A stretch of 48,013 bases of DNA, from assembly GCA_947624875.1 (NCBI GenBank), contig CANQMA010000001.1, positions 104,225 to 152,237 of the forward strand. Reading direction: 5' to 3'. Both the position numbers and the translations under genes were made by a program. The notes beneath the pieces were generated by a model, which was not told the origin of the DNA, made no database searches, and saw only the letters and a program-made list of their open reading frames with translations. The stretch is from an uncultured Lachnospiraceae bacterium (lineage in GTDB: Bacteria; Bacillota; Clostridia; Lachnospirales; Lachnospiraceae). Shown piece after piece: positions 1 to 48,013 of this stretch; the stretch's first letter is position 1; every line of letters starts with the position of its first letter.

Positions 1-323
1 ACAATCTGATGGATTTTTTTGACAAAAGGACAGGTTGCATCCACAATCTTGACTCCACGCTGCTGAATCTTTTGATACAAATCTCTGGAAATGCCGTGAG
101 AACGGATCACGACGGTTCCATCCGTAATCTGCTGTAACTCCTCTTCTGAGGAAAGAACCGTGACCCCTTTGCTCTTTAAATCGTCAACGACCTGTTCATT
201 ATGGATAATCGGACCAAACGTATAGATCGCGCCCGGATTTGTTGCAATTTCGTTGTATACGCTGTCGACAGCGCGCTGTACCCCGAAACAAAACCCTGCG
301 TTTTTCGCAATTGTTACCTGCAT
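1..323 (-). CDS. ispH: 4-hydroxy-3-methylbut-2-enyl diphosphate reductase, N-terminal part
   Basis: IspH performs the last step of the MEP isoprenoid pathway, reducing HMBPP to IPP and DMAPP with a [4Fe-4S] cluster. Translating the minus strand from the ATG at 323 gives a start MQVTIAKNAGFCFGV followed by RAVDSVY, then GPIIHNEQVV, IRSHGIS and VDATCPFVKKIH. These are the N-terminal family signatures and include two of the three cluster cysteines (FCFGV and ATCPFV). The gene runs off the left edge, so the third cysteine and any C-terminal S1 (RpsA-like) fusion, common in Clostridia, cannot be seen. It lies 24 bp downstream of cmk, a usual neighbour. The identification is firm. Confidence 0.93.
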   Translation of the reverse strand, partial: MQVTIAKNAGFCFGVQRAVDSVYNEIATNPGAIYTFGPIIHNEQVVDDLKSKGVTVLSSEEELQQITDGTVVIRSHGISRDLYQKIQQRGVKIVDATCPFVKKIHQI

Positions 324-347
324 CTTTGTAATCCCTTTCTCCAAACG

Positions 348-998
348 CTAGATGAAGCTGATGATCTTTTCTACAACCTGTGAAATATCCATCCGGGATG
401 AATCCACCAAAACGGCGTCGTCAGCCTGTTTTAGCGGAGAGACTTCCCTGTGCATATCCCGGTAATCCCTCTCGATAATATCTGCTTCAATTGCATCGAT
501 ATCGCATTGCTGGCCTTTTTCTACCAGCTCTTTGTATCTTCTCTCTGCTCTTGTTCTTGCACTGGCGGTCAGATAAATTTTTAAGTCTGCATTTGGAAGG
601 ACTACCGTCCCAATATCTCTTCCATCCATAACGACATTGTTTTCCTGCGCAATCCGTTTCTGCATATCCACCATCAGTTCCCGCACCTGCGGATATACGG
701 CAATGGAAGAGGTCATATTCCCAATTTCTTCCTGTCGGATCTGCGCGCTGACATCTACTCCGTCTAAATATACCTTCTGCGTACCGTTGTCATATCCGAG
801 TGAAACATTTACGGATTGACATTGTTTTACAATCTCCTCCTGCCGGTCAGCAGAAAGTCCTGCCCGGAAACATGCCAGCGCAAGCGTCCGGTACATTGCG
901 CCGGTATCGACATAGAGATACCCCAGTCTTTTCGCCACAATCTTTGCAATAGTGCTTTTTCCTGCACCAGCCGGTCCGTCAATTGCAATGTTATACAT
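348..998 (-). CDS. cmk: Cytidylate kinase
   Basis: Cmk phosphorylates CMP and dCMP with ATP in the cytoplasm as part of pyrimidine nucleotide salvage. The 216-residue protein opens with IAIDGPAGAGKST, so the P-loop is at about residues 7-16. Further on are YVDTGAMYR (the CMP-binding start), VVMDGRDIGTVV, and RAERRYKEL near the lid. The length is close to the family norm of about 220. The ATG at 998 follows AGGAGG at good spacing. The gene sits between a flavoprotein gene and ispH on the same strand. Nothing in it looks broken. Confidence 0.96.
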   Translation of the reverse strand: MYNIAIDGPAGAGKSTIAKIVAKRLGYLYVDTGAMYRTLALACFRAGLSADRQEEIVKQCQSVNVSLGYDNGTQKVYLDGVDVSAQIRQEEIGNMTSSIAVYPQVRELMVDMQKRIAQENNVVMDGRDIGTVVLPNADLKIYLTASARTRAERRYKELVEKGQQCDIDAIEADIIERDYRDMHREVSPLKQADDAVLVDSSRMDISQVVEKIISFI

Positions 999-1051
999 TC
1001 TTATTTCCTCCTACGTTTATACTTTAACTATCTATTTTGATTAATATGGTT

Positions 1052-2281
1052 TTAGAAAATACTGCTTCCGGCAAGATATCCGGTACTCCATGCAATCTGG
1101 AGATTATAGCCGCCGGTCAGCGCATCAATATCCAAAACTTCTCCGACAAAATATACATTCGGACAGAGTTTGGACTCCATTGTTTTGGGATTGATTTCCT
1201 TAATTGACACTCCGCCTTTTGTAATAATCGCCTCGTTATAATTTCTGAGTCCCGAAATGGAAAACTCAAATTCCTTTAAGAGCCGCACCAGATGAATCCG
1301 TTCTTCTTTTGTAATCTCATGAACCTTTTTGAATGGATCAATACCGGATTGTTCAACAATCACAGGAATCATTTTTCTAGGCAGCAGCTTGTCCAACGCA
1401 TTTTGAAAATTTTTATTATGATAGACTTGAAAATCCCGAAGAATTCTTAAATCCAGTTCTTCCATCGTCAAAGCCGGTTTTAAATCGAGAACAGCGCGGA
1501 AATGATGCTGATTCATAAGGTCGCTGATAAAGGAACTCGCCGATAATACCAGCGGTCCGCTCATTCCAAAATGAGTAAATAATAATTCCCCCTGTTGCTG
1601 ATAATAAATTTTTCCGGCTTCATCAATCACTTTTAAAGAAACATTTTTTAGCGCCAGCCCCTGCAGTCTTTTACAAATTTCACCGTGAACCGTAAAAGGA
1701 ACCAGCGATGGAGACGTCTGTTCAATCGTGTGTCCCAGTTTTGAGGCAAAGCGGTACCCATCCCCAGTAGAACCGGTCACCGGATAAGACAGTCCTCCCG
1801 TGGCGATAATCACCCGGTCTCCGTCATAGAAACGCTTCTTCTGATCTGTCAATCTGATTTTATCGCTGAGAACCGCGAGTTCTTTAATTTCTGTATTTCT
1901 ATGAATCTTAATCCCTTCCTGATTGAGCAGCCCTGTTAATGCCCGGATAATATCGGAAGATTTATCACTGACAGGAAAAACCCTGTTCTCTCTTTCAATT
2001 TTCAGCGGAACCCCGGCATTTTCAATCATATCGCAAACCGCCTGCGCATCAAAACAATGATAAGCGCTGTACAGAAATTTTGCGTTTCTGACAATGTTTT
2101 GAAAATGAACTTCCTGTTCGGAAGCATTGGTTACATTGCATCTCCCCTTGCCGGTGATATATAGTTTTTTTCCTAACTTTTCATTTTTTTCAAAGATATG
2201 GACTTCATTTCCCTGACAGCCTGCAGCAATTGCAGCCATCATTCCGGAAGCGCCGCCTCCTATCACTAAAATCCTGCTCAT
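1052..2281 (-). CDS. NAD(P)/FAD-dependent oxidoreductase, HI0933/YhiN family
   Basis: This is a putative flavoprotein of the HI0933 (YhiN) family, whose physiological substrate is unknown. From the ATG at 2281 the 409-residue product starts MSRILVIGGGASGMMAAIAA, a dinucleotide-binding Rossmann motif. It continues with GKKLYITGKGRCNVTN, the diagnostic family block, and later VIIATGGLSYP. The C-terminus has FVGEVLDIDALTGGYNLQ, typical of the FAD-binding end. A GTG at 2311 would add 10 residues but lies inside the loop of the preceding terminator and lacks a ribosome site, so I prefer 2281. The site before 2281 is also weak. cmk follows 53 bp downstream. Confidence 0.9.
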   Translation of the reverse strand: MSRILVIGGGASGMMAAIAAGCQGNEVHIFEKNEKLGKKLYITGKGRCNVTNASEQEVHFQNIVRNAKFLYSAYHCFDAQAVCDMIENAGVPLKIERENRVFPVSDKSSDIIRALTGLLNQEGIKIHRNTEIKELAVLSDKIRLTDQKKRFYDGDRVIIATGGLSYPVTGSTGDGYRFASKLGHTIEQTSPSLVPFTVHGEICKRLQGLALKNVSLKVIDEAGKIYYQQQGELLFTHFGMSGPLVLSASSFISDLMNQHHFRAVLDLKPALTMEELDLRILRDFQVYHNKNFQNALDKLLPRKMIPVIVEQSGIDPFKKVHEITKEERIHLVRLLKEFEFSISGLRNYNEAIITKGGVSIKEINPKTMESKLCPNVYFVGEVLDIDALTGGYNLQIAWSTGYLAGSSIF

Positions 2282-2296
2282 AGACAACCCATTTTG

Positions 2297-2329
2297 AAAA
2301 AGGGACAGCACATCAAACTGTCCCTTTTT
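2297..2329 (-). terminator. Intrinsic terminator after the decarboxylase operon
   Basis: AAAAAGGGACAG and CTGTCCCTTTTT form a perfect 12-bp inverted repeat with a 9-nt loop. It lies 11 bp past the stop of the OadA-like gene. Read on the minus strand the stem ends in a run of T. Because the arms are A- and T-rich on both sides it could act in both directions. It separates the Na+ pump operon from the flavoprotein-cmk-ispH group. Confidence 0.85.
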
Positions 2330-2339
2330 ATATTTTTAT

Positions 2340-3746
2340 TTATACCGGATATGCACCGTTTTCCTTATCCGCCACAGCAGGATCTACTTTTGTCTGCTGT
2401 GCTTCCCGATATTCAAAAAACTCCTTTGCAACCTGTGGAAACAAAGCATACGTTAATACATCTTCATCCTGCTGTTTCCACTGTGCACACTCTTTTTCAA
2501 ACTTCTCTAAAGACGGCTCAATTAAATCAGCCGGTCTGCATGTAATTGGTTTTTCATCGCCAATCGCTTTCTTTTGAACTTCCTGATTAAACGGCTTGAC
2601 GGTCTGACCGTATTTTCCGGCAAGTAAATCTTTCGCCTGCTGATTGACCATCTTGTACCGTTCCCCCATAACGACATTCAGCACTGCCTGTGTGCCGACA
2701 ATCTGACTGGAAGGAGTGACAAGCGGCGGTTCTCCAAAGTCCTTACGAACTCTCGGAATTTCCTGAAGTACCTCGTCGAACTTATCTTCTGCACCCATCT
2801 CTTTTAACTGGGAAACCATATTGGAAAGCATACCGCCCGGAACCTGATACAAAAGCGCATTGATATCGACGCCCATAACCTTGGTACTCAAGAGTCCGTT
2901 TGCAAGACATTCTTCGCGATATGGTTTAAAGTAATCCGCTACTTTTTTCAAAAGAGTCTGGTCCAGCCCGGTATCATATTCCGTTCCCTTCAGTGTCTCC
3001 ACGATTACTTCTGTTGCAGGCTGTGCAGTTCCCATAGAGAACGGAGAAATTGCTGTATCCAAAATATCGCATCCCGCTTCTGCCGCTTTCAAATATGTCA
3101 TGGAAGCAACACCGGATGTATAATGTGTATGCAGGTCAATTGGCAGTTTCGTTCCTTCCTTCAAAGCCTGAACCAGCTCCGTAGCCTGAAATGGCTTTAG
3201 GAGTCCCGCCATATCTTTGATACAAAGGGAATCTGCGCCCATATCCTCAATCCGTTTTGCTGTCTCTTTCCAATAATCCAGCGTATATGCGTCTCCTAAC
3301 GTATAGGAAAGCGCCACCTGCGCATGGCCATGTTCTTTATTGGCAGCCTTGACAGCAGTTTCCAGATTTCGAAGATCGTTGAGGCAGTCAAAAATACGAA
3401 TAATGTCAATCCCGTTTGCGAGAGATTTCTGAACAAAATATTCCACAACATCATCGGAATAATGACTGTATCCCAGAATGTTCTGTCCTCTAAAAAGCAT
3501 TTGAAGTTTGGTATTTTTAAATCCGTCTCTCAGTTTTCTAAGTCTTTCCCACGGATCTTCTTTCAGGAATCTGAGACTTGCGTCAAAAGTCGCACCGCCC
3601 CAGCATTCCACAGAATAATATCCAACCTGATCCATGGTATCAATAATCGGAAGCATCAGTTCTGTCGGCATTCTGGTTGCAATTAAAGACTGATGCGCAT
3701 CTCTCAGTATTGTTTCGGTAATTTTAACCGGTTTTTTTTCAGCCAT
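2340..3746 (-). CDS. oadA: Oxaloacetate decarboxylase alpha / pyruvate carboxylase subunit B-like carboxyltransferase
   Basis: This is the cytoplasmic carboxyltransferase that moves CO2 between a keto acid (oxaloacetate/pyruvate) and biotin. The 468-residue protein starts with ITETILRDAHQSL. It has FRGQNILGY, RIFDCLND, CIKDMAG (the lysine at 177 matches the carbamylated-Lys position) and DLHTHYTSG (metal ligands His206 and His208), all standard for the DRE-TIM carboxyltransferase fold with a PYC_OADA domain. The fused C-terminal biotinyl domain of classical OadA is absent; biotin is carried by the separate protein at 4929-5297. GGAGG precedes the ATG. It is the last gene of a five-gene pump operon. 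Specificity for oxaloacetate is inferred from family, not proven. Confidence 0.9.
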   Translation of the reverse strand: MAEKKPVKITETILRDAHQSLIATRMPTELMLPIIDTMDQVGYYSVECWGGATFDASLRFLKEDPWERLRKLRDGFKNTKLQMLFRGQNILGYSHYSDDVVEYFVQKSLANGIDIIRIFDCLNDLRNLETAVKAANKEHGHAQVALSYTLGDAYTLDYWKETAKRIEDMGADSLCIKDMAGLLKPFQATELVQALKEGTKLPIDLHTHYTSGVASMTYLKAAEAGCDILDTAISPFSMGTAQPATEVIVETLKGTEYDTGLDQTLLKKVADYFKPYREECLANGLLSTKVMGVDINALLYQVPGGMLSNMVSQLKEMGAEDKFDEVLQEIPRVRKDFGEPPLVTPSSQIVGTQAVLNVVMGERYKMVNQQAKDLLAGKYGQTVKPFNQEVQKKAIGDEKPITCRPADLIEPSLEKFEKECAQWKQQDEDVLTYALFPQVAKEFFEYREAQQTKVDPAVADKENGAYPV

Positions 3747-3767
3747 TTTTATTTTCCTCCGTAATTT

Positions 3768-4892
3768 TTATTTCACACCAAATATTGCCATAAAAGTACC
3801 TGCAGCAACCGCTGTTCCAATCACGCCGGCAACATTCGGTCCCATTGCGTGCATCAGCAGAAAGTTTGTCGGATCCGCTTCTGCGCCGACCTTCTGGGAA
3901 ACTCTTGCAGCCATTGGAACCGCCGATACGCCGGCAGATCCAATCAAAGGATTCACCTTACCATGCGTGGCGACACACATCAGTTTTCCAAATAGGACAC
4001 CCGCCGCAGTACCAACCGCAAACGCCACTAATCCTAAAATGACAATTTTGATTGTTGATATATTTAGGAAGGCCTCTGCACTGGTTGTCGCGCCAACACT
4101 GGTGCCAAGAAAAATAACCACAATATACATCATTGCATTGGAAGCCGTTTCCTGGAGCTGTTTTACGACACCGGATTCCCGGAACAGATTTCCGAGCATC
4201 AGCATGCCGACTAACGGCGCTGTCGTAGGTAAAATCATGACAACAACAATCGTAACAATAATCGGGAATAATATTTTTTCCAATTTTGACACCGGTCTTA
4301 ACTGTTCCATCTTAATTTTACGTTCTTTTTCCGTAGTGAACAGTCTCATGATCGGCGGCTGAATGATTGGCACCAAAGACATATAAGAGTATGCCGCAAC
4401 TGCGATTGGTCCAAGCAAAGCTGTCTGACCAAGTTTTCCGGCAAGGAAAATTGAAGTTGGTCCGTCTGCTCCGCCGATAATCGAAATCGCCGCTGCAGAT
4501 TCTCCATTAAATCCCATAAGAATTGCCAGAAAATATGCGGAGTATATACCAAACTGTGCCGCCGCTCCCAAAAGAAAACTTTTTGGGTTGGCAATCAGCG
4601 GCCCAAAGTCTGTCATTGCGCCAACGCCCATAAATATCAGGGATGGAAGAATACTCCACTCATCTAACAGGTAAAAATAATGAAGCAGACCTTCTTCTTC
4701 CATGATATCCGGATACATGTTTACCAAAAGCATTCCAAAAGCAATCGGAACAAGCAGTAACGGCTCATATCCTTTGCGGATTGCAAGATATAAGAAAACG
4801 CATGCAACCAGAATCATGACATAATTGCCCCATGACAGGCCGAAGAATGCTGTCTGGTCGATTAGATTTCCTATCGTATCTAATATATTCAT
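3768..4892 (-). CDS. oadB: Sodium ion-translocating decarboxylase, beta subunit
   Basis: This is the integral membrane subunit that decarboxylates carboxybiotin and exports Na+. The 374-residue protein is almost entirely hydrophobic helices. It carries SIIGGADGPTSIFLAGKL, the conserved beta-subunit motif with the Asp that takes part in Na+ and proton transfer, and GSAGVSAVPMAARV and NFLLMHAMGPNVAGVIG near the C-terminus. Length and motifs match OadB/MmdB/GcdB. GGAGG precedes the ATG. It lies 21 bp upstream of the OadA-like gene and 36 bp downstream of the biotin carrier gene, consistent with one complex. Confidence 0.95.
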   Translation of the reverse strand: MNILDTIGNLIDQTAFFGLSWGNYVMILVACVFLYLAIRKGYEPLLLVPIAFGMLLVNMYPDIMEEEGLLHYFYLLDEWSILPSLIFMGVGAMTDFGPLIANPKSFLLGAAAQFGIYSAYFLAILMGFNGESAAAISIIGGADGPTSIFLAGKLGQTALLGPIAVAAYSYMSLVPIIQPPIMRLFTTEKERKIKMEQLRPVSKLEKILFPIIVTIVVVMILPTTAPLVGMLMLGNLFRESGVVKQLQETASNAMMYIVVIFLGTSVGATTSAEAFLNISTIKIVILGLVAFAVGTAAGVLFGKLMCVATHGKVNPLIGSAGVSAVPMAARVSQKVGAEADPTNFLLMHAMGPNVAGVIGTAVAAGTFMAIFGVK

Positions 4893-4928
4893 ATGTTACC
4901 TCCAAATTTACAGTAATATCATCCGCTG

Positions 4929-5297
4929 TTAGTTCAATGATGCAATGACTGCGCCTGCTTCAAAGGATTCTCCTACTACAACAGAAATTCCTGCAACTGT
5001 ACCGTCTTGTGGAGCAACAACAGAGTTCTCCATCTTCATTGCCTCAAACACTAAAATCGTATCGCCTTTTTTCACCGCCTGCCCTGCTTCTGCGGTAATG
5101 GATAATACTTTTCCCGGCATTGGTGCAGTCACTTTAATTTTTCCTTCACTTCCGGATGATGCCGGAGCTGCCGGCGCCGGAGATGACGGCTGCGCTGCCG
5201 GAGTACTGTTTCTAACCGGTGTTCCGGCTGTATTTCCTTTTTCCTCTACGGTAACATCATAAGTTGTTCCATTGACTGTAATCGTATAATTTTTCAT
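4929..5297 (-). CDS. Biotin carboxyl carrier protein of the decarboxylase
   Basis: This protein carries the biotin that shuttles CO2 between the carboxyltransferase and the membrane subunit. The 122-residue protein has an N-terminal part (KNYTITVNGTTYDVTVEE), then a flexible Ala/Pro/Ser linker at about residues 30-50. A biotinyl domain follows with TAPMPGKVLSI and FEAMKMENSV; Lys88 in AMKM is the biotinylation site. This is the layout of MmdC/GcdC-type carriers. AGGAGG lies before the ATG. With two carboxyltransferases in the operon, this one carrier may serve both. Confidence 0.93.
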   Translation of the reverse strand: MKNYTITVNGTTYDVTVEEKGNTAGTPVRNSTPAAQPSSPAPAAPASSGSEGKIKVTAPMPGKVLSITAEAGQAVKKGDTILVFEAMKMENSVVAPQDGTVAGISVVVGESFEAGAVIASLN

Positions 5298-5332
5298 TTT
5301 AATTGATTCCTCCTATATTTCTCTTTGCATTT

Positions 5333-6208
5333 TTATCTTCTTCTAATTGAACGGACAACAAAACTGTCTGTGGAAACCTGTTCGCTCGCAGCAATTGCCG
5401 CAGCGATCACTGCAATCAATTCCTGATGATCTTCCGGGCTGTCTTCAGCGGCATCCGCTCCTTTTAATCCGGCATCTTTACTCTGCGGCACCACCGGCAG
5501 CAGCTGTTTTGCCTGCTTTGCTTTCCTCTGATTCACCTTTTGTGTAATTGCCGGGATGTATCGGAATAATGAAATAATCAAACTGATAAAAATCAGGACA
5601 ATAAATACCGTACCCATCCCCATCAGAGTATTTGCGAGCGCCTGCTGCAATTTTCCGCCGAGTGTTTCTTCTGTTTTATCCCCTGTCTTTTTCATAATAT
5701 CGTCCCGATTGGCGATTGACAGATTTTTATAATTTACGCCAAGATTATCATAGATGGCTATATTCACATCCAGCGTCACCGTTTTCTTTTGAAAAACCAT
5801 GTCAAAAAGAAGGTGGACGTCCTTTGCTGAATTTTCAACTACCTCTGTATTTTCATAAGACTGGAACGTTCCTAAATCCATCTTCTGCAGTTCTTCGTAT
5901 GTTTCAAAAACACCTTCAAAACCGCTTTGATTTTCAGAAGTTTTCTGTACTACCTGTACTTCTTCCTCAGAAAAACTATATAGAGATGAAATCATCCCCG
6001 CATAACTTTGGACATATTGATCCACCTCAGACTGGGTTAATTTTCCATCAACATAGACGGCTTCTGATTCTGTCTCTGCTTCAGACTGTCCATAAAGTCC
6101 CGCTAAAGCGTTTTGATCCATCGTATCGTCAGCCATGACCGAAACACCTGAAAAAACAAAACAGCAAAGAAGTAAAAGGATACTATAACTAAAACGTAAT
6201 TTTTTCAT
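5333..6208 (-). CDS. OadG-like gamma subunit with extracytoplasmic domain
   Basis: OadG/MmdD proteins are small membrane subunits that hold the carboxyltransferase to the pump. The C-terminal third of this 291-residue protein matches that role: LMGMGTVFIVLIFISLIISLF is a single membrane helix, and the end has ELIAVIAAAIAAS and VVRSIRRR, typical of gamma/delta subunits. Unlike the usual gamma subunit of about 80-120 residues, it has a signal peptide (MKKLRFSYSILLLLCCFVFS) and about 150 residues predicted outside the cell, resembling DUF3887-type domains. The ATG at 6208 has AGAGAGGTGA upstream; an in-frame start at 6295 would overlap the previous gene by 74 bp and is rejected. Confidence 0.82.
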   Translation of the reverse strand: MKKLRFSYSILLLLCCFVFSGVSVMADDTMDQNALAGLYGQSEAETESEAVYVDGKLTQSEVDQYVQSYAGMISSLYSFSEEEVQVVQKTSENQSGFEGVFETYEELQKMDLGTFQSYENTEVVENSAKDVHLLFDMVFQKKTVTLDVNIAIYDNLGVNYKNLSIANRDDIMKKTGDKTEETLGGKLQQALANTLMGMGTVFIVLIFISLIISLFRYIPAITQKVNQRKAKQAKQLLPVVPQSKDAGLKGADAAEDSPEDHQELIAVIAAAIAASEQVSTDSFVVRSIRRR

Positions 6209-6221
6209 TCGCTCACCTCTC

Positions 6222-7667
6222 TTAAACAGTTCCATGTTTCTTTCCCGGTCTCTCTTCATATTTTGTATAAAGCATTTCAAATGCTCCAATAACATACTTT
6301 CTTGTATCTGCCGGTTCTATCAAGCTGTCCACAACGCCTCTGGCAGCTGCCGATACAATGGAGCCCTGCAGTGCGTCGTATTCTGCCGCCTTCGCTGCGG
6401 CATCCACGGTTCCTGCTTCCAGTTCTTCTGCATACATAATCCTGACTGCTGCATTGGCATCCATCATACAGATTTTTGCTGTCGGCCATGCATAAACCAC
6501 ATCTGCGCCGACCGCCTTGCTATTCATAGCGATATAAGCGCTTCCCACAGCATCCCCTAAAATAACGGTTACTTTTGGTACCGTTGCGTTTGCATACGCA
6601 TAAACGAGTTTCGCAGTCTGCTTTGCTCCATGGTATTCCTGGCACTTTGTTGCTGCATATCCGTTCACATTGGTAAGCGTGAGGATCGGCAGATTAAAAG
6701 CATCGCAGAAATTTACAAATGCAGCGGCTTTCTCACATCCTTTATATGTAAGTTTTGCCTCGAATTCATCAGCAGCATTCATATTGTCATCATATATTTT
6801 TGTTCTGTTTGCAATCACGCCGACTGTCGCGCCATTCAATTTGATTAATGCAGTGAGCATTTCCGGCGCATACTGTTTCTTTACCTCAATGAGGAATCCG
6901 TCGTCAGATAAGTTTTCGGCTGCCAGTTTTGTATCTTCAATCTGCGTCTCAATGCCGGATGCCGCTCTGTTTAAATCGTCTGCACATTCTAAATCACAGG
7001 CTTCCTCCTCATTGTTTGCCGGTAAAACAGAAACAAGTTCCCGGATTTCACTCAAAATCTCCGACTCTGTTCCTACAAAATCGACATTTCCAGCCTGTTC
7101 ACTCTGAAAGGAAGCGGACGCCGTATCACACAGTTCTTTTCTGTTTGCTTCGATTGCATTTGGAGAATTGACAAAGAGCTGCGCATGGGTATTTTCCATA
7201 AGCGTAAAATCAGAAAGCCCTGAGACAACGCTCAGTCCTCCCCCGCAGTTTCCAAAGATTGCTGAAATCTGCAAAATGACTCCGGAAGCCATGGACTGCT
7301 CATAATAAATTTTTCCAAAAGCATCCAATCCATCAACGGATTCCTGGAGTCTCAACCCTGCGCTGTCAATCAGACCGATCACCGGTGCGCCGGTCTTCAT
7401 CGCCAGCCGGTAAAGATTTACAATTTTCTTTGCATGCATTTCGCCAACAGATCCGCCCAGGACGGATGCATCCTGACTATATACATACACAAGTTTGCCA
7501 TTGATGAGTCCATATCCGGTTATGACGCCATCAGACGGAGTATCATTGGCCTGAATGTTAAAATCAGTACTTCTTGCTTTGACATAAGCGCCGATTTCAA
7601 CAAAACTGTTATCATCAAGAAGAGCCTCAATTCTCTCCTTTGCTGTAACTTCTGTTGTAGTACTCAT
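6222..7667 (-). CDS. Acyl-CoA carboxyltransferase (methylmalonyl-CoA decarboxylase alpha-like)
   Basis: This is a crotonase-fold biotin-dependent carboxyltransferase of the MmdA/PccB family, acting on acyl-CoA esters such as methylmalonyl-, malonyl- or propionyl-CoA. The 481-residue protein has GLIDSAGLRLQESVDGL and IFGNCGGGLSVVSGLSDF, forming the first oxyanion hole, and VILGDAVGSAYIAMNSKAVGAD for the second. ATG 7667 follows GGAGGA at 7-nt spacing, better than ATG 7682. It is the first gene of the pump operon. That the operon also has an OadA-type enzyme is unusual (see findings). The exact CoA substrate cannot be read from sequence. Confidence 0.87.
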   Translation of the reverse strand: MSTTTEVTAKERIEALLDDNSFVEIGAYVKARSTDFNIQANDTPSDGVITGYGLINGKLVYVYSQDASVLGGSVGEMHAKKIVNLYRLAMKTGAPVIGLIDSAGLRLQESVDGLDAFGKIYYEQSMASGVILQISAIFGNCGGGLSVVSGLSDFTLMENTHAQLFVNSPNAIEANRKELCDTASASFQSEQAGNVDFVGTESEILSEIRELVSVLPANNEEEACDLECADDLNRAASGIETQIEDTKLAAENLSDDGFLIEVKKQYAPEMLTALIKLNGATVGVIANRTKIYDDNMNAADEFEAKLTYKGCEKAAAFVNFCDAFNLPILTLTNVNGYAATKCQEYHGAKQTAKLVYAYANATVPKVTVILGDAVGSAYIAMNSKAVGADVVYAWPTAKICMMDANAAVRIMYAEELEAGTVDAAAKAAEYDALQGSIVSAAARGVVDSLIEPADTRKYVIGAFEMLYTKYEERPGKKHGTV

Positions 7668-7725
7668 AAAATAGTCCTCCATTATATCTTATTAAACTCC
7701 CTTTGAGATATGAGAGTTTTATTTA

Positions 7726-7774
7726 CGCAGAATTTTTCTGCGATTATTTGTAAATTCCATCTGTTTTTACAAAT
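7726..7774. promoter_or_regulatory. Two inverted repeats upstream of the Na+ pump operon
   Basis: The 195-bp gap between asnB and the pump operon holds two palindromes. CGCAGAATTTTTCTGCG lies at 7726-7742. ATTTGTAA and TTACAAAT, 13 bp apart, lie at 7746-7774. They lie 59-107 bp before the ATG at 7667, where a regulator could bind near a promoter. I could not place a convincing -35/-10 pair here. The regulator is unknown. Confidence 0.4.
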
Positions 7775-7862
7775 AAAAATGTTACAATTACACCTCATAT
7801 AGATTAAATCTTTTGTCCACAAATATCAAGTAAAATCCTCAAAAAATGTAAAATCGATTTTC

Positions 7863-9746
7863 TTATGCTGTTCGAATCCGGTTTTCTATCCAGTCATGGT
7901 TAATCGGACGGAAAGTTTCATCCTCAAAATACACACGATACCATACCAGAAATACATATACAGTCCAAATTCTTCGACTATGATCCGCTTTTCCGGATTT
8001 GTGTTCTTCCATTAGTTTCACGAGCAGTTCCGTATGGAAAAACCGGTTTGCAGTATCAGAGGTCAGGGTTTCGAACACGCGGCTGTAATACTTTTCCTCT
8101 CTCAGCCACACCCGAATCGGCACCGGGAATCCAAGTTTCTTTTTATTTGCAGTCGCTTCCGGAATATGACGCTTTGCGGCAATCCGAAAGGCTCTCTTTG
8201 TCGCTTCTTTGTTGCAGCGGAAATCAATCGGCAAGGTTTTTGCATATTCAAAAACTTTCACATCCAGAAATGGAACTCTCGACTCCAGGCAGTGCGCCAT
8301 ACTCATTTTATCCGCTTTTAATAAAATGTCGCCCTGCAGCCAGAAATTGGTATCAATATACTGCATTTTTGCAATGTCATTTAAATGAGACACTTTGTCA
8401 TAGGTCGTCGATACAATTTCTTCCGGCGTAATATGGGTCAATTCTGTCTTTAAAAGTTTTTCTCTGTCTTCCACAGAAAACATATTCGCATTTCCGATAA
8501 ATCGTTCTTCGACAGTTTTGCTGCCGCGGATAATAAAATTCCGTCCTTTCATTGCAGGCATTTTTTTTGCAATTGCCGCAAGCCCTTTTCGTAATGCCTT
8601 TGGAAGCTTTTGATAATGTTTCAGTGACAGAGGCTCATGATAAATATTATATCCGCCAAAAAATTCATCGGCGCCCTCGCCGGACAGCACCACCTTAATC
8701 TGTTCTGCCGCCAGCTGGTCGACAAAGTACAGCGCGATACAGGAAGGGTCCGCAAGCGGCTCGTCCATATAATACATCACGGTTTCAATCGAATCAAAAT
8801 ATTCATCGCTGTCAATGTTTTTGCTGAAGTTTTTCTTACCCAGTTCCTTTACCAGCCCTTCTGCATAACGAATTTCGTTGTACTGACTCTGCTTGTCCAA
8901 AAAGCCGACGGTAAATGTCTTTTCGCCCGGAAATTCAGAGACAACATAACTGGAATCCACGCCGCTTGACAAAAGCGAGCCAACTTCCACATCCGCAATC
9001 ATATGAGCATCAACGGTATCATGCACAATATCCTCAATTTCAGAAACGGTCTGCGAAAGATTTCCATCACTTTTTGGCTGCATCATAGGATCAAAGTACC
9101 GCTCAATCGTCAGGCATTGGTCTTTGTAAATCATATAATGCCCTGCCGGAAGGCGGTAAATTCCCTTAAAAAAGGTTTCCGGAAGCACAGAATACTGAAA
9201 ACTTAAATATTGTTCCAGCGCCGCCTCATTCAAGCGCTTCTCAAACCCCGGAAACTCCAAAATTGCTTTCGTCTCCGAAGCAAAAATCAGATGGTCCCCC
9301 TCTTTTGCATAATAAAAAGGTTTAATGCCAAAATGATCTCTGGCAGCAAACATTGTTTTATTTTCTGCATCCCAGATGACAAACGCAAACATCCCGCGAA
9401 GTTTTGAGAGCAGTTCGGTCCCGTATTCTTCATATCCATGAATCAGACATTCGGTATCCGAATCGTTGGAAAACTGATGACCTTTCTCAATTAAATCTTT
9501 ACGAAGTTCCAGATGATTATAAATCTCTCCGTTAAAAACAATGGCAATATCACCCGTTTCATTGTACATTGGCTGCGCGCCGTGGTCCAGGTCGATAATG
9601 CTCAGTCTGCGATGTCCGATTGCCGCCAGCTTATCCACATACATGCCCTCATCATCCGGTCCTCTATGGGCGATTTTATCCATCATTCTCTTTAAGATTT
9701 CTTTATTGTTTTCTACTTCACCAAAAAAGCCGCAAATACCACACAT
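7863..9746 (-). CDS. asnB: Asparagine synthase (glutamine-hydrolysing)
   Basis: AsnB makes asparagine from aspartate, ATP and glutamine. The 627-residue protein begins MCGICGFFG, so Cys2 is the glutaminase nucleophile. HRRLSIIDL, FNGEIYNHLELR and SNDSDTECL complete the class II amidotransferase domain. The synthetase half shows LLSSGVDSSYV (PP-loop), LSGEGADEFFGGY and ESRVPFLDVKVFEYA. The length is normal for the Firmicutes AsnB/AsnO type. It lies 43 bp downstream of murE in the same direction. In some Gram-positives AsnB-type enzymes amidate meso-DAP; the position next to murE and dapF makes that worth testing here, but it is inference. Confidence 0.93.
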   Translation of the reverse strand: MCGICGFFGEVENNKEILKRMMDKIAHRGPDDEGMYVDKLAAIGHRRLSIIDLDHGAQPMYNETGDIAIVFNGEIYNHLELRKDLIEKGHQFSNDSDTECLIHGYEEYGTELLSKLRGMFAFVIWDAENKTMFAARDHFGIKPFYYAKEGDHLIFASETKAILEFPGFEKRLNEAALEQYLSFQYSVLPETFFKGIYRLPAGHYMIYKDQCLTIERYFDPMMQPKSDGNLSQTVSEIEDIVHDTVDAHMIADVEVGSLLSSGVDSSYVVSEFPGEKTFTVGFLDKQSQYNEIRYAEGLVKELGKKNFSKNIDSDEYFDSIETVMYYMDEPLADPSCIALYFVDQLAAEQIKVVLSGEGADEFFGGYNIYHEPLSLKHYQKLPKALRKGLAAIAKKMPAMKGRNFIIRGSKTVEERFIGNANMFSVEDREKLLKTELTHITPEEIVSTTYDKVSHLNDIAKMQYIDTNFWLQGDILLKADKMSMAHCLESRVPFLDVKVFEYAKTLPIDFRCNKEATKRAFRIAAKRHIPEATANKKKLGFPVPIRVWLREEKYYSRVFETLTSDTANRFFHTELLVKLMEEHKSGKADHSRRIWTVYVFLVWYRVYFEDETFRPINHDWIENRIRTA

Positions 9747-9789
9747 AATTTTATCCTTCTTTCCTCAGTCTGCAAATTGTACATTCCCT

Positions 9790-11265
9790 CTATAATATTT
9801 TTTTAACAGCATCTTCCTGTATAATTTCAGCAATCAAAACCCGTTCGTCCATCGGATATTTGACTCCCTTGATTTCCTGATAATCTTCATGCCCTTTTCC
9901 CGCCAGAACAATCACATCGCCATCTTCGGCATTCAAAATCGAATATCTGATTGCTTCTTTGCGGTCCGGAATTGTGACATACCTGCCGTCCGCTTTCTGT
10001 ACTCCGGTCAAAATATCCTGAATGATATCCATCGGTTCTTCAAATCTCGGATTATCTGAAGTGACAATCGTCAGATCGGAAAGGCGGGAAGACACTTCGC
10101 CCATTTCATATCTTCGGTCTTTGGAACGGTTTCCTCCACACCCAAACAATGTCACAAGCCGCTTTGGCTGGAATTCTCTGAGGCTTTCCAGCAGACTCTC
10201 TAGACTCATGGCATTATGCGCATAATCAATCATTAATGTAAACCGTTTTGATATCGGAACAATTTCTACACGCCCTTTGACACGGATATCCATCAAAGCG
10301 TTCCGAATGATTTCCGGATTGGTCGTAAAATGACTGCAGATTGCAATGGCGCAGAGAGAATTATATACATTGAAATCGCCCGGCACATGAATCTCAACCG
10401 GAAATTGAAGTTTTCCGTCTAAATCATAGGCAACGCCCAGGCTTCCGGGTTTTTGAAACAAGCGGATATTTTTGGCGATAAAGTCATAGTCGCCGTGGAC
10501 GCCATATGTTTCCAGATCGCAGGTATGGCCTTCAAGGATTTCATCGACATAATCTGCGTCCATATTGACAATGCCATGTTTGCATTGAGAAAAAAGTTTC
10601 TTTTTACACTGCAGGTACTCTTGAAAATCTTTGTGTTCATTCGGTCCGATATGATCCGGTTCAAGATTCGTAAAAATACCGTAATCAAAGGTAAACCCTG
10701 ACACCCGGTCCTGCTTCAGGCCCTGAGAGGAAACCTCCATGACCACGCACTTGCAGCCGGCCTTTACCATTTCGGCAAAACTTTTCTGAACAAGAAAAGA
10801 TTCCGGCGTTGTATTTTTTGACGGTATCGCGGTATCTCCAATAATCGTCTCTATTGTTCCAATCAGACCGGTTTTCATTCCAATGCTCTCTAAAACAGAA
10901 CGAACCATATAGGCGGTTGTTGTTTTTCCTTTCGTCCCGGTAATTCCGATTGTTGTCATTTTTTCTGCGGGATTATCAAAATAATCGGCAGACATACATG
11001 CAAGCGCATAGCGCGTGTCCTGTACTCTGATAACAGTTAATCCCTCCGGCATTTCTGTCTCTTTCATCACCACAACGGCAGAGGCGCCTTTTTGATATAC
11101 GTCGCGGACAAATTGATGTCCATCGAAACCCGCTCCCTGAATGCAGACAAACACGTCGCCTGCCGCGACATTTCTGGAATCATACTGTAAATGGCTGATT
11201 TCTATATTGCGTTCTCCCTGAATGACTTCATAATCAAACTTTGTCAACAGATCAACAAGTTTCAT
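9790..11265 (-). CDS. murE: UDP-MurNAc-tripeptide synthetase (meso-DAP adding)
   Basis: MurE adds the third amino acid to the peptidoglycan stem peptide in the cytoplasm. The 491-residue protein has the Mur ligase P-loop GITGTKGKTTTAYMV, NTTPESF, LEPDHIGPNEH, DYAHNAMSLESLL and LFGCGGNRSKDRR. The motif DNPR at about residues 404-407 (SDNPRFEEP) is the signature of meso-diaminopimelate-adding MurE; lysine-adding enzymes differ there. Together with dapF 40 bp upstream this says the wall contains meso-DAP. It is likely cotranscribed dapF-murE-asnB. No defect is seen. Confidence 0.95.
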   Translation of the reverse strand: MKLVDLLTKFDYEVIQGERNIEISHLQYDSRNVAAGDVFVCIQGAGFDGHQFVRDVYQKGASAVVVMKETEMPEGLTVIRVQDTRYALACMSADYFDNPAEKMTTIGITGTKGKTTTAYMVRSVLESIGMKTGLIGTIETIIGDTAIPSKNTTPESFLVQKSFAEMVKAGCKCVVMEVSSQGLKQDRVSGFTFDYGIFTNLEPDHIGPNEHKDFQEYLQCKKKLFSQCKHGIVNMDADYVDEILEGHTCDLETYGVHGDYDFIAKNIRLFQKPGSLGVAYDLDGKLQFPVEIHVPGDFNVYNSLCAIAICSHFTTNPEIIRNALMDIRVKGRVEIVPISKRFTLMIDYAHNAMSLESLLESLREFQPKRLVTLFGCGGNRSKDRRYEMGEVSSRLSDLTIVTSDNPRFEEPMDIIQDILTGVQKADGRYVTIPDRKEAIRYSILNAEDGDVIVLAGKGHEDYQEIKGVKYPMDERVLIAEIIQEDAVKKIL

Positions 11266-11304
11266 AGGCTGCCTCCCGTAATAAATCTATCCTGCGTCCG
11301 AATC

Positions 11305-12138
11305 CTATCCGTCGTATTCTCCGTTAAATACAATTCTTGCCGGTCCGGTCATATAGACGCAGTTTTCTTTTGTATCGTATTCAACCAGCAGATCGCCGCC
11401 CAAGAGATGCACAGTGACGCGGTTGTTTGTTTTCCCATTTAAAACGCATGCAACCACACTGGCACATGCGCCGGTTCCACAGGCAAAAGTTTCTCCGGAA
11501 CCTCTTTCCCAGACGCGCATTTTAATGGTGTCTGCATCAACCACCTGAATAAACTCCGTATTCACTCTGTTTGGAAAAATCGGATGATGTTCAAAATGCG
11601 GTCCAATCTGTTCAATTTTTAGAGAATCCGTATCGTCGATAAAAGTGACTGCATGCGGATTTCCCATGGAAACACAAGTAATATGATAGGATTGACCCAG
11701 TACCGTAATCGGTTCATCGATCATCCGCTCTTTCTTTGAAAGCACAGGAATCTCTCCTGCCGTAAGCACCGGCGTTCCCATATTGACGCGGACGCTTCGG
11801 ACTTTACCGTCCTCGACAGTCAGATGGAGCGTCTTAGTTCCTGCCAGCGTCTCCACCGTAATCTCTTCTTTGTTTGTCATGCCAAAATCATAAACATATT
11901 TTGCGACACAGCGGATCCCGTTACCGCACATTTCTCCCACAGAACCGTCTGCATTATACATATCCATCCGGAAATCTGCTTTGTCTGACGGATTAATCAG
12001 AATCAGTCCATCGGAACCGATTCCAAAATGTCTGTCACTGATTTTCACAGCAAGTTCCCCGGGATTATCAATTTTGTTTTCAAATCCGTTCACATAGATG
12101 TAATCATTTCCACACCCTTCCATTTTTGTGAATTTCAT
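11305..12138 (-). CDS. dapF: Diaminopimelate epimerase
   Basis: DapF converts LL-DAP to meso-DAP, feeding MurE and lysine synthesis. The 277-residue protein starts MKFTKMEGCGNDYIYVN, the usual family start. The two catalytic cysteines are visible: Cys71 in GEMCGNGIRC and Cys220 in TFACGTGACAS. MGNPHAVTF and ERGSGE are also present. I chose ATG 12138 because GGAGGTGG precedes it; an upstream ATG at 12156 adds six non-conserved residues. It is the first gene of the dapF-murE-asnB group, with a promoter candidate 120 bp upstream. Confidence 0.95.
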   Translation of the reverse strand: MKFTKMEGCGNDYIYVNGFENKIDNPGELAVKISDRHFGIGSDGLILINPSDKADFRMDMYNADGSVGEMCGNGIRCVAKYVYDFGMTNKEEITVETLAGTKTLHLTVEDGKVRSVRVNMGTPVLTAGEIPVLSKKERMIDEPITVLGQSYHITCVSMGNPHAVTFIDDTDSLKIEQIGPHFEHHPIFPNRVNTEFIQVVDADTIKMRVWERGSGETFACGTGACASVVACVLNGKTNNRVTVHLLGGDLLVEYDTKENCVYMTGPARIVFNGEYDG

Positions 12139-12258
12139 ATCCACCTCCGAAATCAAATTCTATGAATTCCTAAATCCAAAAAGTCCGAATAAACACCATG
12201 ATTTTGTTACAATCAAAAAATAAAACACAATATTTTGTGTAAAACCCAATTTGGTATA

Positions 12259-12287
12259 AATATAACACAGATATACCCGAATGTAAA
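12259..12287 (-). promoter_or_regulatory. Sigma-A-type promoter for dapF-murE-asnB
   Basis: On the minus strand TTTACA (12282-12287) and TATATT (12259-12264) are 17 bp apart, close to the vegetative consensus. The -35 abuts the stop codon of the upstream carboxypeptidase gene. A small palindrome ACACAATATTTTGTGT lies at 12225-12240, just past the expected start site, and could be an operator. Confidence 0.65.
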
Positions 12288-13403
12288 CTACGGAAGCAGC
12301 CGATCCACGAGATCATACAGACAATATTGGTAATCATAAATCGGAACATCCTGCGCCGCTGTAATTTGAAAACTTCCAAAGCAAAAATCCCCGATATATA
12401 CATTAGTATATCCAATGACCTGTTTTTCCTTGATTGGCAATTTATATGAATATTTTGTCACAAAACGATAGTTTTCCCCATCCTGCTTTAATATTTCTTT
12501 TTCCCCTTGAATTTTCGCCTTAAACCGGCTGAATTTTCCGTTTTTGATATTTAAAACAACTTCCCGGTTCACCTTTAATAAATCTTTTTTAAAGTGCTTT
12601 TTTCCGTAAGTCATTAATTTTTTCGTATCTGTATATTTTTGATTTTTATTTGGCGGCCATCCGCTTGCAAGTACGCACGAGGTAAAAACCGACGTCCCCT
12701 GTTTGACTGCGCCTACAAAACAATATCCTGCGCGGTTTGTAAATCCGGTCTTAATGCCGATTGCATCCGCATCCATCGACAAATATGCGTCTTTGTTTGA
12801 AACACGGATCACTCTGCCGTTTTTTTGTTCTTTAATCTGATAGGTTTTTTGATTCACAATATCCAGAAATTGCTTTTTTTTGATGGCATATGCGCCTAAA
12901 AGCGCCATATCTTTTGCAGTGGAGTAATGTTGATCCGCGTCGAGCCCATTCGGCGTTACAAAATGGGTGTGGGTCATTCCCAGTTCTTTCGCTTTCTGAT
13001 TCATCCGTTTTGCAAATCCTTTGACACTTCCTCCAATGTGTTCTGCAACAGCAACCGCCACATCATTATACGATTCCAGCATCAGGGCATATAGCAAATC
13101 GCCTAACCGATACTGTTCTCCCTGTTTGATGTACATTTTTACTTTTGGCATCCGTGTTGCATTTCGCGATACGGTCACAAGGTCGTTCAGATTTGATTGT
13201 TCCAGGGCAATAATACAGGTCATGATTTTTGTTGTGCTCGCCATGGCCCTTTCTTCCTCCGCATTTTTTTCATAGAGCACTCTCCCGGAATCTGCATCAA
13301 TCAAGACTGCGCAGATGCAGCCGATATCCGGTTCTTTCGCGCTTACCCCGGTATGATTTGTCAGTAAAAGAACGCAAAAAAATATCAGAAATACTTTTTT
13401 CAT
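12288..13403 (-). CDS. D-alanyl-D-alanine carboxypeptidase (DacF/PBP5 family)
   Basis: This is a low-molecular-weight penicillin-binding protein that trims the terminal D-Ala from stem peptides outside the membrane. The 371-residue protein has a signal peptide (MKKVFLIFFCVLLL). The serine hydrolase triad of motifs is complete: STTK with Ser56 and Lys59, SYN at 111-113, and KTG at 218-220. The C-terminal 120 residues form a beta-rich tail like the PBP5_C domain. GGGAGG lies before the ATG. A second family member is encoded at 15035-16198, with scpA-scpB in between. Which role each one has (growth or sporulation) cannot be told. Confidence 0.93.
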   Translation of the reverse strand: MKKVFLIFFCVLLLTNHTGVSAKEPDIGCICAVLIDADSGRVLYEKNAEEERAMASTTKIMTCIIALEQSNLNDLVTVSRNATRMPKVKMYIKQGEQYRLGDLLYALMLESYNDVAVAVAEHIGGSVKGFAKRMNQKAKELGMTHTHFVTPNGLDADQHYSTAKDMALLGAYAIKKKQFLDIVNQKTYQIKEQKNGRVIRVSNKDAYLSMDADAIGIKTGFTNRAGYCFVGAVKQGTSVFTSCVLASGWPPNKNQKYTDTKKLMTYGKKHFKKDLLKVNREVVLNIKNGKFSRFKAKIQGEKEILKQDGENYRFVTKYSYKLPIKEKQVIGYTNVYIGDFCFGSFQITAAQDVPIYDYQYCLYDLVDRLLP

Positions 13404-13416
13404 AATCCTCCCGCCA

Positions 13417-13461
13417 TGCCGTCAGTTTTTACGGCAGGTAAAAGAGGGCGCTGAACCCTCT
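13417..13461 (-). promoter_or_regulatory. Two short hairpins in the leader of the carboxypeptidase gene
   Basis: TGCCGT and ACGGCA (13417-13436) pair over an 8-nt loop just before the GGGAGG ribosome site. AGAGGG and CCCTCT (13443-13461) pair over 7 nt and are followed on the minus strand by TTTTA. A leader with a terminator-like stem and a stem near the ribosome site could attenuate expression. No known riboswitch class is recognised. Confidence 0.35.
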
Positions 13462-13500
13462 CAAAAACTTCATTGATACATTATATGTACCAAAAGCAGT

Positions 13501-13540
13501 TTTCATTTACCGGGAAGAATATTTGTTCCGGTAAATGAAA
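13501..13540. other. Strong 13-bp stem-loop between scpB and the carboxypeptidase gene
   Basis: TTTCATTTACCGG (13501-13513) and CCGGTAAATGAAA (13528-13540) are perfect inverted repeats separated by 14 nt. On the minus strand it lies immediately downstream of the scpB terminator T-run and is not itself followed by a T-run. It could be a processing or mRNA stability element, an operator, or a remnant of a mobile palindrome. Confidence 0.5.
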
Positions 13541-13542
13541 TC

Positions 13543-13591
13543 AAAAAAACGGAGTCCTCTCTATAAACAGTTTGTTTACAGATTGTACTCC
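13543..13591 (-). terminator. Intrinsic terminator after scpB
   Basis: On the minus strand GGAGT (13587-13591) pairs with ACTCC (13551-13555), with an inner helix TAAAC/GTTTA in the loop, followed by G and seven T (13543-13549). It starts 15 bp after the scpB stop codon. Confidence 0.6.
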
Positions 13592-13605
13592 ATTGTAAAT
13601 CTTTG

Positions 13606-14172
13606 TTAATCATTCGATTTTAAGGTCACTTCCTCTTCAGCCTGCTGCCTTAGTTCCTCCATCGTCTCGGAGTCAATAGCGGGAAGCATCCCTGCAGATT
13701 CCACCCCAAATCTTCTTAAAAATTCTTCCGTTGTTCCAAAAAGTAAAGGGCGCCCCGGCGTATCCAGTCTTCCGATTTCTTCTACCAGTTCATATTCCAC
13801 TAATTTATTAACGGCAAAATCAGATTTCACTCCCCTGATTTTCTCAATTTCGGATTTCGTGACCGGCTGTTTATATGCAATGATGGAAAGCGTCTCCATC
13901 AGGACATCTGTCAGTATCTGCCGCTTCGGCTGTTTTGCCACTTTGATCAGCGTTTCATACATTTCCGGCTTCGTACACATCTGATACGCGTTTTCCAATT
14001 CGATAATTCGGATTCCTCTGGACTGAACATTAAGTTCTTCCTGCATCTCCCGAATAATCTTTTTTACCTCAGAAGTTTTTAACTCCAGCGCTGTGGCAAT
14101 CTTATCCAGTTCAACGGATTCTCCCATTGTAAACAGGATCGCTTCTATTTCCGCCTTGTGATTTCTTTCCAT
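13606..14172 (-). CDS. scpB: Segregation and condensation protein B
   Basis: ScpB is a winged-helix kleisin partner of the SMC-ScpAB condensin complex that organises the chromosome. The 188-residue protein starts MERNHKAEIEAILFTMGES and contains LSIIAYKQPVTKSEIEKIRG and GRPLLFGTTEEFLRRFG, the two best-conserved family blocks. I chose ATG 14172 with GGAGG upstream; a start at 14232 would overlap scpA and add residues not seen in the family. It follows scpA by 52 bp, the usual order. Confidence 0.94.
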   Translation of the reverse strand: MERNHKAEIEAILFTMGESVELDKIATALELKTSEVKKIIREMQEELNVQSRGIRIIELENAYQMCTKPEMYETLIKVAKQPKRQILTDVLMETLSIIAYKQPVTKSEIEKIRGVKSDFAVNKLVEYELVEEIGRLDTPGRPLLFGTTEEFLRRFGVESAGMLPAIDSETMEELRQQAEEEVTLKSND

Positions 14173-14224
14173 TTTATCCTCCAATAGTCCCTGTATTCTG
14201 CTTTCACAAACAGGAACAGGCATT

Positions 14225-14968
14225 TTATTCAATCGAGTCTATGTAAATATCATCAAATGTATTTTCCTGATGCACTTCAATCTGCCCTACTTTAATCAGT
14301 TCTAAAACTGCCAGGAATGAAACAATCACTTCCATTTTGGAATGCTGCGTTTCAAGCAGTTGTCTAAAGCTGCAGCGCTTTTTTTGTCTCAGTGTTCTGG
14401 AAACATAGTTTATTTTATCAGGAAGACTGACTTCTTCCATCTCAATTTTCCCAAATTTGCTGCGTACAGGGTCAATCTTATCTACCTGTCTTTTGAGCAC
14501 CATCTGGAAAATCTCATTTAATCTGGCCAACGTGACATCCTGAAGCAGTTTATCCAAATCCACAGGCGGTTCGTACTTCTGCACTTCCTTTGGAATCGTC
14601 GGCGCTTTATACATGGACTTGCCGGCGTAAAGCTGCATGTCTTTCAGTTCCATCGCCGCATACTTATACATTTTATATTCAATTAATTTTTCCACCAGTT
14701 CTGCTCTCGGATCAATTTCTTCACCGTTTTCATCAATCTCTTTCGGCAGCAGCATCCGGCTTTTAATATCAATTAAAGTCGCAGCCATCACGAGAAATTC
14801 ACTTGCGAGTTCCAAATCGTCTTTTGGCATTGCTTCCACATAGGCAAGATATTGATTTGTGATTTCAACAATCGGAATATCGTAAATATCGATTTTATTT
14901 TTTTCAATTAAATGCAAAAGCAGGTCGAGCGGACCTTCAAAAACCTGTAATTTAAATTCTATATCCAT
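14225..14968 (-). CDS. scpA: Segregation and condensation protein A
   Basis: ScpA is the kleisin that bridges the SMC heads in bacterial condensin. The 247-residue protein has FEGPLDLLLHLIEKNKIDI at the N-terminus, the hallmark of the family. LASEFLVMAATLIDIKSRMLLP follows, and the C-terminus has VSFLAVLELIKVGQI, the winged-helix that contacts SMC. The length matches the family. It lies upstream of scpB on the same strand. No defects are seen. Confidence 0.95.
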   Translation of the reverse strand: MDIEFKLQVFEGPLDLLLHLIEKNKIDIYDIPIVEITNQYLAYVEAMPKDDLELASEFLVMAATLIDIKSRMLLPKEIDENGEEIDPRAELVEKLIEYKMYKYAAMELKDMQLYAGKSMYKAPTIPKEVQKYEPPVDLDKLLQDVTLARLNEIFQMVLKRQVDKIDPVRSKFGKIEMEEVSLPDKINYVSRTLRQKKRCSFRQLLETQHSKMEVIVSFLAVLELIKVGQIEVHQENTFDDIYIDSIE

Positions 14969-15034
14969 CGTACTTTTTCACTTTCTCCAAAACGATTTTA
15001 CATAAATTTTCCTTTTTTTTCAATACCGAAACCT

Positions 15035-16198
15035 TTATGCAAAATGAAAAAACATGGAAAACAGTCTTTTCACCTCAAACCCATAGGAGACCGGCGCGAC
15101 ATTTTCCTCTGCAATAATATTGCTCTGCGCAATTTTTTGATTGCCCAGATAATACTCGACTGTTCCGACAATATCTCCTTTTTTGATTGGCGTCTGCAGA
15201 TACTGGTCTACTTTTTTCTGTTTTTTGATTTGCGAAAAATCAATTCCTTCGGTATCGACATAATTGAGCGCTTCTTTCTTAACCTTTACCTGACTTTTTT
15301 CACCGCCGATTGTATCAAGATTCATCTTTTCTTCGCCGTCCGTATAAGTTTTACACTTTGCAAATCCCATCTGAATCAGTTTTCCGGAATCTGAGAAACG
15401 GACTTTATAATCCGGCGCCGCCATCACGACGGAAATTAATGTCACTCCGTCTTTGACCGCTACATTCGATACACAGTACTTTGCTTTGCTTGTACTTCCG
15501 GTTTTTAACCCCTTCACATATTCGTTTGCCTTTAACAGTTTATTGGTATTGGATAAAACAAATTCGCTCTCCCCCTTATTCGTCTTATGGACGATCGTTT
15601 CCATCCAGATCGAAGAATAGTCCAAAATTTTTGGATAGCGCGTAATCAGTTCTCTGGACATAATGGCCACATCTTTCGCAGAGGAATAGTGATTGTCCGA
15701 ATCCGTCAGGCCGCAGCAATCTTCAAAATGCGTATTCTTCATTCCGAGTTCTGAGGCTTTTTGATTCATCATTTCTACAAAAGCTTCCTCTGAACCGGCA
15801 ATTTTTTCTGCCATAGCCACAGATGCATCATTCCCGGAAGCGATAATAATACATTTAATCATAGTCTCCACACTTTGTTCCTCGCCTTCTTCCAAAAACA
15901 CCTGGGAACCTCCCATACTTTTTGCGTAGGCGCTCGTGGTTACCATGTCCTCCATCTTGATTTTCTTCTGCTCAATTGCCTCAAAAATTAATAGCGTCGT
16001 CATGATTTTTGTAATACTTGCCGGACTGAGGCGCTCATCTTCATTCCGGGCGGCAATGACTTTTCCTGAATTTGCTTCCATCAGGTAATAATGGCCCGAC
16101 TGTAAACCTGTTTCATTTTCTTTTGTGCTTTCCTCTGCACAGACCGGTGCAGGCAGTATCAGAAGAATGCAAATAAGAAATAGTATGATTTTTTTCAT
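15035..16198 (-). CDS. D-alanyl-D-alanine carboxypeptidase (PBP5/DacF family), second copy
   Basis: This is a second secreted D,D-carboxypeptidase. It has a signal peptide (MKKIILFLICILLILPAPVC), the nucleophile motif SITK (Ser61, Lys64), SGN at 121-123 and KTG at 232-234. The C-terminal region is a PBP5_C-like beta domain. It ends with EVKRLFSMFFHFA, an amphipathic segment that would dock the enzyme on the outer face of the membrane, as in other PBP5 proteins. The protein is 387 residues long. It lies 58 bp downstream of the LtaS-like gene and upstream of scpA. It differs enough from the 12288-13403 protein that they are old paralogues. Confidence 0.94.
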   Translation of the reverse strand: MKKIILFLICILLILPAPVCAEESTKENETGLQSGHYYLMEANSGKVIAARNEDERLSPASITKIMTTLLIFEAIEQKKIKMEDMVTTSAYAKSMGGSQVFLEEGEEQSVETMIKCIIIASGNDASVAMAEKIAGSEEAFVEMMNQKASELGMKNTHFEDCCGLTDSDNHYSSAKDVAIMSRELITRYPKILDYSSIWMETIVHKTNKGESEFVLSNTNKLLKANEYVKGLKTGSTSKAKYCVSNVAVKDGVTLISVVMAAPDYKVRFSDSGKLIQMGFAKCKTYTDGEEKMNLDTIGGEKSQVKVKKEALNYVDTEGIDFSQIKKQKKVDQYLQTPIKKGDIVGTVEYYLGNQKIAQSNIIAEENVAPVSYGFEVKRLFSMFFHFA

Positions 16199-16256
16199 AA
16201 AAAAACTCCATTACCCTTTCTATATTGTAATGGAGCTTTCTTACGAATATGCTAAT

Positions 16257-18392
16257 TTATTCTTCGGATTTCTTTTTATTTTTCTTTTGATTCTGTTTCT
16301 TTTTCGTCTGTTTTTCTTGGCTCTTTTCCATTGCGTCTACTCTGTAAGTCATGGAATCTGTTTCAACAAACGCAATATCATTTGCATTCACGAGCTGCAA
16401 AGAGATCTCATCTCCATTTTCCAATTCTGTATCGGTTAATTTTAATGTATTCCTATCAATATATTCCGTTTCCTGACGGGAATCATTCACATAAATCCTG
16501 CACGACTGCGTAAAATTTTTCCCATAGACAAATATTTCCTTGGAATCATTCGATATATTGAGATTGGAGATCTGAATCGGTCTTGTGCCCATCTGCAGAT
16601 CCGTTTCTTCGTATAGAATCTCTCCCTCCTCCTCTCCATAGTGGTCGCCATCCGTCATATCATAAATCAGGATATGCAGTTCATCTTTATATTCTTCTAT
16701 CTTTTTTCCAAGATTTGCCTGATGGCACAGATTGATTCTGCCATCGGTCATATGCAGCGCTTTCAATATCAGCGACTGCAATTGGAAGGTATAAATATCA
16801 CCGTCGCTGAAATAATCATTCTCATAATTGCTCCAGATGACATAAGGCGTCTGAAACAGATTTTCTGTTGTCAGATCCGCTGCTGTAATATCCAGAGTCG
16901 GCAGATGGTCTCCATAGAAAACAACAATTGTATGCTCGTCAAATGTCTTTAATTCATCCGTCAGTTTTTTGATAAACCGGTCAACTTCATAAATCTGGTC
17001 GGCATAATATTCATAGGAATCCGTCAGACTTTCATCTTCCAATCCCCTGACTTTAATTTTTGGTTGATATGGATCCGGATCATATTTTCCATGAGACTGT
17101 ACGGTAATGGTATAAATAAAATCCTGTCCCGAAGTCGAATTTAACGTATCCATCACCTCGCCGGTCAGATAAGAGTCCTTCAGCCAGCCTTTTGCATTAA
17201 ACGCCTTCTTGCTGTTCAAATCGACATGCATCGTCTCCAGAGAATCAAAGGTGTCATATCCCAGATGTGAGAAAACCTTATCCCGATCGTAAAAGGTTGC
17301 ATTATTATTATGGATTGCATGTGTCTGATAACCATAATTTTTAAGATTGTAACAGATACTCTCCATGGTATTGTTGTGCAGGTAAGTATTATATGGGATT
17401 TCTCCCGAGCCGAAATATTCGAGCGTCATGCCGGTTTCCACTTCAAACTCTGTGTTGACCGTTCCTGCGCCAACGACCGGAACCGTCATATATCCGCTGG
17501 GATATTCCTGCATCAGCTGTTCAAAATTTGGAATCGGATTGCGGGAAAACCGTACTTTTGCCAGATCATTGACCTCAAAGAAAGATTCCAGCTGTACAAA
17601 AATAATATTTGGCTTGTCTTCTACTTTTTCTTCATTCACCGCACTCTTATTTTGATTTGAAATACTTTTTACTGTCAGCCGGTTATAATTTTCAGGCTTG
17701 ATTACGCCCATATTAAACAGGCTATTGGAGAAACAATATGCAAAACCGAAATCAAAGTAACTGTCGCGCAGATTATCAAATTTTTTAGTAATCAAATTGG
17801 AAGCCCTGCCCAGATTAATCAAACCAAATCCCAAAACCCAGATAATAATCACGGCAATGATATTTCCCCACAGATTGATTTTGTGATGAACCTTTGGCGC
17901 TTTCACAAAAATCAGAATTAGAAAGCCAACTGCCAGCATGATTCCCGCGACAATCAGCGCAATCTGCCATGCTTTTAAATATTTATCCGCAATCGAAAAA
18001 GCGCTGTGAATCAGTGTCAGATCGGAACCGATAAACGGCGTGACCCGGACACTCACCAAAACAGCGTTTGTAATTCCTAGAATTGCCCAGATGATTGTGA
18101 CCAGACAGATTCCAAAAAACCGTCTTCGAAATAATAGTGTAATGGATAGACTCATGAGAACAATCATGGCATTGCATAAAAATACATAGGGAGAGCCTAG
18201 TAGAAAAATAATCCCCTGCATATTGGAGCGGTCTGATGCAGCAAGTCCGGCAAGGACTTCAATAAACAAAGTAATAAATACCGCAACGGCAATATACATA
18301 TAGGCAATATGCTTATGATATGTTTCCCGAAAAAATGCGCGGAATTTCTGATAACCGTATTTGATTTTGTCCAATAATTTTTTCATTTTCAT
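16257..18392 (-). CDS. LTA synthase family protein (polyglycerol-phosphate transferase-like)
   Basis: LtaS-type enzymes polymerise or transfer glycerol-phosphate onto lipoteichoic acid outside the membrane. The 711-residue protein has an N-terminal block of about five membrane helices (residues 30-195) and an extracellular sulfatase-fold domain. Metal and catalytic residues appear in FVQLESFFE (Glu269), GAGTVNTEFEVETGM (Thr311, nucleophile position) and VVFYGDHLPTLD. After the enzyme domain come a beta-rich region and a very Lys-rich tail (SQEKQTKKKQNQKKNKKK) not needed for catalysis. It lies 9 bp downstream of folA. The substrate could be a variant polymer, so I give no gene symbol. Confidence 0.88.
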   Translation of the reverse strand: MKMKKLLDKIKYGYQKFRAFFRETYHKHIAYMYIAVAVFITLFIEVLAGLAASDRSNMQGIIFLLGSPYVFLCNAMIVLMSLSITLLFRRRFFGICLVTIIWAILGITNAVLVSVRVTPFIGSDLTLIHSAFSIADKYLKAWQIALIVAGIMLAVGFLILIFVKAPKVHHKINLWGNIIAVIIIWVLGFGLINLGRASNLITKKFDNLRDSYFDFGFAYCFSNSLFNMGVIKPENYNRLTVKSISNQNKSAVNEEKVEDKPNIIFVQLESFFEVNDLAKVRFSRNPIPNFEQLMQEYPSGYMTVPVVGAGTVNTEFEVETGMTLEYFGSGEIPYNTYLHNNTMESICYNLKNYGYQTHAIHNNNATFYDRDKVFSHLGYDTFDSLETMHVDLNSKKAFNAKGWLKDSYLTGEVMDTLNSTSGQDFIYTITVQSHGKYDPDPYQPKIKVRGLEDESLTDSYEYYADQIYEVDRFIKKLTDELKTFDEHTIVVFYGDHLPTLDITAADLTTENLFQTPYVIWSNYENDYFSDGDIYTFQLQSLILKALHMTDGRINLCHQANLGKKIEEYKDELHILIYDMTDGDHYGEEEGEILYEETDLQMGTRPIQISNLNISNDSKEIFVYGKNFTQSCRIYVNDSRQETEYIDRNTLKLTDTELENGDEISLQLVNANDIAFVETDSMTYRVDAMEKSQEKQTKKKQNQKKNKKKSEE

Positions 18393-18401
18393 CTTTACTT
18401 T

Positions 18402-18893
18402 TTATTTTCTTTTATAAATTCTAAAGAAATATTCAATGTCAAAATATGTGTTTTCATCGCTCTCTTGTGCGAGCGCCCACTCATCCTGCATTTCATCTAA
18501 ATTTGGAAGAAAAGTATCCGCCGCATATTCCTGATTGATCCATGTGACATACCCTGTATCACAGTAAGGGAGCATTTGTCTGTAAATACTTCCCCCGCCA
18601 ATCACAAAAACATCTTTCTGGTCGTATTTTTTGATTTCTTCCAATGCTTCTTCAATCGAATAGACCACCGTAGCGCCATCTACTTTGTAATCTTTCTCCA
18701 ATGCAATGACAATATTAACCCGGTTTTTTAGAGGCTTTTTATTCGGGAAGCTCTCCAGCGTGTTTTTTCCCATCACAACCACTTTTCCGGACGTCGTTTC
18801 GCGAAAATATTTCATATCATCCGGAATGCTGACTAAAAGATTATTTTTATAACCAATTGCCCAATTTTTGTCCACAGCAACTATAAAATTCAT
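18402..18893 (-). CDS. folA: Dihydrofolate reductase
   Basis: DHFR reduces dihydrofolate to tetrahydrofolate with NADPH and regenerates the cofactor used by ThyA. The 163-residue protein starts MNFIVAVDKNWAIGYKNNLL, with the Met20-loop region WAIG. SIPDDMKYFRETT carries the active-site Asp, VVMGKNTLESFP binds NADPH, and VFVIGGGSIYRQMLPY is also present. The length is standard. thyA lies 47 bp upstream, the usual thyA-folA pair. Confidence 0.96.
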   Translation of the reverse strand: MNFIVAVDKNWAIGYKNNLLVSIPDDMKYFRETTSGKVVVMGKNTLESFPNKKPLKNRVNIVIALEKDYKVDGATVVYSIEEALEEIKKYDQKDVFVIGGGSIYRQMLPYCDTGYVTWINQEYAADTFLPNLDEMQDEWALAQESDENTYFDIEYFFRIYKRK

Positions 18894-18940
18894 TTTGTTC
18901 TCCTTTTCGCATTCAATCTTGCAATCAACTTTTTCACATT

Positions 18941-19789
18941 TTATACCGCAATCGGAATATTTTTAATCTGCGGCCCGTATTGATAATCCAGCAGTTTCAG
19001 GTCATCCGTTGTGAAGTCATAAAAATTTTTAATTTCCGGATTCATCCATAACTTTGGCGCATCATACTGCTCTCTGCTGATCAGTTCTTCAATCAGGGGA
19101 ATATGTTTGTCATAGATATGCGCGTCTGCGATTACATGAACAAATTCTCCAACCTCCATGTCGCTGACCTGCGCAAACATATGAACCAAAGCCGCATACT
19201 GGCAGACGTTCCAGTTGTTTGCAGCAAGAACATCCTGGGAGCGCTGATTTAATATAGCGTTTAACACCAGCCTTCCCGTTTCTTTATTTTTTGTCACATT
19301 AAACGTCATGCTGTATGCGCATGGATAGAGGTTCATCTCACTCAAATCCTGATGCACATAAATGTTTGTCATAATCCGGCGGCTGTATGGATTATGCTTT
19401 AAATCATAGAGTACCCGGTCCACCTGATCCATATCGCCCTCTTTATAATGGTGTTTGACTCCCATCTGATAACCATACGCCTTTCCGATTGAACCGCTTT
19501 CATCGGCCCAGCTGTCCCAGATATGGCTGATTAATTCATGGATATTGTTGGATTTTTTCTGCCAGATCCAAAGAACTTCGTCCACACATTTCTCAAATCC
19601 GGTTTTGCGGAGGGTAAGCGCCGGAAATTCTTTTCTCAAATCATACCGGTTTACCACACCGAATTTTTTAATGGTGTATGCATCGCTGCCATCCTCCCAT
19701 TTCGGACGAACCTTCTCTCCTTTAGTATCTGTCCCATTATCTAAAATATCCCTGCACATTGCAACAAAAACTCTATCTGCGTAACTCAT
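18941..19789 (-). CDS. thyA: Thymidylate synthase
   Basis: ThyA methylates dUMP to dTMP using methylene-tetrahydrofolate. The 282-residue protein contains WIWQKKSNNIHEL, NPYSRRIM, the catalytic Cys157 in LYPCAYSMTF, and RSQDVLAANNWNVCQYA for dUMP binding, ending QIKNIPIAV. The C-terminal Val is family-typical. The residue after the catalytic Cys is Ala where most enzymes have His; this and the end region resemble the Bacillus ThyA/phage phi3T type. ATG 19789 has GGAGGA upstream; a TTG at 19801 is rejected. It is the first gene of thyA-folA-ltaS-like. Confidence 0.95.
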   Translation of the reverse strand: MSYADRVFVAMCRDILDNGTDTKGEKVRPKWEDGSDAYTIKKFGVVNRYDLRKEFPALTLRKTGFEKCVDEVLWIWQKKSNNIHELISHIWDSWADESGSIGKAYGYQMGVKHHYKEGDMDQVDRVLYDLKHNPYSRRIMTNIYVHQDLSEMNLYPCAYSMTFNVTKNKETGRLVLNAILNQRSQDVLAANNWNVCQYAALVHMFAQVSDMEVGEFVHVIADAHIYDKHIPLIEELISREQYDAPKLWMNPEIKNFYDFTTDDLKLLDYQYGPQIKNIPIAV

Positions 19790-19874
19790 AATTTCCTCCA
19801 AGATTCGTATTCAAATTACATCTAGTATACCATCTCGACTGGCGTCTCGATGGGGAATACTCGTCAAATGCCTC

Positions 19875-19890
19875 CCGACGCAAGCGTCGG
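19875..19890. other. GC-rich palindrome between hflX and thyA
   Basis: CCGACGCAAGCGTCGG forms a 6-bp stem with a 4-nt loop in the 169-bp gap between hflX and thyA. No T-run follows on either strand, so it is not a standard terminator. A second, imperfect inverted repeat (CCATC...GATGG) lies at about 19830-19853. It may be a REP-like or processing element. Confidence 0.35.
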
Positions 19891-19958
19891 TGCCTTTTCC
19901 TCGTCATTATACCACACTTTCTGCTGAAAAAAAGCATCAAAATCCGTCGCCGGTTTCT

Positions 19959-21191
19959 CTAGAGACGGTGCAGTATCTGTCTTGGAACATGGGCGTTTAC
20001 ATAAATGCCGTCTTCCCGGTATTCCTCTTTGATAATCTGTCCATATTTGCGGATCAATCCCGGCTTCCCGGCGTCCGTGTACGGATACACTTTTTCGAGA
20101 TGTACCCACATGGATTTTAATGCCCGCTCTAAAGCCTCGTTGATTTTATCAATTCCCTGATGCATTTTTATCGCTGCTTCCACGGTATCATCCGCCTGAA
20201 AATCTTTTAGTATCGGTTTCTGCGGCAGTTTATCCATTTTATTAAACACGGTAATCACCATTTTGTCCTGAATTTCCAATGTTCTCAATGTATCGTAAAC
20301 TGCCTTGATATTTTGATCCATCGAAGGATTCGAAGCATCTACGATATGAAGAATCAGATCCGCATATTTTGCTTCCTCCAAAGTACTCCGGAATGCATTA
20401 ATCAGATGATGCGGCAGTTTTCGGATAAAACCAACCGTATCCGTCAAAAGTATTTCCTGTCCGCCTGGAAGTTTATAATTTCGTGTAGTCGGGTCAAGCG
20501 TGGCAAACAATTGATCCTCTTCAAGCACATTTGCATCGGTCAGGGTATTTAACAGCGTTGATTTCCCTGCATTGGTATAACCGACAATTGCGACCACGGG
20601 CACAGGATTTTCCTGCCTTTTTGCCCGGTTGACCATCCTGTGATGTTCCATTTCCTCAAGCCGTTTTCTCAATTGGGCAATCCGGCTGCGGATCAGACGT
20701 CTGTCCACCTCCAGTTTTTTCTCACCGGGTCCTCTTGTTCCGATTCCACCGCCCTGGCGGGACAGATTTTTCATGCCGATCAGTCTCGTGGAGCGATAGG
20801 CAAGCTGCGCCAATTCTACCTGAATCTTTCCCTCAGCAGTCTTTGCCCTGCCCGCAAAAATATCCAGGATGACAAGTGTGCGGTCCATAATCTTTACGCC
20901 CAGCGCGTCCTCCAGATTTTTATACTGCGCCGGGGAAAGTTCATCGTCGCAGACCACTGCATCTGCCTCCGTCTCCCAGAGAAGTTCCTTTAATTCTTCC
21001 AGTTTCCCGGAATTTATATAAGTTGCATGATTCATATGTTCAACATGCTGTATCATCTGTCCGACAACGCATGCTCCGGCTGTATTCACCAATTCTCTCA
21101 ATTCATCCAGCGATTCCTCAGGACTGTCATTCTCAGCGTCCGCAGCTGATACCAGAATGACTTTTTCTTTTTCTTGATTTGTTTCTATCAT
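19959..21191 (-). CDS. hflX: GTPase HflX
   Basis: HflX is a ribosome-associated GTPase that splits stalled 70S ribosomes under stress. The 410-residue protein has the N-terminal nucleotide-binding part with DDELSPAQYKNLE and the linker GIGTRGPGEKKLEVDRR. Its G domain holds VGYTNAGKSTLLN (G1), LFATLDPTTRNY (G2), LTDTVGFIRKLPHHL (G3) and NKMDKL (G4). Order and spacing match the family. It lies 8 bp downstream of the MATE gene, so the two are probably cotranscribed. Confidence 0.95.
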   Translation of the reverse strand: MIETNQEKEKVILVSAADAENDSPEESLDELRELVNTAGACVVGQMIQHVEHMNHATYINSGKLEELKELLWETEADAVVCDDELSPAQYKNLEDALGVKIMDRTLVILDIFAGRAKTAEGKIQVELAQLAYRSTRLIGMKNLSRQGGGIGTRGPGEKKLEVDRRLIRSRIAQLRKRLEEMEHHRMVNRAKRQENPVPVVAIVGYTNAGKSTLLNTLTDANVLEEDQLFATLDPTTRNYKLPGGQEILLTDTVGFIRKLPHHLINAFRSTLEEAKYADLILHIVDASNPSMDQNIKAVYDTLRTLEIQDKMVITVFNKMDKLPQKPILKDFQADDTVEAAIKMHQGIDKINEALERALKSMWVHLEKVYPYTDAGKPGLIRKYGQIIKEEYREDGIYVNAHVPRQILHRL

Positions 21192-21199
21192 ACCCTCTC

Positions 21200-22558
21200 C
21201 TAATTTCTAACGAGATTTATCTGTTTCCATTTTCCTCTCTTATAGCGGATCAGGCTGAACATGGAATTTAAAAACCATGTCAGACCCGTAGCATAAAACA
21301 CTCCGTATTTCCCCATAAAAGGAATCAGCGTCAACGGATAAGCAAAACAGACTCTGCCAATACACTCTACAATTCCCGTAAAGAGAGAAAACATCGCATC
21401 TCCCGCGCCGTTCAAAACGTTTCTTGTCGTATAGATCATTCCGAGAAATACATAAAAACTGCTCGTAATCCGCAGCCCGTCAACTGCAATTTCACGAACC
21501 TGCGGGCTGTCGCCAAAGATTCTTACAATATAAGGAGACAAGGTCCAAAACACTGCAAGCATCAAAAAAGCAAACAGGGTGCTGATAACCGTATCCGCGT
21601 TAAACCCACGGATGACGCGCTTTACTTTTCCTGCGCCGATATTCTGCCCGGTATAAGTGGACAACGCCGCTCCCAGTGACATAAACGGCTGCTGGATCAA
21701 CTGTTCGATCCGGGAGACAACCGTAAATGACGTCGTAAATATTTTTCCGTAGCTGTTGACAATTCCCTGCAGAACAATCAGGGAAAATGCAATCAGCGCA
21801 TTTTGCAGCGCCACCGGGACTCCCAGCCTGCAGCTTTTTTTGACAATCGCCGCCCGGAGTTTAAAATTTTCCTTTCTGAGCCGAAAATATGTATTTGTCT
21901 TATATGCATAAACCATGCAGGTAATGGCAGAAATGAACTGTGAAAAGGCTGTCGCAATTCCTGCGCCGACCACGCCCATGCCAAAGCCCAATACAAACAA
22001 AAAGTCCAGAATTACATTTAAAATACTGGCGAAAATCAAAAAAATCAACGGCGTCTTGGAATCTCCCAGCGCTCTTAAAACACTGGAAACCCCATTGTAC
22101 ATTCCAATACAAAGAATTCCGATTGAAGTCACACGCAGATAACTGACCGCGGCTCCCAGAATTTCTTTGTCTGTTTTTAATAAAATCAACAGCGGTTTTG
22201 CCAGAAAAAAGCCAATCATTGCCATGACTGCGGAACACAACATTAATATCCAGACAGCATTTCCAATCGTATCCCTTACTTTTCCTTCTTCCTTTGCGCC
22301 ATAAAACTGAGCTACAATAATTCCAATCCCGACGGACAACCCCGCTACCAGGGAAAAGAAAAAATAGTGCAGGGAGCCTGTCGTTCCGATTGCGCCGAGC
22401 GCGTCCGGACTCACAAAATTCCCTACGATAATAGAGTCAACCATGTTATAAAGCTGCTGAAAAATATTTCCAATCAGTAAGGGAACCGCAAAACTAAGCA
22501 GCAGTTTATATGGCGTTCCCTCTGTCATATCTTTTACAAAACGATTTTCTTTTTTCAT
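21200..22558 (-). CDS. MATE family efflux transporter
   Basis: This is a multidrug or metabolite exporter of the MATE/MOP superfamily, driven by Na+ or H+. The 452-residue protein has about 12 hydrophobic helices. Family features include LLLSFAVPLLIGNIFQQLYN in helix 1, SIIVGNFVSPDALGAIG, and in the second half GAALSTYTGQNIGAGKVKRV. The substrate cannot be predicted. ATG 22558 has GAAGGAAGA close upstream; a GTG at 22582 would add eight residues before MKKENR and is less likely. Confidence 0.92.
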   Translation of the reverse strand: MKKENRFVKDMTEGTPYKLLLSFAVPLLIGNIFQQLYNMVDSIIVGNFVSPDALGAIGTTGSLHYFFFSLVAGLSVGIGIIVAQFYGAKEEGKVRDTIGNAVWILMLCSAVMAMIGFFLAKPLLILLKTDKEILGAAVSYLRVTSIGILCIGMYNGVSSVLRALGDSKTPLIFLIFASILNVILDFLFVLGFGMGVVGAGIATAFSQFISAITCMVYAYKTNTYFRLRKENFKLRAAIVKKSCRLGVPVALQNALIAFSLIVLQGIVNSYGKIFTTSFTVVSRIEQLIQQPFMSLGAALSTYTGQNIGAGKVKRVIRGFNADTVISTLFAFLMLAVFWTLSPYIVRIFGDSPQVREIAVDGLRITSSFYVFLGMIYTTRNVLNGAGDAMFSLFTGIVECIGRVCFAYPLTLIPFMGKYGVFYATGLTWFLNSMFSLIRYKRGKWKQINLVRN

Positions 22559-22645
22559 TCTTCCTTCTGCCTCCACATCCACCGATGTTTCTGTGACGCA
22601 TAATCTCTATGCCTGATTTTTACATTTCTGCGCCGTTTTTCTACT

Positions 22646-23140
22646 TTACAGGACATAAAATCCGACAAGTCCCATTCCAAGTCCAAGAAGCGCGCCGACC
22701 AGAACATCTTTTGGATAATGTACGCCTGCAAGGACTCTGCCAACACACATCAACAATGCGCACACAAACATGAAAATCCCGCTGGCGGGCACTATATAAA
22801 AGAAGGCTGCGCTGAGAATCATTGCAGAAAAAACATGTCTGCTCGGCATGGATTTTCCCTTTTTTTCCTTCTGAATCACCGGTTTATAATCAAATGCCAC
22901 ATAGGGGCGTTTTTCATCATAAACAGCCCGAAAAACGCTCACCAAAAGAAATGAAACGCCCGGAACCAGTACAATTTTCCACAACCTTTTATCTCTTTCC
23001 ATGAAAAGATAGAGCGCCAAAGCCGGATACGCGATATAGATGATATATGTTACCAACTGATTGAGCAGATAAATTCCTCGAATTCTCTTTTGATCTGCAT
23101 TTCCCCAATCCATCAGTCTGATATAAGTTTCTCTGTTCAA
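22646..23140 (-). CDS. Phosphatase PAP2 family membrane protein
   Basis: This is a membrane phosphatase of the PAP2 superfamily, which usually removes phosphate from lipids such as undecaprenyl pyrophosphate or phosphatidic acid. All three signature parts are present: EKRPY (from KX6RP), KSMPSRHVFS (PSGH-like, with Arg in place of Gly) and GVHYPKDVLVGALLG (SRX5HX3D region). Several membrane helices surround them. I place the start at the TTG at 23140 because AAAGGAG lies 7 nt upstream; this gives 164 residues. A longer reading from ATG 23212 overlaps the DUF6472-like gene and has no ribosome site. Confidence 0.82.
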   Translation of the reverse strand: MNRETYIRLMDWGNADQKRIRGIYLLNQLVTYIIYIAYPALALYLFMERDKRLWKIVLVPGVSFLLVSVFRAVYDEKRPYVAFDYKPVIQKEKKGKSMPSRHVFSAMILSAAFFYIVPASGIFMFVCALLMCVGRVLAGVHYPKDVLVGALLGLGMGLVGFYVL

Positions 23141-23153
23141 AAAAACACTCCTT

Positions 23154-23324
23154 TTACTGTTTTCTTGCAATCCGATATTCGTCGCCATAGGAAAAATAAG
23201 GACATTCTGCATGGCCAGACTGCATCAGCCTTGCAATATCATCTTCATCCATACTGACCACACAGGCGTATTCTTCATATTCCTCATCATATACATAATT
23301 GCTGCAAAACTCGCAGCTGTTCAT
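23154..23324 (-). CDS. DUF6472-like Cys-containing mini-protein
   Basis: A 56-residue protein starts at ATG 23324 (MNSCEFCSNYVYDEEYEEY), continues with CVVSMDEDDIARLM and ECPYFSYGDEYRIARK, and ends 13 bp before the PAP2 start. The pattern CxxC near the start plus two later Cys, an acidic middle and a CPYF motif is the one I recall for DUF6472, a family widespread in Clostridia with unknown function. The four cysteines suggest a metal site. The PAP2 ribosome site follows its stop codon immediately, so expression is probably coupled. Confidence 0.78.
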   Translation of the reverse strand: MNSCEFCSNYVYDEEYEEYACVVSMDEDDIARLMQSGHAECPYFSYGDEYRIARKQ

Positions 23325-23373
23325 ATCGCTCACTTTTGCCTCCTTAAAGAAATGAAAGCACAGCTTTCGTTAA

Positions 23374-24558
23374 TTAGCGGTAATTTTCTGCCAGCGCGCG
23401 AAATGCAGGAAGCGCGTCTTCAATCTGCTTTGTCTGGACGCAGTAAGAGACACGCACATATCCCGGCGTGCCGAAACTGTCGGCCGGAACCAGCAAAAGT
23501 TCGTATTCCTTCGCCTTTTCACAGAAAACATGCGCGTCCTGTCCAAAAGTCCTGACAAACAGATAAAACGCACCGTCCGGATAGACGCACTCGTATCCCA
23601 TTTCTGTCAGCGCCTGATATAACAGATCTCTGTTCCTTTTATAGATGGAAATATCCGAAGTATCTGCAATACATTTTTCGATAACTCTCTGATACATGCT
23701 GGATGCACACACATAACCTAAAGCCCTTCCGGATCCACAGACAGCCGCATACGCATCCTCAAACTGAGTCATCTTTGGAGAAACCGCAATATATCCAATC
23801 CGCTCTCCCGGCAGAGACAACGCCTTACTATAAGAATAACAGACAAATGTATTATCATACAGGCAGATCATGTACGGAACTTTTGTGTCGTCATACACCA
23901 GTTCCCTGTACGGCTCGTCGGTGATTAGAAAAATCGGATGTCCATATGCTTTCTGCTTATCTTCTAAAAATGCAGCCAGCTGTTTTAATTTTTCTTCTGT
24001 GTAAACAACACCGGACGGATTGTTCGGCGAATTAATAATCACAGCCTTAGTCTTTTCATTGACCGCAGCATCAAGATTTTGAAAATCAATCTGAAACGTA
24101 CCCTGTTCTGACTGCACCTCCACCAGTTTTGCACCGGTTCTTTCCATAAACACCCCGTATTCCGGAAAATACGGCGTAAAGACAATGCACTCGTCATCCT
24201 TTTGTAAAACGGCGTTTAAAACAATGGTTAGAGAGGCTGCCGCGCCACAGGTCATATAAATATGATTTCCGGTCAGCGTTGTATGAAAACGCTGATTCGT
24301 ATATTCTGCAATGGCATTTCGCACAGCGGCATCTCCCTGCGCCGAAGTATATCCATGCAGCGCAACAGAATCAAAATGCTCCACCAAATCGATAATGGCA
24401 TCATCGACACTTTGAGGCGCCGGAACACTTGGGTTTCCAATACTGAAATCAAATACCTTGTCGGCTCCGATCTGCGCTTTTCTCTGATTTCCATATTCAA
24501 AAATCTCCCGGATTTCTGACCTTACCTTTCCTAATTTCACCAATGATTCTGTGTACAT
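23374..24558 (-). CDS. Pyridoxal phosphate-dependent aminotransferase, class I/II
   Basis: This is a fold-type I PLP enzyme that transfers amino groups between an amino acid and a 2-oxo acid. The 394-residue protein shows FDFSIGNPSVPAP near the start, TCGAAASLTIVLNAVL (PLP phosphate region), INSPNNPSGVVY, TDEPYRELVYDD (Asp for the PLP nitrogen), CYSYSKALSLPGERIGY (Schiff-base Lys) and a late VRVSYC (carboxylate-binding Arg). Aspartate or alanine aminotransferase activity is possible but not readable. It lies between smpB and the small DUF6472-like gene. Confidence 0.92.
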   Translation of the reverse strand: MYTESLVKLGKVRSEIREIFEYGNQRKAQIGADKVFDFSIGNPSVPAPQSVDDAIIDLVEHFDSVALHGYTSAQGDAAVRNAIAEYTNQRFHTTLTGNHIYMTCGAAASLTIVLNAVLQKDDECIVFTPYFPEYGVFMERTGAKLVEVQSEQGTFQIDFQNLDAAVNEKTKAVIINSPNNPSGVVYTEEKLKQLAAFLEDKQKAYGHPIFLITDEPYRELVYDDTKVPYMICLYDNTFVCYSYSKALSLPGERIGYIAVSPKMTQFEDAYAAVCGSGRALGYVCASSMYQRVIEKCIADTSDISIYKRNRDLLYQALTEMGYECVYPDGAFYLFVRTFGQDAHVFCEKAKEYELLLVPADSFGTPGYVRVSYCVQTKQIEDALPAFRALAENYR

Positions 24559-24590
24559 TTCTTTTCCTCCTTATCCCTTAATCCTTTCTG

Positions 24591-25055
24591 TTATCTGAGA
24601 CGAATCTTAAAATCGCGCTCACTCTCGCGTTTCATATCTCTTTTTGCAATATCCTGTCGTTTATCGTATAGTTTCTTTCCCCTTGCCAGTCCAATTTCCA
24701 CCTTCACAAGGCTTCCCTTAAAGTAAACGCGGAGCGGTACCAGTGTCAGCCCCTTTTCTTTTAATTTCCCCACAAGTTTATGAATCTCATATTTATGAAG
24801 CATCAACTTCTTCGGCCTGAGCGGGTCTTTATTAAAAATATTTCCTTTTTCATATGGACTGATATGCATTCCGTAGATGATTACTTCGCCGCCATCCACT
24901 CTCACAAAAGCCTCCTTAATGCTGCAATGTCCCTGCCGCAATGATTTGACCTCCGTACCGTGAAGCACGATTCCCGCTTCATAAGTGTCCTCAATGAAAT
25001 AATCATGCCGCGCTTTTTTATTATTTGCAATCAGCCGCTCTGATCCTTTTGCCAT
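24591..25055 (-). CDS. smpB: SsrA-binding protein
   Basis: SmpB binds tmRNA and brings it to stalled ribosomes for trans-translation. The 154-residue protein starts [20 protein letters not shown], then [27 protein letters not shown]-type core ([14 protein letters not shown]) and the C-terminal [22 protein letters not shown] 25055 has GAAGGAGAG upstream; an alternative start at 25094 adds 13 poorly conserved residues. It follows rnr by 67 bp. The tmRNA gene itself, often next to smpB, is not in the window. Confidence 0.96.
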
Positions 25056-25122
25056 ATGCTCTCCTTCAATTTTTACCGGGTTTCTGTCCTGCATCTATGA
25101 TAACCTATCCCCTATCAATAAA

Positions 25123-27246
25123 TCAACTGGAAACAAGACTAAAATCAATATTTCGTGTCAGTTTATCCGCAGCGTCCACCCGGACTTTTACTTTCTGCCC
25201 GAGTTTATAGACTTTCCCTGTTCTTTCCCCTACGAAAGAATTCTCTGCTTCACAAAAAATATAATGATCCTCTGTCATATTTGAAACATGAACCAGTCCT
25301 TCCACAGTATTTTCAAGTTCCACATAAAATCCAAATCCGGTTACGGAAGAAATAATTCCCCAATATTCTTCGCCAATGTAACTGCGCATAAACTCAGCCT
25401 TTTTCATTTTTTCTACATCGCGCTCTGCATCATCCGCACGCTGCTCATATGCGCTGCATTTTTTTGTCACTTCCGGAAGGATTTCTTTCAAATGACTGAT
25501 TTTATTTTCATCCATTTGATGGTGCAGCCACCACTTAATGATTCTGTGAATCTGCAGATCCGGATATCTCCGTATCGGTGAAGTAAAATGACAATAATAG
25601 GTGGCAGCCAGGCCAAAGTGGCCCAGACATTGCGGCGCATATTGGGCACGTTTCATGGAACGGAGCGTTGCTCTGCTGATCATTGCCTCCTGCGGCGTAT
25701 TTTCAATTTTTCGTAACAATTTCTGCAGTTCTTTTGGATGGATCTGATGATTTGTCTTTTTCATCGAATAGCTAAAACTCTCTAAAAATGTCGTCAACTG
25801 ATTCATCCGGTCTTCATCAGGCTTTTCATGATTTCGATAGACAAACGGAAGACCCAGCCAGTAAAAACATTCCGCTACGGTTTCATTCGCCGCCAGCATA
25901 AAATCCTCGATGATCCTTGTTGCAGTGTTCCTCTCATAGGGAAGAATTTTGATAGGTCTCCCCTTTTCATCGAGTTGAATTTTACATTCCGGAAAATTGA
26001 AATCGATAGAGCCGCGCTCAAACCGCCTCTTTCTCAGCAAATTGGAAAGTTCAGCCATCTGATAAAATGTTTCTGCAAAATCGCTGTATTTCTCTGTCAT
26101 GGCCGCATTTTTGTTTGTCACAATTTCATTGACTTCCGTATAACTCATACGATGGTTTACCCGAATCAGCGTCTCTGCAATCTGGTATCCGACAATTTTT
26201 CCATGCGCATCAATATCCATAAGACAGCTTAAGGCAAAGCGGTCCTGCCCCTCGTTTAGGGAACAGATTCCATTGGATAATTTATGCGGAAGCATCGGAA
26301 TCACTCGGTCCACCAGATAAACGCTTGTTCCTCTTTTGACGGCTTCCTGATCAAGCGGCGTATTCTCCTGAACATAATGTGAAACATCGGCAATATGCAC
26401 GCCTAAATGATAAGTTCCGTCTTTCTTTGTCAAAGTGATTGCGTCATCCAAATCCTTTGCATCTTCCCCGTCGATTGTCACCGTCGGCAGATTTCTCAGG
26501 TCAAGCCGATTGGAATCCATACATTCTTCAGAAACTGCATCCGGCATCTTCTCTGTCTGCGCCATGACCTCCGGTGGAAAAACAGATGGGATTTCGTACT
26601 GCTTTACAATGGATAAAATATCCACGCCCGGATCATTTTTATGACCCAGAATCTCAACAATTTTCCCTTCCGGTTTTCGTTCTTCTGATCCGTAATTTAA
26701 TATTTGTACAGTCACCTTATGTCCACTGACTGCTCCCATCATATTTGCTCCGGCAACATAAATATCCGAAGTAATTTTCTGATTGTCCGGCAGAACATAA
26801 CCAAAGTTTTTGTTCTTTTCAAAAAGTCCGACAACCTCTGTAATCTCATGAGAAAGAATTCTGGCCACCCTTGCTTTTTTCCGTTTCCCTGTCTGTACCG
26901 GCTCTACAACAGCCAAAACCCGGTCATGATGAAATGCTCCGTGAACGTCTTTATCTGAGATAAAGTAATCTTCCTCCTGCCCGTCCACTTCCAGAAAGCC
27001 AAAACCCCGTTCATGACTGATAAAGCGCCCTTCCACATACGTTTCTTTCGGAATCATATATTTGCCGCGCTTCGTTAAAATAATTTTTCCTTCCTGAATC
27101 AGCGTTGATAAAACCAGGTCAAGGACCGCCCGGTCTTCCTTCTTTACATTCAGCAGGACAGCCAGTTCTTTAAATTTCATCGGAACATAAATTCTGTCCT
27201 GCATCAGTTCCATGATCATTTTCTTTTTTTCATTAATGAAATCCAC
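25123..27246 (-). CDS. rnr: Ribonuclease R
   Basis: RNase R is a 3'-5' exoribonuclease that degrades structured RNA and works with SmpB-tmRNA. The product (707 residues from GTG 27246) has an N-terminal winged-helix, two cold-shock-type domains (ERGFGFLEVDGQEEDYFI and NKNFGYVLP), the RNB catalytic centre TIDGEDAKDLDDAITL with its Asp cluster, and SPIRRYPDLQIHR. A C-terminal S1 domain begins EEYWGIISSVTGFGFYVE. GAGGTG lies shortly before the GTG. A TTG at 27258 is possible but has no ribosome site. The start is the only uncertain point. Confidence 0.94.
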   Translation of the reverse strand: MDFINEKKKMIMELMQDRIYVPMKFKELAVLLNVKKEDRAVLDLVLSTLIQEGKIILTKRGKYMIPKETYVEGRFISHERGFGFLEVDGQEEDYFISDKDVHGAFHHDRVLAVVEPVQTGKRKKARVARILSHEITEVVGLFEKNKNFGYVLPDNQKITSDIYVAGANMMGAVSGHKVTVQILNYGSEERKPEGKIVEILGHKNDPGVDILSIVKQYEIPSVFPPEVMAQTEKMPDAVSEECMDSNRLDLRNLPTVTIDGEDAKDLDDAITLTKKDGTYHLGVHIADVSHYVQENTPLDQEAVKRGTSVYLVDRVIPMLPHKLSNGICSLNEGQDRFALSCLMDIDAHGKIVGYQIAETLIRVNHRMSYTEVNEIVTNKNAAMTEKYSDFAETFYQMAELSNLLRKRRFERGSIDFNFPECKIQLDEKGRPIKILPYERNTATRIIEDFMLAANETVAECFYWLGLPFVYRNHEKPDEDRMNQLTTFLESFSYSMKKTNHQIHPKELQKLLRKIENTPQEAMISRATLRSMKRAQYAPQCLGHFGLAATYYCHFTSPIRRYPDLQIHRIIKWWLHHQMDENKISHLKEILPEVTKKCSAYEQRADDAERDVEKMKKAEFMRSYIGEEYWGIISSVTGFGFYVELENTVEGLVHVSNMTEDHYIFCEAENSFVGERTGKVYKLGQKVKVRVDAADKLTRNIDFSLVSS

Positions 27247-27267
27247 AATGCACCTCAATTCTTTTGC

Positions 27268-27297
27268 AAAGAAAAAAGGTGTAGATATCTACACCTT
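27268..27297 (-). terminator. Intrinsic terminator after secG
   Basis: AAGGTGTAGATATCTACACCTT (27276-27297) is a perfect 22-bp palindrome. On the minus strand it is followed by a run of T. It lies 30 bp after the secG stop and closes the gap-to-secG unit before rnr. Confidence 0.85.
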
Positions 27298-27326
27298 CAT
27301 CAGTATCTGTTATCGGTCTGTCATTT

Positions 27327-27566
27327 CTAGTATCCGATAAAACTCATATTTAATACAAGAGAGAGAACAAAAAACAGGATAATACAAATCTTTGTAATCT
27401 TTTCCAATTTTCCTTCCATGGATCGTCCCTTGTTCTTTCCCCAATAGGATTCCGCAGCACCGCTGATGGCACCAGTCAGTCCTGCCTGTTTCCCTTCCTG
27501 AAGTAAGATAACTATCGTAATAATCAAACAAATTATCATAAACACAACGGTTAATATTTTTAACAT
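27327..27566 (-). CDS. secG: Preprotein translocase subunit SecG
   Basis: SecG is a small subunit of the SecYEG export channel. The 79-residue protein has two membrane helices (ILTVVFMIICLIITIVILLQ and ICIILFFVLSLVLNMSFI) joined by the conserved loop QEGKQAGLTGAISGAAESYWGKNKGRS, which matches the Gram-positive family. ATG 27566 has AGGAGG upstream. It is the last gene of the glycolytic unit, 69 bp after gpmI. This secG-rnr-smpB order is common in Firmicutes. Confidence 0.94.
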   Translation of the reverse strand: MLKILTVVFMIICLIITIVILLQEGKQAGLTGAISGAAESYWGKNKGRSMEGKLEKITKICIILFFVLSLVLNMSFIGY

Positions 27567-27635
27567 GTAAATTATCCTCCTAAAACTACTCGAACAGAAC
27601 GATATTAGCATAATTCCCGTGTAAAATCAAGTGTT

Positions 27636-29177
27636 TTATTTTACAATCAAAGACTTTCCAGTCATTTCTTTCGGTTGCTCTAATCCCATGACCTCAAGTA
27701 ATGTCGGCGCAATGTCCGCAAGACATCCACCCTCACGGAGTTTCCATGAAGGGTCGGCATTGACTAAGATGAACGGAACCGGATTTGTCGTATGCGCTGT
27801 ATGCGGCGCGCCCGTTTCATAGTCAATCATTTTTTCAGCGTTTCCATGGTCTGCGCAGATAAACAAAACGCCATCCACATCCTTGACCGCCTGTACTGCT
27901 TCGCCCACCAAAGAATCTACACGCTCTACTGCTTTTACAGCCGCAGAGATGACGCCGGTATGACCAACCATATCCGGATTTGCAAAATTGATAATAATCA
28001 CATCATACTGATCCGATTTAATCGCTTCGACCAGATCCATCCCAACTTCCGGCGCGCTCATTTCCGGTTTCAAATCATAGGTGGCAACGTCTTTCGGGGA
28101 ATTGACAAGCAGTCTGTACTCGTCTGCATTTGGTTCTTCAATTCCGCCATTGAAAAAGAAGGTTACATGCGCATACTTCTCCGTTTCTGCAAGACGCAGC
28201 TGCTTTTTACCGTTTTTGGCAAGAAATTCTCCCAACGTATTGACAATTTCCTCTTTCTTAAACGCAATCAGCTTATTTGGAATCGTCTCATCATAATCCT
28301 TAAAGCAGACATACGTTAAATGAAGAAACGGTCTCTCAAATCCCTCAAACCGGTCGTCGCAAAATGCTCTTGTAATTTCTCTTGCCCTGTCCGGACGGAA
28401 ATTGAAGAAAATCACGGAATCACCGTCTTTTACCAGGGACAAAGGCTTTCCTTCATCATCGGTAATCACCGTTGGAAGGACAAATTCGTCCGTGACATCC
28501 TGCGCATAGGAATCCTCCATTGCTGCTACCGGGTCGGTTGCCTTGACGCCTTCTCCAATCGTCAGGGAATCATAGGCTTTCTGAATACGATCCCAGTTAT
28601 TGTCTCTGTCCATCGCATAATAACGTCCGGACAGTGAAGCAATTTTTCCAACGCCGATTTCATCCATTTTTTCCTGCAGCTGTATGACATAATCTTTTCC
28701 AGAAGCCGGCGGGGTATCTCTTCCATCTAAAAAGGCATGGACGTACACATTTTCCAACTGATTGCGCTTTGCCATCTCCAGCAGTCCATAAAGATGCGTA
28801 TTGTGGCTATGCACGCCGCCATCGGATAACAATCCCCACAGATGAAGATCGGAATTGTTTTTCTTACAGTTTTCCATTGCCTGAAGCAATACCTGATTTT
28901 CAAAAAACGCGCCGTCTTCTATATCCTTTGTAATTCGGGTAAGGTCCTGATACACAATGCGTCCGGCGCCAATATTCATGTGTCCGACCTCGGAATTTCC
29001 CATCTGCCCGTCAGGAAGCCCCACAGCAAGCCCGGAAGCATTTCCTTTAACAAATGGATATTCTTTCATCAATCGGTCCATCACCGGCGTATCTGCCATC
29101 GCGATTGCATTTCCCTCAGGGTTATCATTTAAACCATATCCATCCAACACCATCAAAACCACAGGTTTTTTTGCCAT
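27636..29177 (-). CDS. gpmI: 2,3-bisphosphoglycerate-independent phosphoglycerate mutase
   Basis: GpmI interconverts 3- and 2-phosphoglycerate with two Mn2+ ions. The 513-residue protein opens with VLMVLDGYGLNDNPEGNAI (first metal site). The phospho-serine is Ser62 in QMGNSEVGHMNIGAGR. FLDGRDTPP, GRYYAMDRDNNWDR and FRPDRAREI bind substrate, and ADHGNAEKM and HTAHTTNPVPF complete the second metal site. GGAG precedes the ATG. The length is standard for the family. Confidence 0.97.
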   Translation of the reverse strand: MAKKPVVLMVLDGYGLNDNPEGNAIAMADTPVMDRLMKEYPFVKGNASGLAVGLPDGQMGNSEVGHMNIGAGRIVYQDLTRITKDIEDGAFFENQVLLQAMENCKKNNSDLHLWGLLSDGGVHSHNTHLYGLLEMAKRNQLENVYVHAFLDGRDTPPASGKDYVIQLQEKMDEIGVGKIASLSGRYYAMDRDNNWDRIQKAYDSLTIGEGVKATDPVAAMEDSYAQDVTDEFVLPTVITDDEGKPLSLVKDGDSVIFFNFRPDRAREITRAFCDDRFEGFERPFLHLTYVCFKDYDETIPNKLIAFKKEEIVNTLGEFLAKNGKKQLRLAETEKYAHVTFFFNGGIEEPNADEYRLLVNSPKDVATYDLKPEMSAPEVGMDLVEAIKSDQYDVIIINFANPDMVGHTGVISAAVKAVERVDSLVGEAVQAVKDVDGVLFICADHGNAEKMIDYETGAPHTAHTTNPVPFILVNADPSWKLREGGCLADIAPTLLEVMGLEQPKEMTGKSLIVK

Positions 29178-29232
29178 ATCTCTGTCTCCTTTTTTATTAT
29201 CATTCTTTCATTTTTAAGAAATTGCCTGACGT

Positions 29233-30534
29233 CTATTTTGCCTTTTCCATTTCAAAATTCACTTCCTGTTTTTCAAAGCAGATGCCCACGGCATTCGACG
29301 CCAGTCTGCTGCCGTCTCCTCTAAAGTAGACAATATCATATCCCGGGAACGCCGGATCATTCCCACAGTCAATCGATGTATTATCCAGCATTGCATTTGC
29401 TTCATCCTCTGTAATATTTACATAAATCTTTTTATATTTTGCACCATTTCCCTGATTTGACTGTCCGTTAAAATTCACCGGATTTTTCTTAATCTTTTGG
29501 AATGTGTTTCCGGAAATCGTAATCTTTTCAATACCGCTTCCTGAAATTGCATGACCGGTATTTGTGAAGGTCAGATTATTTCCTTTTCCGTTATTGATAA
29601 ATGTATTATTTACAATCTTAGTATCCTTCCAGTTCATCATATAAACGCCGGCGTCATATAGATTTTTGAAAGTATTTCCTTCAATTCGGATATTTGTATG
29701 ATAAATATTGGCTCCACCGGAAGTCTGGGAATAGTTGTGGCTTCCGACACCTCTGCTCATGCTGTCAAATACACAGTTTTTCACAGTAACGTTTTTACAT
29801 GGGGTCTTATCCTGTTTTGCCCATGTGGAACCAATTCCATGAGATGCTGCATCCGGCAGGTCGATATTGATTGCTTCTTTCACATAAGCGCTTTTTGCTG
29901 AACCTTTCTTTGCTTTCACAAATTTGCAATCATGGATATTCACGTTTTTAGAAGCATTTACTTCAATATAGTGATTTTTATTCATTCCTTTAAAAGTAAT
30001 GCCGGATATCTCAATATTACTGCAATGAAGTACATTTACCGCAAGTCCTGTGACATATTTCATATCAATAATGACATTACCTTCTCCAATCAGTTTTGCC
30101 TTAGAGGTTCCATTGTATTTTCCAATGATTTTCTTTTTATAGGTTTTGTCTTTTGCCACAAACTGAAACATCAGTGTCGTCGGAGCAATATGCGCCTTAT
30201 AATCCATAATATTCTGAAGGACAACGCCTTTTTTCAATTTCACGGTGACATTGCTTGGAATACATACAGAATACTGGAATCTGTATGTTCCCTTCTTTAA
30301 AGTTAACGTACCGCCGCCTTTTTTTCTCATTTTCTCCAATGTTTCATTGAGCGACATACTATGTGCGACTGATTTATCATAAACAGTATGATGCTTCTTT
30401 GCCTGCGCGTCCAGCGAAGAAGGGGATACTGTCACTTTCATTTTCTTTGCCTGTGCTGTGGTTGTATAAGCACAAAATACAAGAAGTAATGCAAAAAATG
30501 CAATAAAAAACTGAATGAATTTTCTTTTTTTCAT
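29233..30534 (-). CDS. Secreted right-handed beta-helix protein
   Basis: The 433-residue protein has a signal peptide (MKKRKFIQFFIAFFALLLVF). It then has repeated short segments of the parallel beta-helix type seen in pectate lyase-like and PbH1 proteins: GGGTLTLKKGTYRF, CSNIEISGITFKGMN, NVNIHDCKFVKA, NVTVKNCVFDSM, TNIRIEGNTFKNL, TKIVNNTFINN and EKITISGNTFQKI. Such proteins usually bind or cleave polysaccharides. I do not see a clear catalytic set, so the substrate and even enzyme status are open. ATG 30534 has GGGAGAAG upstream. Its place between tpiA and gpmI is odd for a secreted protein. Confidence 0.8.
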   Translation of the reverse strand: MKKRKFIQFFIAFFALLLVFCAYTTTAQAKKMKVTVSPSSLDAQAKKHHTVYDKSVAHSMSLNETLEKMRKKGGGTLTLKKGTYRFQYSVCIPSNVTVKLKKGVVLQNIMDYKAHIAPTTLMFQFVAKDKTYKKKIIGKYNGTSKAKLIGEGNVIIDMKYVTGLAVNVLHCSNIEISGITFKGMNKNHYIEVNASKNVNIHDCKFVKAKKGSAKSAYVKEAINIDLPDAASHGIGSTWAKQDKTPCKNVTVKNCVFDSMSRGVGSHNYSQTSGGANIYHTNIRIEGNTFKNLYDAGVYMMNWKDTKIVNNTFINNGKGNNLTFTNTGHAISGSGIEKITISGNTFQKIKKNPVNFNGQSNQGNGAKYKKIYVNITEDEANAMLDNTSIDCGNDPAFPGYDIVYFRGDGSRLASNAVGICFEKQEVNFEMEKAK

Positions 30535-30571
30535 GTCAAATCTTCTCCCGCAAAAAATCATTTTTGTTACA

Positions 30572-30594
30572 GGGGCACTGGGATACAGCGCCCC
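30572..30594 (-). terminator. GC-rich hairpin after tpiA (weak terminator or attenuator)
   Basis: GGGGCACT and AGCGCCCC pair over 8 bp (one G-T) with a 7-nt loop, 14 bp after the tpiA stop. The T-run on the minus strand is missing, so it may only reduce readthrough into the beta-helix gene. Confidence 0.45.
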
Positions 30595-30607
30595 GCTTAT
30601 TTATTTA

Positions 30608-31357
30608 TTATTTATTATAGTTAACAATCTGACCAAAGTCAGCCTTTAGGCTTGCGCCGCCTACCAGTCCTCCGTCGATATCCGGCTTCGCCATAAGTTC
30701 CGCTGCATTGGATGCGTTCATAGAACCGCCATACTGGATTCTGATAGCGGCTGCCGTCACATCGTCATAAATTTCAGCAATGCATGCTCTGATTGCTGCG
30801 CAGACTTCTTCTGCCTGTTCTGATGTTGCAGTCTTTCCGGTTCCAATTGCCCAGATCGGTTCATAAGCGATGACCGCTTTTGCCGCCTGCGCCGCCGTAA
30901 CATTTAAGAACGCAATCTTAATCTGCTGGCGGATCCAGTCAATCGTAATTCCCTGTTCCCTCTGCGTCAGAGATTCTCCACAGCAGATAATTGGTGTAAT
31001 GCCGTGTTCAAAGGCTTTTAATACTTTTTGATTAACTGTTTCATCTGTTTCAGCAAAATAATCTCTTCTCTCGGAATGTCCGATAATGACATATTCCACG
31101 CCGGCGTCTGTCAGCATGTTCGGAGCGATTTCTCCGGTATATGCGCCGCTCTCTTCATAGTACATATTTTCAGCGCCGATATGAATATTCGTGCCTTTGA
31201 CAGCTTCAACTGCCGGAATAATATCAATGGCCGGCACGCAGAAAACCACGTCCACATCATCATTTGCAACCAGAGGCTTTAATTGTTCAATCAGGGCAAC
31301 TGCCTCACTCGGAGTCTTATTCATCTTCCAGTTGCCTGCAATAATTTTTTTTCTCAT
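30608..31357 (-). CDS. tpiA: Triose-phosphate isomerase
   Basis: TpiA interconverts DHAP and glyceraldehyde-3-phosphate. From ATG 31357 (AGGAGAAGAG upstream) the 249-residue protein starts [15 protein letters not shown], with the active-site Asn and Lys. [13 protein letters not shown] holds the catalytic His, [15 protein letters not shown] the catalytic Glu and flexible loop, and [11 protein letters not shown] and GGLVGGASL the phosphate site. An in-frame start at 31408 is not conserved. It follows pgk by 62 bp. Confidence 0.97.
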
Positions 31358-31419
31358 ATCTCTTCTCCTGTCATTAAAATGTTTGCATAGGACGCAAACG
31401 AGTTCCATTTTCGTCCGTC

Positions 31420-32625
31420 CTATTTATCGTTTGCCGCTACAACGCCCGGCAGTTCTTTTCCTTCTAAAAATTCCAGAGAAGCTCCGCCGCCAGTGGAAAT
31501 GTGCGTCATCTTATCACCAAAACCAAGATTGTTTACTGCGGCAGCAGAATCACCGCCTCCAATAATGGTTGTGGCATCCGTTTCAGCCAATGCCTCAGCC
31601 ACTGCAATCGTTCCTGCAGCAAGACATGGGTTTTCAGAAACACCCATTGGTCCGTTCCAGACAACGGTCTTCGCATTTTTCACAGCCTCAGCAAACAGTT
31701 CGCGGGTTTTTGGTCCGATATCCAGACCTTCTTTATCATTTGGAATTTCATCTGTCGCTACGACTTCTGTTTCAATTTCGGCATCAATCGGATCCGGGAA
31801 TCCTGCGGCTGCAACCGTATCAACCGGAAGGAGCAGCTTCTTGCCCTGATCCTTTGCTTTCTGAATCATTTCCAGACAGTAATCCAGTTTGGAATCATCG
31901 ACTAATGACATGCCGACTTCTCCACCCTGCGCCTTAATAAAGGTATATGCCATACCTCCGCCAATAATCAGGGTGTCACATTTTTCAAGAAGATTGTTAA
32001 TTACATTTAACTTATCAGCAACTTTTGCGCCGCCAAGAATTGCCACAAAAGGTCTTACCGGATTATTGACAGCGTTTCCAAGGAAATCAATTTCCTTCTG
32101 CATCAAATATCCTACCACAGCGGTATCAACATAGTTTGTTACGCCGACATTAGAGCAGTGTGCGCGATGCGCTGTACCAAATGCGTCGTTGACAAACACA
32201 TCACACAGAGAAGCAAGTTCTTTGGAGAATTCCTCTCCGTTCTTTGTTTCCTCTGCACGATAACGGGTATTTTGAAGAAGGATGACGTCCCCATCGTTCA
32301 TTGCAGCGACTGCAGCCTTTGCGTTTTCTCCTACAACATTATCGTCTGCAGCAAATTTTACTTCCTGTCCCAGTAATTCGGAAAGACGAACAGCAACCGG
32401 CGCCAAAGATAATTCCGGTTTAGGCTCTCCCTTTGGTTTCCCAAGATGGGAACATAAAATCACCTTTCCTCCGTCATTGATTAATTTTTTAATCGTAGGA
32501 AGCGCAGCCACCAGACGGTTTTCATCGGTAATCACACCTTCTTTTAACGGAACATTAAAGTCGCATCGTACTAAAACTTTTAGTCCCTTAACATTGATAT
32601 CATCTACTGATTTTTTATTAAGCAT
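31420..32625 (-). CDS. pgk: Phosphoglycerate kinase
   Basis: Pgk makes ATP from 1,3-bisphosphoglycerate. The 401-residue protein has [61 protein letters not shown], the hinge and nucleotide site [25 protein letters not shown] and [11 protein letters not shown]. These are the standard family blocks. The start [12 protein letters not shown] lies downstream of a purine-rich AAGGAG site. It is part of the gap-pgk-tpiA unit. Confidence 0.97.
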
Positions 32626-32722
32626 CTTTTCACTCCTTTTCTTTTTATCATGTCAACTCCCGACCTATCAAAAAAGACCGTGTTTTCATGATTTTTCATA
32701 TAAGTCTATGAGATTGAAAAGA

Positions 32723-32744
32723 GTCCGGCCCATGAAAGCCGGAC
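32723..32744 (-). terminator. Hairpin between gap and pgk
   Basis: GTCCGGC and GCCGGAC form a 7-bp GC-rich stem over an 8-nt loop, 28 bp after the gap stop, followed on the minus strand by TCTTTTC. It is likely a partial terminator or a processing stem that keeps gap mRNA more abundant than pgk-tpiA. Confidence 0.5.
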
Positions 32745-32771
32745 CCTTTAGGATCAAATCATCAATCAAAC

Positions 32772-33809
32772 TTATGCTAATTCAGCAAAATATTTGATGG
32801 TACGAACCATCTGACTTGTGTATGAATTTTCATTGTCATACCATGAAACAACCTGTACTTCATAAAGGTCGTCAGCAATCTTTGCTACCATTGTCTGTGT
32901 AGCATCAAATAAAGAACCGAATTTCATGCCGATAACATCGGAAGAAACGATAGGATCTTCATTGTAACCAAAGCTTTCAGAAGCAGCGGCTTTCATAGCG
33001 GCATTGATTCCTTCCACAGTTACATCGCTTCCCTTTACAACTGCTGTCAGGATTGTGGTAGAACCTGTCGGAACAGGAACTCTCTGTGCAGAACCGATTA
33101 ATTTTCCGTTTAACTCCGGAATAACAAGACCAATTGCTTTTGCAGCACCGGTTGAGTTTGGAACAATGTTTGCTGCGCCTGCGCGCGCTCTTCTCAAATC
33201 TCCTTTTCTGTGTGGTCCGTCAAGAATCATCTGGTCGCCTGTATAAGCGTGGATTGTTGACATGATACCACTCTGAATCGGAGCATACTTGTTTAATGCA
33301 TCAGCCATAGGAGCTAAGCAGTTTGTTGTACAAGATGCTGCAGAAATAATTGCGTCATCAGTAGTCAGTGTTTTTTCGTTTACTGAGTAAACGATAGTCT
33401 TTAAATCATTTCCAGCCGGTGCAGAAATAACAACCTTCTTTGCGCCTGCATCAATATGCGCCTGAGATTTTGCCTTTGAGCAGTAGAACCCTGTACACTC
33501 TAAAACAACATCAACACCGATTTCTCCCCAAGGAAGCTTGGAAGCATCTGCTTCCGCATAAATGGTAAGAGTCTTTCCATCAACAGTAATTGTGCCTGCT
33601 TCATCATCAGCCTCAACCGTGTGAAGGCTTTCGCCAATCTTTCCGGCATATCCGCCCTGTGCTGTGTCATACTTTAATAAGTGAGCTAACATAGAAGGTT
33701 TTGTTAAGTCGTTGATAGCAACAACATCATAACCTTCAGCACCAAACATCTGTCTGAATGCAAGACGTCCAATACGTCCAAAACCGTTAATTGCAACTTT
33801 AACTGACAT
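32772..33809 (-). CDS. gap: Glyceraldehyde-3-phosphate dehydrogenase
   Basis: GAPDH oxidises glyceraldehyde-3-phosphate with NAD+ in glycolysis. The 345-residue protein starts [15 protein letters not shown] (NAD site), has [11 protein letters not shown], where Asp33-Leu fits NAD rather than NADP preference, and the catalytic Cys160 in [42 protein letters not shown] and [14 protein letters not shown] complete the family pattern. AGGAGG lies before the ATG. It is the first gene of the unit that runs to secG, and no CggR-like regulator gene is next to it. Confidence 0.97.
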
Positions 33810-33871
33810 TGAATTGTCCTCCTATAATAATAAATTTTTATATTTTGTTAATATACATTAACCTGTCCTCT

Positions 33872-33900
33872 ATTCTACCTAATTCGCCTGTAAATATCAA
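33872..33900 (-). promoter_or_regulatory. Sigma-A-type promoter for the gap operon
   Basis: On the minus strand TTGATA (33895-33900) and TAGAAT (33872-33877) are 17 bp apart. The start site would be near 33865, giving a leader of about 55 nt before the gap ATG at 33809. It is the only good promoter in the 181-bp gap. Confidence 0.7.
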
Positions 33901-33990
33901 GGCATTTTCTGCAAATTATTTCATATTTGTTAAAAAATTATCAAAGATTTCCATATCCATGAACCAAAATCCCTGTTTTTTTATATAAAT

Positions 33991-35244
33991 TTACTTTCCC
34001 TGATGCGCGGCATCCTGTAACCCCTTAATCTGCAGTCGTTCCACCATGTGTTTTCTGGCTTTACTTTTTTCCATATCCCTTTTTATTGATTTCACCGGCG
34101 ATTTGCGGAACACCACTTTTCTGAGATATCTGCAAATCTGGTAAAACCATGCAAACGGACTCAGCCACCGATGTTTTTCCAATGCCTTCCAGTTTTGCAG
34201 TCCGAGACGCTGCAGCGATCCTGCCAGCGTGAAAATATTCCTGTTTCTATACAGGACAAGCGCGCCTTCGTCTTCTTTTTTTGCCTTTCTTCCAAAATTG
34301 CCCATTCCGATAATCGCATCCATCCAGACTCTGCACAACTGTTCGTCTGCCTTCATGCACCATGTAATTTCATTTTCAGGAAGTCCCAAATAAAGCTGGC
34401 ACATTCTGGTGAATATCATCGCTGCGTTCTCCAGTCCCGCGCGCTCTGCCAGCGGTCTGAATTTTTCCTCCCAGAAATAATCGTTCAAATTCTGATGGAC
34501 AAACATCTCCCAGTCAATGATCTGGCGAAGCCCGATTCCTTCATCTGCACCCAAGTGCTGCACGATATGTTTTAACAGAATCAGGCCATTGATTTCTTTG
34601 GGATACATCGGAAAAAGGTACTGCTCAATCCTGTTCCATTCAATATGGTCCAGTCCTTCCTGAAGCAGAGCGCAAAACGCATCTTCCGTTTCTTTATCCT
34701 GTATTCTGGACATCTCCCTGTGCAATTCAAAAACAACGCCGTTTTTCACCAGTTCAATATGATGCGCTTTCTTTTTTAATTCCAGTTCCCCTAAAAAATC
34801 CCCTTTTGCAAATGTATATCCGTTGGCAATCATTAACCGATATGACTTTTCAAAATCTTTTTCCCGAACAATAAAATCCACATCCCCCATAGTGCGGTAT
34901 TCCGGCTTTGGATATGCAACTGCCGCGCTGCTTCCTTTCAGTATCGCAGCGGGGATTTGGTTTTCTAATAACAACTGCACCAGTTCATTCTGCCCGGCCA
35001 TAATACGCGTCCAGGTTCCTACCTGATAAAAGGAATAATCCATCCATTGACTTTTTATATCAGACGGTACAGAGGATACCTTCATTACGTTCTCTATTGG
35101 GATTGCTGCAATCGTCTGATGTTTCATTTCCTCAAAGACCTGCTCCCAGTCTATGTCGTTAAAATCTTTCGTTTTCTGAACGTTTAATTCCGGAAATAAA
35201 GAAACGCTTAACAGTCGACAGATTACCTTATATTCCTGTTTCAT
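33991..35244 (-). CDS. Nucleotidyltransferase family protein (PF14907-like)
   Basis: The 417-residue protein has a nucleotidyltransferase core: LKGSSAAVAYPKPEYRTMGD followed by VDFIV gives the G-S and D-x-D motifs of the fold. HHIELVKNGVVFELHREM and a helical C-terminal half follow. This fits the 'uncharacterised nucleotidyltransferase' family PF14907. From memory, members are found beside HPr-kinase-like and PqqD-like genes, for instance in lasso peptide clusters of the paeninodin type. Here those genes are 4-6 kb upstream. ATG 35244 has GGAGAGGAT upstream. The substrate is unknown. The C-terminal end is basic (FRKSPVKSIKRDMEKSKARK). Confidence 0.78.
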   Translation of the reverse strand: MKQEYKVICRLLSVSLFPELNVQKTKDFNDIDWEQVFEEMKHQTIAAIPIENVMKVSSVPSDIKSQWMDYSFYQVGTWTRIMAGQNELVQLLLENQIPAAILKGSSAAVAYPKPEYRTMGDVDFIVREKDFEKSYRLMIANGYTFAKGDFLGELELKKKAHHIELVKNGVVFELHREMSRIQDKETEDAFCALLQEGLDHIEWNRIEQYLFPMYPKEINGLILLKHIVQHLGADEGIGLRQIIDWEMFVHQNLNDYFWEEKFRPLAERAGLENAAMIFTRMCQLYLGLPENEITWCMKADEQLCRVWMDAIIGMGNFGRKAKKEDEGALVLYRNRNIFTLAGSLQRLGLQNWKALEKHRWLSPFAWFYQICRYLRKVVFRKSPVKSIKRDMEKSKARKHMVERLQIKGLQDAAHQGK

Positions 35245-35286
35245 AGTTATCCTCTCCACATTATCTGATTTGAATGGTTTATGTTG

Positions 35287-35320
35287 AAAAAGAGGATATC
35301 CCCTTTACGAGAATATCCTC
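35287..35320 (-). terminator. Intrinsic terminator after the Lys-rich protein gene
   Basis: GAGGATAT (35292-35299) and ATATCCTC (35313-35320) form an 8-bp stem with a 13-nt loop, followed on the minus strand by TTTTTC. It lies 81 bp after the stop of the gene at 35401 and before the nucleotidyltransferase gene. Confidence 0.75.
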
Positions 35321-35400
35321 CCTCCCACAAGCATGCTTTTTTCCGCGCGGTTATATAAAAAAACATCTTATTTTTTCATGAAAAAATTTGAATACTAAAA

Positions 35401-36009
35401 TTATCTAACTCTAATTTTAATCTTCTTTGTTCTTGCCTTATAATTCTTTGTAGCTTTAATCTTAACTACGATAGTATAAGTACCTTTCTTTGTGCCCTTC
35501 TTAATCGTAACGACACCCTTCTTGTTAACTTTAAGTCTCTTAGATTTTGACTTATATTTCTTTTTACCTTTAGCCTTAACCTTTAACTTAATCTTAACAG
35601 CTTTTTTCTTTAACTTCTTGGCTTTTACCTTAAGCTTTTTAGCAGGTGCATTCTTAACTGGCTGTTTTGCCTTTGCAATGGTAAAGTTTACTGTCTTATT
35701 CACTGTACCTTCATAGTGACCAATACCGGTAACTACAACAGTAATATGGTAGGTTCCTGCATTTGTTGCTGAAGTAACTGTCAAAGTATAATCTGTACCC
35801 TGAACTAATGTCTTTCCATCAACAGATACTGCAACCTGAGGACTCTGAGCTTTACCTGTATAACTTACAGATGTACCGCTAACCGTCACATTTGCATCAG
35901 CAATCTTTGTCTTTGTTACACTGTTTACGCCTGCTGCATTTACTGCTACTGCTGGTACCATAAGCGCTGTTATAACAAGAGCTGTTACAACTTTCTTTAA
36001 AAGACTCAT
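35401..36009 (-). CDS. Secreted Ig-like/MBG protein with extremely Lys-rich tail
   Basis: The 202-residue protein has a signal peptide (MSLLKKVVTALVITALM, Ala-rich cleavage region VNAAG). One beta-sandwich unit of the MBG/bacterial Ig-like kind follows, with SYTGKAQSP, GTDYTLTV and NAGTYHITVVVTGIGHYEGT. The last 95 residues or so are mostly Lys with Val, Ala and Ile (KKLKVKAKKLKKKAVKIKLK and similar), ending in KKGTYTIVVKIKATKNYK. Such cationic tails occur in secreted proteins of Lachnospiraceae and could bind anionic wall polymers. ATG 36009 has AAGGAGG upstream; a start at 36054 is not supported. No enzymatic function is visible. Confidence 0.72.
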   Translation of the reverse strand: MSLLKKVVTALVITALMVPAVAVNAAGVNSVTKTKIADANVTVSGTSVSYTGKAQSPQVAVSVDGKTLVQGTDYTLTVTSATNAGTYHITVVVTGIGHYEGTVNKTVNFTIAKAKQPVKNAPAKKLKVKAKKLKKKAVKIKLKVKAKGKKKYKSKSKRLKVNKKGVVTIKKGTKKGTYTIVVKIKATKNYKARTKKIKIRVR

Positions 36010-36150
36010 AATTTCTGCCTCCTTACCGGAAATGAGCGGACAGACCACGCACACTGTCTAATCCCATTTCACCATATTAAAATAAATTATATATAATTTA
36101 CAGCCGGCACAGCATCCATCAAGGGTGTATCCCAACTGAAATTACCTGAA

Positions 36151-36894
36151 TTATTTTTTTTCTGTCCGCACAGATTTTGACTTTCTGCCGTATCCATATC
36201 CATACTGCCCATATCGGCCATATTGACCATATTTGCCATACTTTCCGTACTTTCTTTCCGCAGTATACGGCACTCTGTTTAGGACAACGCCGAGAAGCTT
36301 GCACTGTACTCTTTCAAGCTGCTGTAATGACTGCCTGATGAGTTTTTTCGATGTAAAACCACTCCGGACAACCATCACTGCGCCATCACATAAAGCCGCA
36401 ACGAGCGCACCATCTGTTACATTAACCAATGGTGGTGAATCAATTATAACATATCGATAATCGTTTGACAACCTTTTTAGTAATTCGGCAAATCTTGGAT
36501 CTTCAAGCAGTGTACTCGGATTTTCCAGAATATTTGCAATCGGAATCATGTCGCCATTTGGAATATTTGTATTGTAAATAACTTCCTCATACTCGGCATT
36601 ACCGGACAGATAATAATCAATCCCTTTCAACTCGCCTTCAGCCTTCAGTTCATGACGCTCATTTACCCTTGAATTACGCAAATCCAAATCGAGAAATACC
36701 GTCTTAAAACCTGCTTCTGCCAGCATTTTCCATAAATGAATGGATACAAAACTCTTTCCTTCATTCGGGATACTGCTGGTCACTAAAATTTTATGGATAT
36801 TTTTTCCACAAAACTTTATATTGACCCGAAGCCGGTTTAAAGCCTCCTCTACGGCAAACGGAAGGTCATGAAATGTCACATTTAATCGGTTCAT
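36151..36894 (-). CDS. CpsD/CapB-type tyrosine kinase
   Basis: This is a bacterial tyrosine kinase (BY-kinase) that controls exopolysaccharide chain length or export with a CpsC-type membrane partner. The 247-residue cytoplasmic protein has Walker A SSIPNEGKSF (residues 40-49), Walker A' VFLDLDLRNSRV and Walker B YVIIDSPPLVNVTD. The C-terminal tail (about residues 215-240) is a run of YGK/YGQ/YGR triplets with eight tyrosines, the typical autophosphorylation cluster. It overlaps the CpsC-like gene by one base (TAATG). No cognate tyrosine phosphatase or glycosyltransferases are in the window. Confidence 0.92.
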   Translation of the reverse strand: MNRLNVTFHDLPFAVEEALNRLRVNIKFCGKNIHKILVTSSIPNEGKSFVSIHLWKMLAEAGFKTVFLDLDLRNSRVNERHELKAEGELKGIDYYLSGNAEYEEVIYNTNIPNGDMIPIANILENPSTLLEDPRFAELLKRLSNDYRYVIIDSPPLVNVTDGALVAALCDGAVMVVRSGFTSKKLIRQSLQQLERVQCKLLGVVLNRVPYTAERKYGKYGKYGQYGRYGQYGYGYGRKSKSVRTEKK

Positions 36895-37706
36895 TATTTT
36901 GCCTCCCTTCCAAACAGCAGCGCTTTTTCCGCTTCTTCTTCCTGTATAAAGATATCATTTTCCGGAATGATTGTCAGTGGAATTAAACCAAATTCATTTT
37001 CCAAATCTTCACTGTTTTTAATCGTATCGTCAGTAATATAACGAATCAGTATAATGATACAGAATACGCCTGCAAACAAAACGGCGCCAAACAGCGTATA
37101 CTTTAAGTATCCCGGCCCAACCTTTTGTTTTTCCAAGCGGCCGTACTGAACTACATTCGGCGTGCTTGTACTCATCTTGTCAGGGAGAAAATCTATCACG
37201 ACGTCCACCAGAGTATTGACAATTTCCTGCGCGTGCTCCGGGTCAATGTCCGTAGCGGTAATGGCAAGCACACGCGTATCCTCCGGATTGTCTATTGATA
37301 TTTTTGCCGCCAGCTGTTCGGCAGTCATATCCAGTTTTAATCTGTCAATCACATCATCCATCACCGGATAACTGAAAATCAATTCTTCATAATCTGAGGT
37401 TAACGCCTGCCCGATATTCAAATCCGAAAAATTGACCACAGAATCATCTGACGCCGAAACCATGTAGAGTTTCGCCGTAGACTGATAGGTGGGGTGAATC
37501 ATAAAATAAGCATACGCATTAAATAAGACTGCTCCCACGAAAAACCATAAAATAATGTAATGAATCCGGTCTAACAGAACGGCAAAAAGTTTCATTAAAT
37601 CAATTTCATCTTCATCATTTTGCGCTGTCTGAGAAACCGGCACAACATCATAATTTTCAGCCAGTAAATCCTTCTCTTCGTCTTTCCCGTTGTACTTTTC
37701 CACCAT
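36894..37706 (-). CDS. CpsC/Wzz-type chain-length determinant and kinase activator
   Basis: These membrane proteins activate the CpsD kinase and set polysaccharide length. The 270-residue protein starts with a cytoplasmic acidic segment (MVEKYNGKDEEKDLL). It has a first membrane helix (YIILWFFVGAVLFNAYAYFMI) after IDLMKLFAVLLDRIH, an extracellular Wzz domain with PTYQSTAKLYMVS and DTRVLAITATDIDPEHAQEI, and a second helix (YTLFGAVLFAGVFCIIILIRY). It ends with a short cytoplasmic tail where the kinase would dock. ATG 37706 has GGGAG upstream; an upstream ATG at 37718 touches the LCP stop. The gene order LCP-CpsC-CpsD is usual. Confidence 0.92.
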   Translation of the reverse strand: MVEKYNGKDEEKDLLAENYDVVPVSQTAQNDEDEIDLMKLFAVLLDRIHYIILWFFVGAVLFNAYAYFMIHPTYQSTAKLYMVSASDDSVVNFSDLNIGQALTSDYEELIFSYPVMDDVIDRLKLDMTAEQLAAKISIDNPEDTRVLAITATDIDPEHAQEIVNTLVDVVIDFLPDKMSTSTPNVVQYGRLEKQKVGPGYLKYTLFGAVLFAGVFCIIILIRYITDDTIKNSEDLENEFGLIPLTIIPENDIFIQEEEAEKALLFGREAK

Positions 37707-37717
37707 ATAAACTCCCA

Positions 37718-38734
37718 TCAATTTGATTTATTATAAAACAAGTCTCTGATAACCTGATTTAGACTATCCTGATTAACTATAAACGCATTGAATCCATAGT
37801 CGTCGATTATGTTCTCACCATCAATGTGAAATTCACCCAAGTCTCTGTCTTTCATCATCGCATTGCTGATGCGGCTGATATTATTTCCGGTCAGATTGGT
37901 AACCCTGTAATCTTCTAATCCCTCAAACAGAGCGAGCGCAAAGGTTTCCTCCTCTTTCGACCGTTCTTTTACAATCTCTTTCAGACCGCTCATGAAAGCG
38001 CTCTGCCGGCGCATTCTGCTTTCGTTCGTTCCATCCCCGACATTCATCCGGTCGTGAACAAAATGCATCGCCTGTTCGTCAGTCAATTTGACGGTTTCTC
38101 CCATCTTGAGCGATTTGTCCGAATCCGAAAAATCATCTTCAATCTTCACCGTCACACCGCCTACCATATGATTCACCTTTGCAATGGAATCTCTGTTCAG
38201 TGAAATATATCCGTCAATCTTCTGTCCATGCAGCAGATTTGAAACTGCGGTCACCGTATTTTCACAGCTCATTTCCAAGCCATCTCCATTTGCATGCGCC
38301 AGAGCAATCTGGACATCTGTTGTTGCCAGAACATTGCCCTTTTCGTCAAGGCTCTGCACAGCAGTAATCGTATCCCGGTCTATCGGCAAAATGGCATAAG
38401 TGTTTGCCATGCGGTCAATGACCAAAACAATCAGGACATCACACTGTCCCGTACCATCGTACTCTGTTACTTTTTTTACTTTTCCGGTATCGTCGGTCCC
38501 CATAAACAGATAGGTTTCCAAATTTGATTTGGGCGTGCATGAAACACCGCCAATCTCAACCAGATCCCGCGGCTTATGATCAGCCTTTGAGGTGGGTTGT
38601 TCCTCTCCATAATCCAGCCAGAAAAGTAATCCTCCTCCTACGATGCAGGCGACTACAAATACAATCATCAAAACAATCGTTCCCTTATGCAGTTGAAACC
38701 TTTGTCCTGATGTATATTTCTTTTTACTTCCCAT
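37718..38734 (-). CDS. LCP family (LytR-CpsA-Psr) protein
   Basis: LCP enzymes attach glycopolymers from lipid carriers to peptidoglycan. The 338-residue protein has a Lys-rich N-terminus, one membrane helix (GTIVLMIVFVVACIVGGGLLF) and an LCP domain. The domain holds YLFMGTDDTG, QCDVLIVLVIDRMANTYAIL (conserved Asp-Arg pair) and PIDRDTITAVQ; arginines in HDRMNVGDGTNESRMRRQ match the pyrophosphate-binding set. Its ATG overlaps the stop of the 41-residue membrane peptide gene (TAATG). It probably ligates the polymer whose length is controlled by the two next genes. Confidence 0.92.
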   Translation of the reverse strand: MGSKKKYTSGQRFQLHKGTIVLMIVFVVACIVGGGLLFWLDYGEEQPTSKADHKPRDLVEIGGVSCTPKSNLETYLFMGTDDTGKVKKVTEYDGTGQCDVLIVLVIDRMANTYAILPIDRDTITAVQSLDEKGNVLATTDVQIALAHANGDGLEMSCENTVTAVSNLLHGQKIDGYISLNRDSIAKVNHMVGGVTVKIEDDFSDSDKSLKMGETVKLTDEQAMHFVHDRMNVGDGTNESRMRRQSAFMSGLKEIVKERSKEEETFALALFEGLEDYRVTNLTGNNISRISNAMMKDRDLGEFHIDGENIIDDYGFNAFIVNQDSLNQVIRDLFYNKSN

Positions 38735-38859
38735 TATCGAACCATCATTCCCCGGATCAGTTCTGAACCGGCCTCCGGATATTTTTTTTCACAGATAATT
38801 AAAACTACTAAAATCAGGAAACAAATCACTGATAAAATGATTGCCGTTTTTCTAGCCAT
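38734..38859 (-). CDS. Small membrane peptide (41 residues) coupled to LCP gene
   Basis: An ATG at 38859 with AAGGGAGAA 6 nt upstream opens a 41-codon frame: MARKTAIILSVICFLILVVL continues into one membrane helix, then CEKKYPEAGSELIRGMM. Its stop TAA shares two bases with the LCP start ATG (TAATG), so translation is coupled. It is a single-pass protein with a short basic N-terminus inside. I do not recognise the family. Ribosome site, coupling and clean hydrophobic segment argue that it is real. Confidence 0.68.
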   Translation of the reverse strand: MARKTAIILSVICFLILVVLIICEKKYPEAGSELIRGMMVR

Positions 38860-38919
38860 GTCATTCTCCCTTGGATCTTCCTTTTTTGACAAAATATATA
38901 ATAATACATTCAGTCAATG

Positions 38920-38947
38920 ATTATATCATAAATAAACTATTTTGCAA
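38920..38947 (-). promoter_or_regulatory. Promoter for the small membrane peptide-LCP-CpsC-CpsD operon
   Basis: TTGCAA (38942-38947) and TATAAT (38920-38925) are 16 bp apart on the minus strand. The -35 lies in the last codons of the S26 peptidase gene. The start site would be near 38913, about 54 nt before the ATG at 38859. A small hairpin (ATTTTGCA/TGCAAAAT) overlaps the -35. Confidence 0.6.
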
Positions 38948-39422
38948 CCTGCAAAATTTTCCTCATTAAACTGCACATTTTCTTATAGAAAAACCGAATT
39001 GGAAACGTATAATGCCAGAATCTCACATAAGTTTTATATCCAATTCCTTCCATATTAATTTTTTTTGAATTTCGATAAAACTCCGTCAAAACTCCAATTA
39101 TCATATCATCCGTTACATGTTCCTTCTGAATACAATTATCCCCACGAATGATATATTCATTCTCTTTTACCTTGATAATTCTATGTAAGATATAATTTCC
39201 ATCCTTCTTATAAAGCGGTACATCATATTTTTTCAAACGGCCTTCAAAAGGTTTTATCACAATCATATCCTGGCGGTTTCGAAGCATTGGATACATGCTG
39301 ACGCCTACGGTGGTACTTACGGAATATCCCTGCTTTTCAATCAGTTCCTCAATATTTATCGCGGCGCTGTCTGTCAGTTTTTGCTTTACTGCTGTATTTT
39401 CAATATTCATGTTTTCGCTCAT
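38937..39422 (-). CDS. S24/S26-type signal peptidase-like protein
   Basis: The 161-residue protein has the S26 catalytic motif GVSMYPMLRNRQDMIVI with Ser42, then NYILHRIIKV with His80 where bacterial type I enzymes have Lys, and IIRGDNC with Asp95. Ser-His-Asp is the SipW/archaeal (ER-type) arrangement. Unlike most signal peptidases there is no N-terminal membrane anchor; the first 35 residues are hydrophilic. The C-terminus (HYTFPIRFFYKKMCSLMRK) is basic and amphipathic and could touch the membrane. It overlaps the PqqD-like gene by ATGA. Its operon suggests it cleaves peptide leaders, but this is inference. Confidence 0.8.
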   Translation of the reverse strand: MSENMNIENTAVKQKLTDSAAINIEELIEKQGYSVSTTVGVSMYPMLRNRQDMIVIKPFEGRLKKYDVPLYKKDGNYILHRIIKVKENEYIIRGDNCIQKEHVTDDMIIGVLTEFYRNSKKINMEGIGYKTYVRFWHYTFPIRFFYKKMCSLMRKILQVAK

Positions 39423-39685
39423 TCCTCGATAAATCCTCTCTCTATCATTTGAGAAAGAAATTTCTGAACCCCTGTTTCTGCATCTTCCAAAGACACATCA
39501 TACTTTTTTACAATTTTTTCGACAATTTCTGTTTTTGAAAGACCGTCTGCCACACCATTCCAAATATCTTTTCCGGTATTATTCAGTTTTACCATGCCGG
39601 AAAAATCTTCGCTGGCTTTTCCTGTAGGAATCGCCACCGCCTGTCCCATAACTTCTCTTACTATAAATCCTTCTTTTATTTTCAA
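39419..39685 (-). CDS. PqqD-like protein (RiPP recognition element)
   Basis: PqqD-fold proteins bind leader peptides of ribosomally made, modified peptides and hand them to enzymes. The 88-residue protein has a beta-hairpin start (GFIVREVMGQAVAIPTG), then KLNNTGKDIWNGVADG and a helical half SKTEIVEKIVKKYDVSLEDA, ending FLSQMIERGFIEE. This order and length fit the family. The start is a TTG at 39685 with AGGAG 9 nt upstream. It lies between an HPr-kinase-like gene and an S26 peptidase gene, so the likely ligand is the small peptide encoded at 40648-40788. Confidence 0.87.
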   Translation of the reverse strand: MKIKEGFIVREVMGQAVAIPTGKASEDFSGMVKLNNTGKDIWNGVADGLSKTEIVEKIVKKYDVSLEDAETGVQKFLSQMIERGFIEE

Positions 39686-39746
39686 TTGTCTATTCTCCTA
39701 ATCACTTATAAATTTTATCACAATTAATTTTTCAATGCCTTCTTTT

Positions 39747-40514
39747 TTACTTTGTATTCTGTCCGATGGTCTCGTTCCATTTCTTACCTGTCATAGCCTC
39801 AAAACTGCATCGCGCCGCATCCTCTGAAATATCGCATGTGAGCAGATAAAAAGGTACACGCTCCGCCATTTTGCTAAACAAGTCAATAACCTTTAGAATT
39901 TCATCATTCCCCTGTCCAATATAAAATTGGCAAATAAAATATTCTATATATTTGCCCGGATTAATTCTTTCAACTTTGTTTTCTTTTCCCTGCTTTATCA
40001 GACATATGCCTGCCAGGGGCGCACTGGTATTAATCTGCCATCCTTCCTTGCCACACCAGGGAGCGCCATGAACATAAACGTTCTCCCCGTCGAAGGAAAC
40101 TTCCGGCTTGTCCCCGTTAATGACCTGAACCTTTTCTCCCAAATATTTTCTCCACAAAGCAATGTGGGTGGACTTTCCCGTTCCACTTGGAGCAGTGAAC
40201 ACATAAGCCTTCCCATCATATTCAATCGTGGCGCCATGCATTAACAGCATATTCTGTGAAGGAAGTCTTGATGCAATCTGATCCAGAATACAGGTATATT
40301 CAATGTAGTACTCCGGCTGTTTTTCCGTATACATGGCACTACAACGTTTTACATCTTCCCCGGTATAAGAAATTTTCATAAAATTATTCCGATCCTGAAT
40401 CGTATCTTCATCGATTCGATAATCCCGGAACATTTTTTCGATATAATTATACTGATATTCTATTTGATATTTTATTCCGGCAATTTCACAAAACAATATT
40501 TTTCTGTTTACCAA
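39747..40514 (-). CDS. HPr kinase-like protein (HprK-related)
   Basis: The 255-residue protein has LMHGATIEYDGKAYVFTAPS followed by GTGKSTHIALW; the P-loop is at residues 108-116 and the preceding His93 is characteristic of HPr kinase/PEPCK-like folds. VINGDKPEVSF gives the downstream acidic motif, and WCGKEGWQINTSAPLAGICLI is another family block. It lacks the N-terminal domain of true HPrK. Related kinases in paeninodin-type clusters phosphorylate the precursor peptide. The start is a TTG at 40514 with GGTGA upstream, directly after the stop of a 24-codon frame. It is the first enzyme gene after precursor A. Confidence 0.82.
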   Translation of the reverse strand: MVNRKILFCEIAGIKYQIEYQYNYIEKMFRDYRIDEDTIQDRNNFMKISYTGEDVKRCSAMYTEKQPEYYIEYTCILDQIASRLPSQNMLLMHGATIEYDGKAYVFTAPSGTGKSTHIALWRKYLGEKVQVINGDKPEVSFDGENVYVHGAPWCGKEGWQINTSAPLAGICLIKQGKENKVERINPGKYIEYFICQFYIGQGNDEILKVIDLFSKMAERVPFYLLTCDISEDAARCSFEAMTGKKWNETIGQNTK

Positions 40515-40589
40515 TCAATTCACCATGCCCTTCGCCATCAAAATTTCCGTTAAAGTTTTTAACTGAAAAGAAATATTTCTGTGGCTCAT
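40515..40589 (-). CDS. Possible 24-residue leader peptide before the HprK-like gene
   Basis: ATG 40589 opens 24 codons (MSHRNISFQLKTLTEILMAK, then GMVN) whose TGA stop is immediately followed by the TTG start of the HprK-like gene. This arrangement would couple translation. No strong ribosome site is seen and I find no family, so it could be chance or the decayed start of another gene. Confidence 0.3.
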   Translation of the reverse strand: MSHRNISFQLKTLTEILMAKGMVN

Positions 40590-40607
40590 TTTACCAATTA
40601 CGCAAAT

Positions 40608-40635
40608 CAGCACCACGCATAACCGCGTGGTGCTG
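40608..40635 (-). terminator. 11-bp hairpin after peptide gene A
   Basis: CAGCACCACGC and GCGTGGTGCTG form a perfect 11-bp stem with a 6-nt loop, 13 bp after the peptide stop codon. No T-run follows on the minus strand, so it is probably an mRNA-stabilising stem or partial terminator that makes peptide mRNA more abundant than the enzyme mRNA. It is identical in copy B. Confidence 0.65.
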
Positions 40636-40647
40636 TTAAAAATCTAA

Positions 40648-40788
40648 TTAGTCGTTGCCAAAGATATCTCCAACCCCAATCGTTGGGATATTTTCTTCAT
40701 CCCCTTCGCCACTATTTACAAGTGCTGTCCTTACGGAAGCGTCAATCTCAATAATTTCTGCTTCCGGATCCATATATAACTTCTTCAT
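40648..40788 (-). CDS. RiPP-precursor-like peptide A (46 residues)
   Basis: From ATG 40788 with AAAGGAG just upstream the peptide reads MKKLYMDPEAEIIEI, DASVRTALV, then NSGEGDEENIPTIGVGDIFGND. The first 24 residues are identical to peptide B at 44641-44778; the rest differs at several positions. Conserved front and variable end is the pattern of a leader plus core. It has its own near-consensus promoter. The genes downstream encode an HprK-like kinase, a PqqD-like protein and an S26 peptidase. Cys is absent, so lanthionine or sactionine chemistry is ruled out for the core. Modification is inferred. A longer frame from 40884 runs through the promoter and is rejected. Confidence 0.75.
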   Translation of the reverse strand: MKKLYMDPEAEIIEIDASVRTALVNSGEGDEENIPTIGVGDIFGND

Positions 40789-40855
40789 TACTTCTCCTTT
40801 CACATTGCCATCTGTCTTAGATTGCAAAACTCTATGACCCGTCTTTCCGGATTTT

Positions 40856-40884
40856 ATTTTATTCGAAACTGTACTGTTTGTCAA
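40856..40884 (-). promoter_or_regulatory. Near-consensus promoter for peptide A
   Basis: TTGACA (40879-40884) and TAAAAT (40856-40861) are exactly 17 bp apart on the minus strand. The start near 40849 would give a leader of about 60 nt before ATG 40788. The -35 overlaps the stop codon of the 37-codon frame. It is the best promoter in the window and is duplicated in copy B. Confidence 0.82.
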
Positions 40885-40994
40885 CCTATTAAATCTCCAT
40901 AGTTGCCATCATCTTCACTTTTCACAATCAAACCGATGGGTTTTATCTGTTCTATTTCGATAATATCCATTTTTGCTTCTTCATAAGGTTCCAT
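40881..40994 (-). CDS. 37-residue peptide, copy A, related to the precursor leader
   Basis: ATG 40994 opens a frame reading MEPYEEAKMDIIEIEQIK, then PIGLIVKSEDDGNYGDLIG, stop. GGAGAGGG lies 13 nt before the ATG, longer than ideal. The early part contains IIEIE, close to IIEID at the same place in the 46-residue peptide, and both are acidic with a Gly-rich end. It lies 25 bp after the stop of the large secreted protein, so it would be made from that gene's mRNA. An identical copy is at 44871-44984. Its role is unknown; a second substrate or partner peptide is possible. Confidence 0.5.
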   Translation of the reverse strand: MEPYEEAKMDIIEIEQIKPIGLIVKSEDDGNYGDLIG

Positions 40995-41019
40995 TTCCGT
41001 ACAATTTCCCTCTCCGTTA

Positions 41020-43728
41020 TTATGCTTGAACGCTTACCGGGCTTCCATCTCCCGGAACTTTAAAGGTTTTTTGTGTTCCGGTTACTACGGCTCCATCCTC
41101 TGTAGTCCAGTAAGGGGTAACTTTCCATGTGTAAGTTGTTCCTTCGCTCATTCCATTAATCGCATATGCAAAGAAGTAACTTGATTGGTCGGAGAAGGTA
41201 TTCAGTTCAACAGACTCACCGTTTGCGTTCAATGAACTAAATACGGAATTTAATTTTAAATCTACTGTTGCGTTCTTGCTGCCATTGTAACCTTCTACCT
41301 TAAATCCTAAGCCATCGTAGTTCAGGTTGTCTACTGTGCTGACAAATCTAATGGATGTGTTATCCTCTGATACCTGTGCTTTAACATCTAATACTTTTTC
41401 ATCGATGAATTTCGCATATGCGCCTTTTCCTGTATCTGAATCTCTATCATATGGTGTGTTAAACTCCGAATCTAAATACCAGCCTGCAAAAATTGTTTCA
41501 TCGCCTTTATCCGGATACGTCGTATTATCTTCTAAATACTCTGCCAAATCTCCCGGCGCATAGTAATTTTCACCTGAAGTTCCCATTTCAGAACCGTAAA
41601 TAGCAATTTCATAAATGGAGTAACCATAGTTTGTAGTTCTTGCAGTACCAAGAATCTTTACATACTTCGCTTCCACTGGTTCTTTAAATACAATTTTGTC
41701 AAGTCTGTTTGCTCCGGCTGCTGCTTCCTTAACCGTAGCTGCTACATGATACTGAGAACCATCTGTTGAAACCTGAACAGTATAGTCCTTCGCATTTGCA
41801 GTCTCCCATACTGAATTAATTTCTTTGACCATATAAGCCTTGTCCAAAATAACCGTAAGCTCCTGTGGGTCAGACTGTTCAGATTCCCATCTGCTTCCTC
41901 CATCATTATCAATAGCATTATTTGCATTACCTGATGATGCTTCTGCGGTAACCCCTTCATTTCTTACAAGGTTTTTTCCATTTTCATTTTCATTGTCGAA
42001 AACTCTTGCGTCATTACTTCCCTCAGTTGTTGAACTCTCATAACTGAAACCTGAAGTAACCGTAACGTCTGTAACCTCAAGAGGTTCTGAATAGAAACCT
42101 TGATATACAGATTCTACTGATACCGTATGCGTTCCTTCACTGACGCCTTCAATAACATAATCTCCTGCCTCAATCTCTTGCAGCACAGGTGTTCCATCAA
42201 CATATACCGTATATTTATAATCTTCCTGATCAGCACCTGCTGTAATCTTACCGGTAATCGTATTATAAGAATTTGATTCCGCTGTAAAATCTGCAGGAGG
42301 ATTTACGGTTACTGTTTCTGCTTCTTCAAGATCTCCATCGGTATCAAATACTGCAATTTCTCTAGTCTGTATGCCCCATCCCGGTCTTGTTGCATTATAG
42401 ATTCTTACATATCTTACCGGAGTTGTAGTATCAATGTCCACACTGACACCAAATGCAGTTTCATTTGGTGTTCCTGCCGCACTGGCTTCACTTCTGATAT
42501 CGTCTCCGGCCTTTGTGGCAACCGTCATCCAATTTGTACCGTCTACTGAGAATTGAACATCAAAACCACTACCAACAGGTAACAAATCTACACGTGTATC
42601 TCTAAACCAAATTGCTACCTGGTCAATCGTTTCGCCTTTATATGTTTTATCTAAATCAATAACAAAATAATTTGCCCCATTCGGTGGGGTGGCTCTATCC
42701 ACATTGCCAGCTGCATATTCAATACTTCCGTCTGTGATACTTCCGGTTCCCTCAGAAGAATTTACATGTTCCTTGCTTTCATCATTTTCGATATACCACG
42801 TTTTATTTAATGCAACATTATATTCCGGATTTGCCACCATTTCTTCAGGTGTCAAAGAACCATCACTATCAACAGTTACCTGTGTCGTGACTTCATTTGA
42901 CGCTACATAAGTTTCATTGTCATATGCCAGTACTTTTAAAGTATGTTCTCCCTTTGAAAGATTCTCATATGTAGTACCGGATACTGCATCTGTATCAAGA
43001 ACTGCATCATCAAGCAATACAACAACTGTTGTATTTTCTGCTTTTGTAAATGTTACTGTTAACTTGAACGGTTCGTTACTTTGACCGTCTACAGTTGTAG
43101 GGGCTGTCGGCGTTACTACTTCTGCCGGTTCAGCGGCTCCTGCATCATTAAAGATAGCAATTTCCTCAATCTGTGTACCATAAGTAACTGGTGGATAGGA
43201 AAGTTTCACATAACGTACCGTTGTAAGTGTGGATTCCTGGTCAGCCATCGTCAACTCATGGGTCATATCTCCATTCTGTCCATCTTCCATAATCTTTGGA
43301 TCAACCGTTTTAGCTGTCTTGAAAACGTATGGATTGTTAGAGTACTCTACTGTATATCCGGTGTTCATTGGTGAAGTATTTACTACTTCTCCGCCTGTAT
43401 TATGATATACGGTAACAATCCGATCAATACTATCAACACAATAGTAATCACCCAGGTCCACAACAAACCAGCCATCCTGATTGTGAATTGTGTCAATAAA
43501 ACTATTTGTCGCATTACCATCTGTCAAGACACTTAAATTACTGCCCGCACCTTCATTTGTGGTGCCGCTCGCTGTAACAGTTTTCCCATATGCAAGATTG
43601 TAACTATCATCTTGAATATTTTCTAAATCTGCCGCCTTAACTGTTGTATTGTTGTAAACTGTGATTGAAGTAGCAATCATAGCCACAGACAAAACAAAGG
43701 AAAGGACTTTTTTCATTGATTGTTTCAT
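41020..43728 (-). CDS. Secreted protein with three discoidin-like domains
   Basis: The 902-residue protein has a signal peptide (MKQSMKKVLSFVLSVAMIA, cleavage near VKAAD at 30-34). It has three F5/8 type C-like domains (each begins N-L/V-A-x-G/N-K or NLVRNEG and ends with VRYVKL, VRYVRIY or AKYVKIL plus EIAIF/EIAVF/EIAIY). Beta-sandwich linkers lie between them, with one 'FAGWYLDSEFNTPY' InlB-like repeat and a final 133-residue domain identical to that of the protein at 45010. Discoidin domains usually bind glycans. No catalytic domain, LPXTG or C-terminal membrane helix is seen. ATG 43728 has AGGAGG upstream at slightly long spacing. Confidence 0.83.
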   Translation of the reverse strand: MKQSMKKVLSFVLSVAMIATSITVYNNTTVKAADLENIQDDSYNLAYGKTVTASGTTNEGAGSNLSVLTDGNATNSFIDTIHNQDGWFVVDLGDYYCVDSIDRIVTVYHNTGGEVVNTSPMNTGYTVEYSNNPYVFKTAKTVDPKIMEDGQNGDMTHELTMADQESTLTTVRYVKLSYPPVTYGTQIEEIAIFNDAGAAEPAEVVTPTAPTTVDGQSNEPFKLTVTFTKAENTTVVVLLDDAVLDTDAVSGTTYENLSKGEHTLKVLAYDNETYVASNEVTTQVTVDSDGSLTPEEMVANPEYNVALNKTWYIENDESKEHVNSSEGTGSITDGSIEYAAGNVDRATPPNGANYFVIDLDKTYKGETIDQVAIWFRDTRVDLLPVGSGFDVQFSVDGTNWMTVATKAGDDIRSEASAAGTPNETAFGVSVDIDTTTPVRYVRIYNATRPGWGIQTREIAVFDTDGDLEEAETVTVNPPADFTAESNSYNTITGKITAGADQEDYKYTVYVDGTPVLQEIEAGDYVIEGVSEGTHTVSVESVYQGFYSEPLEVTDVTVTSGFSYESSTTEGSNDARVFDNENENGKNLVRNEGVTAEASSGNANNAIDNDGGSRWESEQSDPQELTVILDKAYMVKEINSVWETANAKDYTVQVSTDGSQYHVAATVKEAAAGANRLDKIVFKEPVEAKYVKILGTARTTNYGYSIYEIAIYGSEMGTSGENYYAPGDLAEYLEDNTTYPDKGDETIFAGWYLDSEFNTPYDRDSDTGKGAYAKFIDEKVLDVKAQVSEDNTSIRFVSTVDNLNYDGLGFKVEGYNGSKNATVDLKLNSVFSSLNANGESVELNTFSDQSSYFFAYAINGMSEGTTYTWKVTPYWTTEDGAVVTGTQKTFKVPGDGSPVSVQA

Positions 43729-43762
43729 AATATGTTCTTCCTCCTCGATAATTATGACTATT

Positions 43763-43791
43763 ATTATATCAAACAAAAAAAGCCTTGACAA
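43763..43791 (-). promoter_or_regulatory. Promoter for the discoidin protein gene
   Basis: TTGTCA (43786-43791) and TATAAT (43763-43768) are 17 bp apart on the minus strand, 35 bp before ATG 43728. The -35 and spacer are formed by one arm of the preceding terminator stem, so promoter and terminator overlap. Confidence 0.7.
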
Positions 43792-43846
43792 CATCATAAA
43801 CTAATAAAACAAGTTTTTTCAAAACGCTAAAATCAAGGCTTTTTTT
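43775..43846. terminator. Long-loop bidirectional terminator
   Basis: AAAAAAAGCCTTGA (43775-43788) and TCAAGGCTTTTTTT (43833-43846) pair perfectly over 14 bp with a 44-nt loop. It lies 94 bp after the stop of the membrane protein at 43941 and before the discoidin gene. The long loop is unusual for a terminator. Confidence 0.7.
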
Positions 43847-43940
43847 CACTATTTTTTTTAAGAATTCTTTATTATTTCGAGGTTTTTATAATATATAAGA
43901 AAATAAAAATGCTTTTATTCAAAAAATTAACACTTATCAC

Positions 43941-44552
43941 CTATCCAAACAGTTCGCCATAATCACTGTCATCTGTCAAAATTTTAAACCCTCCCCGATT
44001 GGACTCTGCCGTTGTCTTTTCTTCCTTCTTGTCAGATGATTTTGTCTCGCTATTTTCGTTTTTATCGCTTTTGTTCGTGGTAGACGTTTCTTTTTTTGAC
44101 GTTTTATCTTCCTGATTTAGATTCTGCGCCCCACCCTGGTTGTTAGAATTATCAAAAAAGTCATCTGCATCCATACTGTTACCCACACCATTTGATTTAT
44201 CTGATTTATTTGATTTGTTTGAATTATTTGAATTATTTGATTTGTTTGAATTATTTAAATTATTCTTTGTCTCTTCGTCTGAACCATCATCCTTCAACGC
44301 ACTGTTTTGTCCATCATTTGCTGAATCTGTTGAAGTATTTTGTCCGCTATTTTTTTCTTCATTATTTGGCAAAACACTTCCATTTTCATCAGTCACCGCC
44401 GGAGTTTCACTTCCTGTATCAAATTCAGTGGTCTGTTCCTGATCTGCAGAACTGTTTTTTTCTGATTTTCCCATCCATAAAGTAATTGCAAAAATAATTA
44501 CGGCTAATAAAACCACTATTCCCACAATAATATATATTTTATCTCTTTTCAC
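43941..44552 (-). CDS. Single-pass membrane protein with Asn/Ser/Lys-rich domain
   Basis: The start is best placed at the GTG at 44552, with GGAG 8 nt upstream, giving 203 residues; ATG 44558 adds two residues but has poor spacing. A short basic start and one helix (IYIIVGIVVLLAVIIFAITLW) are followed by a long low-complexity outside region rich in Asn, Ser, Lys, Asp and Thr, with a core of NNS/NKS triplets. It ends FKILTDDSDYGELFG, a compact acidic motif. It is the first gene after peptide B, where copy A has the HprK-like gene. No family is recognised. It may act as a surface spacer or receptor. Confidence 0.65.
   Translation of the reverse strand: MKRDKIYIIVGIVVLLAVIIFAITLWMGKSEKNSSADQEQTTEFDTGSETPAVTDENGSVLPNNEEKNSGQNTSTDSANDGQNSALKDDGSDEETKNNLNNSNKSNNSNNSNKSNKSDKSNGVGNSMDADDFFDNSNNQGGAQNLNQEDKTSKKETSTTNKSDKNENSETKSSDKKEEKTTAESNRGGFKILTDDSDYGELFG
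44190..44263. repeat. 9-bp tandem coding repeats
   Basis: Degenerate 9-bp units of the type TTTGAATTA/TTTGATTTG repeat about eight times. On the minus strand each encodes Asn-Asn-Ser or Asn-Lys-Ser. Such repeats change length easily by slippage without shifting the frame. Confidence 0.75.
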
Positions 44553-44600
44553 TGTCATTTCTCCATAATTTTCATTGATGTTTTTATCAATTACGCAAAT

Positions 44601-44628
44601 CAGCACCACGCATAACCGCGTGGTGCTG
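44601..44628 (-). terminator. 11-bp hairpin after peptide gene B
   Basis: Same perfect CAGCACCACGC/GCGTGGTGCTG stem and 6-nt loop as in copy A, 12 bp after the stop of peptide B. No T-run follows on the minus strand. Confidence 0.65.
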
Positions 44629-44640
44629 TTAAAAATCTAA

Positions 44641-44778
44641 TTAGTCTTTAAAAATATCGCCAGCATCAATCGTTGGGATATTTCCGTCATTTCCTTCGCC
44701 ACTATCTACAAGCGCCGTCCTTACGGAAGCGTCAATCTCAATAATTTCTGCTTCCGGATCCATATATAACTTCTTCAT
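44641..44778 (-). CDS. RiPP-precursor-like peptide B (45 residues)
   Basis: From ATG 44778 (AAAGGAG upstream) the peptide has the same first 24 residues as peptide A and then DSGEGNDGNIPTIDAGDIFKD. Compared with A it keeps SGEG, NIPTI and GDIF, and changes N to D at 25, D to N at 30, GV to DA at 38-39 and GND to KD at the end. Two silent changes lie just before the split point. It is followed by a membrane protein gene rather than kinase/PqqD genes, so any enzymes would act in trans from the copy A operon. Confidence 0.75.
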   Translation of the reverse strand: MKKLYMDPEAEIIEIDASVRTALVDSGEGNDGNIPTIDAGDIFKD

Positions 44779-44845
44779 TACTTCTCCTTTCACATTGCCA
44801 TCTGTCTTAGATTGCAAAACTCTATGACCCGTCTTTCCGGATTTT

Positions 44846-44874
44846 ATTTTATTCGAAACTGTACTGTTTGTCAA
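44846..44874 (-). promoter_or_regulatory. Near-consensus promoter for peptide B
   Basis: TTGACA (44869-44874) and TAAAAT (44846-44851) are 17 bp apart, identical to the copy A promoter, with the same leader of about 60 nt. Confidence 0.82.
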
Positions 44875-44984
44875 CCTATTAAATCTCCATAGTTGCCATC
44901 ATCTTCACTTTTCACAATCAAACCGATGGGTTTTATCTGTTCTATTTCGATAATATCCATTTTTGCTTCTTCATAAGGTTCCAT
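44871..44984 (-). CDS. 37-residue peptide, copy B
   Basis: Identical in DNA and protein to the frame at 40881-40994, again 25 bp after the stop of a large secreted protein and overlapping the -35 of the peptide promoter. Because both copies sit in the identical block, their conservation is not independent evidence for coding. Confidence 0.5.
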   Translation of the reverse strand: MEPYEEAKMDIIEIEQIKPIGLIVKSEDDGNYGDLIG

Positions 44985-45009
44985 TTCCGTACAATTTCCC
45001 TCTCCGTTA

Positions 45010-46830
45010 TTATGCTTGAACGCTTACCGGGCTTCCATCTCCCGGAACTTTAAAGGTTTTTTGTGTTCCGGTTACTACGGCTCCATCCTCTGTAGTCCAG
45101 TAAGGGGTAACTTTCCATGTGTAAGTTGTTCCTTCGCTCATTCCATTAATCGCATATGCAAAGAAGTAACTTGATTGGTCGGAGAAGGTATTCAGTTCAA
45201 CAGACTCACCGTTTGCGTTCAATGAACTAAATACGGAATTTAATTTTAAATCTACTGTTGCGTTCTTGCTGCCATTGTAACCTTCTACCTTAAATCCTAA
45301 GCCATCGTAGTTCAGGTTGTCTACTGTGCTGACAAATCTAATGGATGTGTTATCCTCTGATACCTGTGCTTTAACATCTAATACTTTTTCATCGATGAAT
45401 TTCGCATATGCTTTTCCTGATTTTTCTGTATATGGAGTTGTATATCCAGGGTCGCTATACCAGCCTGCAAAAAGTTCACCTTCACTTGTAGGAACGTCTT
45501 TCTGATAGTTTGAAACCTCTAAGTATCCTGCGGCAGATTCTGCAGCTTCCTGACTGTCATAAGTGGTCAGGCTGACATTTTTAAACTCAATCGTACTTGC
45601 TGCTACCGGCCCATATCCGTCTATATATCCATAGCAAATATCAAAAACACCTGTTCCAGCAGCACTCGAAGTTGCCTGGAAAATATATACGATTTGCGTT
45701 TCTTCATCTGCTTTAACGGAATAATGCTGGAATCCTTCATTATAATTTGTCCAATTTGCACTATTCTGAAATCTCATCTGAATTGTACGGTCAATACTGC
45801 TAAGCACTGTGCAGGATGCTTTATACCACGTACCTTCCTGAATAGTCAAACCTTCCAGCTTGTATTCTGTATCTTGATATGCCCACTGATTATTGTCGCC
45901 TGCTTCACTCCGTTCCGGCGCAGAAATTTGTCCGCTATTCTGCTTTTCTACCGGAACCAGTTCTTTCGTTTCCTGACTTTCTCCACCCGGCGTTGTTGGT
46001 TCCGTTGATGGATCCTCACCATCTGTTCCATTGATATTCTGGATTGTGATTGTTGCTGTTCCTTGGGCATGTACGATTTGTACTGTGTTTATCTTTTTAG
46101 TCAAATATGACAGGTATACACATGCGCCCGCTCCTTGAATACCATTATCATTATCATCAGTCTGTACTTTTCCGTTAACAATCACTTGGCTTATACCCGA
46201 ACTAACAGAAATATAGATACCTTGTTCAGTCGCGAATGCCGGTTGCTGAATACCTACAAGACTAAAACCGTCTCCTTTCTCATAAGAAAAACCTTGCCCT
46301 ATCTCTGTCCAACTATGACCTGAAGGGTCCGTCTGTTTTTCTGTTGTTTCAGGTTCCATACCCGGTTCGTAAGTTCCCTTACCCGAATTACCAGGACAAT
46401 GGATAACTACTTTTACATGTCCCATAGAGGATGTAATATCTAATATGTTATATTCATATATTAACATATTCTGTACATCTCTAAAGAAGAGACCAGCTCC
46501 TTGCTTCTCTCCTTCAATTCCATTAATTTTACCAACCAAACCCACATCTGTATGTGCTGTAACATAGAGTGTATTTCCCTCCTGATACTGAAATACATTA
46601 AATGAATATTCTTGAATAGATGTAGAATTTTCTAAAAGAGCCCATGTACTTCCTTTTAAATTGTCATAGTTAATCCCCCCATCGTTAGCAACTGTACCAG
46701 TATAATCAAGATTTGAGTAATCGTCAGCCGCCTTAATGGAAGATGCCTTGTAAATCGTAAGACTTCCTACAACCATAGCAACAGCACATATGTAAGCTAT
46801 TGCTTTTTTCATTGTTTTACTAAGTTTCAT
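45010..46830 (-). CDS. Secreted beta-rich protein with CBM-like region and shared C-terminal domain
   Basis: The 606-residue protein has a signal peptide (LSKTMKKAIAYICAVAMVVG, cleavage near IKAAD). Two similar beta domains of about 110 residues follow (GEKQGAGLFFRDVQNM and NGIQGAGACVYLSY are equivalent blocks), then a Pro/Glu/Thr linker and a carbohydrate-binding-module-like domain (EGTWYKASCTVLSSIDRTIQ, VSLTTYDS). A 'FAGWYSDPGYTTPY' repeat leads into the 133-residue C-terminal domain identical to that of the protein at 41020. There is no LPXTG or membrane anchor. ATG 46830 lies 11 nt after GGAG; ATG 46839 is the alternative. No enzyme motif is seen. Confidence 0.8.
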   Translation of the reverse strand: MKLSKTMKKAIAYICAVAMVVGSLTIYKASSIKAADDYSNLDYTGTVANDGGINYDNLKGSTWALLENSTSIQEYSFNVFQYQEGNTLYVTAHTDVGLVGKINGIEGEKQGAGLFFRDVQNMLIYEYNILDITSSMGHVKVVIHCPGNSGKGTYEPGMEPETTEKQTDPSGHSWTEIGQGFSYEKGDGFSLVGIQQPAFATEQGIYISVSSGISQVIVNGKVQTDDNDNGIQGAGACVYLSYLTKKINTVQIVHAQGTATITIQNINGTDGEDPSTEPTTPGGESQETKELVPVEKQNSGQISAPERSEAGDNNQWAYQDTEYKLEGLTIQEGTWYKASCTVLSSIDRTIQMRFQNSANWTNYNEGFQHYSVKADEETQIVYIFQATSSAAGTGVFDICYGYIDGYGPVAASTIEFKNVSLTTYDSQEAAESAAGYLEVSNYQKDVPTSEGELFAGWYSDPGYTTPYTEKSGKAYAKFIDEKVLDVKAQVSEDNTSIRFVSTVDNLNYDGLGFKVEGYNGSKNATVDLKLNSVFSSLNANGESVELNTFSDQSSYFFAYAINGMSEGTTYTWKVTPYWTTEDGAVVTGTQKTFKVPGDGSPVSVQA

Positions 46831-46879
46831 AATAACCATATCTCCTTTCAATGAGAACTTACGCTCATATTTATTAATT

Positions 46880-46908
46880 ATTTTATCATTCCTTCTATTT
46901 TCTTGCAA
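46880..46908 (-). promoter_or_regulatory. Promoter for the 606-residue secreted protein gene
   Basis: TTGCAA (46903-46908) and TAAAAT (46880-46885) are 17 bp apart on the minus strand, 50 bp before ATG 46830. A pair of 20-bp direct repeats lies 18 bp upstream of the -35. Confidence 0.65.
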
Positions 46909-46925
46909 GACTATTTCATTAAAAA

Positions 46926-46965
46926 TAGGGGTTCATTTTTTATTTTAGGGGTTCATTTTTTATTG
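46926..46965. promoter_or_regulatory. Two 20-bp direct repeats upstream of the promoter
   Basis: TAGGGGTTCATTTTTTATTT is followed directly by TAGGGGTTCATTTTTTATTG. The repeat period of 20 bp is close to two helical turns, so two proteins would bind on the same DNA face next to the -35, as LytTR-type activators do. The regulator is unknown. Confidence 0.55.
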
Positions 46966-47010
46966 TTGTTTTTTGTTGAATCATTTCAATAAATAGCAAC
47001 ACCAATAACA

Positions 47011-47415
47011 TTATAGTTCACCCTGTTCAATTTTGTTTAGTTCTTCTTCGGTCAGTCCTGTCGACGCAAGGATTACCTGCCGGTCTACATGATTTTCAAG
47101 AAGTTTTTGTGCGGTAGTGATCTGTCTGCGTGTTTCGCCGATCTGTATGCCCTCTTCTCTTCCACGTGCTTCGCCGATTTGTATGCCTTCTTCTTTTCCG
47201 ATTTGTATGCCCTCTTCTCTTCCGCGTGCTTCGACCGTCTTCAGATATTTCTCCTCATCAAATTCTTCCAAAAGCATTCCACACACCTCCGCTTTATGGG
47301 CTGTCAGAAACTTTTCCAGGACGCCTTCCTTAATGCATTCATTTACTGCCAGGTCGACGGCTTCCTCCATGGTCTCCGCAGTCTTTCTCTTTTCTTTGTT
47401 CCCCTTGTTTGCATA
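47011..47415 (-). pseudogene. 5'-truncated Rpn/PD-(D/E)XK transposase-like gene
   Basis: The frame reads YANKGNKEKRKTAETM, EEAVDLAVNECIKEGVLEKF, then EEFDEEKYLKTVEARGREEG with several REEGIQIG-type repeats, and ends TGLTEEELNKIEQGEL. This is the C-terminal end of Rpn-type recombination-promoting nucleases. The PD-(D/E)XK nuclease half is missing: a stop codon at 47416-47418 and unrelated sequence precede it. An ATG at 47370 could give a 119-residue remnant, but I see no ribosome site. A close copy of the tail is at 47750. Confidence 0.72.
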
Positions 47416-47535
47416 TTAGATGATATCAAAAAACAGGAAAGCAAATCCGGGTACGGAAAAAACACTTCCATTCCGCCGGTTTTCTCTCCTGTATCTTTTT
47501 TCATTTATCTTTTGTAATGGATATCATCTGATATA
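47412..47535. repeat. Fold-back element of about 120 bp at the broken Rpn gene
   Basis: TATTAGATGATATC (47414-47427) and GATATCATCTGATA (47520-47533) are inverted repeats with one mismatch. Inside, ACAGGA...CCGG and CCGGTTTTCTCTCCTGT form a second imperfect pairing, so the whole segment can fold into one long hairpin. It begins where the Rpn reading frame is lost. This looks like a MITE-like or other non-autonomous palindromic insertion. The rest of the 334-bp gap between 47416 and 47749 holds only the terminator below. Confidence 0.5.
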
Positions 47536-47606
47536 TATTTATCCTAACACTTTGATTTGAATAGTTCAACATTTTTCGACAAAAAGAATTTCATGATTTT
47601 TTCACT

Positions 47607-47641
47607 AAAAAAGATGTCAAACCTTGCATCTGACATCTTTT
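47607..47641 (-). terminator. Intrinsic terminator after the right-hand Rpn gene
   Basis: AAAAGATGTCA (47609-47619) and TGACATCTTTT (47631-47641) pair over 11 bp with an 11-nt loop. On the minus strand it is followed by TTTTTTAG. It lies 108 bp after the stop of the gene at 47750. Confidence 0.75.
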
Positions 47642-47749
47642 CTCCTCATAAAAACGATATAACTGCTGATAGTTCGCCCGCTTCGTCTTTCATTTTTTAT
47701 GCTTCGACATAGCACCGGCACATATTCGTTGAGCAATGTTTTTCCGGCA

Positions 47750-48013
47750 TTACAGTTTCCCCTGTTCGATTTTGTTTAGTTCTTCTTCGGTCAGTCCCGT
47801 CGATGCAAGGATTACCTGCCGGTCTACATGATTTTCAAGTAGTTTTTGTGCGGTAGTAATTTTTCCAAGTTTTTCGCCCAATTCTTTGCCGCGTGCTTCG
47901 CCGATTTGTATGCCCTCTTCTCTTCCGCGTTCTTCACCGATTTGTATGCCTTCTTCTCTTCCGCGTGCTTCGACCGTCTTCAGATATTTCTCCTCATCAA
48001 ATTCTTCCAAAAG
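47750..48013 (-). CDS. Rpn/PD-(D/E)XK transposase-like protein, C-terminal part
   Basis: The frame is open to the right edge of the window and reads EEFDEEKYLKTVEARGREEG, several GREEGIQIGE-type repeats, KELGEKLGKITTAQKLLENH and TGLTEEELNKIEQGKL. It matches the tail of the truncated gene at 47011-47415. The N-terminal nuclease domain would lie outside the window. Rpn-type proteins act in recombination or mobile-element defence and are often present in many copies in Lachnospiraceae genomes. Confidence 0.75.
   Translation of the reverse strand, partial: LLEEFDEEKYLKTVEARGREEGIQIGEERGREEGIQIGEARGKELGEKLGKITTAQKLLENHVDRQVILASTGLTEEELNKIEQGKL

Follow-up and report, generated by a model that had tools for sequence, protein, structure and literature searches.

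The window analysed here (48,013 nucleotides from an uncultured Lachnospiraceae bacterium) encodes, with a probability that we put at about 0.7, a RiPP system like those of the linear polyphosphorylated peptides (LPPs), one that would make phosphopeptides tied to surface proteins. LPPs were published in May 2026 with the lppA-K-B-S-D-N genes of Paenibacillus alginolyticus (PMC13381572). The passages of that paper used here report that the kinase adds several phosphates to core Ser3, that a PqqD-type protein binds the YxxP leader, and that an S26-type peptidase, for which catalytic mutants are reported, cleaves the leader; the biological role of LPPs is stated there as unknown. A first-pass annotation of this DNA had proposed an undescribed RiPP-like system. 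The RiPP logic is supported by a YxxP leader, a Ser at a set position and enzyme genes that travel together, but the biochemistry can no longer be called undescribed, because the enzyme set, together with leader binding, phosphorylation, and cleavage, fits LPP as those passages present it.

The four genes that the first pass named, for a 46-residue peptide, a PqqD-like protein, an HprK-like kinase, and an S26 peptidase, are all present on the minus strand, as are all the other genes and sites located below. The peptidase (38937..39422, 161 aa) is S26/SipW-like and apparently soluble, a putative LppS-like leader peptidase. It matches TIGR02228 at 5e-8, which is below that model's curated cut-off; its catalytic residues Ser42, His80, and Asp95 are invariant in 20 aligned sequences, and no hydrophobic stretch was found in it (best 19-residue mean 0.43). 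The earlier description of a Ser-His-Asp enzyme without a membrane anchor is thus borne out, and a SipW-like Ser-His-Asp leader peptidase is also what LPP systems use.

The PqqD-type RiPP recognition element (RRE; LppB-like, 39419..39685, 88 aa) scores 52.8 bits against Pfam, where the cut-off is 23.4. As a single query against the PDB, it matches just one chain within E 0.1, 9x8z (E 0.0044), which according to the same parts of PMC13381572 is LppB with its leader. Asn33 of LppB has a kept equivalent in Asn35. Asp70 of LppB, which those parts describe as binding the leader Tyr and as highly conserved in LPP, is replaced by Gly in the window, and of nine type A RREs compared, seven have Gly or Ser at this place (kinase types A, B, and C are our own grouping, by neighbours and score). 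RRE-group profiles score higher for the lasso RREs TbiB1 (40.9 bits), PbaB1 (37.1), and TfuB1 (35.8) than for LppB (29.2), and an RRE tree built from fragments gave no resolution of the placement relative to the LPP clade. A third PqqD match in the same genome (L005) has neither kinase nor S26 gene among the ORFs inspected there.

The putative HprK-like kinase (LppK-like, 39747..40514, 255 aa) has ScmC (1.3e-7) and HprK-related kinase A (1.1e-4) as its top NCBIfam matches, both below cut-off. Its P-loop (SG-GK-TH), DKP, and PW-G motifs are invariant across 23 aligned sequences. We considered a catalytically dead enzyme, given GDKP in the window where others have DDKP, and rejected it because none of those 23 sequences departs from the second Asp or the Lys; in a wider set the DKP Asp is retained, with Arg in L101 and L104.

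The longer precursor (40648..40788, 46 aa) carries a YMDP leader motif and a candidate phospho-Ser26 and, as first noted, has no Cys. In keeping with the claim that it has its own promoter, a promoter-like site, TTGACA-17-TAAAAT, lies at 40856..40884 with 11 of 12 matches, and in all nine loci compared the best site ahead of the long peptide has 9-11 matches and stands 40-67 bases before the ATG (a raw count). A scan of 8.1 kb gave 36 sites against 27.0 +/- 4.5 in shuffles, and only three reached 11/12, two of them being the two copies of the long-peptide promoter-like site. Behind the peptide stands a hairpin (40608..40635), also found in those nine loci; its form is conserved among relatives, and for 5 of its 13 pairs some sequence has both partners altered. 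Our scan for terminator-like sites, which gave four where shuffles give 4.8, did not pick it up.

Such a peptide precedes the kinase in 9/9 genus genomes that have both a type A kinase and upstream sequence, so the association goes beyond chance. Of 21 precursors, 19 have a Ser 18-21 residues past the leader Tyr or Phe, against a mean of 6.6 and a maximum of 14 over 20,000 shuffles; the range was chosen after inspection of the sequences. These 21 are the precursors listed, with both long peptides of the window and three similar eligens-like ones kept and L038-L040, L042, and repeated copies left out; the two exceptions include the window 37-mer described below, whose Ser is at +22. Beyond the genus, L086, L048, L047, L095, and L103 have a short ORF with a leader next to the kinase or PqqD gene.

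The conserved Ser, and homology to LPP proteins that have been tested, lead us to infer the following route. The PqqD-type protein would bind the leader of the 46- and 45-mers and their orthologs at YxxP; the kinase would phosphorylate, probably several times, the Ser about 20 residues past the leader Tyr (Ser26 in the 46-mer); the soluble S26 peptidase would then remove the leader near residues 21-24, and the product would remain linear.

The locus holds two precursor types and a tandem copy of both. The second type, a precursor-like peptide of 37 aa, has YEEA in place of YxxP (40881..40994). Its identical copy lies at 44871..44984, next to a second, 45-aa copy of the long peptide with a diverged core (44641..44778) and a copy of the promoter-like site (44846..44874). 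The duplicated blocks (40595..41421 and 44588..45411) are identical over about 0.8 kb apart from codons 21-45 of the long peptide, so that divergence is limited to the end of that peptide. It comprises 13 substitutions, and we do not claim positive selection alone: since 5 of the 13 are synonymous, gene conversion, with older cores inside homogenised flanks, fits equally well. As the repeat exceeds the length of short reads, an assembly artefact is also conceivable. The 37-aa peptide, the second copies (44641-44984), the membrane protein (43941-44558), and the nucleotidyltransferase (33991-35259) are additions to the first-pass annotation.

Across the genus, the type A kinase, the membrane protein (E<1e-30), and the short precursor (E<1e-10) coincide in a single set of nine of the 23 genomes; at these thresholds no other genome has them. 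This co-occurrence is partly by construction, and the absence elsewhere is the informative half because most of the nine supplied rows to the models. Six further genomes give weaker matches to the membrane-protein model, at E 1e-3 to 1e-9. A tenth kinase genome, G156, is truncated at a contig end, and by eye its membrane gene looks broken. The syntenic ortholog in G170 is without the type A kinase, membrane protein, and short precursor and keeps the long peptide, PqqD, and S26 genes. The kinase is present in two or three copies in 19/23 genomes. The neighbourhood survey suggested with the first annotation, in which a trio without peptides was to count against the proposal, therefore divides by kinase type: peptides stand at all nine assessable type A loci, whereas no convincing precursor was found near the 16 type B and C loci, 13 of which have the full trio. 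The trio is thus not tied to such peptides everywhere.

The likeness to LPP extends to the surroundings. An LppN-like nucleotidyltransferase (NTP_transf_5, PF14907, 8.7e-36; 33991..35259) lies 3.7 kb downstream on the same strand, with CapB-like (AAA_31), Wzz, and LytR-CpsA-Psr genes between it and the peptidase (36151..38734). The window and LPP clusters share the SipW-like peptidase, discrete RRE, putative HprK-like kinase, nearby NTP transferase, YxxP leader, Ser early in the core, closeness to capsule genes, and the lack of any cyclase found. They differ in several respects. The LPP precursor motif is YxxPxVLxHQxIxFETxxS, whereas the window 46- and 45-mers have YxxP without FETxxS and their Ser is shifted from +18 to +20/+21; the LPP RRE has Asn33 and Asp70, of which the window keeps the Asn; and LPP clusters have an MsbA-like transporter. 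When the 42 window proteins were compared with Pfam, no cyclase, radical SAM, YcaO, LanM-type, or ABC transporter family was found, in agreement with the first pass as regards the modifying enzymes, and the sole Asn_synthase carries a GATase domain. A paralogous locus in the same genome (L004) does, by eye, have an ABC transporter. The window is therefore a variant from Lachnospira that differs from LPP as defined for Bacilli in FETxxS, transporter, and RRE Asp, and it adds two precursor types with a tandem copy, a membrane protein with a matching tail, and a rare domain on secreted proteins.

These additions are in no paper that we searched. The main text of PMC13381572, in its available parts, does not contain the terms Lachnospir, Clostridi, lipoprotein, membrane protein, or transmembrane; the terms kinase, HprK, and S26 are absent from PMC7470986; titles and abstracts of the open-access literature yielded no second LPP paper and nothing on a precursor-tail match, and only unrelated papers under the Scm names. 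SynChlorMet cassettes include radical SAM genes; by Pfam, none of the 42 window proteins corresponds to these. The window kinase and PqqD protein are weakly similar to ScmC and ScmD (TIGR04249 and TIGR04248; 1.3e-7 and 3e-4), far below the cut-offs at 31 of 125 and 20.9 of 100 bits.

Two other readings of the trio have to be weighed against an LPP-like one. The peptides might become lasso or other cyclised RiPPs through a cyclase encoded elsewhere in the genome. Paeninodin-like phosphorylated lasso peptides do share the kinase, PqqD-type RRE, NTP transferase, and leader logic, the RRE profile scores lie closer to lasso RREs, and the leaders resemble the Lachnospira lasso leaders of type MK-W--P---EEL-I-ETAQ given in PMC7533575. 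Paeninodin-type systems, however, have WxxP in the leader and Gly in the RRE, where the window has YxxP (Tyr for Trp) and Asn35, and they need a B2 peptidase and a cyclase. A search of the window's own assembly, which at 84% completeness leaves this reading some room, found neither a PF13471 leader peptidase nor a candidate macrolactam cyclase, and both of its Asn_synthase (PF00733) genes start MCGI, as ordinary AsnB does; we consider the lasso reading very improbable. Alternatively, the trio could serve capsule or exopolysaccharide control, with the peptides as by-standers or expression attenuators. Wzz, CapB, and LCP genes follow the window trio, Wzz and CapB precede the trio in 5/7 type B loci, and the type B and C loci have no convincing precursor. 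The peptides at every assessable type A locus, with conserved Ser and promoter-like site, speak against this, as does a trio without an adjoining capsule gene in 6/7 loci of one compared set (L040 is cut) and in L105, and such a role seems to us decidedly unlikely.

The link to the surface comes from a single-pass membrane protein with a low-complexity linker (43941..44558). Its tail, DDSDYGELFG, is like that of the 37-mer, DDGNYGDLIG, and in both proteins the motif occupies the extreme C-terminus. From lineage to lineage, the membrane-protein C-terminus changes along with the end of the shorter precursor: over seven lineages, the own-genome arrangement is the best of 5040. This test covers only genomes with both peptide and membrane protein, counts the near-identical L038-L042 as one lineage (L041) and G161 with G163 as one (G163), and uses tails and tail lengths chosen after inspection. 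Taken singly, the pair in G153 is weak (59/2000 shuffles reach its score) and that in G164 is not above chance. An origin by recent DNA duplication is rejected overall because codons are not shared beyond chance (16/39 identical for the shared residues against 18.0 expected, from seven pairs with one lineage counted twice and codon usage from three window genes); in G151, where 6/7 codons are in common, the copy may be recent. The long-peptide core matches an internal membrane-protein segment in G153, G150, and G151, with no match in the window (926/2000 shuffles) or G166 (304/2000), and its own-genome pairing gives 8 of 120. A second half-motif in eligens-like peptides lacked significance, with 437 and 176 of 2000 shuffles, and tail mimicry beyond the genus is unsupported, with no match in L048, L086, or L047 and a weak one in L095 (49/2000).

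Two secreted proteins are encoded around the membrane-protein gene, one of 925 aa with F5/8 type C domains (41020..43797) and one of 632 aa (45010..46908), and they share a C-terminal domain (about 41023-41469 in the former). Of the 23 genus genomes, 11 carry this rare domain, and 10 of these belong to the 11 that have a type A system (Fisher p 1e-4, ignoring kinship); without the seven model-contributing genomes, it is in 3/4 type A genomes and 1/12 others (p 0.027, ignoring kinship). In the family it was found in 4/150 genomes, all within the 39 that are kinase-positive (p 0.004, or 0.016 without the window's own genome, both ignoring kinship). As a strict C-terminal sorting signal it fails: 12/19 remote copies are C-terminal and 7/19 internal, counting one domain per ORF over 18 stretches, a subset of the copies found, with L086 and L226 left out. 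Four secreted proteins of eligens-like genomes did not match the domain model.

On these sequence comparisons, the shared acidic-aromatic tail would act as a binding motif that the free phosphopeptide and the cell surface both present, with the rare domain of the secreted carbohydrate-binding-type proteins as its most likely partner. One elaboration, which we regard as speculative and improbable, is phosphopeptide-based protein display: the membrane protein would present a docking tail, a peptide with a like tail would be joined through (poly)phospho-Ser to exopolysaccharide by the NTP transferase, and the domain would dock to both. It is rather unlikely, if conceivable, that the tail serves only for recognition by one export or trimming enzyme acting on both proteins, with no binding function; its place at the extreme C-terminus of both would suit that, yet the two tails of a genome change together from lineage to lineage, and an enzyme common to the genus would presumably not require this. 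The peptide could also be a bacteriocin or signal, and the membrane protein an immunity or receptor-blocking partner that holds the target by core mimicry. In its favour, the genomes with the membrane protein are those with the short precursor, G170 has neither, the tail of each lineage copies that lineage's core, and cores diverge within an otherwise identical duplicate. We nevertheless think this improbable, as it leaves the link to the secreted-protein domain unexplained and as in five genomes (G159, G161, G163, G167, and G169) a similar-tailed membrane protein adjoins, by eye, an asd-like gene, with no precursor within the stretch inspected.

Lachnospira is a genus of gut and rumen pectin users, and the present loci show LPP-like gene sets in the Lachnospiraceae. 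The lineage-wise tail copy and the rare domain on adjacent secreted proteins offer concrete partners to test for the role of LPPs. If the display model were true, the cell would decide whether secreted proteins bearing the domain are placed at the membrane or in the matrix, and several client proteins, encoded at scattered genomic sites, would be served by a single locus.

The four genes described by the first-pass annotation (a short peptide, an HprK-like kinase, a PqqD-like protein and an S26 peptidase) are all present on the minus strand, as part of a longer array. In order of transcription, this array opens with a secreted protein of 632 aa (45010-46908), followed by the upstream copy of a 37-aa peptide (44871-44984), a 45-aa peptide (44641-44778), a membrane protein (43941-44558), a secreted protein of 925 aa (41020-43797), the 37-aa peptide a second time (40881-40994), and the 46-aa peptide (40648-40788), all on the minus strand. 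The kinase, the PqqD-type protein, and the S26-like peptidase lie 3′ of the 46-aa peptide in that order, and downstream of the peptidase are LytR-CpsA-Psr, Wzz, and CapB-like genes, a 217-aa secreted-type protein, and an NTP_transf_5 gene. By Pfam, the remaining window genes are housekeeping. A Tyr/Gly repeat, YGKYGKYGQYGRYGQYGYGYG, closes the CapB-like protein (36151-36894), as is usual for capsule-locus tyrosine kinases. The assembly comprises 1.79 Mb in 73 contigs and is 84% complete; among assemblies of the named collection, those of Lachnospira and rumen “Eubacterium” are its nearest relatives by kinase.

The window locus is a real RiPP locus resembling those for linear polyphosphorylated peptides (LPPs), and its chemistry is therefore not undescribed, contrary to what had been proposed: the same enzyme set is already known from PMC13381572. 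There, LppK, LppB, and LppS, with LppD and LppN, yield a peptide that stays linear and is phosphorylated several times at Ser3 of its core; the YxxP leader is recognised by LppB and is removed by LppS acting with LppB. LppB (9x8z) is the sole PDB match, at E up to 0.1, of the window PqqD-type protein, which keeps the leader-kinking Asn; the window S26 peptidase likewise keeps Ser, His, and Asp. Of 21 precursors drawn from the genus and from other Clostridia, 19 have a Ser 18-21 residues past the motif Tyr/Phe (shuffles: mean 6.6, maximum 14 in 20,000), the two outside this range being the window 37-mer (+22) and the L047 precursor (+23). The LPP Ser stands at 18 past the leader Tyr by the numbering of PMC13381572. 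Because of this spacing and the likeness to the LPP enzymes, Ser26 of the 46-mer is the predicted phospho-acceptor, with the leader predicted to be cut near residues 21-24.

There are also departures from the LPP pattern. FETxxS is absent from the precursors of the window locus, and the window yielded no transporter. Asp70 of LppB holds the leader Tyr, but this position is Gly or Ser in 7/9 type A recognition elements compared (type A being our label for ten kinases with E < 1e-70); it is Asp in the 16 other Lachnospiraceae or Clostridia elements of the alignment. Only G153 and G166 among the genus precursors listed have Phe for the leader Tyr, and both have Ser at position 70. Group profiles place these elements no nearer to LppB than to lasso elements. 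Given this shared enzyme logic on the one hand and these departures on the other, we consider that the system works like an LPP and is a putative member of the clade.

The 46-aa peptide is a genuine gene. A promoter-like site with 11/12 matches lies 5′ of it and of its 45-aa copy, and at 9/9 loci the best such site 5′ of the long-peptide gene matches at 9-11 positions, a count without a shuffled control. A hairpin follows the long peptide in 9/9 loci; its fold is recovered from an alignment of eight of these plus the second window copy, with both partners altered in at least one sequence for 5/13 pairs, and it lacks the T run required by the terminator scan. The two peptide cassettes are identical over 633 bases 5′ of the long-peptide ATG and on through base 62 of the gene, after which come 13 substitutions (five synonymous) and one codon, then 59 identical bases. 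The simplest reading is one of cores of different age within homogenised flanks; the pattern is as expected for a precursor with a constrained leader and an unconstrained core, and is no proof of selection. By contrast, the genomes we call eligens-like, whose peptides end GWTGLY or GWTGLF, have paired cassettes with near-identical cores.

The kinase family occurs in 22/23 genus genomes, with two or three copies in 19. The expectation that the kinase, PqqD, and S26 genes accompany such peptides held at type A loci, with precursors upstream at 9/9 having upstream sequence, and did not extend to our types B and C, where the trio is complete at 13/16 loci with no precursor beside the kinase. A leader-pattern scan of these 16 gave three matches, none adjoining the kinase; no precursors were found at type B or were in sight at type C loci. 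Type B (L004, L116-L119, L123, L124) has kinase and PqqD beside an ABC-transporter-like gene, S26 in 6/7, and Wzz plus CapB upstream in 5/7. Type C (L108-L115, L122) has them after a similar ATPase-like gene at 9/9 loci shown (DUF815, an AAA ATPase, in the one run against Pfam), with S26 at 7/9. Genome G170 keeps the window gene order, including long peptide, PqqD, and S26, minus kinase, membrane protein, and short peptide; another kinase elsewhere in its genome could act in trans. By eye, kinase and PqqD adjoin a radical-SAM-like gene at L098, L100, L101, and L104 (S26 in three of four), with longer peptides having MKKEW--P-type starts, some containing Cys; in G171 (L107) the order is PqqD, S26, kinase, beside an AMP-ligase-like gene. 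A 38-aa YSDP peptide (L103:4981-5097) lies 5′ of a kinase, with no PqqD or S26 found in the 12 kb covered.

The membrane protein, which is of single-pass or lipobox type and has a low-complexity linker, scores E < 1e-30 in 9/23 genomes, the same nine that hold the short precursor at E < 1e-10. Most of these supplied model rows, which leaves the clean absence from the others as the telling observation; six further genomes match the membrane-protein model weakly. The final residues of the protein resemble the end of the short precursor and co-vary with it across lineages: YGELFG/YGDLIG (membrane protein/precursor) in the window, WGPLE/WGPLE in G153, FGPII/FGPII in G166, FGPLI/FGPLI in G150, and GEDNTDEGYIDW/GEDNTEPDWNDW in G151. 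Own-genome pairing is the best of 120 among these five lineages and of 5040 among seven (eligens-like G163 and G164 added), and in 6/7 rows no other partner outscores the own one; the G164 pair taken alone fails. Taken singly, the five type A lineages had 0, 59, 0, 0, and 1 of 2000 shuffles reaching their own score. The codon is identical for 16/39 shared residues versus 18.0 expected; the likeness is therefore maintained at the protein level. In G153, G150, and G151, an internal part of the membrane protein resembles the long precursor; neither the window nor G166 shows such a match.

Five other genomes encode a membrane protein with tail GWTDFY or GWSDLY next to an asd-like gene, and two of these (G161, G163) have known peptides ending GWTGLY or GWTGLF. 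Loci from outside the genus also have a lipoprotein or membrane-protein gene ahead of the kinase (L086, L089, L092, L048, L045) or of PqqD (L095); none of four tested gave a clear tail match. One small contig of G165 (L164:101-691 and 3159-3569) encodes a secreted-type protein whose end, NGDGDDITKLIGNP, resembles the long cores, together with a membrane protein that has EDEGWSPIVTPDDLKD as its C-terminus. In G164 (L195:931-1790), a precursor-like ORF ending ADWGDW adjoins the gene for a membrane protein with C-terminus DDGWTPIVKP; the stretch seen holds no kinase.

The 925- and 632-aa secreted proteins have a C-terminal domain in common (alignment A6), present in 11/23 genus genomes. Ten of these belong to the set of eleven that carry type A systems, the eleventh (G156) being cut by a contig end, and G161 has the domain outside that set. 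In the family it occurs in 4/150 genomes, all among the 39 kinase-positive. Uncorrected for kinship, the association has p 1e-4 (genus) and 0.004 (family), or 0.027 without the model-row genomes and 0.016 without the own genome, respectively. Domain, kinase, PqqD, and peptide share one contig within some 10 kb in G078 and G130; in G051 the domain is on other contigs. Away from type A loci, 12/19 fetched copies end the protein and 7/19 are internal.

Neither a membrane-anchored look-alike of the precursor end nor this rare domain on neighbouring secreted proteins appears in any paper searched, and together they point to a possible function of LPPs that can be put to the test.
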